Source of the DNA: Acidobacteriota bacterium
GTDB lineage: Bacteria; Acidobacteriota; Terriglobia; Acidiferrales; UBA7541
Length of the DNA: 42,638 nt
Direction: 5' to 3'
Assembly: GCA_003152355.1 (NCBI GenBank)
Contig: PMAA01000043.1
Span: forward strand, 35,142 to 77,779
Position 1 is the stretch's first letter. Every line of letters begins with the position of its first letter. Under the pieces are notes generated by a model. The model saw only the letters and a program-made list of their open reading frames with translations, was not told the origin of the DNA and did no database searches. Made by a program: the position numbers and the translations under genes. Positions 1 to 42,638 of this stretch are shown here, piece by piece.

Positions 1-206
1 CGGCGATAGTCGAAATTCATCAGCGCAAACATTCCCGTGATGCCGAGAGCGAGGCAGAGAAGCTGACGAATCAGGAAACCGTACCCGCTGCCGCCCTGCT
101 CGCGGACGGTGACTGCGGAGGCGCTGAAGACCATGAGCGCGCCGGCAAGGCAAAGCGCGATGGTTACACCGAAGAGCTTGCGATCCGGTTGAATCGAGCG
201 AGGCAT
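1..206 (-). CDS. ftsW: Cell division protein FtsW, N-terminal part (cut by window edge)
   Basis: SEDS-family glycosyltransferase that polymerises septal peptidoglycan from lipid II together with FtsI. Only the first 68 codons are inside the window; the gene continues beyond base 1. The start is the ATG at 206, seven bases after the murD stop. The visible part begins MPRSIQPDRKLFG, then a hydrophobic helix (about residues 11-30), a short polar loop with an EQGGSGYGF stretch, a second hydrophobic helix and the sequence MNFDYR, which is typical of the FtsW/RodA N terminus. Position directly after murD in a dcw cluster favours FtsW over RodA. The catalytic residues lie in the missing part. Confidence 0.88.
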   Translation of the reverse strand, partial: MPRSIQPDRKLFGVTIALCLAGALMVFSASAVTVREQGGSGYGFLIRQLLCLALGITGMFALMNFDYR

Positions 207-213
207 TTTTCTC

Positions 214-1620
214 CTAGGCTGACCTTTTGGCGGCGTTGGGTGGCGCCTGGGCTTTGTTTTTTTCTACGAGACGCGCGACAAGTTCTTTGAAGACGCGACC
301 GCGGTGCTCGAAATTTTCAAATTGATCGAAGCTGGCGCAGGCGGGTGCGAGAAGAATCGTGTCGCCGGGTTGCGCGCGCTCGAAGGCGAGGTCGACGGCG
401 CGGTCCATCGTGCCTGCATTGGTTATCGGGAATGCGCCGGACAGCTCGGCTGAGATTTTTTCGGTTGCGGTGCCGATTAATAGGACGAGGCGCGCGTTTT
501 TGCGAAGCGGATCGGCTAGGGGCGCATAGGAGCTGCCTTTGTCTTTGCCACCAAGAATTACGATCAGCGGCGACGCAAATGCCGTTATCGCTTTGAGCGT
601 GGCATCCACGTTCGTTGCTTTTGAATCGTTGTAGAACTTCACGCCATTGATTTCGGCGACGAATTCGATGCGATGTTCGACGCCGGGAAATGTCTTTACG
701 CCTTCCGCGATGGCTGAAGGATGCGCGCTAGCCAGACGCGCCGCGAGGCAAGCCGCGAGAACGTTTTCGAGATTGTGGTCGCCACGCAGAGGAATTTCGT
801 CGCGCTGCATGATCGGCTCTTCGGCGCCTTCGGTGCGAACGACGATCAGGCGGTCGCGCACGTAGGCGCCCGATGCGACGCGCTTCTGGCGGCTGAACCA
901 ATGCACTTGCGGGCGCGCGGGAAAGCGTTTTGCGACTTCGGGATCGTCGGCGTTGAGAATTGCGTCATCGTCTTCGTGCTGATTTTCGAAGATGCGCATT
1001 TTGGCGCGAACGTACTCCTCGAATGAGGTGTGACGGTCGAGATGATCGGGCGTGAGATTGAGCATGACGGCAATTTCCGGGCGGAATTCGACGATTGTCT
1101 CGAGTTGAAAGCTGCTTGCCTCGACGACGCTCACGGTGGAATCGGAGGAAGAATCAACGAGCGAGATTAAAGGAACGCCGATGTTGCCGCCGACGAGAGT
1201 CGGGATATTCGCGGTCTTGAGAATGTGCGCGACCAGCGCCGTTGTGGTTGTCTTGCCGTTCGATCCGGTGATGGCGATCAGGCGGCCGCGCAGGAAACGC
1301 GAGGCGAGCTCGATTTCGCTCCAGACTGGAATACCTCGCAAACGAACCGCTTCGAGCGGCGGCAATTTCGCCGGGACACCCGGGCTGAGGATGATCAGAT
1401 CCTGATTCTCAAATATCTCGGGGCGATGGCCGCCGAGTTGGAGCGCGATGCCGTCCGCGCGAAGCGTTTGGGCTGCCGCGCCGAGGCGCTCCTCGGGCAG
1501 CTCGTCCGTCGCCGTCACAATGGCGCCAAGATGGGCGCAAAACTGGGCCGTGGCGATTCCTGTTCTGGCGAGCCCGACAACGAGCACGCGCTTTCCTTTC
1601 AATTCGAATCCGAGCCGCAC
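214..1620 (-). CDS. murD: UDP-N-acetylmuramoyl-L-alanine--D-glutamate ligase MurD
   Basis: Cytoplasmic Mur ligase that adds D-glutamate to UDP-MurNAc-L-Ala using ATP. The 468-residue length is normal. An N-terminal Rossmann segment (KRVLVVGLARTGIA, residues 10-23) binds the UDP substrate. The ATP loop TGSNGKTTTT lies at 118-127, followed by the central-domain motif NLTPDHLDRH and a C-terminal ligase domain with YNDSKATN and GGKDKG. The start is a GTG at 1620, five bases after the mraY stop. A GAGG ribosome site overlaps that stop codon, so translation is probably coupled to mraY. Confidence 0.96.
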   Translation of the reverse strand: MRLGFELKGKRVLVVGLARTGIATAQFCAHLGAIVTATDELPEERLGAAAQTLRADGIALQLGGHRPEIFENQDLIILSPGVPAKLPPLEAVRLRGIPVWSEIELASRFLRGRLIAITGSNGKTTTTALVAHILKTANIPTLVGGNIGVPLISLVDSSSDSTVSVVEASSFQLETIVEFRPEIAVMLNLTPDHLDRHTSFEEYVRAKMRIFENQHEDDDAILNADDPEVAKRFPARPQVHWFSRQKRVASGAYVRDRLIVVRTEGAEEPIMQRDEIPLRGDHNLENVLAACLAARLASAHPSAIAEGVKTFPGVEHRIEFVAEINGVKFYNDSKATNVDATLKAITAFASPLIVILGGKDKGSSYAPLADPLRKNARLVLLIGTATEKISAELSGAFPITNAGTMDRAVDLAFERAQPGDTILLAPACASFDQFENFEHRGRVFKELVARLVEKNKAQAPPNAAKRSA

Positions 1621-1625
1621 TTGCG

Positions 1626-2759
1626 TTACCTCAGCTTCAAAGTGGTGAGCGAAAACAGCGCAAAAACGAGCGCCAAAATCCAGAAGCGCACGATGATTTT
1701 CGATTCGCTCCAGCCCATCAACTCGAAATGATGATGAAGAGGCGCCATTCGGAATATTCGTTTGCCAGTCAGTTTGAACGAGCCAACTTGAAGAATTACG
1801 GAGAGCGCTTCGAGAACGAAAATTCCGCCGACGGACAAGAGCAAAATTTCCTGCTTGATGATGACGGCGACAGTGCCGAGCGCGCCACCAATCGCGAGAG
1901 AGCCGACGTCGCCCATGAAAAGTTCGGCGGGATGGGTGTTGTACCAGAGAAATCCGAGGGACGCGCCCATGAGCGAGCCGCAGAAGATTGTTAATTCGCC
2001 GGCATCGGGGATGTGCTGGATCTCGAGGTACGCGGAGAAACGTGCGTGGCTCGAAATGTATGTCAGCACCGTCAGCGCGGCCGCTGAGACGAGCGTGCAG
2101 CCGATGGCGAGGCCGTCGAGACCGTCCGTAAGATTCACGGCGTTCGAGCAGCCGACGATGACCAGAATCAAAAATCCGACAAAGGGCACAAATGCGAGCG
2201 GCCAGATGAAACGGTGCGTCAGAACGGATTGTACGACGAGATCTGGGTGCAGGCGCTTAAAGAACGGCACGCTCAATTCGGTGGAATAGGCGCCGCGCTG
2301 CTGCAGATGGAGCAAAATCGCGCCGATAGCGATGCAGGTGAGCACTTGAAACGTGAACTTGGATTTCGCCGTGAGGCCGAGATTGCGGCGGCGAACGACT
2401 TTGTTGTAGTCATCGACGAAGCCGATCGCGCCGAATGCGATAGTTGCGCCGAGCGCGAGCATCGCGTACGGATTGCGAAGATCGGCCCAGAGAAGCGTGG
2501 GGATCGCGATGGCTGCGACGATTAGGACGCCGCCCATTGTTGGCGTGCCGGCTTTGGCCTGATGGCGTTCGGGCCCTTCTGTGCGGATGAATTGCTTTAC
2601 TTGCAATTCGCTCAAGCGGCGGACGACCCAAGGCTCGAGAAGGAGAGAGATAACGAGCGCAGTGATGCTCGCGACAGCCGTGCGAACGGTGATGTAGCGG
2701 AACACGTTCAGCGGGCTGAAGTATGGGTGCAGGACGTAGTAGAAGAGATAGTAGAGCAT
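1626..2759 (-). CDS. mraY: Phospho-N-acetylmuramoyl-pentapeptide transferase MraY
   Basis: Integral membrane enzyme that moves phospho-MurNAc-pentapeptide onto undecaprenyl phosphate to give lipid I. The 377-residue protein has about ten hydrophobic helices. The expected signatures are present: KAGTPTMGG near residue 70, the DD pair in GFVDDYNK (D116, D117), NLTDGLDG at 209-216, the catalytic-loop Asp in FMGDVGS (D284), and the histidine cluster PLHHHFE at 340-346. It starts with ATG one base after the murF stop, so it is very likely co-translated with murF and murD. Confidence 0.97.
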   Translation of the reverse strand: MLYYLFYYVLHPYFSPLNVFRYITVRTAVASITALVISLLLEPWVVRRLSELQVKQFIRTEGPERHQAKAGTPTMGGVLIVAAIAIPTLLWADLRNPYAMLALGATIAFGAIGFVDDYNKVVRRRNLGLTAKSKFTFQVLTCIAIGAILLHLQQRGAYSTELSVPFFKRLHPDLVVQSVLTHRFIWPLAFVPFVGFLILVIVGCSNAVNLTDGLDGLAIGCTLVSAAALTVLTYISSHARFSAYLEIQHIPDAGELTIFCGSLMGASLGFLWYNTHPAELFMGDVGSLAIGGALGTVAVIIKQEILLLSVGGIFVLEALSVILQVGSFKLTGKRIFRMAPLHHHFELMGWSESKIIVRFWILALVFALFSLTTLKLR

Positions 2760-2760
2760 C

Positions 2761-4260
2761 TCAGTCGCGTCCCGTTCGCGCGGGTTCCGCTGGCTTGGTG
2801 GCCGGCGCGCCTTTCACGGCATGATGCGCGCGAATTGCTTCGAGAATTTTTTCCATCTTCACGCCGCGCGAGCCTTTGAGAAGCAACAGATCGTCTTTGG
2901 CAATAAAATCCGTGAGGAATTTTGCGGCTTCATCGGACGACGCGAAAAAGCGCGTGCGATCTTTCGGCAGGCCTGCGGCGATGGCGCCGTTGACGATTTC
3001 GGCGGCGTCGCCTCTGACGCCGATGATCCAATCGATTCCTCTTCGATCATTTGCTCGTATTGTCGCGGCGTGGCGGCCGCACTCGCGATGCAATTGCGGT
3101 GAAGACACGCCAAGCTCTAGCATCTCGCCTGCGGCGAGAATTCGGCGCCGATAGCTCGTGGAGTTCGCGAGCAAGTCGCTTAGCGCGTCGAGCGCCGTTG
3201 GACTCGAATTGTAAGAGTCGTTGATCACCACAAACCCTTCGTCAAAATGCACAACTTCGCCGCGTTTGTCCGCAGGCTGCAACGTGGCGAAAACTTGCTT
3301 GGCTTCAGCCGCGCCGATGCCCCACACGCTCGCCGCCGCAAGAGCCGCGAGCGCGTTCATCACGTTGTGGCGGCCGATCAGCGGCAATTCGAGATGCGCG
3401 CGGCCTTCGGGCGAGACGAAATCAAATGCAGTGCCCGCGATGCCGCGATCTTCAATATTTTCCGCGCGGAATTCCGCCTTCGCGCCCGTCCCAAACCAAA
3501 TGATTTTTCCCGGAGCAACGTCGGCGAAGCGAACGACACGTTCGTCGTCCGCGTTCAACACGGCTACCGCAGCCGGGCCCCCGTCCCGATGCGGCAGGTT
3601 CTCTATCAATTCGCGCTCCGCCAGCGCGATTTCGTCCACGGACGCGAAAAACTCGAGATGCTCGACCGCGATGCGGGTGATCACGCCGACATCCGGCGCA
3701 GCAATTTGCGTCAGGCGCGCGAGTTCGCCGCTCCGCGACATTCCCAATTCGACGACGAGCGCGTCGTGCGTTTCTTCCAAATTAAAGAGTGTCAGCGGCA
3801 GCCCGTATTCGTTGTTCAGGTTGCCGCTCGATTTCAGTACGCTCAACTTCGCGGCGAGTAGCGCCGCCAAAACTTCCTTCGTGGTCGTTTTTCCCACGGA
3901 CCCGGCGACGGCGCCCACAAAGCGTCCCGGCTCTGCTTCGCGCCATTTCCGAAGGACGCTCGCGCCCAGATGCTGGAGCGCGCGGAGCGTGTCGTCCACG
4001 GCGATGAGCCGCTCGCGGACTTCCTCGCGATAAGTACGCCAGCGGTTGCGCGCCACGATCGCGGCGACCACGCCGCTGGCCAGAACGGACGCAACAAAAT
4101 CGTGTCCATCGTGACGCGGTCCGCGGATGGCGAGGAACAGTTCCCCGGGTCGTATCGCGCGAGAATCAATCGAGACGCCGGCCACCCGGGCCAGGGGGTT
4201 GAGCCCGGCGGGAAGCGCGACACCCAGCGCGCCAGCCACCTGTTCCAGCGTCCACCGCAC
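2761..4260 (-). CDS. murF: UDP-N-acetylmuramoyl-tripeptide--D-alanyl-D-alanine ligase MurF
   Basis: Last cytoplasmic Mur ligase; it adds D-Ala-D-Ala to the UDP-MurNAc tripeptide. I place the start at the GTG at 4260, giving 499 residues beginning MRWTLEQVAGALG, because GGAGA lies six bases upstream and MurF proteins normally begin this way. The open frame extends to a TTG at 4326, but the extra residues are basic and unlike the family. The ATP loop AGSVGKTTTK is near 119-128, with NNEYGLPLTL, HNVMNALAA and the C-terminal VINDSYNSSP and LLLLKGSRG motifs. A 96-base gap separates it from murE. Confidence 0.93.
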   Translation of the reverse strand: MRWTLEQVAGALGVALPAGLNPLARVAGVSIDSRAIRPGELFLAIRGPRHDGHDFVASVLASGVVAAIVARNRWRTYREEVRERLIAVDDTLRALQHLGASVLRKWREAEPGRFVGAVAGSVGKTTTKEVLAALLAAKLSVLKSSGNLNNEYGLPLTLFNLEETHDALVVELGMSRSGELARLTQIAAPDVGVITRIAVEHLEFFASVDEIALAERELIENLPHRDGGPAAVAVLNADDERVVRFADVAPGKIIWFGTGAKAEFRAENIEDRGIAGTAFDFVSPEGRAHLELPLIGRHNVMNALAALAAASVWGIGAAEAKQVFATLQPADKRGEVVHFDEGFVVINDSYNSSPTALDALSDLLANSTSYRRRILAAGEMLELGVSSPQLHRECGRHAATIRANDRRGIDWIIGVRGDAAEIVNGAIAAGLPKDRTRFFASSDEAAKFLTDFIAKDDLLLLKGSRGVKMEKILEAIRAHHAVKGAPATKPAEPARTGRD

Positions 4261-4356
4261 GATGTCTCCAATAGGCCGAACGTCACTTGTGTGAGCCGAA
4301 CGTCTGCCGCCTCGTTTCTGTGACAAGCGTCCGTTTATAGCCAGAAAACTAAGAAC

Positions 4357-5898
4357 TTATGACTTCAACCTCCCGTAGCCGAGCGCGCGCAGTGTCTTAC
4401 GCGCCATCTTCCGGTCGTCGAACTCAATGGTGCGATCGTGAAGAATCTGAGTATTCTCATGGCCCTTACCTGCGAGCAGCACAAGATCGCCCGGTTTCGC
4501 TTCACGCAGAATCAGCTCGAGTGCCTTTTCCCGATCTGGTTCGATCCGATAGTTCGCATTCGCTTTTTGCAATCCCACGACCACGTCACCAATGATCTGC
4601 GAAGGGTCTTCCGAGCGAGGGTTGTCGCTGGTCAGCACGACGAGCTGCGTGTTTCTGCCAGCGGCTTCGCCCATGAGCGGGCGAGTCGTCCGGTCGCGCT
4701 CGCCGCCTGCGCCAAAAAGCAGCAGGACTCGACCTAATGGATTCAATTCCCTCGCGGATCTCAGCAGATTTCGAATGGCGTCATCGGCGTGAGCATAATC
4801 AACGGCCACGTGAAACGGCTGTCCTTCGTCGAGCAACTCAAACCGGCCCGGGACATTTTCGAGCTCCTGAATTCCCTTTTCGATCGCCGCGATAGGAATG
4901 CGCAAGGCGATCGCCGCGCCGATTGCTGCAAGGATGTTAAAGACATTCACGCGCCCGACGAGGGGCGAGCGCACTTCAATATTTCCCGCGGGTGAATCGG
5001 CCATGAAATTGAGGCCTGAGAATTCGAGCGTGAAGTTTGGCGCCGTGATTTGCGCGCTCGGATGTAATCCATATGTCAGTGTGCGCTGGCCGGCTTGAAC
5101 GAGCTGCTCGTGCAGCCGCGAACCCCACGAATCGTCCACGTTCACGATCGAGAAGTCCGCAGCGCCCGCGCCCGTGCCTTCGAAGAGCCGGTGCTTGGCG
5201 GCGAAATATGCCTCGAAGGTGTGATGGAAATTCATGTGATCGTGGGTGAGATTCGTAAAAACGGCGGCGGCAAAATGGCAGCCCCACAGGCGGTCCATGG
5301 CGAGCGCGTGAGAACTAGCTTCGAGCACGGCCGAAGTTCCACCCGCATCGCGCAGGGCGGCGAACATCTCCTGGAGATCTAGTGATTCGGGCGTGGTGTG
5401 TCTCGCTGTTCGTTCGCCGCCGGGCAGGCGATATCCCGTCGTGCCGATCAAGCCGGCGGTTTGGCCGGCAGCGCGAAGAATCGAATTGATCAGAAACGAT
5501 GTCGTTGTTTTGCCATTCGTCCCGGTGATGCCAACGAGCGTTAATGCGCTCGCGGGATGATGGAAGAAGTTCGCGCTGACGGTAGCGAGGGCGCGCCGCT
5601 CGGAGCCGGGCGCGAGCTGGATCCAAGCGATGCCAGCAGGCACGTCAATCGATCGAGGCGATTCCGTGGCGATTGCTGCGGCGCCGCGAGAGAGCGCATC
5701 TGCGATGAAGCGATTACCGTCGATCTTCGCTCCCTGGAGCGCGAAGAATAGCGAGTGCGGCGTAGCTTTGCGGCTATCGTATGTGACGGCCCAAATTTCA
5801 GCGTCGGCCGGCCCGTTGACGAGCAGCGTTTCGACGCCGCTCAATAGTTCCGTTAGGTTCGCCAACAGCTTCGCCGATAAATCTTTCGACAAGTTCAT
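4357..5898 (-). CDS. murE: UDP-N-acetylmuramoyl-tripeptide synthetase MurE, meso-diaminopimelate type
   Basis: Cytoplasmic Mur ligase adding the third stem-peptide residue. The start is placed at the ATG at 5898 (MNLSKDL), giving 513 residues. The reading frame continues upstream to 6144, but that part is arginine-rich and overlaps ftsI. TYDSRKA (39-45) is the UDP-binding motif, GTNGKTT (126-132) the ATP loop and K235 in YFAAKHRLFE the expected carbamylated lysine. DNPR at 425-428 is the motif that selects meso-diaminopimelate over lysine, so the organism should have Gram-negative-type A1gamma peptidoglycan. An in-frame ATG at 5958 is an alternative start. Confidence 0.95.
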   Translation of the reverse strand: MNLSKDLSAKLLANLTELLSGVETLLVNGPADAEIWAVTYDSRKATPHSLFFALQGAKIDGNRFIADALSRGAAAIATESPRSIDVPAGIAWIQLAPGSERRALATVSANFFHHPASALTLVGITGTNGKTTTSFLINSILRAAGQTAGLIGTTGYRLPGGERTARHTTPESLDLQEMFAALRDAGGTSAVLEASSHALAMDRLWGCHFAAAVFTNLTHDHMNFHHTFEAYFAAKHRLFEGTGAGAADFSIVNVDDSWGSRLHEQLVQAGQRTLTYGLHPSAQITAPNFTLEFSGLNFMADSPAGNIEVRSPLVGRVNVFNILAAIGAAIALRIPIAAIEKGIQELENVPGRFELLDEGQPFHVAVDYAHADDAIRNLLRSARELNPLGRVLLLFGAGGERDRTTRPLMGEAAGRNTQLVVLTSDNPRSEDPSQIIGDVVVGLQKANANYRIEPDREKALELILREAKPGDLVLLAGKGHENTQILHDRTIEFDDRKMARKTLRALGYGRLKS

Positions 5899-5981
5899 CC
5901 CTGAGGCTTCCTGAACAATTGTAGGCTTCGGATTCGAGCCGCCCAAATTGTGGTTCATCAAATGTTCTCGGGCCGTAAGCC

Positions 5982-8066
5982 TCATTCGTCCGTCCCTCGC
6001 GACGCGGCGGGAACGAAGCGGCCCGGACGGCCGAACCTGACCACGATTCGACTGCCGCGGCCGACACGCGCGCCAGCTTCCGGCGTTTGTTCCAGTGCAA
6101 TGCCGTCGCCAACCAGCACGGGAGCGAGGCCGAGCTTCGAGCAAGCTTCGGTGACGTCGCGCACGCTTTGCCCTGAAAGGCTCGGCACTGTGACGCCGGC
6201 TTCGCCGCCAAATTGGACGGTCGGGGCGTCGGGCGACGACGGTGCCGGATCGTGGCCTGCGACGTCGGCGACTTCTGGCTCAGATGTGCCGGTGTGAGAT
6301 TTCTTCCCGCCTTTCGAGCGGGCATCGGGCTCGGACGATTGGAGATCGCCCCGGCGCGCGGCCATTTGAGTTGACGTCACTTCGGGCCCGTCGTGCGGCA
6401 CGTTCATGTAGTTGAGCACTTGCTCGGCAACTCTGCGGAAAACCGGGCCGGCGACATCGCCGCCATGATGTGCCCCCACGGGGGAATCGAGAACCACAAC
6501 AACTGTGAGCGCGGGTGCGTTCACGGGCGCGAATCCGACGAACGAAGTCACGTATTTGTCGGGCGAGTAGCGTCCCGTGGCGGGATCGATTTTTTGCGCT
6601 GTGCCGGATTTGCCGGCATCAGTGTATCCATCCAACTGAGCGGGCTTGCCTGTGCCCTCAATAACCACACCTTCCATGAGTTGCCGCAAGGTAGCCGCAA
6701 CATTCGCGTCAATGGCGCGATGAGCTCCCATGTCCCGGATTGCCGCCTGCTCTAAACCTGCAGTTGAGCCTGCGCCGATTTCCTTGATCACATGCGGTCG
6801 ATAGATCAGTCCGCCATTCGCGATGGCTGAGACGAACGTCGCAACCTGCATGGGCGTGACGCTCACTTCCTGCCCAATGGCAATCGAACCGATTGAATTT
6901 GCCGACCAATCTTCCACGCGGCGAAAGAGGCCGTGATTCTCGCCGGGAAGATCGATGCCGGTAAGCTGGCCGATGCCGAAGCGGTGTGCCGTTTGATAGA
7001 GATTCTGCGCGCCGACGCGAAGGGCGATCTTTATCGAGCCAACGTCGCTCGACATCTCAAGGATTCTGGCGACTGTGAGAAAGCCGAACGGATGCCAGTC
7101 ATGAATTAAGCGGCCAGCAAGCTGGATCGAACCCATCTGGCAATCCACGACATCGTTCGGCGTGGCGACGCCATTTTCGAATGCGCTCGAGAGGGTAATG
7201 ACTTTGAACGTCGAGCCGGGCTCGTAGGCCGACGCAACGGCACGGTCCATGCGATCTTCATCGGGATAGCGCGACGGTTCGTTGGCATCGAATGTCGGCC
7301 AGTTTGCGATCGCGAGAATCTCGCCGGAATTGGGATCTTCGACGACGACGGTACCGGCGATCGAATGCGTGTCGGCAATCGCTGCCGCCAATTCTTTCTC
7401 GGCGATGTATTGAATGTTTTCGTCCAGCGTTAGCGTGACGCCCGCGCCCGGAAGCGCGGCTGCCTCTACGCGGTCAATTCGATGCCGCTTCGCGTCCTTG
7501 GTCATCAGTACGCTGCCCGGCTTGCCACGAATTTGCTTGTCGAGTGAGTATTCGATTCCGCCGAGGCCGTTTTCATCGACGTCCACGTAGCCGATCACTT
7601 GCGAAGCTAGGAATCGTTGAGGATAAACACGCACCGGCTCTTTCTGAATGTAGATGCCGCGAAGATTCAGGGCTTCGACGCGGTTAGCGATTTCAGGCGT
7701 CAGTTTGCGCGCGATGACCGGGAACGGATGAGGATCGGCGAGCTTGGCCTCGATGTCTTCCGATGAGTCGTTGAGAATGCGGGAAAGGAGCTGCGCGACC
7801 ATTGGCGCGTCCGAAACTTCGGAACGGTCGGCGAAGCAATAGTCCACCGGCAGGCTTACGGCGAGTTCATGTCCGTTACGGTCGTAGATCGAGCCGCGTT
7901 TCGGACGGGTTTCGCGAATACGCTGCTGCTGTCGCTGAGCTTTCGAAAGATACTCGCTGTAGCGGAACAGCTGCAGGTAAGTTACGCGGGCGAAAATCGC
8001 GCCCATCCAAAGAACGGCCAGGAGAAAAACTACGAACCAACGGACGCGGGGAGAACGCTGCTCCAT
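5982..8066 (-). CDS. ftsI: Septal transpeptidase FtsI (PBP3-like) with a C-terminal PASTA domain
   Basis: Class B penicillin-binding protein that crosslinks septal peptidoglycan. The 694-residue protein has one N-terminal membrane anchor (about 10-28), the class B motif RPKRGSIYDRNG (54-65), and a transpeptidase domain with the serine in YEPGSTFK (S285, K288) and KSGT at 486-489. The second active-site motif reads SSD (339-341) where most FtsI proteins have SSN. A low-complexity linker (about 560-620) leads to one PASTA domain (about 624-679), unlike E. coli FtsI, which has none. Start: ATG at 8066 with GGAG seven bases upstream. It follows ftsL by 90 bases, within the dcw operon. Confidence 0.95.
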   Translation of the reverse strand: MEQRSPRVRWFVVFLLAVLWMGAIFARVTYLQLFRYSEYLSKAQRQQQRIRETRPKRGSIYDRNGHELAVSLPVDYCFADRSEVSDAPMVAQLLSRILNDSSEDIEAKLADPHPFPVIARKLTPEIANRVEALNLRGIYIQKEPVRVYPQRFLASQVIGYVDVDENGLGGIEYSLDKQIRGKPGSVLMTKDAKRHRIDRVEAAALPGAGVTLTLDENIQYIAEKELAAAIADTHSIAGTVVVEDPNSGEILAIANWPTFDANEPSRYPDEDRMDRAVASAYEPGSTFKVITLSSAFENGVATPNDVVDCQMGSIQLAGRLIHDWHPFGFLTVARILEMSSDVGSIKIALRVGAQNLYQTAHRFGIGQLTGIDLPGENHGLFRRVEDWSANSIGSIAIGQEVSVTPMQVATFVSAIANGGLIYRPHVIKEIGAGSTAGLEQAAIRDMGAHRAIDANVAATLRQLMEGVVIEGTGKPAQLDGYTDAGKSGTAQKIDPATGRYSPDKYVTSFVGFAPVNAPALTVVVVLDSPVGAHHGGDVAGPVFRRVAEQVLNYMNVPHDGPEVTSTQMAARRGDLQSSEPDARSKGGKKSHTGTSEPEVADVAGHDPAPSSPDAPTVQFGGEAGVTVPSLSGQSVRDVTEACSKLGLAPVLVGDGIALEQTPEAGARVGRGSRIVVRFGRPGRFVPAASRGTDE

Positions 8067-8156
8067 GGCTCCGGGGACTCCGGCTTCTTGAAATTAAACT
8101 TTCGCGGGGCTTTATTCGCCGCGCTGTTATGGCCGAATGGGGCCATGGAAATCCAG

Positions 8157-8546
8157 CTACGGCCGCGGCACTTGCGACTGAGCGGGAACTTGTGCGACGA
8201 CACCTTCGCCGCTGCCTTGCGCCGGTGCAAACTGGCCAGGCACAGGCACAGTCAGACCGAGTTGCTGGCGGGCAATTGCATCAATTCTCATCGGCGAACT
8301 CAATGAGGCAACCTCGAGGCGCAACTGCTGATTCAGCTCCGTCGCATCGGTCTTTTGCGATTGCAATTGCTCGAGCGCGTAGCGGAGCTGGATGCACTCG
8401 AAGTGCTGCCACGCGTAGCACAACATGCAAAGAGCGAGCGTCCCGCCAAAAAACAAGCGGCGGCAGAGATCGCGCAAGCGGTTGGGCGCTGAAAAACGCA
8501 CGAGCCGGGAATTGTCGATGCGCTTGATCGTGAAATATTCCGTCAT
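8157..8546 (-). CDS. ftsL: Cell division protein FtsL
   Basis: Small bitopic division protein that forms a coiled coil with FtsB and activates FtsWI. The 129-residue protein has a basic cytoplasmic tail (1-30), one membrane helix (about 31-48), a heptad-like coiled-coil stretch (LRYALEQLQSQKTDATELNQ, about 54-73) and the conserved DAIARQQLGL segment found near the C-terminal end of FtsL domains. A Pro/Gln-rich tail follows. Sequence conservation in this family is weak, so the call rests on topology plus its position between rsmH and ftsI. It starts 16 bases after the rsmH end. Confidence 0.87.
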   Translation of the reverse strand: MTEYFTIKRIDNSRLVRFSAPNRLRDLCRRLFFGGTLALCMLCYAWQHFECIQLRYALEQLQSQKTDATELNQQLRLEVASLSSPMRIDAIARQQLGLTVPVPGQFAPAQGSGEGVVAQVPAQSQVPRP

Positions 8547-8562
8547 GATGTGTCCGCGTGGC

Positions 8563-9474
8563 TTAGGCTGCTGCCGCGTCGATCCTTTCCGCTACCCGCA
8601 TCTTCGCGCTTCGCGCGCGCGGGTTTGCCTGAATCTCATCGAGGGTGGGCTCGATGATTTTCTTGGTCAAAATTCGAACCTGGCCTTCGCGCTCGAGCCG
8701 CTGAAAAGCCCGCTTCACCATTCGATCTTCGTGGGAGTGATAGCTCAAAATGATCCAGCGGCCTCCCGGAATTAAAGTGGCAGGGGTCCGTGAAAGAAAC
8801 TGCTCGAGTTCCTCCTCTTCTCGATTCACCGCTATCCGCAGCGCCAGAAACGTTTTTGTCGCGGGATGCAGTCTCTGCCTTCCCCTTGCTTTGCGGGCCC
8901 CTGCCACAACCGTTGCCAGATGTTCGGTGTCGCGGATCGGCCGCGCGCGAACAACTGCTCTGGCGATTCTGCGTGAATCCGTTTCATCTGCTTTTTGAAA
9001 GAGCAGATCGGCCAACTGTTTCTCGCCCCAGTGATTCACAATGTCATCCGCGGTGAGGTCGCTCTCCGGATCCATGCGCATGTCGAGCGGCGCGTTCCAG
9101 CGGAACGAAAATCCTCGTTCGGGTGTATCGAGCTCGAGAGTGGAAATTCCCAGATCGGCCAGAACTCCATCAAGCAGCGGAATGCTCAGGTCCCGCGCTA
9201 CGTCGTCGATCGTCGAAAAGCTCGCCTGCACCAGTGTCACCTTGTCCTGAAATTCCTCGTTCTCAAATTCCTGAAGCCGTTCGCGCGCTAGCGCTAGCGC
9301 GTTTGGGTCGCGATCGAGTCCAACCACGCGCCCCGTCGTCAACTGGCGTGCAATCGCCAGCAGGTGGCCGCCAGTTCCGGCAGTTGCGTCAAGGTACGAC
9401 CCCTCGGGGCGCACTTGTAGCCACTCCAAGACTTCTCCGAGCATGACTGGCGTATGGAGAACGCTCAAAATCAA
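8563..9474 (-). CDS. rsmH: 16S rRNA (cytosine-1402-N4)-methyltransferase RsmH (MraW)
   Basis: SAM-dependent methyltransferase acting on C1402 in the decoding centre of 16S rRNA. The 303-residue length is normal. HTPVMLGEVLEWL near the N terminus and the SAM-binding loop DATAGTGGH (about 29-37) are typical, as are VLADLGISTLELD, the RGFSFR substrate segment and the C-terminal LSYHSHEDRMVKRAF. The start is a TTG at 9474 overlapping the mraZ stop by four bases (TTGA), so the two genes are translationally coupled. Confidence 0.96.
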   Translation of the reverse strand: MILSVLHTPVMLGEVLEWLQVRPEGSYLDATAGTGGHLLAIARQLTTGRVVGLDRDPNALALARERLQEFENEEFQDKVTLVQASFSTIDDVARDLSIPLLDGVLADLGISTLELDTPERGFSFRWNAPLDMRMDPESDLTADDIVNHWGEKQLADLLFQKADETDSRRIARAVVRARPIRDTEHLATVVAGARKARGRQRLHPATKTFLALRIAVNREEEELEQFLSRTPATLIPGGRWIILSYHSHEDRMVKRAFQRLEREGQVRILTKKIIEPTLDEIQANPRARSAKMRVAERIDAAAA

Positions 9475-9908
9475 ATGCCCAGGTCGCCCAATTCCTTTTC
9501 GTCTTCTTGCGTTAGAGGGTTAGTGTTGAGCCGGTCCTGAAACCGTGTGTTGTTCCAGACCGTCAATTGGTCCTGATTCCCTAGCACAGCCACTTCTCCC
9601 GTTAGTTCCGCCGCACCGCGGAGAACGGCTGGAAGCAGCAACCTACCCTGGCTATCCAGCTCTACTAATTGGCCGTAGTAATTGGTAACATCCAGATACT
9701 TCTTCTTGGCCCGACTATGGCGCGAAACATTTTTCAACTTCGCTTCGATCTCATCCCAGACGTGAAGGGGATAGATCATGGCGCAGTCGCCTCTCTCGCT
9801 GGTCACGTAGAACTTCTCGCCGAATGCACGCAGCTCTCCGAGGAACGCTGCAGGAATTTTCAGCCTGCCTTTTGCATCGACCGTAGCGGGATGATTCCCC
9901 CGAAGCAT
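9471..9908 (-). CDS. mraZ: Transcriptional regulator MraZ
   Basis: DNA-binding protein at the head of the dcw cluster; in characterised bacteria a ring-shaped oligomer that represses its own operon. The 145-residue length is normal. It has two SpoVT/AbrB-like halves, each with the DxxxR motif: VDAKGRLKIPAAF (D11, R15) and LDSQGRLLLPAVLR (D85, R89). The ATG is at 9908. A strong promoter and five 10-bp-spaced GTGG repeats lie just upstream, as expected for autoregulation. The ribosome site is weak (GTGAG). Confidence 0.96.
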   Translation of the reverse strand: MLRGNHPATVDAKGRLKIPAAFLGELRAFGEKFYVTSERGDCAMIYPLHVWDEIEAKLKNVSRHSRAKKKYLDVTNYYGQLVELDSQGRLLLPAVLRGAAELTGEVAVLGNQDQLTVWNNTRFQDRLNTNPLTQEDEKELGDLGI

Positions 9909-9950
9909 TTCTCACGCTGCCTGACTGACCGAGAGTTCGTCCGTGTCTAG

Positions 9951-9994
9951 CCACTTGCCCCTACTTTTGCCCACTTCCTACCACATTTGGCCAC
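9951..9994 (-). promoter_or_regulatory. MraZ operator: five direct repeats at 10-bp spacing
   Basis: Read on the minus strand, GTGG, GTGG, GTGG, GTAG and GTGG begin at 9994, 9984, 9974, 9964 and 9954, exactly one helical turn apart. Known MraZ boxes are TGGGN-type direct repeats with the same 10-bp period. The array begins just after the -10 box and spans the expected transcription start, a position suited to repression by MraZ. Confidence 0.82.
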
Positions 9995-9995
9995 G

Positions 9996-10023
9996 ATAAT
10001 AGTCTGCGCGGCTGAGAAGTCAA
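9996..10023 (-). promoter_or_regulatory. Sigma70-type promoter of the dcw operon
   Basis: On the minus strand a -35 box TTGACT (10023-10018) and a -10 box TATTAT (10001-9996) are separated by 16 bases. Both are close to consensus. The predicted start near 9989 leaves a leader of about 80 bases before mraZ that contains the operator repeats. Confidence 0.78.
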
Positions 10024-10208
10024 GCGGAAATCGTATGAAAACAAAAGTTTTTTGGCAACGCGTGCCGGAAATTCGGAGTCGAAGAAGTCCGACCCCTACA
10101 TGTGGTGTGGCACGGTGGCGTACCAACGATTCCTTGTTAGGTTGCAGCCGAGCGGAATTTTTGTGTCGTAAGAGTAAACGAAATTTGGCTTGGTCCAGCC
10201 GGTGAAAT

Positions 10209-10253
10209 CCAGATTTCGGCAGGCTGGAGCTTCCCGGCTCTGAAAAAATCTGG
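10209..10253. repeat. Intergenic palindromic repeat, copy 1
   Basis: The core GGAGCTTCCCGGCTCTGAA (10226-10244) matches 18 of 19 bases of a second core at 15033-15051. The core carries a small hairpin (GAGC, six-base loop, GCTC) and is flanked by a perfect 8-bp inverted repeat, CCAGATTT and AAATCTGG. It lies between the end of the DUF3106-type gene and the mraZ promoter and could act as a terminator. I see nothing recognisable in the remaining bases 10254-10396 or 10024-10208. Confidence 0.5.
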
Positions 10254-10396
10254 AAAGGGCGCTATTGCGGCGACGGCGAGCTTCTCTTTAGCATCATCGC
10301 CACGATCGGCCTCGATTCATAGGCGATGTCGGCGCTGGGACGAAAGGATTTGTACCAGTTGCGAATGAAATCGAGCCGGTTTGAAACAGCAGTATG

Positions 10397-11107
10397 CTAT
10401 TGCACGGGTGGCGGGTTGCGGAACGTATTCAGATCGCGCAGAGTTTGTTGTTCGTCGGGAGACAAGCCGCGCATAAACTCGGGGTCGTTAAGTCTGGCTT
10501 CCCGCTGCGCTGGCGGCATGTTATTGAGCACTCGCTGTCTGCCGAGAATCAGCAGGCGCCGCTCCGGCGGTAGCGCCTGCCAGCGCGGCAGCAGGTTATC
10601 GCGAACGTATTGCTTCTGTTCGGGCGTCATGCGGTCGAAAATTTCACCGCGAATCCGGATATCGTTTCTCTGCTCGGGCGTAAGTTGGTTCCACTTCTCG
10701 AGATTCTGGCGAATTTGCGCCTGGCGCTCGGGCGGGAGGCTTTTGAAGCGGGCGTTATTCTGCATGAAGCGGTGTTGCTCTTCAGGAGATAGATCCCGCA
10801 GCTGGTCCACCCATTTCGGCGGGGGGCCCGCCATGTTACGAGCGTTTGGCTGGCCCTGGGCCGGCGCGGGGGCGTTTGGCCGCGCAACGCCGTTCTCGGC
10901 GGTCTTCTGATTGGGGGCCGGCTTCTGAACCTGATTCGGCACAGTCGCAGACTTTGGCTTAGTCTGATTTTTCTGAGCCGCAGCCGCTCGACGATTCTGC
11001 ATGCGGCGATTCGGACGCTGCGCAGAGGCAGACTGCGCAGAAAATGCCGCAAGCGCGAGAAGCGCTGCGAAACAGAGCACGCAAAATATGGCCGACCGGC
11101 GGATCAC
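10397..11107 (-). CDS. Exported DUF3106-type protein with seven 18-residue repeats
   Basis: The protein has 236 residues. It starts with a signal peptide (hydrophobic 6-23, small residues before about 29), then a Gln/Ala/Pro/Asn-rich low-complexity linker (30-95). From L106 come seven copies of a unit opening L/M-x-P-E-x-Q/R, at 106, 124, 142, 160, 179, 197 and 215. The period is 18 residues, with one of 19. The motif resembles the LTxxQ signature of periplasmic Spy/CpxP/CnrX proteins, and DUF3106 is the closest family I recognise. The GTG start overlaps the anti-sigma stop by one base (TAGTG), so it belongs to the sigma operon. A periplasmic sensor or chaperone role is inferred. Confidence 0.8.
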   Translation of the reverse strand: MIRRSAIFCVLCFAALLALAAFSAQSASAQRPNRRMQNRRAAAAQKNQTKPKSATVPNQVQKPAPNQKTAENGVARPNAPAPAQGQPNARNMAGPPPKWVDQLRDLSPEEQHRFMQNNARFKSLPPERQAQIRQNLEKWNQLTPEQRNDIRIRGEIFDRMTPEQKQYVRDNLLPRWQALPPERRLLILGRQRVLNNMPPAQREARLNDPEFMRGLSPDEQQTLRDLNTFRNPPPVQ

Positions 11108-11619
11108 TAAATCTGGCCGTCCTTTGGCTGCTGATCCTGCTGAGTCTGCTCCGGCTCCTGGGTCGAGACCGGCAATTCAGAGAGCGCGTCGAAGCCCTTT
11201 AGCACGTCGTAGTTTTCGAGAACGCCGAGATCCTTGATCACGTGAAAATCCTGCTCGCTCTGAGCAGTCGCAACGGCATTCTCTGCCGTTGGGAACTTGC
11301 CCATCCATACGGATAATGCAAGCAAGATCGCAAGTGCAAACGCCAGGCGTGGAGCGGGCACAAGCCAGTCGAACAGACTTCTACGCGGCTCGGCGGAAAT
11401 TCGTGCGCGCACGCGCGCATCGAAGGCTCCTGACGGCTCAATGGCCGGCATCTCGTTCAGCACGCCGAATAATTTTCGAAATTCTTCAATCCGCTCGCGG
11501 CACGCCGGGCACACCGCTGCATGCGATTCCACGGCACTTTGCTCCGCGGCGTTTGCTCGCCCGTCAAGATATGGAACCAACTCGGAAGAAATCCGTTCGC
11601 AATTGGCTTTGTAATTCAT
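11107..11619 (-). CDS. Membrane-anchored zinc-finger anti-sigma factor
   Basis: The 170-residue protein probably holds the adjacent ECF sigma factor inactive at the membrane. The cytoplasmic N-terminal half carries the HxxxCxxC zinc-anti-sigma motif (ESHAAVCPAC, His33, Cys37, Cys40) within a helical domain. One membrane helix follows (about 89-104, FALAILLALSVWM), then a short Gln/Glu-rich periplasmic tail. It overlaps the sigma gene by four bases (ATGA) and the repeat-protein gene by one base, so all three are co-translated. The signal it responds to is unknown. Confidence 0.87.
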   Translation of the reverse strand: MNYKANCERISSELVPYLDGRANAAEQSAVESHAAVCPACRERIEEFRKLFGVLNEMPAIEPSGAFDARVRARISAEPRRSLFDWLVPAPRLAFALAILLALSVWMGKFPTAENAVATAQSEQDFHVIKDLGVLENYDVLKGFDALSELPVSTQEPEQTQQDQQPKDGQI

Positions 11620-12269
11620 GATGGCCTTCCCTTCCCGGTCCCCGCCGTTTCGGCCGGAGCCGGCGACGCTGCTCCAGCAACGAGCGGCGCCAATTGAACT
11701 CTGAGTGTTTCATAGGCCCGGAATAATAACGATTTTAGCGCAGCTTCCGAGCATTCAAGAACTTTAGCAATCTCCACGTAATCCATGTCTTCGTATTTGT
11801 GGAGCAAGACAGCGATACGCTGCTTTTCGGGCAACGACTCGACGGCATTACGAATCACTGCGGCGCGGTCGCGCTCCAGCAGTAATTGATCTACGCGCAT
11901 CTCACGTGCCGGCAGTTCCATGGACGGCTCGTGCTCTTCGGCTGGAGCGTCGAGCGAAATTTCCAGCAGGCGGTGACGCGTATCACGGATGCGATTGAGC
12001 GCCAGATTTGTCGCTATGCGAAAGAGCCAGGTTGTGAACTTCGCGCTCGGCGCATATTTCGCGCGGGCACGATAGACGCGGATAAAAACTTCCTGCGACA
12101 AATCTTCGGCCGTGGCCGAATCGCGCACCATGCGATAGAGAAAACTGACAAGCGGCGTCCGATAGCGCTGAAGCAGAAGCTCGAAGGACGCATCATCCCC
12201 CGCTTTCGCCTCCAGCATTAACTGGACGTCGGACCTGGCCATGATAGCCACATCATATCGAACACTCAT
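11616..12269 (-). CDS. ECF-type RNA polymerase sigma factor (RpoE-like)
   Basis: Extracytoplasmic-function sigma factor of 217 residues. Region 2 (about 25-95) includes FLYRMVRDSATAEDLSQEVFIRVYRA and the core-binding FTTWLFRIATNLALNRIRD. Region 4 (about 135-185) has LPEKQRIAVLLHKYEDMDYVEIA and the helix-turn-helix LECSEAALKSLLFRAYETLR. A Pro/Ala-rich tail of about 25 residues follows. The ATG at 12269 is used here; the ATG at 12242 (MARSDVQL) fits family alignments equally well and neither has a clear ribosome site. I found no convincing autoregulatory ECF promoter in the 142 bases upstream. Confidence 0.92.
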   Translation of the reverse strand: MSVRYDVAIMARSDVQLMLEAKAGDDASFELLLQRYRTPLVSFLYRMVRDSATAEDLSQEVFIRVYRARAKYAPSAKFTTWLFRIATNLALNRIRDTRHRLLEISLDAPAEEHEPSMELPAREMRVDQLLLERDRAAVIRNAVESLPEKQRIAVLLHKYEDMDYVEIAKVLECSEAALKSLLFRAYETLRVQLAPLVAGAASPAPAETAGTGKGRPS

Positions 12270-12411
12270 GGCGAGATAAAGTTGCGGTTTCGGCTACGCA
12301 TGGGCACGGTTAACCCATTAGCTCGTCAATAGGATGCGGATATGGGGAACAGGAACTGTAGAAAACTGCGAACACTAGTTTCAGAGCTCTCAGAGCGGCT
12401 GCTGAGTCTCG

Positions 12412-13161
12412 CTAAGATGGTAACACCAATCGCAGCAATAACATGAGAAGGACGCCCAAGAAAACGAGGACGGGCAATCCTGCGGACGGTTCGCGGTTTA
12501 CCTCCGGGACCAAATCGGATGCGGCCACGTAAATCGTCACGCCCGCGGAAAACGGCAGCGCCAGCGCCACCTCGCCGCGCAGGACATACATCAAACCGAC
12601 ACCGAGAAGTGTGGCACCACCCAAGACCGCGGATGAGAGCAACGCGACCCGGCGGCTCTGGCCGCTCGCCAACATGAGGGACGCGACCGTGAAGCCCTCT
12701 GGAAGTTTGTGGAGAAATACGGCAATAAAAATTACGGCACCGAGCCACGCGGACACGAGAACTCCCGAGGCGATCGCGACGCCATCAAAAAATGTGTGAA
12801 TCACGAGGCCGAGAAGCGCGGCGTAGCCCGCGTGAGACGGCGACAATTCTTCGTGATGCGTTTCTTCGCCAAAGTGGAAATGAGGAGCGACGGTGTGCTC
12901 GAAGAAATGCACGAGCATGTATCCGGCCAGGACAAGAACGAAAACAAATGTCGTGCGATTATTCAGACGGAGCGACTCGGGAATCATTTCGAGAAATGCT
13001 GTGGCGAGCATGAATCCGGCACCGAGCGCGATGAAATATTTCAGGTAAGCACGGGACCACTGCCGCCGGACTATCGTCAACCCACCGAGGAGGTTCGCAG
13101 CCGCAGCAATCACGCCTAAGAGCAAAGCAAGCGCGAACCGAGATGCGCCGACAGGAACCAT
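12412..13161 (-). CDS. ZIP-family divalent metal transporter
   Basis: Inner-membrane transporter of the ZIP family (zinc, iron or manganese uptake are typical; substrate not decidable here). The ATG at 13161 gives 249 residues (MVPVGASRFALAL) and about eight helices. The open frame continues to 13395, but that part is basic and overlaps ychF. Metal-site motifs are HTFFDGVAIASG (H122, D126) and HKLPEG (H151, E155). A histidine-rich cytoplasmic loop (about 89-110, ending PSH) between helices 3 and 4 is typical of metal binding. It begins eight bases after the ychF-like gene ends. Confidence 0.9.
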   Translation of the reverse strand: MVPVGASRFALALLLGVIAAAANLLGGLTIVRRQWSRAYLKYFIALGAGFMLATAFLEMIPESLRLNNRTTFVFVLVLAGYMLVHFFEHTVAPHFHFGEETHHEELSPSHAGYAALLGLVIHTFFDGVAIASGVLVSAWLGAVIFIAVFLHKLPEGFTVASLMLASGQSRRVALLSSAVLGGATLLGVGLMYVLRGEVALALPFSAGVTIYVAASDLVPEVNREPSAGLPVLVFLGVLLMLLLRLVLPS

Positions 13162-13169
13162 GGTCAATC

Positions 13170-14246
13170 TCAGCCGCCGTGGCGGAACAGGATCACATCG
13201 CCATCTTGCACGATGTATTCCTTGCCTTCGAGGCGGAATTGGCCGCGTTCTTTCGCGACGGCGAAGCTGCCTGCGGCAAGCAAATCTTCCCAGCGCACGA
13301 CTTCCGCTTTGATGAAGTTCTTTTCGATGTCGCTGTGGATCGCGCCGGCGGCTTTCTGGGCCGTCATTCCGCGCTCGATTGTCCAGGCGCGGCACTCGGG
13401 TTCGCCGCAGGTGAGAAATGAAATCAATCCGAGAAGCCGATATGTGGCCTGAATCAACCGATCACGACCGGATTCCGTGATTCCGTAGGCCTTCATCATT
13501 TCCGCGACTTCGGCGTCGGGAAGTTCAGCAAGTTCGGCTTCGATTTTTCCGCAGAATGGCACGACGGCGGTCTGAGGCTTCGTTGCCAATTTTTCGAGCT
13601 TATGTTTTTCGATGACGTGGTCAATTTCGGAAATTTCGTCATCGCCGAGATTGAGGACGTAGAGCATCGGCTTCTGCGTCAGGAACGTAAAACCTGTGAC
13701 AGCCTTTTTTTCTTCGGGCTTAAATTCCATTTCGCGCAGCGGTTTTTCAGCTTCGAGGGCCGCGCGGCAGCGAAGAAGCACGCTTTGCTCGAGCTCAATC
13801 TGCGGATCTTTCTTTTTCTTCAGGTCTTTCTCGACGCGCTCGAGGCGGCGGGTGGCCTGTTCGAGATCGGTGAGCATAAGTTCGATTTCGATGCTGTCAA
13901 TATCGCGCATCGCATCAATGCTTCCCGACGGGTGCGGTATTGCAGGATCATCGAAGACGCGGACGACGTGGGCGAGCGCGTCGGCCTCGCGAAGAGGCAC
14001 GAGCGACGCCGAATTTTTCTCGCGGTCCTTCTGAAGACCGCCGATATCCACGTATTCAATCGTGGCGAACGTAATTTTCTTGGGCTTGAAAAGCTCCGCG
14101 AGCTTCGTAACTCGCGCATCGGGAACACGGGCGATGCCAACGTGAGCCTGTCCCGGCTGCGTGCGCGATTCCACACGCGCGCGGGTGAGGATTCGAAACA
14201 AACTTGTCTTGCCGACTTGCGGCAGTCCTATAATTCCGGTTTGCAT
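13170..14246 (-). CDS. ychF: YchF/Ola1-family P-loop ATPase/GTPase, divergent
   Basis: Obg-related nucleotidase that in characterised bacteria binds ribosomes and prefers ATP; translation and stress roles are proposed. The 358-residue length is normal. The P loop reads GLPQVGKTS (about 7-15) instead of the usual GLPNVGKST. After VDIGGL the glycine-rich stretch found in E. coli YchF is missing and KDREKNSASL follows. The NxxE specificity motif is replaced by NLGDDE. The coiled-coil insert (about 115-150) and the TGS-like C-terminal domain (TCGEPECRAWTIERG, AAGAIHSDIEKNFIKAEV, YIVQDGDVI) are well kept. An extended -10 box lies nine bases before the ATG, so the mRNA may be nearly leaderless. Confidence 0.9.
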   Translation of the reverse strand: MQTGIIGLPQVGKTSLFRILTRARVESRTQPGQAHVGIARVPDARVTKLAELFKPKKITFATIEYVDIGGLQKDREKNSASLVPLREADALAHVVRVFDDPAIPHPSGSIDAMRDIDSIEIELMLTDLEQATRRLERVEKDLKKKKDPQIELEQSVLLRCRAALEAEKPLREMEFKPEEKKAVTGFTFLTQKPMLYVLNLGDDEISEIDHVIEKHKLEKLATKPQTAVVPFCGKIEAELAELPDAEVAEMMKAYGITESGRDRLIQATYRLLGLISFLTCGEPECRAWTIERGMTAQKAAGAIHSDIEKNFIKAEVVRWEDLLAAGSFAVAKERGQFRLEGKEYIVQDGDVILFRHGG

Positions 14247-14255
14247 GAGTTTGTG

Positions 14256-14264
14256 ATACTAGCA
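14256..14264 (-). promoter_or_regulatory. Extended -10 promoter of the ychF-like gene
   Basis: TGC-TAGTAT on the minus strand is an extended -10 element. It ends nine bases before the ATG at 14246, which predicts a leader of only two or three bases. No good -35 box is visible. Confidence 0.45.
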
Positions 14265-14284
14265 CGTGCTCGAGGTTCCTCAGA

Positions 14285-14962
14285 ATGCCTGCAGCCAAAA
14301 AACCAAAGCGATATCCATTCAATCATTTAAAAGCTGTGCGCCATCTCGCCGGGGTTGACCCGCATTTTGAGAATCTTGTCGGGCGCGTCGGGCGATTTCG
14401 AATGGAAATGGACACGCACCCAAGCCCGTACGAAGCGCTCACGGAAGCAATCGTCTACCAGCAATTGAATGGAAAAGCTGCGGCGTCAATCTTGAAGAAA
14501 GTCAAAGACCAAATCGGTGGCGGAGAATTCCCGACGCCCGCGCAAGTAACGGCGGCAACGGACGCTGAGCTTCGCGCCGCTGGCCTCTCGCGGCAAAAAA
14601 TTGCGGCGATTCGCGATCTGGCCGTGAAAACGATTGAGGGAGTTGTGCCGGGAATGAGCGAAGTCGAAAATCTCAGCGATGACGAGATCGTTTCGCGGTT
14701 AACCGCCGTCCACGGCGTCGGCGTGTGGACTGTCCAAATGTTTTTGATATTTCGACTCGGCCGACCGGACGTGCTGCCTACGCTTGATTACGCGGTGCAA
14801 CAGGGGTTCAAGCTTGCATACGGAAAACGAAAGTTGCCGAAGCCAAAGCAACTACTGGCGTTCGGCGAGCGCTGGCGACCGTATCGAAGTGTTGCGAGTT
14901 GGTATTTGTGGCAGGCGGTTCATTTGCATCGATCGAAGAAGGTGAATCCGAAGGCGCGGTGA
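14285..14962 (+). CDS. DNA-3-methyladenine glycosylase II family protein (AlkA-like)
   Basis: Base-excision repair glycosylase of the HhH-GPD fold, 225 residues, probably removing alkylated purines. It lacks the N-terminal beta domain of E. coli AlkA, which is common in the short AlkA/MAG-type enzymes. YEALTEAIVYQQLNGKAA (about 49-66) is the conserved first-helix motif. The helix-hairpin-helix (LTAVHGVGVWTVQMFLIF) comes next, then LPTLDYAVQQGF with the presumed catalytic aspartate, and finally WRPYRSVASWYLWQ. There is no iron-sulfur cysteine cluster. It is divergent from the ychF-like gene with 38 bases between them. Confidence 0.9.
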   Translation: MPAAKKPKRYPFNHLKAVRHLAGVDPHFENLVGRVGRFRMEMDTHPSPYEALTEAIVYQQLNGKAAASILKKVKDQIGGGEFPTPAQVTAATDAELRAAGLSRQKIAAIRDLAVKTIEGVVPGMSEVENLSDDEIVSRLTAVHGVGVWTVQMFLIFRLGRPDVLPTLDYAVQQGFKLAYGKRKLPKPKQLLAFGERWRPYRSVASWYLWQAVHLHRSKKVNPKAR

Positions 14963-15013
14963 CGTTGCGACCGGACGAACGGTCGTCTCGTTTCAGCGCG
15001 ATCGAGTAAGTAG

Positions 15014-15060
15014 AACGGAATTCCGGGAGGCGGGAGCCTCCCGGCTCTGAAGTTTCCGTT
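15014..15060. repeat. Intergenic palindromic repeat, copy 2 (possible bidirectional terminator)
   Basis: An 8-bp perfect stem CCGGGAGG/CCTCCCGG (15023-15030 and 15037-15044, six-base loop) sits inside a second, outer inverted repeat AACGGAA/TTCCGTT (15014-15020 and 15054-15060). The core at 15033-15051 matches copy 1 (10226-10244) at 18 of 19 bases. It lies between the convergent AlkA-like and DUF4149 genes, where a two-way terminator would be useful, though no U-tract follows. Confidence 0.55.
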
Positions 15061-15098
15061 AGGAGTTCGCCGACGCAGCGTTCTTGCGGTGGCGGGCG

Positions 15099-15572
15099 CT
15101 ACCTGGAGATTTCGCGGACCGTTAGAAATAGGCCGGCGAGGCCCAGCAGAAGAATCGTGACCTCGATACGGACGGAAGCGCGATGCAAGCTGTCGAACTC
15201 CACGCGCAACGGGCTTTCGACCGGCGTCGAGTCAATTGAGCCCATCTCAGCGCGCAACACCGTCATGCGGCGAGACACAAAATACTGCGATGAAAACGTC
15301 AGCGCCATCATCAAGATCACCGCAAAGGCCGCCGCCCGAAACCATCCGGTTAGCGACTTCTGCTCGAGAATCAGCGCCGCCAGATAAATAAACCCCGCGA
15401 TGATTCCACCCCAGTGCAGCTGCCCAAGCGAATAGCCCACCACCGCGCCCGCGTCATGGCGATTGCTCAGCACCGTGAATGCACCCGGCGCGACCGCGAA
15501 GCTCAAGAAGATAATGCTCCCCACCCACGTACCTAATGCGAATACTTCAACGAAACGCAGGATAGAGGTCAT
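15099..15572 (-). CDS. DUF4149 family membrane protein
   Basis: The 157-residue protein has four predicted membrane helices (about 7-27, 46-66, 78-97 and 131-150). The N-terminal TWVGSIIFLSFAVAPGAF, with a conserved Trp and Pro, matches the DUF4149 family of uncharacterised small membrane proteins. The loop before the last helix is polar (residues about 98-130). The start is the ATG at 15572. It lies downstream of tRNA-Val on the same strand, with 112 bases between them. Function is not known; I would not infer one. Confidence 0.78.
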   Translation of the reverse strand: MTSILRFVEVFALGTWVGSIIFLSFAVAPGAFTVLSNRHDAGAVVGYSLGQLHWGGIIAGFIYLAALILEQKSLTGWFRAAAFAVILMMALTFSSQYFVSRRMTVLRAEMGSIDSTPVESPLRVEFDSLHRASVRIEVTILLLGLAGLFLTVREISR

Positions 15573-15684
15573 GGTGAGCTTCCATTAGAATGGGATTTCG
15601 GCCGGATTATGTGGTGCGCTCCGTTTCGGTGAAGCAATCTCTCATCGAAGCAACTGGGAGCCTGGACGGCCGATCAAAGATTGA

Positions 15685-15760
15685 TGGTGGGCGACCAAGG
15701 ACTTGAACCTTGGACCTCTCCCGTGTGAGGGGAGCGCTCTAACCACTGAGCTAGTCGCCC
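15685..15760 (-). tRNA. tRNA-Val, anticodon CAC
   Basis: A complete cloverleaf reads on the minus strand: acceptor GGGCGAC pairing with GTCGCCC, D arm TAGCTCAGTGGTTAGA, anticodon stem CTCCC/GGGAG with loop CTCACAC (anticodon CAC, reading GUG) and T arm AGGTTCAAGTCCT. The discriminator base is A and the 3' CCA is encoded (15687-15685). Confidence 0.97.
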
Positions 15761-15775
15761 GTAGACGTCTTCATT

Positions 15776-15804
15776 CTTGTAGCAAAAGGCCGGACCAATT
15801 GCAA
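15776..15804 (-). promoter_or_regulatory. Candidate promoter of tRNA-Val
   Basis: On the minus strand TTGCAA (15804-15799) and TACAAG (15781-15776) are 17 bases apart, with TGC directly before the -10 box. The predicted start is about eight bases before the tRNA. The -35 box coincides with the proposed TTG start of the divergent MoxR gene. Confidence 0.4.
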
Positions 15805-16755
15805 ACCAAGACCAGCTCCGCGCACACGCAGATCGCTGAATTGCAGCAGGCAATCGCGAGCGTCGTCAAGGGCAAGGAAGACGTGATTCAGCTCGCGCTG
15901 ATCACGCTTCTGGCGCGCGGGCATTTGCTGATCGAAGACGTGCCCGGTGTGGGCAAGACAACGCTTGCGCAGGCGCTCGCGCGCTCGTTTCACTGCTCGT
16001 TTCAACGCATCCAATTCACTTCTGACTTGCTGCCAAGCGACGTGATCGGTGTGAGCGTGTTTGATCCCGTGAGGCAAGCATTCGAATTCAAGCCCGGGCC
16101 AATTTTTGCAAATGTGGTTCTGGCCGATGAAATCAACCGGACGACTCCAAAAACGCAATCGGCGCTGCTTGAGGCGATGAGCGAATCGCAAATCACCGTG
16201 GACAATTACACGCACCGGCTGCCGGAACCGTTTCTGGTGGTGGCCACGCAGAATCCAATCGAACATCACGGCACTTATCCGCTGCCCGAATCGCAACTGG
16301 ATCGTTTTCTGATGCGGATTCGCATGGGATATCCCTCGAAGGCGAGCGAGAAAGAAATTGTGCGCAACGGAAGCAGCGCTTCGCCGGCGGAGTCCGTGGT
16401 CGCTGCCATGGATGCCGCGGACGTGCTCGCGATGCAGGAAACTGTGAAGAGCGTCAAGGTGGATGATAGCCTGCTCGATTACGCGCTTGAGATTGTCGAA
16501 CGCACGAGAACCTCGGAGCAGTTGAATCTGGGCGTCAGTCCGCGCGGCGTGGTGATGTTGCATCGCGCTGCGCAAGCGCGCGCGTTCCTTGACGGCCGCG
16601 ATTATTGCCTTCCGGATGATTTCAAGCGGCTCATCCTTCCTGTGTTTGCGCATCGTGTGGTGGTCAGCTCGCGCTACGTTTCCACTCGCAAAAAATCAGC
16701 GCAGGCCGAAGCCATCCTCGACGAATTCGTCGAGACGACCCGCGTTCCACTCTAA
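15799..16755 (+). CDS. MoxR-family AAA+ ATPase
   Basis: Chaperone-like AAA+ ATPase, probably assisting the DUF58 partner encoded next to it. I place the start at a TTG at 15799 (318 residues, beginning with QTKTSSAH after the initiator). The frame opens at 15703, but those codons lie inside the tRNA-Val gene. Walker A is EDVPGVGKTT (about 47-56) and Walker B is VLADEINRTTPK. Sensor 1 lies in VVATQNPIEHHGTYPLPESQLDRF, a sequence typical of MoxR, followed by the lid domain with LGVSPRGVVMLHRAAQARA. Its stop overlaps the next start by one base (TAATG). Confidence 0.94.
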   Translation: MQTKTSSAHTQIAELQQAIASVVKGKEDVIQLALITLLARGHLLIEDVPGVGKTTLAQALARSFHCSFQRIQFTSDLLPSDVIGVSVFDPVRQAFEFKPGPIFANVVLADEINRTTPKTQSALLEAMSESQITVDNYTHRLPEPFLVVATQNPIEHHGTYPLPESQLDRFLMRIRMGYPSKASEKEIVRNGSSASPAESVVAAMDAADVLAMQETVKSVKVDDSLLDYALEIVERTRTSEQLNLGVSPRGVVMLHRAAQARAFLDGRDYCLPDDFKRLILPVFAHRVVVSSRYVSTRKKSAQAEAILDEFVETTRVPL

Positions 16756-18095
16756 TGTCCACATCATCCTTCGTCGCACGGCTCTGGAGCGAACGCGATC
16801 GCCCCGGATGGCGATTGTTCGCCGTTTCTATGGCGACGCTTGCGGTGGCGATGATACTGGCACTGTTTTCGGCGGCGGTTGCGCAGGAAGGCCGAATCGG
16901 GCTCGCGACGGCGTCGGCCGTCGGAGCGCTGGGGCTTGCCGGTTGGGTAGCGGTCACGTTCGTGCCTGCGCTCGCGAAACGCACCAGCCTGCGCTGGATC
17001 GCGTACCAGGTGGATTACAAGCTGACGCGCGAGGGAATCGTCTATCTCGGCGTGATTTTGATCGTCGTTCTCGCGGCCGTAAATACCGGAAACAATCTGC
17101 TTTTTCTGATTCTGGGCTGCCTGCTCGCGGGAGTTTTGATTTCGGGCGTGCTCTCGCGAGCCGTGCTTACTGGGATTGAATTCAAGCTCGAACTGCCCGA
17201 ACACATCTTTGCCGAACAGCCGATCCTTGCCACAGTGGAAGTGAGAAACGACAAAGAAGTGTGGCCGTCGCTATCGCTTCGCATCGTCGGGGAAGGCAGC
17301 GCGAAGCATCCGGCGGAAATTCTGGCGCGGCCTGTTTATTTTCCATACGTCCCGAGGCGCAATTCGGCGCGGCAGAAAGTGCAGCTTAACTTCCCGAAGC
17401 GCGGCATTTACAAGCAGGATGCATTTGGGATACGCACCAAATTTCCATTTGGATTGTTTGAGAAAACGCGGCGCGTCGACTCGCCGCTCGAGGTGGTCGT
17501 CTATCCGCACGTTGAACCGGCTGAACAAACTTATGAAATTCTGCCGCTGATCAGCGGAGAGATGGCCAGCCACTTCCGCGGGCGCGGCAACGACTTGCAC
17601 GCCATCCGGGAGTACGTGACGAGCGATAGCGCTAGGTTCGTGGATTGGAAGCTGTCGGCGAAAACTGGCTCGCTGAAAGTTCGCGAGTACGCGCGGGAAG
17701 ACGAGAGGCGGCTGGTGCTCGTTATCGATCCATTTATCGGCGCAGCGCGCACGGACCTCGGCAAACTTGCAAGCGACGAACATGCGGCGCGATTCGAGCG
17801 AGCGGTTGAGTTGACTGCGAGCATCGCCTGGCATTTTCAGGGCATGAATGCGGTAATGCAGTTCCGCACGGACCGGATGGCGACGCCGATGGCGCCGGCA
17901 AATGAAATCATCTACGACATTCTGCGCGAGTTGGCATTTATTGAACCGAAGACATCGGAAACGGGCGGAAAATTTCTCGACGAGTTGGCGGCGGAGACTG
18001 AAGTTTTCAAAATCATCGTGACGCGGCGAGCACAACGCTCGTTGCCCTCAGCATTGTGGTCTTCCTCATACTTCATCTTTTTCGATTCGCTGTAA
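16755..18095 (+). CDS. DUF58 domain membrane protein
   Basis: The 446-residue protein is the usual partner of MoxR ATPases, of unknown biochemical role. Two N-terminal membrane-helix pairs (about 20-80 and 95-130) precede a beta-rich extracytoplasmic-type region. The DUF58 signature follows: RGRGNDLHAIREYVTSDSAR and VDWKLSAKTGSLKVREYAREDERRL (about 270-315), where the aspartate and arginine pattern matches the family. The C terminus resembles the end of a von Willebrand factor A-like fold. It starts one base into the moxR stop codon, which indicates tight coupling. A 51-base gap separates it from mutY. Confidence 0.9.
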   Translation: MSTSSFVARLWSERDRPGWRLFAVSMATLAVAMILALFSAAVAQEGRIGLATASAVGALGLAGWVAVTFVPALAKRTSLRWIAYQVDYKLTREGIVYLGVILIVVLAAVNTGNNLLFLILGCLLAGVLISGVLSRAVLTGIEFKLELPEHIFAEQPILATVEVRNDKEVWPSLSLRIVGEGSAKHPAEILARPVYFPYVPRRNSARQKVQLNFPKRGIYKQDAFGIRTKFPFGLFEKTRRVDSPLEVVVYPHVEPAEQTYEILPLISGEMASHFRGRGNDLHAIREYVTSDSARFVDWKLSAKTGSLKVREYAREDERRLVLVIDPFIGAARTDLGKLASDEHAARFERAVELTASIAWHFQGMNAVMQFRTDRMATPMAPANEIIYDILRELAFIEPKTSETGGKFLDELAAETEVFKIIVTRRAQRSLPSALWSSSYFIFFDSL

Positions 18096-18146
18096 TTATT
18101 CATCGCTGCCGCTGTAGATCCAACGTGACGCGCAACCTGTGCGAAA

Positions 18147-19283
18147 ATGGCGCGGCAAATGAGTCGGCGCCCTAAATCGCTTGCGGCATTTCGAAAGCAG
18201 CTGCTTCGATGGTTTCGCGCGAACCGGCGCGTCCATCCGTGGCGGCGCGATCGCGACCCGTATCGCGTGTGGCTCGCGGAAGTAATGCTACAGCAGACGC
18301 GCATCGCGGCCGTGATTCCTTACTACGATAATTTTCTCAGGCATTTTCCGGAAGTCCGGGCGCTCGCGCAAGCTTCCGAACAAGATGTTCTGCGCCACTT
18401 GGCCGGACTGGGCTACTACAGCCGAGCGAGAAACCTGCATCGGGCGGCCAAGGAAATCGTGGAGCGTCACGGCGGCGAGTTTCCACGCGATTTCGACGCG
18501 GTGCTGAAGCTGCCAGGAATCGGGCGTTACACGGCCGCTGCGGTGCTCAGCATCGCGTACGGCGCGCCATACGCAGTGCTCGACGGAAATGTCGCGCGCG
18601 TACTTGCGCGGCTTGGCGCGATTCGCGGCGATCTCCGCGCACCGCGCCAGTGGCAGCAACTCGCGGGGACATCGCAGGAGCTATTGGCAGTTCAATCCGC
18701 AGGCGATTGGAACCAGGCGATGATGGAGTTGGGCGAAACAATCTGCACGCCGAAATCTCCAAATTGCGAGGCGTGCCCTGTTAGCGGCTGTTGCGTGGCG
18801 CTGAAGCGCGGCCTGGTGGACGAAATTCCCGCGCCACGCAAGAAGCGTGCTCCAGTCAGGCAGCGCATCGAAGCGGCCGTGCTGCTCGATAAGCGCGGGC
18901 GGACGCTGCTTGTGCGCGATCCGGGCGCCCATGACGATGTGCTTTTTTCGCGCATGTGGCAATTCCCTGCCGTGCAGACAGCGGGGAATGACGGCGCAGA
19001 ATTAGCGAAGCATTTGCGCGATAAATACGGTTTCGCGCCGATTGCTTTAACCGAACTTGCGCTCGCAAAACATTGTGTAACGTTTCGAAATATTACGCTG
19101 GCGCCCTTTCTCGCGCGTGTGAGCGAGCTGCCCAAGATTGCCCACTCGCGTGCGTTGTTGCTGTCGCAACTCAACCGCGTCCCCGTTTCCAGTGCGACTC
19201 GCAAAATCGCCGCGGCAGCGCTCGATGCGATTGATTCCGGCGTTACCGATAGGGGCAGGGCTCGAAATGGCCGCGCATCATGA
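18147..19283 (+). CDS. mutY: A/G-specific adenine glycosylase MutY
   Basis: DNA repair enzyme that removes adenine mispaired with 8-oxoguanine. The protein has 378 residues. The catalytic glutamate is E45 in AEVMLQQT, the helix-hairpin-helix is LPGIGRYTAAA (122-132), and the catalytic aspartate is D146 in VLDGNVARV. The 4Fe-4S cluster ligands are C200, C207, C210 and C216 (Cx6Cx2Cx5C). A C-terminal NUDIX-like domain (about 235-360) recognises oxoguanine. An in-frame ATG four codons in (MSRRPK) is an equally possible start. It sits between the DUF58 and transglutaminase genes although it is functionally unrelated. Confidence 0.95.
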   Translation: MARQMSRRPKSLAAFRKQLLRWFRANRRVHPWRRDRDPYRVWLAEVMLQQTRIAAVIPYYDNFLRHFPEVRALAQASEQDVLRHLAGLGYYSRARNLHRAAKEIVERHGGEFPRDFDAVLKLPGIGRYTAAAVLSIAYGAPYAVLDGNVARVLARLGAIRGDLRAPRQWQQLAGTSQELLAVQSAGDWNQAMMELGETICTPKSPNCEACPVSGCCVALKRGLVDEIPAPRKKRAPVRQRIEAAVLLDKRGRTLLVRDPGAHDDVLFSRMWQFPAVQTAGNDGAELAKHLRDKYGFAPIALTELALAKHCVTFRNITLAPFLARVSELPKIAHSRALLLSQLNRVPVSSATRKIAAAALDAIDSGVTDRGRARNGRAS

Positions 19284-19284
19284 A

Positions 19285-19293
19285 TGCTAGAAT
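19285..19293 (+). promoter_or_regulatory. Extended -10 promoter of the TgpA-like gene
   Basis: TGC-TAGAAT is an extended -10 element, identical in sequence to the one before ftsY. It ends 11 bases before the ATG at 19305, so the predicted leader is only four to five bases and no ribosome site is present. This suggests leaderless or near-leaderless translation. Confidence 0.45.
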
Positions 19294-19304
19294 AAAGATT
19301 CACG

Positions 19305-21566
19305 ATGACCACGGCGGCGCAGACCGAGCCGGTATCTCTGCCGGCAATTGAGCGATATTTCGAAGTCTCGCTCTTTCTGCTCGTGTCGATCGGCATCATC
19401 GCTGTAATCTCCACCGGAAAACTCGATCCAGTCTCGATGCTTGTGCCGGCGGCTGTGCTGGCGTGGAAAGGCATTCGAATCTTCGGACGTCACGGCCCGG
19501 AGCTATCGCCTCGCGCGGCGACGGGCCTGGTGCTCGCGTACTTCTTATTCTTCCCGATCGATCTTTGGTTCATCTCGCGTTCGATCGCGATTGGCGCGCC
19601 AAATCCCGCGCTGTATGCGGCGTTGCTAGCCGCGATCCACCTGATGATTTTTGCCACGCTCGTGCGCCTGCTCTCCTCGCGCACGCAACGGGATCAGATG
19701 TTTCTGGCGATGCTTGCGGTGACGTGCATGCTCGCTTCGGCGATTCTCACCGTGGACACGACGTTTCTGATTTCGCTGGCGATCTTTTTATTGATTTCAG
19801 TTTCGACGTTCGTGGGATTGGAGATTCGAAAGAGCGCAGCGGGAGCTGTGACGCCTCCGCTCGAAGCTGGAAGCCCTGCCGCGAAACGCCTGAACCGCGC
19901 CATCGCGCTGACTTCAGTTTTCGTGACGTTCAGCGCACTCGTCATCGGCGCAGGAATTTTCTTTCTGATTCCGCGATTCACGGCCGGCTATCTAAGCGCG
20001 TTGAGCATTCGCCCGTCGCTGATGACGGGGTTCAGCGACAACGTCTCGTTGAATCAAATTGGAGAGATTAAAAGAAACACGGCAGTGGTGATGCGCGTGC
20101 ACATCGCGGGCGATCCCGGACGCGCGCAGAACATGCACTGGCGCGGAATCGTGCTCACGGATTTCGACGGCCGGCGCTGGTCGAAACGTGCGCAGGAACA
20201 AATCGTCCTGGTGCCCTCCACCGGCGGAGCCTACTTAATTGGCGATTCAAACTTGCGCGCAAACGATTTTGCGACACTCAACTATACCGTGCTGCTCGAA
20301 CCGATCGCGACCGACGCGATTTTCGTCGCGCCGCGCGCGGTAGAGCTGCGAGGACGATTCGGGCCTGGAATCGATCGGCCGGGCGCGCCGCCACGCGCGA
20401 GCTACATCCAAATGGATGCGACGGGGACGCTGATCAATCCGTCGCGCAACGACATGCGAATCCGGTACGACGGAATGTCGCACGTACCTACCGTTCCGCC
20501 CGCGAAACTCCGCGCGGCGACGGCGGATTATCCGCCGTTCGTGCGGAAAGTTTACTTGCAGTTGCCGGCGCTCGACCCGCGCGTGAAGGCACTGGCGGAT
20601 ACGATCACGGCATCGTCAAAAAATCCCTATGACGCAGCTGCGAACGTTGAGCGATATTTGCGCACGCGTTATGCGTACACTCTGAACATTGATACGCCGC
20701 CGGGCAAAGATCCGCTGGCATATTTCTTGTTCGACAAAAAAGCCGGACATTGTGAATATTTTGCGTCGGCGATGACCGTGATGCTGCGTGCAGAAGGCAT
20801 ACCGGCCCGGTTCGTTACGGGATTCCTGCCCGGCGAGTACAACGATGTTGCGGGCGATTACATCGTGCGCGCGAGTGATGCCCATGCCTGGGTGGAAGCA
20901 TATTTTCCGGGCTATGGCTGGATTACATTTGATCCGACGCCGCCCGCTGATGCGCCGGCATCCGGCATGTTCGCGCGGCTGGCGCTTTATTGGGATTGGT
21001 TCCAATACAACTGGAACGAATGGATCATCAGCTACGATTTCGCGCACCAAGAAGTGCTCGCGCTCGGCGTCCAGCATACTTCGCAGAGCTGGGCGACGCG
21101 AATCAAGTCGTATTACGAACGCAAGCGCGACTTGGCGATGGCGGAACTCATTTCCCTCGAGCGGCGGATCGAGAAATCGCGGTATTTGCTGCCGGGCGCG
21201 CTAGGCGTGCTATTGATCTTACTGCTCATACTCCGAGGACGAACAATCGGGAGCTTTGTGCGCGCGCGATGGAGCTTGAGGGCGCACCGCGATGGAGATT
21301 TGCCGCCTGAACTGACGGCGCTCGAGTATCGCGAGATGCTTAAACTGCTCGAACGGCGAGGCTGGCGCAAGATGCCGGCGCAGACGGCTCTGGAATTTGC
21401 AGCGTCGATTCCGGATTTGCAGATCGCCGGGCCAGTGGCGCAATTGACCGAGATGTATCAATCCTCCCGTTTCGGCGCGCATCCGGCAAATGCCGGGCAG
21501 ATGACGTCGATCCTTGCCGCGATGAAAGAGATTCTGCGGACGGCCTCGCGGCACGGAAAGTCGTGA
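19305..21566 (+). CDS. TgpA-type membrane transglutaminase (DUF3488/transglutaminase-like/DUF4129)
   Basis: The 753-residue inner-membrane protein has an N-terminal block of about six to seven helices (about 20-235). A large extracytoplasmic region contains a papain-like transglutaminase core with the full triad: C483 in AGHCEYFASA, H527 in DAHAWVEAYFP and D543 in FDPTPP. A further helix (about 625-645) leads to a cytoplasmic DUF4129-like tail (about 660-745). It commonly clusters with MoxR and DUF58 genes, as here. The substrate is unknown; roles in envelope protein crosslinking or cleavage are suggested for the family. Confidence 0.92.
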   Translation: MTTAAQTEPVSLPAIERYFEVSLFLLVSIGIIAVISTGKLDPVSMLVPAAVLAWKGIRIFGRHGPELSPRAATGLVLAYFLFFPIDLWFISRSIAIGAPNPALYAALLAAIHLMIFATLVRLLSSRTQRDQMFLAMLAVTCMLASAILTVDTTFLISLAIFLLISVSTFVGLEIRKSAAGAVTPPLEAGSPAAKRLNRAIALTSVFVTFSALVIGAGIFFLIPRFTAGYLSALSIRPSLMTGFSDNVSLNQIGEIKRNTAVVMRVHIAGDPGRAQNMHWRGIVLTDFDGRRWSKRAQEQIVLVPSTGGAYLIGDSNLRANDFATLNYTVLLEPIATDAIFVAPRAVELRGRFGPGIDRPGAPPRASYIQMDATGTLINPSRNDMRIRYDGMSHVPTVPPAKLRAATADYPPFVRKVYLQLPALDPRVKALADTITASSKNPYDAAANVERYLRTRYAYTLNIDTPPGKDPLAYFLFDKKAGHCEYFASAMTVMLRAEGIPARFVTGFLPGEYNDVAGDYIVRASDAHAWVEAYFPGYGWITFDPTPPADAPASGMFARLALYWDWFQYNWNEWIISYDFAHQEVLALGVQHTSQSWATRIKSYYERKRDLAMAELISLERRIEKSRYLLPGALGVLLILLLILRGRTIGSFVRARWSLRAHRDGDLPPELTALEYREMLKLLERRGWRKMPAQTALEFAASIPDLQIAGPVAQLTEMYQSSRFGAHPANAGQMTSILAAMKEILRTASRHGKS

Positions 21567-21637
21567 AGTCGCATCCTGCCGAAACCGCTTCGTCGCGGCG
21601 AACGAAACCCCGTAAAACTGGCCCGCTTCTCCGTGTG

Positions 21638-21646
21638 TGATAGAAT
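21638..21646 (+). promoter_or_regulatory. Extended -10 promoter of rimO
   Basis: TGA-TAGAAT forms an extended -10 element 35 bases before the rimO ATG. It resembles the elements before the TgpA-like gene and ftsY. No -35 consensus is visible at 17 bases upstream. Confidence 0.4.
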
Positions 21647-21681
21647 TTCAAGTTTGAGACCTGCCAAGGAATTGCGCTGAA

Positions 21682-23106
21682 ATGCCCAAAGTAGGATTCG
21701 TGAGCTTGGGATGCCCGAAGAACCTCGTAGATAGCGAGGTGATGATGGGTATTCTCTCGCGCGGCGGGTATGAAATCACGCCGCGAGCGGATGAAGCGGA
21801 CGTGCTGGTGGTGAATACTTGCTCGTTCATCGCGCCGGCTCAGCAGGAATCGGTTGAATCCATCATCGAAATGGCCGAGCACAAGAAATTCGGCCGCGCG
21901 AAAAAACTGATCGTTGCGGGATGCCTCGTCGAACGGTTTCGCGATCAAATTCTCGAGCAGATTCCGGAAGTGGATGCCGTCGTTGGTACGGGCGAAGTGG
22001 AGCGAATTCTCGAAGCTTGCGAAGGCGAGCTCAGAGTTCTTCCCGCCGAATCGCCGACGTTTCTTTATCACGATCTCACACCGCGAATTCTTGCGACGCC
22101 GCGGCATACCGCGTATATCAAAATCAACGAGGGCTGCGATCACCCGTGCACGTTCTGCATTATTCCGCAATTGCGCGGCAAATTCCGAAGCCGGCGATTC
22201 GAATCCGTGGTTCGCGAAGCGGAGAATTTGGCGGGCGCCGGCGTGCGCGAGATATCGCTAATCGGTCAGGACACAACTTTCTACGGAGAAGATCTTGGTT
22301 TGCGTGATGGGTTGCCGCTGTTGCTCGAACGACTCGCGGAAATTGAAGGGCTGCACTGGGTTCGCTTTCTTTATTGTTATCCGAATCGAATCACGCCGCG
22401 GCTGCTCGAAACAATCGCGGCGCATCCGCGCCTCGCGAAGTACATGGACATTCCGTTGCAACATGCGAGCAAGGATGTGCTGAAACGGATGCAGCGTGGC
22501 TCGCACGGCGGCGCGTTCCTGAAGATGCTCGAGCGGATTCGTCGCACGGTGCCTAGCGTATCGCTGCGAACTTCGTTTATCGTGGGTTTTCCCGGCGAAA
22601 CGAAGCAGGATTTCAAGACCTTATGCGATTTTGTGCGCGATGCTGAATTCGATTGGATGGGCGTATTTTCGTATTCCGATGAAGACGCGTCGAAGAGCTA
22701 CGGGCTCGCCGACAAAGTTGACGCGGAAACGATTGCCGAACGCCGCGACACGCTGATGCAGATACAAAAGAAAATTTCGCGGCGGAAGCTGCGTCCGATG
22801 ATCGGGAAGCGCGTGAAAGCGCTGCTCGAGGGGCCTTCGAAGGATACCGATCTCGTCTGGGAAGCGCGGCTCGAAGGCATGGCGCCAGAGATTGATGGCA
22901 AGGTCTACATCACGGAATTCGCCGGCGTTGCGGATGCGACGGAGCTTCCGGCCCCGGGAACGGTCGCGACTGTGGAGATTACCGAAGCGCAGGATTACGA
23001 TCTTGTTGGCCGAGCGATAGAGTTTGGGCCACCCCGCGCCGCAAGCCATTTGCCGGCGATCTCGTTGCGATCGGATCTTGTCTCAATCGGGCCGCTCGGC
23101 TCGTGA
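21682..23106 (+). CDS. rimO: Ribosomal protein S12 methylthiotransferase RimO
   Basis: Radical-SAM enzyme adding a methylthio group to an aspartate of ribosomal protein S12. The protein has 474 residues. The N-terminal UPF0004 domain carries one iron-sulfur cluster (C11, C47, C81) and opens VSLGCPKNLVDSE, the RimO form rather than MiaB. The radical-SAM motif CDHPCTFC has C152, C156 and C159. Later motifs include YMDIPLQHAS and RTSFIVGFPGET, with a C-terminal TRAM domain (about 385-455). The last 20 or so residues extend past the usual end. yacG follows after 15 bases. Confidence 0.96.
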   Translation: MPKVGFVSLGCPKNLVDSEVMMGILSRGGYEITPRADEADVLVVNTCSFIAPAQQESVESIIEMAEHKKFGRAKKLIVAGCLVERFRDQILEQIPEVDAVVGTGEVERILEACEGELRVLPAESPTFLYHDLTPRILATPRHTAYIKINEGCDHPCTFCIIPQLRGKFRSRRFESVVREAENLAGAGVREISLIGQDTTFYGEDLGLRDGLPLLLERLAEIEGLHWVRFLYCYPNRITPRLLETIAAHPRLAKYMDIPLQHASKDVLKRMQRGSHGGAFLKMLERIRRTVPSVSLRTSFIVGFPGETKQDFKTLCDFVRDAEFDWMGVFSYSDEDASKSYGLADKVDAETIAERRDTLMQIQKKISRRKLRPMIGKRVKALLEGPSKDTDLVWEARLEGMAPEIDGKVYITEFAGVADATELPAPGTVATVEITEAQDYDLVGRAIEFGPPRAASHLPAISLRSDLVSIGPLGS

Positions 23107-23121
23107 TATTTTCGAGTCAAC

Positions 23122-23319
23122 ATGAAGCACAATTGCCCAATCTGCAAAAAGCCCACCGATTCTGAAAGCAATCCAGATTTCCCATTCTGCAGTGAGCGCT
23201 GCCGCATACTCGATCTCGGAAATTGGGCGAGCGAGAAATACGTGATCTCGGAACCTGTGATCGACGAAGACGCGCCGGAAGATTCCTCGCCAGCCGATCC
23301 CAATGACCGCCGAAACTGA
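23122..23319 (+). CDS. yacG: DNA gyrase inhibitor / zinc-binding protein YacG
   Basis: A 65-residue protein with one zinc ribbon: C5, C8, C23 and C27, matching the YacG pattern CPICKK and FCSERCRILDLGNWASEKY. In E. coli YacG binds GyrB and blocks DNA binding by gyrase. The tail is acidic (DEDAPEDSS). The gene overlaps pgpA by 17 bases, which indicates co-transcription. Confidence 0.92.
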   Translation: MKHNCPICKKPTDSESNPDFPFCSERCRILDLGNWASEKYVISEPVIDEDAPEDSSPADPNDRRN

Positions 23320-23941
23320 CTCGGGCGCGGCGCCAAGCCCGCGCAAGCCGCGATTTTCCTATCTCATCGCTACAGCATTCGGTCTCGGCTGCCTGAAACC
23401 GGGACCCGGCACTTGGGGTTCACTCGCGGGAGTTTTAGTGTCAACCGTGCTCTTTTGGTTCGAACGGCATTTCGGCGAGGGCCTCATGGTTTTTGGCGTT
23501 CAGGGAGGATCCGGTCAATTCGATCCGTTTGTCGCGTTTCAGATAGTGCTTACCGTGGCGATTGGCGGAGCGGGCGTTTGGACGGCGGGGCGCGTGGCGA
23601 AATTTGCCGGGAGGCACGACCCGCAATTCGTCGTTATTGATGAGGTTTCCGGACAGCAGTTGACGCTACTGCTCGGTGGATTCGGGCCGACTCACACCGC
23701 GCCATTGGTTCGAGGCCTTAGCTGGGTGAATCATCCGCTGGTTTTTTTTGGATTGGCCGCGCCCAACTGGAAATATTTGCTATTGGGTTTTATACTTTTT
23801 CGGGTGTTCGATATTTGGAAGCCGTTTCCTGCGCGCCAAGCGGAGTCGCTGCCCGGCGGCTGGGGGATCATGGCCGATGACTGGGTGGCTGCGCTCTACG
23901 CCGCGGCGGGACTTTGGATTGCGCGATGGCTCGGGCTGTAG
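23303..23941 (+). CDS. pgpA: Phosphatidylglycerophosphatase A PgpA
   Basis: Membrane phosphatase converting phosphatidylglycerophosphate to phosphatidylglycerol. The protein has 212 residues, slightly longer than E. coli PgpA because of an insert after the first helices. GLGCLKPGPGTWGSLAG (about 27-43) is the family N-terminal signature, FVVIDEVSGQQLTLL (about 109-123) holds the conserved acidic residues, and FRVFDIWKPFPARQAESLPGGWGIMADDWVAAL (about 165-197) is the C-terminal signature. About four hydrophobic helices are seen. It starts inside yacG. Confidence 0.94.
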   Translation: MTAETDSGAAPSPRKPRFSYLIATAFGLGCLKPGPGTWGSLAGVLVSTVLFWFERHFGEGLMVFGVQGGSGQFDPFVAFQIVLTVAIGGAGVWTAGRVAKFAGRHDPQFVVIDEVSGQQLTLLLGGFGPTHTAPLVRGLSWVNHPLVFFGLAAPNWKYLLLGFILFRVFDIWKPFPARQAESLPGGWGIMADDWVAALYAAAGLWIARWLGL

Positions 23942-24022
23942 AAGTCTGTCATGATTGAGCGTCGCGAGGGCGCAGCGATCGGCGATTCTCCCGCCGCGTC
24001 GAACAACGCTGAAGCCGCATCG

Positions 24023-24057
24023 CAAATGAAACTTCAGTTTTCACAAATGAAACTTCA
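24023..24057 (+). repeat. 14-bp direct repeat at 21-bp spacing before the NHL-repeat gene
   Basis: CAAATGAAACTTCA occurs at 24023-24036 and again at 24044-24057, a 21-bp period (two helical turns). The spacer GTTTTCA mirrors TGAAAC, so each half also looks like an imperfect inverted repeat. It may be an operator. The same bases encode a short in-frame peptide, described in the next entry. Confidence 0.5.
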
Positions 24058-24082
24058 CTTAAAGTCGAGGTCGAACCTTTAA
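24026..24082 (+). other. Possible 18-codon upstream ORF (leader peptide)
   Basis: ATG at 24026 opens MKLQFSQMKLHLKSRSNL and stops with TAA at 24080-24082, one base before the GTG of the next gene. The 21-bp DNA repeat is in frame and yields a seven-residue repeat (MKLQFSQ/MKLHLKS). No good ribosome site precedes it, so it may be only a by-product of the DNA repeat. Confidence 0.25.
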
Positions 24083-24083
24083 C

Positions 24084-25103
24084 GTGCCAGGCGCGCCTCG
24101 CATAGACAACGTGAAGCCCGCTGCGGCGCTTCCCGGCGGCGAAGTATCCATCGTCGGAGCAGGATTCGGCGGGCGCAATCATGCGCGACCGGTGGTCCAT
24201 TTCGGACAAGCCGAGGCGAGTATCGTGATGGCCGCCGAGTCGCAGATCGTCGCGCGCGTTCCCGATGGCGCGGATGGTGGTGCGGTTCGAATCACGCTTG
24301 GCAGCGCGGAGAGCCAGCCATTTCCGGTAGCGCTGGGCGCGCAAATTGCCGACAACCTTCACTCCGTGGCAAATCCTGCCGTGGATTCCGCAGGCAATGT
24401 ATACGTGACATTCAGCGGGCAGCGCGGTCAAAAAGTTCCCGTCTCACTCTACAAAGTGACGCCATCCGGCTCCGTGAAGCCGTTTGTGACCGAACTGATG
24501 AACCCGACAGGACTGGTGCTCGACCGCGACGGCATGCTCTACGTCTCCTGCCGCAACGACGGCACGATCCATCGAATTTCTCCTGATGGCCGCTCGATGC
24601 AGTGGATCGAAGGCATGGGAACCGCGACCGGCATGGCTTTCGATAAGATCGGAAATCTTTACGTCGGCGATCGCAGCGGCACAATTTTCAAGATCAGCCG
24701 GGACCGCGAAATCTTTGTTTTCGCGACGCTCGAACCGTCCATGGCCGCGTATCATCTCGCCTTCGGCCCCGGCAGCGATCTCTATGTGACGGGGCCGACC
24801 ACTTCAAGCTTCGATCGCGTTTTCCGCATTACGCCCGCCGGCGAGGTGAGCGTGTTCTATCGCGGCCTCGGCCGGCCACAGGGCCTCGCGTTCGACCGCG
24901 TCGGAAACCTCTACGTCGCGGGTTCGTTGCGTGGGCATCGAGGCGTGGTACGGCTAACGCCCCATGCCAATGCAGAGCTGGTGATGAGCGGAAGCGGCAT
25001 AGTCGGCTTGGCGCTGCTGCCGTCGCGCCGCGCCATCGTCGCGACGAGTAGCGTGCTCTTCGCCCTCGATTGGGATGTTGAAGGAATGCCGCTTTACGGA
25101 TAA
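24084..25103 (+). CDS. IPT/TIG plus NHL/SMP-30-like beta-propeller protein
   Basis: The 339-residue protein has an N-terminal IPT/TIG-like immunoglobulin fold (about 5-82: PRIDNVKPAAALPGGEVSI, GAGFGG, VHFG, VRITLGSAES). A six-bladed propeller follows (about 90-335), with repeats such as NPAVDSAGNVYVTF, NPTGLVLDRDGMLYVS, TGMAFDKIGNLYVGD and PQGLAFDRVGNLYVAG. There is no signal peptide or catalytic motif, so binding rather than catalysis is likely; some related proteins are annotated gluconolactonase without evidence. The start is the GTG at 24084, since a stop lies 24 bases upstream in frame. A GAGG ribosome site is about 12 bases away. Confidence 0.75.
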   Translation: MPGAPRIDNVKPAAALPGGEVSIVGAGFGGRNHARPVVHFGQAEASIVMAAESQIVARVPDGADGGAVRITLGSAESQPFPVALGAQIADNLHSVANPAVDSAGNVYVTFSGQRGQKVPVSLYKVTPSGSVKPFVTELMNPTGLVLDRDGMLYVSCRNDGTIHRISPDGRSMQWIEGMGTATGMAFDKIGNLYVGDRSGTIFKISRDREIFVFATLEPSMAAYHLAFGPGSDLYVTGPTTSSFDRVFRITPAGEVSVFYRGLGRPQGLAFDRVGNLYVAGSLRGHRGVVRLTPHANAELVMSGSGIVGLALLPSRRAIVATSSVLFALDWDVEGMPLYG

Positions 25104-25112
25104 CCTTTCCGC

Positions 25113-26366
25113 ATGAATGCGGAGATCATCGCCGTCGGCTCGGAACTCCTCACGCCATTTCGCATTGACACAAATTCCCTCTTTTTGACGCGCGAACTAA
25201 ATAAGCTGGGTGTAGACGTGATTCGCAAAGCGGTGGTCGGCGACGACCGCAAGGAATTGCGAAGAGTGCTCCAACAAGCTATGGACGTCGCCGACCTTGT
25301 GGTGTGCTCGGGCGGCCTGGGACCGACCGAAGACGATCTGACGCGCGAAGCGCTCGCTGACACGCTGGGGCGCCGACTCGTTCGCGACGATGAGATCCTG
25401 CGAACGATTCAGGAACGATTCCGGCGATATGGCCGCGCGATGCCCGAGAACAACGCCCGGCAAGCAATGATTCTCGAAGGCGCACAGGCGCTGAGAAATC
25501 CGCGTGGCACGGCACCCGGCCAGTGGATCGAGGTAAAGGGACGCGTTGTTGTGCTGCTTCCTGGCCCGCCGGTTGAACTGGAAGCGATGTTCGCGAATGA
25601 AGTGCGTCCGCGCCTCGAAAAACTAGGTCACCGCCGGCGCCTCTACGTCCGCGATTTGCGCGTCACTGGCTTGCCGGAGTCCGAAGTCGAGCAGCGTGTG
25701 ACTTCGATTTATCGCCAGCATCCTGAGTGTGACGTCACAATCCTGTCGGCGCCGGGTGAAATTCAGCTTCATCCGCGGATCTGGTCCGAAGATGCTGCGG
25801 CAGCGAACAAGACGCTGGACGAAATGGTGAAGGGCTTCGCGCTCGCTCTCGGCGAGAATTTGTTTTCGACGTCGGGCGAATCAATCGAAGAAGTTGTCGG
25901 ACGCGAACTGCAGCAACATCGAGCGACGATTGCGACCGCCGAAAGCTGTACGGGTGGAATGGTTGCGGCGCGGCTGACGAACGTGCCTGGCAGTTCGACG
26001 TATTTCCTCGGCGGAGTGGTGTGCTACAGCAACGATCTGAAGTCGGCTTGGACGGGCGTGTCTCCCGACGTAATCGAGGCCAAAGGGGCGGTGAGCGCGG
26101 AAGTTGCAGTGGCGCTGGCCGAAGGAATTCGGAGAAACACGCGCGCAACCGTTGGCTTGAGCATCACGGGCATCGCCGGGCCGGGCGGTGGAACTCCCGA
26201 GAAGCCCGTGGGTCTCGTCCACATTGGGCTCGCTGACGAAAGAGGAACCAAAGAGCGAGCATTTCAATTTCCCGGCGACCGCGAACGGGTTCGCAGCTTT
26301 GCGACGATTGGGGCGCTGGACATGGTGCGCCGCCATTTTCTGTACGCGGCGCTTGGCAAGGGGTAG
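25113..26366 (+). CDS. cinA: CinA-like protein (nicotinamide-nucleotide amidase family)
   Basis: The 417-residue protein joins an N-terminal MoCF-like domain (about 1-170: EIIAVGSELLTPFRIDTNS, CSGGLGPTEDDLTREA, PGPPVELEAMF) to a C-terminal CinA amidase domain (about 255-415). The latter has the catalytic serine in ATAESCTGGMVAARL and the ITGIAGPGGGTPEKPVGLV motif. The C-terminal domain of homologues deamidates NMN in NAD recycling, while the N-terminal domain can hydrolyse ADP-ribose. Two ATG codons overlap at the start (ATGAATG); the first is used. It overlaps no neighbour and is followed by thpR after three bases. Confidence 0.95.
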   Translation: MNAEIIAVGSELLTPFRIDTNSLFLTRELNKLGVDVIRKAVVGDDRKELRRVLQQAMDVADLVVCSGGLGPTEDDLTREALADTLGRRLVRDDEILRTIQERFRRYGRAMPENNARQAMILEGAQALRNPRGTAPGQWIEVKGRVVVLLPGPPVELEAMFANEVRPRLEKLGHRRRLYVRDLRVTGLPESEVEQRVTSIYRQHPECDVTILSAPGEIQLHPRIWSEDAAAANKTLDEMVKGFALALGENLFSTSGESIEEVVGRELQQHRATIATAESCTGGMVAARLTNVPGSSTYFLGGVVCYSNDLKSAWTGVSPDVIEAKGAVSAEVAVALAEGIRRNTRATVGLSITGIAGPGGGTPEKPVGLVHIGLADERGTKERAFQFPGDRERVRSFATIGALDMVRRHFLYAALGKG

Positions 26367-26369
26367 GAT

Positions 26370-26933
26370 GTGCGCCTGTTCGTTGCGCTCGAAATTCCCG
26401 AAGAAATCCGGCGCGCGCTGGCGGCGTTTATCGAGCGGGTCCGAAACGTAGCGCGGGGCTCGCGCTGGGTGCGCGCGGAAGGACTTCACGTCACGCTGAA
26501 ATTCATCGGCGAAATGCCATCAGAAAAAGTGCCGAACTTGGAGAGGGAGCTCGCCCACGTGCATTTGAGCGCGGCAGTTGATGTGCGCATTCGCGGCGGT
26601 GGATTCTTTCCGACTCAACGCCATCCGCGCGTGTTCTGGATCGGCGTGGAAGCATCGCCGAATCTGGCGGAACTCGCCGCGGCAGTCGATGCTAAGACCC
26701 AAAAATTAGGCGTGGCACCCGAGAATCGCGCGTATTCGCCGCATGTAACTTTGGCACGCTTCAAGAGCGACGACGGACTTCCACAGCTGCGCGACGCGAT
26801 TCGCGGTCTTGAATCACTCGAATTCGGCGAGATGCGCGCGACCGAATTTCACCTGATCAGAAGCGAGCTGCAGCCGGGCGGCAGCCGGTACACTCGCCTG
26901 GCATCGTTTTCGTTCGGCGGGAGCGAATCGTGA
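26370..26933 (+). CDS. thpR: RNA 2',3'-cyclic phosphodiesterase ThpR
   Basis: The 187-residue member of the 2H phosphoesterase family opens 2',3'-cyclic phosphates on RNA or tRNA halves. Two HxTL motifs supply the catalytic histidines: GLHVTLKF (H40) and SPHVTLARF (H125), about 85 residues apart as usual. The start is a GTG at 26370 giving MRLFVALEIPEE, a typical N terminus. Its stop overlaps the plsY start (GTGA). Pairing with cinA is a common gene order. Confidence 0.93.
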   Translation: MRLFVALEIPEEIRRALAAFIERVRNVARGSRWVRAEGLHVTLKFIGEMPSEKVPNLERELAHVHLSAAVDVRIRGGGFFPTQRHPRVFWIGVEASPNLAELAAAVDAKTQKLGVAPENRAYSPHVTLARFKSDDGLPQLRDAIRGLESLEFGEMRATEFHLIRSELQPGGSRYTRLASFSFGGSES

Positions 26934-27541
26934 ACAAACTTCCGTTCATCCCGCTCATCGCGTACGTGCTCGGCTCGATTCCGTTCGGGCTGCTGATCGT
27001 ACTGTCGACGCGCGGCGGCGATGTCCGAAGATCGGGAAGCGGCAACATCGGCGCAACGAACGTAACGCGCACGGCGGGCGCGGTCGCCGGCATTCTCACG
27101 TTTATCCTTGACGCGGCGAAGGGCTATTTCCCCGTTTGGCTAGCCGCGCGCTGGAGCCACGGCAGCGCGCGGTGGCTCACGGCAGCTGCAGTCTGCGTGG
27201 TGTTAGGCCACATGTTTCCGGTATGGCTTGGGTTCCACGGCGGCAAAGGCGTGGCGACCAGCGTTGGCGCATTCATTCCGATTTGCGGCAAGGCGGTGAT
27301 CGTTGCCGTCGTGCTTTGGGTCATCGTGGTCTTTTTTTGGAGATACGTGTCGCTTGGCTCGATCACCGCAGCGGCGGCGATGCCGATTCTCGTTTATCTG
27401 CTCTATGCCCCCGGTCACGCTCCTCCAACGGTTCTCTCGTTTGGAACGATGCTCATCTCCGTCTTGGTGATCTGGAAGCATCGCGAAAACGCGTTACGGA
27501 TCCTGGACGGCACCGAAAGCCGCATTACACCGAAGGAATGA
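26930..27541 (+). CDS. plsY: Glycerol-3-phosphate acyltransferase PlsY
   Basis: Membrane acyltransferase using acyl phosphate to make lysophosphatidic acid, the first step of phospholipid synthesis with PlsX. The protein has 203 residues and five to six helices. Conserved motifs are YVLGSIPFGLL (about 8-18), SGNIGATNVTRTAG (about 36-49), DAAKGYFPV and LGFHGGKGVATSVGA (about 100-114). The start GTG overlaps the thpR stop by four bases. gpsA, whose product makes its substrate, follows after 15 bases. Confidence 0.96.
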   Translation: MNKLPFIPLIAYVLGSIPFGLLIVLSTRGGDVRRSGSGNIGATNVTRTAGAVAGILTFILDAAKGYFPVWLAARWSHGSARWLTAAAVCVVLGHMFPVWLGFHGGKGVATSVGAFIPICGKAVIVAVVLWVIVVFFWRYVSLGSITAAAAMPILVYLLYAPGHAPPTVLSFGTMLISVLVIWKHRENALRILDGTESRITPKE

Positions 27542-27556
27542 AACAGATTTCGCTCG

Positions 27557-28561
27557 ATGAATAAAATCGCGATTATCGGTGCCGGGAGTTGGGGTACGGC
27601 GCTCGCAATCGTGCTGTCGCGCAGCCGTAAGCCGCACGCGATTTCACTTTGGGCGCACGAATCGGAAATTGTCGATTCCGTGCGCGTGCGCCGCGTGAAC
27701 GAAATCTTTCTACCCGGCTTCGAACTACCCGAAGCGGTGTCCGCCACCGACAACATTGCGGAGGCGGTTCAAGGGGCCGGAATCATCCTCGGCGTGATGC
27801 CTTCGCAGCACGCACGCGAGCTCTACTCGCGTATCCTGCCTCTTGTTTCGCCGGGCGCAGCAATTGTGAGCGCAACGAAGGGACTTGAGCCTGAATCACT
27901 GCTTAGAATCAGTGAAGTCGTGGCGCAAGTCGGCTCTGAAACGCAACGGCTGCGCGTGGCAGCAATGTCTGGGCCGTCGTTCGCGCGAGAAGTTGCGTGC
28001 GGAGATCCGACTGCCATCGTGATTGCCTCAAAGGATGCGTCCCTGGCCGCCGAAGTGCAGGAGGAATTTTCCGGGCCGACGTTTCGGCTATACACGAACT
28101 CAGACATCGTGGGCGTTGAACTGGGCGGCGCGATCAAAAACGTAATTGCCATCGCGGCAGGCGTGACCGAAGGCCTCGGATTTGGTCACAACACGCTTGC
28201 GGCACTTATCACGCGTGGCCTGGCGGAAATGAGCCGTCTCGGTATCGCCCTGGGCGGCAAAATGGAGACGATGTCGGGACTCGCGGGGATGGGCGACCTC
28301 GTCCTCACCTGCACTGGATCGCTCAGCCGAAACCGCAGCGTAGGCGTGGAACTCGGTAAGGGACGCAAGCTCGAGGAGATCATCGGCTCGATGCGAATGG
28401 TCGCTGAGGGCGTGCCGACCACGGCTGCAGCTCGGACTCTTGCCAGCCGCATGGGTATCGAAATGCCGATCACACAACAGATGCACGCGGTCCTGTATGA
28501 GGGCCGTGCCCCGCGCGATGCCATCCGCGAGCTCATGGAGCGCCGCCTCAAGGGCGAATAG
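27557..28561 (+). CDS. gpsA: Glycerol-3-phosphate dehydrogenase (NAD(P)+) GpsA
   Basis: Reduces dihydroxyacetone phosphate to sn-glycerol 3-phosphate, the substrate of PlsY encoded just upstream. The 334-residue length is normal. The Rossmann motif IIGAGSWGTALA is at 6-17 and ATKGLEPESL is typical. MSGPSFAREVA and the substrate-binding lysine in ELGGAIKNVIAIAAG follow. The C-terminal domain has GLAGMGDLVLTCTG and MPITQQMHAVLYEG. The protein ends at RRLKGE. The plsY-gpsA pair makes a coherent phospholipid precursor unit. Confidence 0.96.
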   Translation: MNKIAIIGAGSWGTALAIVLSRSRKPHAISLWAHESEIVDSVRVRRVNEIFLPGFELPEAVSATDNIAEAVQGAGIILGVMPSQHARELYSRILPLVSPGAAIVSATKGLEPESLLRISEVVAQVGSETQRLRVAAMSGPSFAREVACGDPTAIVIASKDASLAAEVQEEFSGPTFRLYTNSDIVGVELGGAIKNVIAIAAGVTEGLGFGHNTLAALITRGLAEMSRLGIALGGKMETMSGLAGMGDLVLTCTGSLSRNRSVGVELGKGRKLEEIIGSMRMVAEGVPTTAAARTLASRMGIEMPITQQMHAVLYEGRAPRDAIRELMERRLKGE

Positions 28562-28738
28562 GCCATGGGGCCAGTCATGTCCTCCTGACCTCCCTGCTGG
28601 CCTCCGGAAGGCTTGGTGGGTCGCTTGGGGTGCCAAACCTCGAAAGCCCAGCAGGTTACGCATCGGCCACGCCAGTACTTCAGGTCAGTTGTCTATCGAG
28701 CTCGCACTCCGCTAGCATTTTTCTGCAGGTACAGCTCT

Positions 28739-30508
28739 GTGCAGATACCCGACCTCAAGCCTCTCGGAACGCGCCGGCTCAAGATACTGTGGATCGTGCT
28801 TGCCGCGCTACTGCTCGTCAGCATTGCGCCATTGTGGCTTTATCACCGCGAGGTGCTGCGGCTGAGCGAGGAGAAGCTGCAAGATACCGAGCGCGTCCAG
28901 CAGCAGGAGATCGCGCGCGCAATCGCCGGCGAAATTCTTCAGTTTCAATCGAATCTGCACGAAGAGTTGGCTACCCAGAGGCAATTTATGGCTCTTGGGG
29001 GATGGATTGACGACGTGAATGATCCCGCTCACGCGCCGCCCGTCAGCCGGCTGCTTCAGAGCATCGTCGAGAGCAATTTAAATATTCTCTACGTGACTGC
29101 CGTGAACCGGCAAGCTCGCGGCGAATCTGCTGGAAGCATTCGTGCCGACAAAGATCCGTTCGTGGACGCCACGCTGAAGCGGGCATTCACGGCGAGCATT
29201 CAGCAAGTGAACTTTGTGAGCGAGCCATTTGCTCTGCAACCGAATAACCGGCCTGCTCTCGTGATGTCGGTGCCGCTTTTTTCGGCCGGGCAATTTACGG
29301 GGATGCTCGCCGCGGTTGTGTCGCTCGATCGCGTTGTAGCGCGTTTGCAGGATGCGAGCACGCACGACCGTATCTTCTTCGTGGCCGATATTCACGGTCG
29401 CATCGTGGCGCACGCAAACACGAACGAAATGATTCCGGGATTCGACGTTTCGCAAACTTCGCCGGTCATCCAGAAATTCAAGGAATTGCCGCAAGAATTG
29501 CGTACGACGGCGACAATTCGATTTGTCCAGCCGCAAAAGGACGGGAAGCGACCGGTCGAAATGATCGGGACGTATAGCACGATCCCGGCGCTGCGCTGGG
29601 CTGTGGTCGCACAGCGCAGCATGGAACAAGCGCGAATTGACGCGGGTGTAGATGATCTGACGCGCGAAGCGCTGCGCTTCGTGCTCGGCGCGACGTTCGT
29701 TGCTCTCCTCTTCGGATATCTTTTCGCGCTCGGCATCACCCAACCCATTCAGAGCCTCGTGGCGTCTACGCGCGCGATGAGCCGCGCGGAATTCCACGAG
29801 CGCGTGGAAGTAAGCGGCGCGGCCGAGATCAGCGAACTCGGCGAAACCTTCAACAACATGGCGAACGACATTGAACGCCACGTTGAACATCTGAAGCAAG
29901 CAGCGCAGGAAAACCACGATCTCTTCCTCGGCTCGATCCGAATGCTCTCGGCTGCGATCGATGAAAAGGACCCGTATACACGCGGCCACTCCGGGCGTGT
30001 TGCAAAATATTCGCTGATTATCGGGGAGGGTTTGGGGCTGGAGCCCGACGATCTCGAGCGGGTGAGGATTGCGGCGCTGCTGCACGACGTCGGGAAGATT
30101 GGCGTGGACGATCGCGTGCTGAAGAAGCCGGGCCAACTGACCGCAGAAGAATTCGACCTAATGAAGCAGCACACGATTAAGGGCGCGAACATCATGCGGC
30201 CCGTCGCCAAATTGAACGACGTGTTGCCGGGCATCGAACTGCACCACGAGCGAATAGACGGCAAGGGCTACCCGTACGGCCTACCGGGCGATCAGATTCC
30301 GATGATGGCGCGCATAATCGCCGTCGCGGATACATTCGATGCGATGACGACCAACCGTCCTTACCAATCCGCAATGGAAGTTGACTACGCTCTCGAGCGC
30401 ATCCGGTCGTTCGCGGAAACAAAATTTGATCCGGCAGTGGTCGCGGCGCTTGAATCCGCGATTCATGCCGGAAGGCTCCGTATCAGCGCCACGCTCGTCG
30501 AAGTCTAG
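28739..30508 (+). CDS. Membrane HD-GYP phosphodiesterase with extracytoplasmic sensor and HAMP domains
   Basis: Predicted cyclic di-GMP phosphodiesterase. I use a GTG at 28739 (589 residues); the frame opens at 28613, but the extra 42 residues are not protein-like. A membrane helix (about 16-32) is followed by a Cache-like extracytoplasmic sensor (about 50-310) and a second helix (about 325-345). A HAMP domain comes next (about 347-400, ending ELGETFNNMANDIERHVEHL). The HD-GYP domain has HD at 449-450 (LLHDVGKIG), HHERIDGKG and GYP at 510-512, then DTFDAMTTNRPYQ. All key metal ligands appear present, so an active enzyme is expected. Confidence 0.92.
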   Translation: MQIPDLKPLGTRRLKILWIVLAALLLVSIAPLWLYHREVLRLSEEKLQDTERVQQQEIARAIAGEILQFQSNLHEELATQRQFMALGGWIDDVNDPAHAPPVSRLLQSIVESNLNILYVTAVNRQARGESAGSIRADKDPFVDATLKRAFTASIQQVNFVSEPFALQPNNRPALVMSVPLFSAGQFTGMLAAVVSLDRVVARLQDASTHDRIFFVADIHGRIVAHANTNEMIPGFDVSQTSPVIQKFKELPQELRTTATIRFVQPQKDGKRPVEMIGTYSTIPALRWAVVAQRSMEQARIDAGVDDLTREALRFVLGATFVALLFGYLFALGITQPIQSLVASTRAMSRAEFHERVEVSGAAEISELGETFNNMANDIERHVEHLKQAAQENHDLFLGSIRMLSAAIDEKDPYTRGHSGRVAKYSLIIGEGLGLEPDDLERVRIAALLHDVGKIGVDDRVLKKPGQLTAEEFDLMKQHTIKGANIMRPVAKLNDVLPGIELHHERIDGKGYPYGLPGDQIPMMARIIAVADTFDAMTTNRPYQSAMEVDYALERIRSFAETKFDPAVVAALESAIHAGRLRISATLVEV

Positions 30509-30590
30509 CTTCTCGGGGTCGGCCGCGACATCCGCCCGCTCAGCAAATCCAGCCTTACAGCCCGCGCGTGCGCTTCGAATGCTGCTCCTC

Positions 30591-30599
30591 TGCTAGAAT
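30591..30599 (+). promoter_or_regulatory. Extended -10 promoter of ftsY
   Basis: TGC-TAGAAT is an extended -10 element ending 27 bases before the ftsY ATG and identical to that of the TgpA-like gene. A ribosome site (AAGGCAGG) follows near 30613-30620, so this mRNA should have a normal leader. No clear -35 box. Confidence 0.45.
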
Positions 30600-30626
30600 C
30601 CTTACTTCACAACAAAGGCAGGCTGA

Positions 30627-31568
30627 ATGATTTCCCTGTTTGGAAAACCGGAACATACGCTACTCGAACGGTTGAAAGCTTCGGTCACGAAGACGCGGAC
30701 CGAACTTGCCGCACAAGTCGAGCAGATTCTCACTGGCGACAGGCCGGTGGATCCGGAAGTTCTAGCGCAGCTTGAATCGGCGCTGCTTTCGGCCGACCTC
30801 GGCGTGCGCACGACAAAGGACGTGCTTGCTGCGCTGCGAGCGCAAGTGAACGAGCACAAGCTCGTAGGAGCGTCTGAACTCAAGCAGACTTTGAAGCAGC
30901 AAATCGTCAAGATTCTAGTCGCACCTGTTACGAGCGAGAATGGAGCGGGTGCGGCTGCGCCGCGCGTGATCTTCGTCGTCGGCGTCAACGGCACGGGAAA
31001 GACGACGACGATTGGAAAACTAGCCCACCGCCTCAAGGCCGAGGGACGCAGCGTGGTTCTCTGCGCGGCCGACACATTTCGCGCCGCCGCGATTGAGCAG
31101 CTCGAAATCTGGGCGCGGCGCTCCGGAATCGAGATGATCAAGCAGAAGCCCGGCGCCGATCCTGCGTCGGTGGTGTTTGATGCGTTGAGTGCTGCAAAAG
31201 CGCGCGTGGCCGACGTCGTGATCGTGGACACCGCGGGCCGCCTGCACACGAAATCCAATTTGATGGCCGAGCTCGAAAAAATGAAACGCACGGCCGCAAA
31301 GTTGGTCCCTGGCGCGCCGCATGACGTGCTCCTCGTCCTCGACGCGACGACGGGACAGAACGGCCTTACGCAAGCGCGCGAATTTACGAGCCACGCCGGC
31401 GTGACGGGCATCGTGCTGACGAAGCTCGACGGCACGGCGAAGGGTGGCATTGTTGTCGCGATTTCGCGCGAACTCGGCTTGCCGATTCGCTTCGTCGGGA
31501 CGGGCGAGCAGATAGACGACTTGGTGCCATTTGACGCGCAAACCTACGTCAATTCACTCTTCGACTGA
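30627..31568 (+). CDS. ftsY: Signal recognition particle receptor FtsY
   Basis: SRP-type GTPase that receives ribosome-nascent chain complexes from Ffh at the membrane. The 313-residue protein has only the N domain (about 1-105) and G domain, and lacks the long acidic A domain of E. coli FtsY. G1 is GVNGTGKTTTIGKL (119-132), followed by DTFRAAAIEQLE, DTAGRLHTKSNLM, TKLDGTAKGG and the C-terminal FVGTGEQIDDLVPFD. The presumed ribD start lies inside its 3' end, so the genes are probably co-transcribed. Confidence 0.96.
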   Translation: MISLFGKPEHTLLERLKASVTKTRTELAAQVEQILTGDRPVDPEVLAQLESALLSADLGVRTTKDVLAALRAQVNEHKLVGASELKQTLKQQIVKILVAPVTSENGAGAAAPRVIFVVGVNGTGKTTTIGKLAHRLKAEGRSVVLCAADTFRAAAIEQLEIWARRSGIEMIKQKPGADPASVVFDALSAAKARVADVVIVDTAGRLHTKSNLMAELEKMKRTAAKLVPGAPHDVLLVLDATTGQNGLTQAREFTSHAGVTGIVLTKLDGTAKGGIVVAISRELGLPIRFVGTGEQIDDLVPFDAQTYVNSLFD

Positions 31569-32697
31569 CAAAAAGTCGCGTGATGATTTTTGGATGTCGC
31601 GCGCACTGGAGTTGGCGCGGCGCGGAGTTGCGCTCGCTTCGCCAAATCCAATCGTCGGCGCGGTGATCGTCCGTGCAGGGCGTGTTATCGGAGAAGGATT
31701 TCACACCTACGATGGCCGGAAGCACGCGGAAATCGTCGCGCTCGAACGCGCCGGCTCAGCGGCGCGCGGCGCAACGATTTACGTCAACCTCGAGCCGTGC
31801 TCTCACACCGGCCGCACAGCCCCTTGCTCGCGTGCCATTATCGCTGCCGGAATCAAACGCGTCGTGGCCGCGATTCGCGATCCAAATCCGCTTGTCGCAG
31901 GCGCCGGGTTCCGCGAGCTTCGCGGGGCAGGTATTGAAGTGGATGCCGGGGTCGCCGACGCCGAGGCCCGCGCGCTCAATGAGAGCTTCGCAAAATGGAT
32001 TCGCACGCGTTTGCCGTTTGTTACCCTCAAATCCGCAATGTCGCTGGATGGCAAGATCGCCGCTGCGCGTGGACAGACCACCTCGATAACTTCCTCTGCC
32101 TCACGTGAAGCCGTTCAGAAACTTCGCCACGCTACTGACGCGATTCTCACTGGAATCGGCACAGTGTTGACCGACGATCCGCTGTTGACCGATCGCACAG
32201 GTCTTCCGCGCAGGCGACCCTTGATACGTGCTTTGATGGATTCGAGACTTCGATTGCCGCTTCGTTCGGCCCTGGTAAGATCAGCTCGTGGCGACGTTCT
32301 GATTTTTACTCGCGCTTCCCCCAACTCAGCCAAAGCTCGCGCACTCAGCCGCGCAGGCGTCGAAGTTGTGCGATTGCCAGGGCGCGGCAAGAAACCCGAT
32401 CTTCGCGCAGCGTTAATCGAACTTGGCAAGCGCGAAATTCTCAGCGTGCTGCTGGAAGCGGGAAGTGAATTGAACGGGGCTGCGCTGTCCGCCGGAATCG
32501 TTGATAAGATGTTGCTCTTCATCGCGCCGAAGAGCTTCGGCGCGAGCGACGTAGTTTGGACTCGGTGGCCCCGCGGATCGCGCGTCGCGATACAGCCGTT
32601 GCGCGATATGAAATGCCGCCAGTCTGGCACTGATGTTTTGCTAGAAGGATATTTCAGCGATGTTTACAGGCATCATCGAACACGTCGGAAAAATTGA
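31531..32697 (+). CDS. ribD: Bifunctional riboflavin deaminase/reductase RibD
   Basis: Performs the second and third steps of riboflavin synthesis. The 388-residue protein has a deaminase domain with zinc ligands H65 (KHAEIVA, catalytic E67), C90 and C99 (LEPCSHTGRTAPC). The reductase domain (about 165-375) has LPFVTLKSAMSLDGKIA and LLEAGSELNGAAL. The start is uncertain. The TTG at 31531 overlaps ftsY by 38 bases; the ATG at 31594 would begin MSRALELARRG, but RibD proteins usually have several residues before that methionine. It overlaps ribE by 38 bases. Confidence 0.94.
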   Translation: MTRKPTSIHSSTDKKSRDDFWMSRALELARRGVALASPNPIVGAVIVRAGRVIGEGFHTYDGRKHAEIVALERAGSAARGATIYVNLEPCSHTGRTAPCSRAIIAAGIKRVVAAIRDPNPLVAGAGFRELRGAGIEVDAGVADAEARALNESFAKWIRTRLPFVTLKSAMSLDGKIAAARGQTTSITSSASREAVQKLRHATDAILTGIGTVLTDDPLLTDRTGLPRRRPLIRALMDSRLRLPLRSALVRSARGDVLIFTRASPNSAKARALSRAGVEVVRLPGRGKKPDLRAALIELGKREILSVLLEAGSELNGAALSAGIVDKMLLFIAPKSFGASDVVWTRWPRGSRVAIQPLRDMKCRQSGTDVLLEGYFSDVYRHHRTRRKN

Positions 32698-33313
32698 AGT
32701 GCTCGATCTTTCGAATGACGGCGGCCGCCTACGCGTCAATATTTCGGGCGCATGGGACGAAACCGCGCCGCTGAAAGTCAGCGACAGTATCGCGGTGAAT
32801 GGCTGCTGCCTCACCGTCGTCGAGTGCGATGCGGATCACTTTGCGGCGGATCTCTCCGGCGAAACGCTTCGCCGCACTTCGCTTGGCGAGAAGAAGCCCG
32901 GTGCGCCGGTGAATCTCGAGCGGCCGTTAATAGCGAGCGCCCGCCTCGGCGGACACTTTGTTCAAGGCCACGTGGACACGGTTGGCAGTGCCACGCGGCT
33001 CGTTCGCGAAGGCGATAGTTGGTGGCTTTCGGTGCGCGTACCAGAAGATTTCCGCCGCTATGTGACCGAGAAGGGCTCAATCGCGATCGATGGAATCAGT
33101 CTGACGGTCGCGCGGTGGCAAGATAGCGTCGCCGATTTCGCGATTATTCCGTTCACGTACGAACAGACCTCCGTTCACGCGCTGACAATCGGAGATTCCG
33201 TGAACATTGAATGCGACATCCTTGCGAAATACGTCGAGTCGCTCATCGAGGCGCGCCACGGACAACCGGCGCCGCGCGTAACCGTGAATGAACTGATAGA
33301 GCAAGGCTTCTAG
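32660..33313 (+). CDS. ribE: Riboflavin synthase alpha chain RibE
   Basis: Dismutates two 6,7-dimethyl-8-ribityllumazine molecules to riboflavin. The 217-residue protein has two lumazine-binding repeats. Repeat 1 (about 1-97) opens MFTGIIEHVGKIE and includes VNGCCLTVV and FAADLSGETLRRTSLG. Repeat 2 (about 98-200) has GGHFVQGHVDTVG and IDGISLTVA. It starts within the last 38 bases of ribD. ribBA and ribH, often next in such operons, are absent; an oxidoreductase follows instead. Confidence 0.96.
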   Translation: MFTGIIEHVGKIEVLDLSNDGGRLRVNISGAWDETAPLKVSDSIAVNGCCLTVVECDADHFAADLSGETLRRTSLGEKKPGAPVNLERPLIASARLGGHFVQGHVDTVGSATRLVREGDSWWLSVRVPEDFRRYVTEKGSIAIDGISLTVARWQDSVADFAIIPFTYEQTSVHALTIGDSVNIECDILAKYVESLIEARHGQPAPRVTVNELIEQGF

Positions 33314-33344
33314 CGCAAGCAACCCTGAAAGAGCGGCACCGCAA

Positions 33345-34499
33345 GTGAATGGAAAAACTAAATTCGATATCATCGTGATCGGTGCGGGCGTGTTCGGTTC
33401 GTGGACGGCGAATATTCTGCAGCGCTCCGGACGCCGCGTCCTGATTCTCGATGCCTATGGGCCAGCGAACAGCCGCGCGAGTTCCGGCGGCGAATCGCGA
33501 ATCATTCGCATGGGCTACGGCGCTGATGAACTGTACACGCGCTGGTCCATGCGCTCGCTGCCCGCGTGGGAGGAACTCGATGCCATCACGGGCGCACGAA
33601 TCTTTCATCGCACTGGCGTTCTCTGGCTTTCGCCGAATGCCAATGCCTATACGCATCAGACTCTCGAGGTGTTGAAAAAAACCGGCGTGCCGCACGAAGT
33701 AATGAACGCTGACGAAGTTCGCCGCCGTTATCCGCAGATTTCAATTCCCGAGGATGCGATTGGGTTTCTTGAAATGACAAGCGGAACGATCATGGCGCGG
33801 AGAGCCGTCGAACTGGTTGTCGCTGATGCCGTTCGCAAAGGCGCGGCCTACCTCGCCGAGCTCATCGAAGCGCCATCCGGCAAGGGACGCCTTCAATCAG
33901 TCTGCGCGCGTAACGATGAGCATTTCTCGGCCGATACATTTGTTTTTGCATGCGGCCCGTGGCTTCCTCAGATATTCCCCACGCTGCTCGGCGATCGAAT
34001 TTTTCCCACGCGCCAGGAAGTTTTCTTCTTCGGAGTTCCGCCTGGCGACGGGCGATTTTCACCGCCCGCGCTACCCACATTTCTCGATCGCTACCGCGAG
34101 TACTACGGGATGCCAAGCCTTGAAGGGCGCGGATTGAAAGCTGCGTCGGACGAACACGGCGGCCGCGCCAATCCCGATTCGCAGGAACGCATTCCGACCG
34201 CAGAAGCAACCGCCCACGCGCGAAAGTACGTCGCCGAGCGATTCCCTGCCCTCAAGAACGCGCCTATCGTTGAAACGCGAATCTGCCAGTACGAAAACAC
34301 TTCGAGCGGCGACTTTCTGATTGACCGGCATCCTGATTTTGAGAATGTGTGGCTGGTCGGCGGTGGATCGGGGCACGGATTCAAGCACGGCCCAGCGCTC
34401 GGAGAGTACGTGACGGAACGAGTCAATCAGGGTGGCGCAGTCGAGCCGAGATTCTCACTGGCCACAAAGCAGACAGTCAAAGCGCGGGCTGTTTACTGA
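33345..34499 (+). CDS. FAD-dependent amine oxidase of the sarcosine oxidase / N-methyltryptophan oxidase family
   Basis: The 384-residue DAO-family flavoprotein probably oxidises a secondary amine or amino acid with oxygen. The dinucleotide-binding motif IIVIGAGVFGSWTA is at 9-22. SRASSGGESRIIRMGYG corresponds to the flavin-contacting segment of monomeric sarcosine oxidase, but a histidine there is replaced by glycine. C314 (RICQYENT) aligns with the cysteine that binds FAD covalently in that family, and the C-terminal VGGGSGHGFKHGPALGE is conserved. It lies 31 bases after ribE, and co-expression with flavin synthesis is plausible. Substrate unknown. Confidence 0.85.
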   Translation: MNGKTKFDIIVIGAGVFGSWTANILQRSGRRVLILDAYGPANSRASSGGESRIIRMGYGADELYTRWSMRSLPAWEELDAITGARIFHRTGVLWLSPNANAYTHQTLEVLKKTGVPHEVMNADEVRRRYPQISIPEDAIGFLEMTSGTIMARRAVELVVADAVRKGAAYLAELIEAPSGKGRLQSVCARNDEHFSADTFVFACGPWLPQIFPTLLGDRIFPTRQEVFFFGVPPGDGRFSPPALPTFLDRYREYYGMPSLEGRGLKAASDEHGGRANPDSQERIPTAEATAHARKYVAERFPALKNAPIVETRICQYENTSSGDFLIDRHPDFENVWLVGGGSGHGFKHGPALGEYVTERVNQGGAVEPRFSLATKQTVKARAVY

Positions 34500-34523
34500 C
34501 GCGCTGCAGCTCAATCACCGGCG

Positions 34524-35957
34524 CTAGGCAGCCGATTGTCGTCTCTTCGCGCGCGCGCCTCGGAAGTAGAGAATCAGACCGAGACAAATTGCGGTCAGAG
34601 TTCCGCCGACGAGCTTCGTCTCGAAGAGAAACTTGTTCTTTGCCTCACCCGGTGGAATCAGCGAGAGCACAATCCCACCGGCGACAACTACGAAGCCAAG
34701 CCCGCCGGCGATCCATACTCCAAGTTTTCCTCCCGGAATGAGAACCGCGCTTGTGTTTGCGTTGCGGTCCGGCCTGTTCGAGAGCTTAATCACCGCCGCG
34801 TACATGTAAAGAAACGGAATGAAATAGAGAATCGTTGCGGCATCCACGAGCACCTGGTAAGCGCCAGTGGTCGTCTCGTTGATTTGGCTCAAGAGGAGCA
34901 CCGCTGCCGTTATCAACGCCTGCACTAAAATTGATATGTAAGGCGTCCGCCACTTCGGATGAATTTTCCCGAACGCCGCGGGCATGTAGTGATCGATGCC
35001 CACGACAAATGGAACCCGCGCGACTCCAGCAACGGTCGTGCCGACGCCGCCAGCATTTCCGAATGCAGCGAGAAGAGCCGCGATCATTCCGATTGCGCCG
35101 ATTCTGAGAACCGTGGATGCTACGGTCAAAGCCTGAAATACGCCGCTCTTCGGATCCACCGAAGTCTCAGGCATGAGATTCAGCACGGCGATTGTTGCCG
35201 CGATGTAAATGACGGCGATCAGCGCGCCTGACGCATAGATTGCGCGGGGAATCGTCTTTCGTGGATCGCGGATCTCTTCGCTCATTGCGGACACAAGCTC
35301 CAATCCAACGAACGCGAACGCGATTTGCGGCCAAAAATTCACCGTGTCCCAATTCCAGTGCGGCAGCATGTTTGGAATCGTGAAATGTGTCACGGAACCT
35401 TGCCGGTGCCACAAATAGAATCCCGCGCCGACCAGCATGAGAAGCGGAATGTAGGTCCCGACCCCGCCCGCGTTCTGCAGCCATTTGCCGATATTCAGGC
35501 CGATAATGTTCATCACGACTGCGACCGCAAGAAGCGCAAACGAGCCCCAAATTAGAAAGTGCTTGTCCTGCGCGAGATATCCGTACTTCGCGCCGCCGAT
35601 GTATGCGCCCATGGAAGCGCTGGCGAGCAACAGCCCTGGAAAATAAAAAAACGTGTAGACCCAGTATGTCCAGCCCGCGACGAAACCGTGAAATTCGCCG
35701 AACGCTTCCTTCGACCAGACGTAAAGGCCGCCTTCCACGGGATAGCGCGTTGAAAGCTCGACAATCACGAGCGCGCTCGGAACGAAGAAGAAGAGCGCGG
35801 CGAGAATCCAAAGTGAAATTGATGACGTGCCGTTGTGCGCGGCAGCGGCGACCCAGCGAGGCCCCAGGACGGCCGCAATATTGAATAGCAGCACGTCCCA
35901 AAAGCCCATTTCGCGGCGCAGTTGTTTCTTCGGATCGGTCGTGGCAGGAGCGCTCAA
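34524..35957 (-). CDS. APC-family amino acid permease
   Basis: The 477-residue inner-membrane transporter has about 12 helices. The N-terminal region (REMGFWDVLLFNIAAVLGPRW) resembles the first helix of APC transporters, and the YPVEGGLYVWSKEAFGEFHGFVAGWTYW segment is the family's conserved helix 2-3 region. It is closest in style to amino acid or glutamate/GABA-type antiporters; substrate not decidable. The start is a TTG at 35957 with GGGAAA about 8 bases upstream. A -24/-12 sigma54-type promoter lies about 60 bases upstream. It converges on the oxidase gene with 24 bases between them. Confidence 0.88.
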   Translation of the reverse strand: MSAPATTDPKKQLRREMGFWDVLLFNIAAVLGPRWVAAAAHNGTSSISLWILAALFFFVPSALVIVELSTRYPVEGGLYVWSKEAFGEFHGFVAGWTYWVYTFFYFPGLLLASASMGAYIGGAKYGYLAQDKHFLIWGSFALLAVAVVMNIIGLNIGKWLQNAGGVGTYIPLLMLVGAGFYLWHRQGSVTHFTIPNMLPHWNWDTVNFWPQIAFAFVGLELVSAMSEEIRDPRKTIPRAIYASGALIAVIYIAATIAVLNLMPETSVDPKSGVFQALTVASTVLRIGAIGMIAALLAAFGNAGGVGTTVAGVARVPFVVGIDHYMPAAFGKIHPKWRTPYISILVQALITAAVLLLSQINETTTGAYQVLVDAATILYFIPFLYMYAAVIKLSNRPDRNANTSAVLIPGGKLGVWIAGGLGFVVVAGGIVLSLIPPGEAKNKFLFETKLVGGTLTAICLGLILYFRGARAKRRQSAA

Positions 35958-36019
35958 TTAGTTTCCCGTTGAACTGGATTATTGAATCGCCGAAATGAGC
36001 TTCGGCGAACCTGCACGAT

Positions 36020-36035
36020 AGCAAAAAGAGCGCCA
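36020..36035 (-). promoter_or_regulatory. Candidate sigma54 (-24/-12) promoter of the permease gene
   Basis: On the minus strand TGGCGC-TCTTT-TTGCT keeps the invariant GG and GC with exactly ten bases between them and a T-rich spacer, matching the RpoN consensus. The predicted start near 36008 gives a leader of about 50 bases. A 12-bp palindrome, GGCATCTATGCC on the plus strand (36036-36047), abuts the -24 side. Confidence 0.6.
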
Positions 36036-36113
36036 GGCATCTATGCCGAAGTGCGAGCGCGGCTTGAGCGTCTCTACGCGGAGGAATCATCAGCGTGCTG
36101 GCGTTGGTCGAAG

Positions 36114-36878
36114 CTACGTGACTACTGCGTCAAGCGCTGGAATCATCGCATCCTGAAGACGGAAATTTTTGAGGAATGGATCGGAAGAATTTTCGAACTC
36201 CGGCCACGTACCGAAGAATGCCACGCGGCCCTCCTGCAGAAAGATCACTCGATCGGCGAGTTTCTTGGCCAGATGCGTATCATGCGTGACGACGATGGAG
36301 GTTTTGTGGAGCTTGGCCTTGAGCCGCGAAATCAAATCGCCGATATACGCGGCCATTAGCGGGTCAACCATGGTCGTCGGCTCGTCGTAGAGAATGGCTT
36401 CTGGGTCCTCGGCCAGTGCGCGCGCAATCGCGACTGCGCGTTTCGTACCGGTGCTCAAATCAGCAGGCAGGCGATCGGCGAATTCCGTGACTTCAAGAGT
36501 TTGCAGCAGCTCTTTCACGCGCGAATCAATTGCTTCCGGGTCGAGGCCGCGTCCTTCAAGCGGAAACGCGACATTTTCGGCGACGGTAAGCGAATCGAAG
36601 AGCGCGCCTGACTGAAACACCATCGTCACGCGCCGGCGTATTTGAGCAAACTCATCTTCAGTAAAATCGGTGACGTCTTCTCCCGCTACGATGATTCGGC
36701 CCTCGTCGGGCTTCAGAAATCCGAGCAGCAATTTCAGGCTGACGGATTTGCCCACACCGCTGCGTCCGAGGATCACCGCGGTTTCGCCCTGATCGACGAA
36801 AAAGTTGACGTTCTTGAGAACGTCCTGTTCGCCGAACGCGATCGAAACGTCACGAAATTCGAAATAGTGCTCGCTCAT
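36114..36878 (-). CDS. ABC transporter ATP-binding protein, MlaF-like
   Basis: ATPase of the type that powers MlaE-family lipid transporters. The ATG at 36878 gives 254 residues (MSEHYFEFRDVS), overlapping the mobA stop by four bases; the frame runs on to 36989 inside mobA. Walker A is GRSGVGKS (38-45), and the Q-loop FQSGALFDSLTVAENVAFPL is typical of MlaF. Walker B is AILYDEPT (D165, E166) and the switch histidine lies in VVTHD. The signature loop reads LSTGT (141-145) instead of LSGGM or LSGGQ. No MlaE permease or MlaD partner is encoded nearby, which is unusual. Confidence 0.88.
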   Translation of the reverse strand: MSEHYFEFRDVSIAFGEQDVLKNVNFFVDQGETAVILGRSGVGKSVSLKLLLGFLKPDEGRIIVAGEDVTDFTEDEFAQIRRRVTMVFQSGALFDSLTVAENVAFPLEGRGLDPEAIDSRVKELLQTLEVTEFADRLPADLSTGTKRAVAIARALAEDPEAILYDEPTTMVDPLMAAYIGDLISRLKAKLHKTSIVVTHDTHLAKKLADRVIFLQEGRVAFFGTWPEFENSSDPFLKNFRLQDAMIPALDAVVT

Positions 36879-37501
36879 CGCAGAGCTACCTTGCCATATT
36901 TTCGCTCCAGGGCGGCCGCTATTTCTTCGATGTCTTTCAACGAATTCAGGTTCCTGAAGAGCAGGCCGCAGGCATCGAAGGCCTTCCATTCGTGCGGCTC
37001 GATACGCTCGATCTTGAGCGCCGCAAGGCAGCCGGTGACTTTGCGCACGCCGCGAGCGATTGACTTCGCGACATTCGCCTCGCAGCTCTTGCGATACATC
37101 GCGCAGAGCGGTTCTGCTCCCGCCGCGCTTTGCGGAACGATGGCATCCGCCGCGGAGACGAGAGCGCGATCAATCAGGTATGCAAGCCATTCCGAGGTTA
37201 GCAACGGCAGGTCGCAGCCAAGAATGAGATTCCATGGCTCGCGCGAATCCCGAAGCGCCGTAGCGATGCCGCCGAGCGGGCCTATGCCCGCTGCGTCGTC
37301 TGGGATTACGCGCAAATTCAAGTTTGCGTAGCGATCGGGCGGCCCAACGATTGCGGGCGCGCCCGTCAGCGGCTGCGCAAGCGAGGCAATGCGAAGGATG
37401 AGCGGCGTTCCCCCGAAATCAAGCAGCGCTTTGTCACGTCCCATGCGCGAACTCTTGCCGCCTGCGAGAATATAAGCCGCAACTCCATCTCTTTTGAGCA
37501 C
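36875..37501 (-). CDS. mobA: Molybdenum cofactor guanylyltransferase MobA
   Basis: Transfers GMP to molybdopterin to form the guanine dinucleotide cofactor. The GTG at 37501 gives 208 residues, with GGAAAG about ten bases upstream. A longer frame reaching 37603 lies inside the regulator gene and is basic, so I reject it. The nucleotide-binding signature YILAGGKSSRMGRDKALL is at 10-27, GIGPLGGIATAL is the substrate loop and GCDLPLL holds the metal-binding aspartate. It begins five bases after the regulator's stop and overlaps the ABC ATPase by four bases. No other molybdopterin gene is in the window. Confidence 0.92.
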   Translation of the reverse strand: MLKRDGVAAYILAGGKSSRMGRDKALLDFGGTPLILRIASLAQPLTGAPAIVGPPDRYANLNLRVIPDDAAGIGPLGGIATALRDSREPWNLILGCDLPLLTSEWLAYLIDRALVSAADAIVPQSAAGAEPLCAMYRKSCEANVAKSIARGVRKVTGCLAALKIERIEPHEWKAFDACGLLFRNLNSLKDIEEIAAALERKYGKVALR

Positions 37502-37506
37502 GCTAT

Positions 37507-38889
37507 CTACTTTCCGGGACGCTGAATGCCGAGTTCGCGCAACTTTTCCTGGAGACTTTGCCTGTGCAAACCGACTTCGGCCGCTGTCTTCGACACGTTC
37601 CAATGATGTTCTTCGAGCTTGCGCCGCAAATAGGCGATTTCAAATTGGCGCTTCGCCTCGCGAAAATCTTTTTCGTTCAGATAGTGATTTTCGCCGCTCG
37701 CTGGCCGGCCTGGTAAGGGACTCGCGCCGTCTTGAATTTCGGCCGGGAGATCCAGAGCGCGAATTTCGTCTCCGCTGGCGATAATCAAACTGCGTTCGAG
37801 CGCGTTGCGCAGCTCGCGCACATTGCCCGGCCAGTCATAGCGTTCGAGGAGCTGCATCGCACCATCGCTAAGACGAATCGCGCGCTTATGTCTTGCGCCC
37901 AACTGCTCGACAAGCGCCGCGCTCAGGAGAGGAATGTCATCTTTATGCGCGCGGAGCGGCGGAACTTCTATTGTGACGACGCGCAACCGATAATAGAGGT
38001 CTTCGCGAAACTTGTCCGCAGCGATTTCGACGGGTAGATCGCGGTGCGTTGCGCTTATCACGCGCACGTCCACTTCGACCGGCCGAGATCCTCCGAGGCG
38101 CTCGATCGTGCGATTTTCGAGGGCGCGCAAAACCTTCGCTTGCGTCAATGGATTCATGTCCCCGATTTCATCGAGGAACAGTGTTCCGCCCGACGCCAAT
38201 TCGAATTTCCCTTTCCGCTGCTGCGCCGCTCCCGTGAAAGCGCCTTTTTCAAATCCGAATAGCTCCGATTCGATCAAGTTCTCGGGGAGCGCCGCGCAGT
38301 TAACGGCCACAAACGGCCGCTCCGATCGAGGAGAACGCGCGTGAATCTCCTGCGCGAGGAGATCTTTTCCCGTTCCGCTTTCGCCGAGGATCAGAACCGT
38401 GGCGTCAGTTGGCGCGACGCGATCGGCCAAATCGAAGACGCGTCGCATCGCAGCGCTCCGCCCGAGCATTCGTCCGAATTCGCCGTGAGAAACGAGTTCT
38501 CGCCTCAAGCGTTCGTTCTCTTCGCCCAACTCGACCAGTTTCACAAGCGTTTCGACACGCTTCCGCAACTCGTCAATGTCGAAACCCTTGACGATGTAAT
38601 CCGCCGCGCCCACGCGCATCGCTTCGACGGCCGTCTTTGCGGTGTCGAGCGCGGAAACGACGAGCACCGGCTGCGCAAAGCCGGATTCACGCATCCAGCC
38701 GAGCAGGGAAATACCGCCACCGTCGGGCATCACGAGATCGAGAAGTATGACGTCCGGACGCTCAACGCCTATCGCCTCCCGTGCTGCGGCCGTCGAAACA
38801 GCCTCGACGATCCGGTATTTGTGCTCGAGCGCGCGGCGCAAACCGTATCGCGCCGCTTGCTCGTCATCCACGATCAGGACGGTTTTCAT
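37507..38889 (-). CDS. NtrC-family sigma54-dependent response regulator
   Basis: The 460-residue protein has a receiver domain (1-115), a sigma54-activating AAA+ domain (about 137-375) and a Fis-type DNA-binding helix-turn-helix (about 415-455). The phosphorylation site is D51 (VILLDLVMPDG), with D8/D9, S79 and K101; K101 is followed by Gly-Phe instead of the usual Pro-Phe. Walker A is GESGTGKD, the sigma54-contact loop GAFTGA is intact, and LFLDEIGDM is Walker B. The C-terminal VSKTAAEVGLHRQSLQEKLRELGI is a classic Fis-like domain. It follows the sensor kinase after 46 bases. Confidence 0.95.
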   Translation of the reverse strand: MKTVLIVDDEQAARYGLRRALEHKYRIVEAVSTAAAREAIGVERPDVILLDLVMPDGGGISLLGWMRESGFAQPVLVVSALDTAKTAVEAMRVGAADYIVKGFDIDELRKRVETLVKLVELGEENERLRRELVSHGEFGRMLGRSAAMRRVFDLADRVAPTDATVLILGESGTGKDLLAQEIHARSPRSERPFVAVNCAALPENLIESELFGFEKGAFTGAAQQRKGKFELASGGTLFLDEIGDMNPLTQAKVLRALENRTIERLGGSRPVEVDVRVISATHRDLPVEIAADKFREDLYYRLRVVTIEVPPLRAHKDDIPLLSAALVEQLGARHKRAIRLSDGAMQLLERYDWPGNVRELRNALERSLIIASGDEIRALDLPAEIQDGASPLPGRPASGENHYLNEKDFREAKRQFEIAYLRRKLEEHHWNVSKTAAEVGLHRQSLQEKLRELGIQRPGK

Positions 38890-38935
38890 GCTTCCGGGTG
38901 TCCTTGGCGAAACAAATTCGGTGCGTACACCGCTC

Positions 38936-40501
38936 TCACGATCTGGCGAGCGGAAGTGTCACGGTGAACTTCGTGCCGCGCCCGTCCTGCAAGGGACTCT
39001 CGCAATCGAGCGTCCCCCCAATCTCACTGAGGCGCCGCGTGACAATCGCCAGTCCAAGGCCTGTCCCGCTGGCCTTCGTAGTAAAGAAAGGCTGGAAAAT
39101 TCTGCTGCGCTCTTCTAGCGAGATGCCAGGGCCAGCGTCGCAAATCTCCACAATTAAGCAGCCATTCTTGCGCACTGCTTCGATCTGAACACAGCCGCCT
39201 CTTGACTGAGATTCAACGGCATTCACGATGAGGTTCATAAAAATATCGCTCAGAGCTTCTTCCGAACCTTTTACAGAGGTTTCCTCGGCCGGCCGGCTGA
39301 CTTCGATCGTCACACCGCGCTGTTCCGCGTCGCGCCGCAGAAGATTCACGACGCCGTCAATGGCCGCACCTCCCGGAACGCTTTCGTCCACCCCGGCAAC
39401 GTGCACGGGCGGTTTCGAATATCGGAGCAGTTGGGTCAATTTCATGCTCAGTCGGTCAAGCTCGCTAAGCACGAGCATCAAGTCTTTCCTGGCTGATTCG
39501 CTCAGATCGCGATTTTCCAATTGAACTTGCAGGATGGTCTTCATCGAGCTCAAAGGATTCCGCAAATTGTGCGAGACGCTCGCTGCCATCTGCCCGAGCA
39601 TCGCAAGCCGCTCCCTTTCGGCCAGCGTGCGCTCGAGTTCGATCTTTTCCTGAATGAGCCGGCAAAGGTCAATCAGCCCCGGCAATTGCTCGCCGAGAAA
39701 ATCAAGCGCGGCAGTCACTTCTCCGGTCAGGACCGAACCAGTTGACGCGGCTTCAAGAACGCCGATCAATTCACCATTGCGAATCAGTCGAATTCTCGCC
39801 ACGTGGCCGAGGCCGCCCGGCGAGCGCAGCGGCTCGATTGTTGAATCTTCTGGGACCGATAGGCGTGCTACGGAGAGTCCGAATTCGTCTTGCACGCGCG
39901 TTTCGACAAACTCGATGAAGCGAGCGAGATCGCCTTGCCGCGCGCGCTCCTGCAATTCCCCAAGCAGCCGCTGCATTTTGTCGAGGCCGCGCTTGAAAGT
40001 TCGCTGAAGCGCGCGGCCGATATTCCGCTCCAGTGGCTCGAACAGCACAACGAGGGTGAATAGCAAAATGCTGGACGTCGCTTCGGGCGGCAGGACAGGT
40101 TCGAGCCATCCGCTAATTCGTCGCACGAGTCCCAGATACAGGAGAGCCAGAAACGCCCCGGAAACAGCGTAGACAAGATTTTTCTGCGAGCCGATCCCAA
40201 GGAAATTGTGCCGCAGAACCCAGTATTCAAGGACGGCGCTCGGCACAATCGCAGAAAGAAGGATACCCAGGGACAAGCTATCCGACAGATTAGGCCGCGC
40301 AGGTCCCCCAAGGGCGTAGACGTAGATTGTAAGCGCCCCGGCCAACGCGCAGAATATGCCGAGGAAACGGTCGAGCCGGCGAAAAGGCGCCTCGCGCTTC
40401 GCCGCGCTTGCGAAACTGATCGCAGCACTTCCGAATAAGGTCACTCCGAGCCAAACGGCATAAGGGGGACTGGCGCGGTTGGCAGGTTCGAAAAACTCCA
40501 T
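38936..40501 (-). CDS. Sensor histidine kinase with GAF-like domain (3' part of a probably frameshifted gene)
   Basis: The frame from the ATG at 40501 gives 521 residues: five membrane helices (about 12-215), a GAF-like domain (about 220-285), a dimerisation domain with phospho-accepting H311 (SVSHNLRNPLSS) and a catalytic domain with DIFMNLIVNAVE, DAGPGIS and GTGLGLAI. These motifs indicate an active kinase partner for the adjacent NtrC-type regulator. Its membrane region looks like the second half of the N-terminal 7TM sensor region of histidine kinases. The missing first helices are encoded upstream in another frame (40528-40914). The open frame reaches 40765, but those extra residues are arginine-rich and not protein-like. 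Confidence 0.88.
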   Translation of the reverse strand: MEFFEPANRASPPYAVWLGVTLFGSAAISFASAAKREAPFRRLDRFLGIFCALAGALTIYVYALGGPARPNLSDSLSLGILLSAIVPSAVLEYWVLRHNFLGIGSQKNLVYAVSGAFLALLYLGLVRRISGWLEPVLPPEATSSILLFTLVVLFEPLERNIGRALQRTFKRGLDKMQRLLGELQERARQGDLARFIEFVETRVQDEFGLSVARLSVPEDSTIEPLRSPGGLGHVARIRLIRNGELIGVLEAASTGSVLTGEVTAALDFLGEQLPGLIDLCRLIQEKIELERTLAERERLAMLGQMAASVSHNLRNPLSSMKTILQVQLENRDLSESARKDLMLVLSELDRLSMKLTQLLRYSKPPVHVAGVDESVPGGAAIDGVVNLLRRDAEQRGVTIEVSRPAEETSVKGSEEALSDIFMNLIVNAVESQSRGGCVQIEAVRKNGCLIVEICDAGPGISLEERSRIFQPFFTTKASGTGLGLAIVTRRLSEIGGTLDCESPLQDGRGTKFTVTLPLARS

Positions 40502-40527
40502 CGATTTCGCGACAAGCAGCGGCGGTA

Positions 40528-40914
40528 TCACGCGCGCGCGACGACCATTAAAACAAGCGCGTAGTTGAGCCACGCGAGATAACGCAACCAACTCTTGCTC
40601 TTGGCGGCGGCCTCGTTCATCAAGAAATATTCGACGTGCGCTTGAAACAAAAAGGCAGGCAGAAACGCGAGGCCCAAGCCCGTCAGTCCGTTTGCGAACA
40701 TGATCGTCGCCGCCGGAGGCACGGGGTAGTGAATTACCGCGTTCAGGAGCAACACCCCGCCGCAATAGAAGGCGAACAGCGAGAGGACCAGAAAAAAAAG
40801 TACCCGCTCAAAAGTTCGCGGCCGGCGATTCCCGAGGATCAACGCCAGGAAAAATAATTCGACGAGAGATCCGGCGGTAAAGCCGACAAGGCGGACGTAG
40901 AAGAGGACAGTCAT
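40528..40914 (-). pseudogene. N-terminal membrane part of the sensor kinase, separated by a frameshift
   Basis: This 128-residue frame encodes four hydrophobic helices (about 4-24, 36-61, 69-93 and 107-127) and ends with TGA directly after a (CG)5 tract at 40531-40540. Removing one CG unit, or a -1 slip, joins it to the kinase frame without a stop, giving about 660 residues with a complete nine-helix sensor region. The alternative is two separate proteins with 26 bases between stop and next ATG. I consider a disrupted single gene, or an assembly error, more likely because the halves together match one known domain type. Confidence 0.65.
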
Positions 40915-40996
40915 GATTCCAGTAGCTTGGACGAGATGCTACGCCCCTAACCGCTATCAAGGCAACAGCGATGTGTCGGATATTTCTGACAGTATC

Positions 40997-41025
40997 TAAT
41001 AATATGAAAATAAGATAGTTAACAA
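40997..41025 (-). promoter_or_regulatory. Candidate promoter of the sensor kinase operon in an AT-rich island
   Basis: The 263 bases between the kinase and groES include a markedly AT-rich stretch (about 40980-41035). On the minus strand TTGTTA (41025-41020) and TTATTA (41002-40997) are 17 bases apart. The match is only moderate. Confidence 0.3.
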
Positions 41026-41068
41026 TTATTCCGAACGCAATCGAACCGCCTGCGAGCTGTTTAATCGC

Positions 41069-41096
41069 TTGACATCATCAAGAATTTTGCTATATT
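41069..41096 (+). promoter_or_regulatory. Vegetative promoter of groESL
   Basis: A consensus -35 TTGACA (41069-41074) and an extended -10 TGC-TATATT (41088-41096) with a 16-base spacer. The -10 overlaps the left arm of the CIRCE operator by two bases, so HrcA binding would block RNA polymerase directly. Confidence 0.85.
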
Positions 41097-41121
41097 AGCA
41101 CTCGCTGTCGAGGAGTGCTAA
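41095..41121 (+). promoter_or_regulatory. CIRCE operator (HrcA binding site)
   Basis: A perfect inverted repeat TTAGCACTC-N9-GAGTGCTAA, identical to the CIRCE consensus. It places groESL under heat-shock control by the HrcA repressor, whose gene is not in this window. Confidence 0.96.
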
Positions 41122-41177
41122 AAGTCCAGTTCTCCTCATCTAGCAATTCTGAGTACTCCACCGGAGGATAAGCAAAG

Positions 41178-41492
41178 ATGGCAGTCAACGTTACCCCGCT
41201 GCACGACCGCGTGCTCGTGCGGCGTCTGGAAGAAAAGGAAACCGTAAAGGGCGGAATCATCATCCCCGACACGGCCAAAGAAAAACCTCAAGAGGGCGAG
41301 ATCATCGCCGTTGGTGCAGGACGAATTGAGAAGGGCGAACGGATTCCGCTCGATGTAAAAGCGGGAGACCGGGTGCTCTTCGGCAAGTACAGCGGTAACG
41401 AAATCAGGGTCGACGACCAAGAGTATCTAATTCTCAAGGAAGACGAAATCCTGGCAAAAATCGGCGGTGCAGCAAAGGCCGCTAAGAGGTAA
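41178..41492 (+). CDS. groES: Co-chaperonin GroES
   Basis: Heptameric lid of the GroEL folding chamber. The 104-residue length is slightly above the usual 95-97 because of a basic C-terminal tail (GGAAKAAKR). Conserved features are [17 protein letters not shown] at the N terminus, the mobile loop (about 18-32, with [16 protein letters not shown]) and [14 protein letters not shown]. The ATG at 41178 has GGAGG ten bases upstream. It is the first gene after the CIRCE-controlled promoter and is followed by groEL after 65 bases. Confidence 0.97.
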
Positions 41493-41551
41493 CTCCCGCG
41501 TTCGCCACTGGCGGACCGGCTCGATGTTCGGAAGAAATCTTAGGAGGGTAA

Positions 41552-42638
<1,087 letters not shown>

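Follow-up and report, generated by a model that had tools for sequence, protein, structure and literature searches.

The window, a stretch of 42,638 nucleotides from a draft genome of an Acidobacteriota bacterium, contains a sensor kinase locus in which the coding sequence is divided between two reading frames of the reverse strand, with a response regulator gene downstream and a divergent groES gene upstream. The features of this locus are as follows:

37507–38889, reverse strand: the partner response regulator, 460 residues and intact, with receiver, sigma-54 activator and Fis-type DNA-binding domains; assigned from its domains and from its position adjoining the kinase in relatives
38936–40531, reverse strand: the rest of the kinase, consisting of membrane segments, linker, HisKA and HATPase_c; assigned from domains and conserved columns
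40528–40531, reverse strand: the GTGA overlap of the upstream stop codon and the kinase-frame GTG, a possible reinitiation point; read from the sequence
40531–40540, no strand assigned: the (CG)5 run at which the reading frame switches; located by junction scoring, its frequency being at chance level
40528–40914, reverse strand: the N-terminal part of the sensor kinase gene, present here as a separate 128-residue open reading frame in frame with residues 1–126 of single-frame homologues
41095–41121, forward strand: a perfect CIRCE-type inverted repeat (HrcA operator) between the kinase and groES, the core motif of which is also found at 18 orthologous loci
41178–41492, forward strand: groES, the divergent neighbour and orthology anchor; assigned from synteny with relatives

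The 128-residue membrane frame begins with an ATG at 40914 and ends with a TGA at 40530–40528, while the histidine kinase lies in a different frame that is open from a GTG at 40531 to 38936, consistent with the earlier note, which had placed the two in separate frames. The GTG (40531–40529) overlaps the upstream TGA as GTGA. The offset between the two frames is one CG unit, and the switch coincides with the run CGCGCGCGCG, a (CG)5 tract at 40531–40540. A script was used to vary the number of units in this tract, which revealed that four units join the frames into a single product of 658 residues with no stop codon and seven units give 660 residues, while with three, five or six units the frames stay unjoined; the claim that the loss of one CG unit would fuse the frames was therefore correct. 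When the shift was placed at each codon and scored against 32 homologues, the best-scoring junction lay inside the CG tract, in agreement with the position given in the earlier note. A shift at the A8 run at 40792–40799 was also considered and was rejected, because the frame fits the homologues on both sides of that run and the junction scoring favours the CG tract. The probability of a shift hitting a (CG)5 run by position alone was estimated from the genome density of such runs at approximately 0.0009. This coincidence supports slippage as the cause, and does not distinguish slippage in the cell from slippage in the assembly. The membrane frame and the kinase frame are the halves of one gene, as the relatives described below show.

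The HisKA and HATPase_c domains of the kinase both scored above the Pfam gathering thresholds, and no sensor domain was identified by Pfam in the N-terminal region of the protein or of five homologues. Hydropathy analysis of the fused region gave approximately nine predicted membrane segments, so that the "7TM-type" sensor region described previously is not supported by either the domain search or the number of segments. The 128-residue frame contains three full segments and most of a fourth, and the break falls towards the end of predicted segment 4. The condition of the gene was assessed on the columns that at least 90% of relatives conserve. Of these, 182 of 194 were retained, with both sides of the break represented: 31 of 35 in the N-terminal 128-residue part, all 35 in the membrane stretch directly past the break and 83 of 87 in the kinase core. 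There is no decay of the kinase on either side of the break, which is compatible with both an assembly error and a recent mutation.

The gene is best described as the kinase of an NtrC-type two-component pair in which the multi-pass sensor is uncharacterised. The best models for the kinase core were AtoS and ZraS and the best model for the regulator was AtoC, with the nearest solved structure to the kinase core being that of ZraS (PDB id. 9jfj). The NtrB/NtrC-like systems AtoS/AtoC and ZraS/ZraR share the same pairing of a HisKA-type kinase with a sigma-54 activator, but the kinase of the window differs from AtoS and ZraS in having an N-terminal region of approximately nine segments that contains no Pfam domain. 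The scores of kinase and regulator were all far below the curated cut-offs of these named families, those of the kinase being 168.5 bits against 646 for AtoS, 152.4 against 479 for ZraS and 93.2 against 300 for PrsK. The PrsK/PrsR pair of the PEP-CTERM system has the same general layout of a multi-pass kinase, the topology of PrsK being multi-pass, and a sigma-54 regulator; however, the PrsK model (TIGR02916) matches the kinase core alone, at 93 bits against the cut-off of 300, and the regulator scored 387 against 502.6 for PrsR.

Orthologues of the kinase were searched for in 89 genomes of the same family and were identified in 46 besides the genome of the window itself. The junction was spanned in 44 of these, and in all 44 the membrane and kinase parts form one uninterrupted open frame with no stop codon, whereas the window sequence as given does not. 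The remaining two orthologues begin past the junction, in one case (G077) where the contig ends. A match from another family of the same class (G051) also spans the junction with no stop. The earlier note had held that homologues consistently encoding the two parts as separate genes would refute a split gene; none of the 44 junction-spanning relatives encodes them in this way, and the reading of the locus as two separate genes is rejected, since the parts are never encoded apart in relatives. The relatives thus uphold the proposal that a frameshift at the CG tract has split a single gene. Alignment of the fused protein to homologous kinases, as had been suggested, showed that most homologues match the four-unit length at the junction with no gap. 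Among the named entries of an open collection, the best match was a Candidatus Acidiferrales bin (L022), the protein of which looks identical around the junction to that of a family member (L105), so that the organism of the window is probably an acidobacterium belonging to that group. The only genome of the same genus (G001), which is 65% complete, gave no match to the kinase locus.

The window has the conserved neighbours of the family, a divergent groES and a downstream sigma-54 regulator, and in nearly all loci examined the orthologues are flanked by a divergent groES on one side and by the same sigma-54 regulator on the other. The order of groES, divergent multi-pass kinase and sigma-54 regulator (37507–41492) is kept across several genera, a pattern suggestive of a functional connection or of a common promoter region. 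The perfect CIRCE element, TTAGCACTC-N9-GAGTGCTAA, at 41095–41121 precedes groES and lies in the stretch that also holds the divergent kinase promoter. The catalytic part of one orthologue (G099, L126:2867-3028) is broken at two NN joins, and no other orthologue has a break further down its frame.

The genome of the window (G000) is a draft metagenome bin of 280 contigs that is 86% complete and 6% contaminated. Frameshifts were surveyed in about 0.90 Mb of this genome (loci L128–L143 and L204–L243) and in 1.19 Mb of G001. Two-base "NN" joins occurred 82 times in the 0.90 Mb sampled and several interrupt genes, while the 1.19 Mb of G001 contained three N runs of ten bases each. Comparison of the proteins of the two genomes in both directions gave six genes with broken frames in approximately 113.5 kb of aligned coding sequence of G000, four at N joins (L239, L224, L130 and L206) and two free of N (L128 and L243). 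The proteins of G000 revealed one broken frame in approximately 122 kb of G001. The few further candidates from the comparison of G001 with G006 all fall in one region (L156, with the G006 matches L257 and L258), where the genes seem to have diverged rather than undergone clean shifts. One of the N-free cases, L128:10780-12253, is on contig C9, as is the window, and carries two frameshifts approximately 0.4 kb apart in a gene that we take to be an amidohydrolase. It is either an assembly problem or a pseudogene, and because the shifts are close together with well-conserved sequence on each side it is more like an error than decay. In L239 an N join near 5094 interrupts a gene that presumably encodes a queuine tRNA-ribosyltransferase, and the small contigs C8, C11 and C27 consist of N throughout. 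The window itself contains no N. From the N-free background of about two genes per 113.5 kb, a small sample that allows a rough figure, a gene of 2 kb would be hit with a probability of a few per cent.

The earlier note had raised the possibility of phase variation, in which the CG run would change length at high frequency and switch the kinase on and off. Such a mechanism would resemble that of contingency loci, where genes likewise carry a frameshift at a simple repeat inside the open reading frame, and a change in unit number at this tract does restore the frame. However, (CG)5 runs occurred three times in the window against 3.67 expected from shuffled sequences and 122 times in the genome, so that the tract is no commoner than chance. 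At five units it is also shorter than the six or more dinucleotide units used as the cut-off in a survey of phase-variable genes (PMC6321876), and so below the length taken as hypermutable. The repeat is neither over-represented nor conserved at the locus: a comparable run was absent from the matching stretch of the other homologues inspected, with the exception of G016 (locus L012), from another genus, where a 12-base GC/CG run lies near the same place with the frame intact. That run could be counted in favour of switching, although it is probably there by chance. Within the 0.90 Mb of G000, CG runs reached a maximum of 14 bases and homopolymers a maximum of nine, with no other dinucleotide runs of five units or more, and the genome does not look like a user of repeat-driven switching. 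Among the titles listed in a literature search there was no precedent for phase variation of a kinase through a CG repeat. Every junction-spanning relative is moreover in the ON frame, and the finding that all 44 comparable relatives are whole makes an assembly error or a recent mutation the most likely causes rather than a switch. Phase variation is accordingly considered very improbable, and that part of the earlier proposal was not sustained.

The most likely cause of the split is a consensus or assembly error at the CG run, to which we give somewhat better than even weight. This is favoured by the single frame of all 44 orthologues together with the conserved groES and regulator synteny, by the gap-free alignment of the fused length, and by the condition of the bin, with its 280 contigs, its NN joins and six broken genes against one in G001. 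The two N-free shifts of L128 on the same contig and the break at NN joins in G099 point in the same direction. Isolated frameshifts in otherwise conserved genes of draft assemblies are likewise the mark of spurious pseudogenes (Cooley and Wright, 2024, PMC11017572), and assembly has been documented to generate false frameshifted genes in isolate genomes, metagenome-assembled genomes lying outside that study; the lack of decay around the break fits this origin. Against an error are the lack of N in the window and the exact coincidence of the shift with a run prone to slippage, which would fit a genuine replication slip as well, while the N-free frameshift background consists of two genes only, which could themselves be real pseudogenes. 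The next most likely cause is a recent one-off natural frameshift, in which one CG unit was gained by slippage and this strain was left with an inactive or truncated kinase beside an intact regulator. This explanation draws on the same lack of N and the same improbable position inside the tract, and the want of any other disabling change is as expected if the event was recent. Its single occurrence and the other unexplained frameshifts in the same assembly count against it, and we regard it as possible but rather unlikely. For this particular shift we therefore infer an error rather than a mutation.

It is improbable that the split is real and kept, whether as a GTGA-coupled two-chain kinase or as toggling between one and two chains by slippage of CG units. 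In a working two-chain receptor the GTGA overlap would allow reinitiation, and the separate membrane piece and kinase would reassemble; the overlap, the break near the end of segment 4 and the conserved columns kept in both parts make this arrangement possible but unlikely. As no relative is built as two chains, neither the GTG nor the next ATG, at 40502, is preceded by a Shine-Dalgarno-like motif, and the GTGA overlap is an automatic by-product of the slip, we consider it distinctly improbable. Programmed ribosomal frameshifting at the CG run could join the frames, since a -1 slip would do so without a stop, yet there is no X XXY YYZ slippery heptamer, on inspection of the sequence the GCG/CGC codons offer no re-pairing after a -1 slip, and such a slip is needed by no relative and not conserved. 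This last explanation is scarcely credible.

The locus thus holds a single gene, which encodes a membrane-bound sensor histidine kinase of approximately 658 residues, the partner of the downstream sigma-54-dependent response regulator, and in the living organism this gene is most likely a single open frame. In the draft, a two-base difference in the length of a short alternating CG run, most likely arising from assembly or consensus calling, splits that frame on paper. In draft metagenome genomes, the finding of a single conserved gene with a frameshift at a short CG run should not be read as a sign of phase variation, and annotation as one sensor kinase is appropriate for the gene described here. 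It belongs to a conserved group of orthologues in which a multi-pass kinase and a sigma-54 regulator adjoin groES and whose sensor is uncharacterised.
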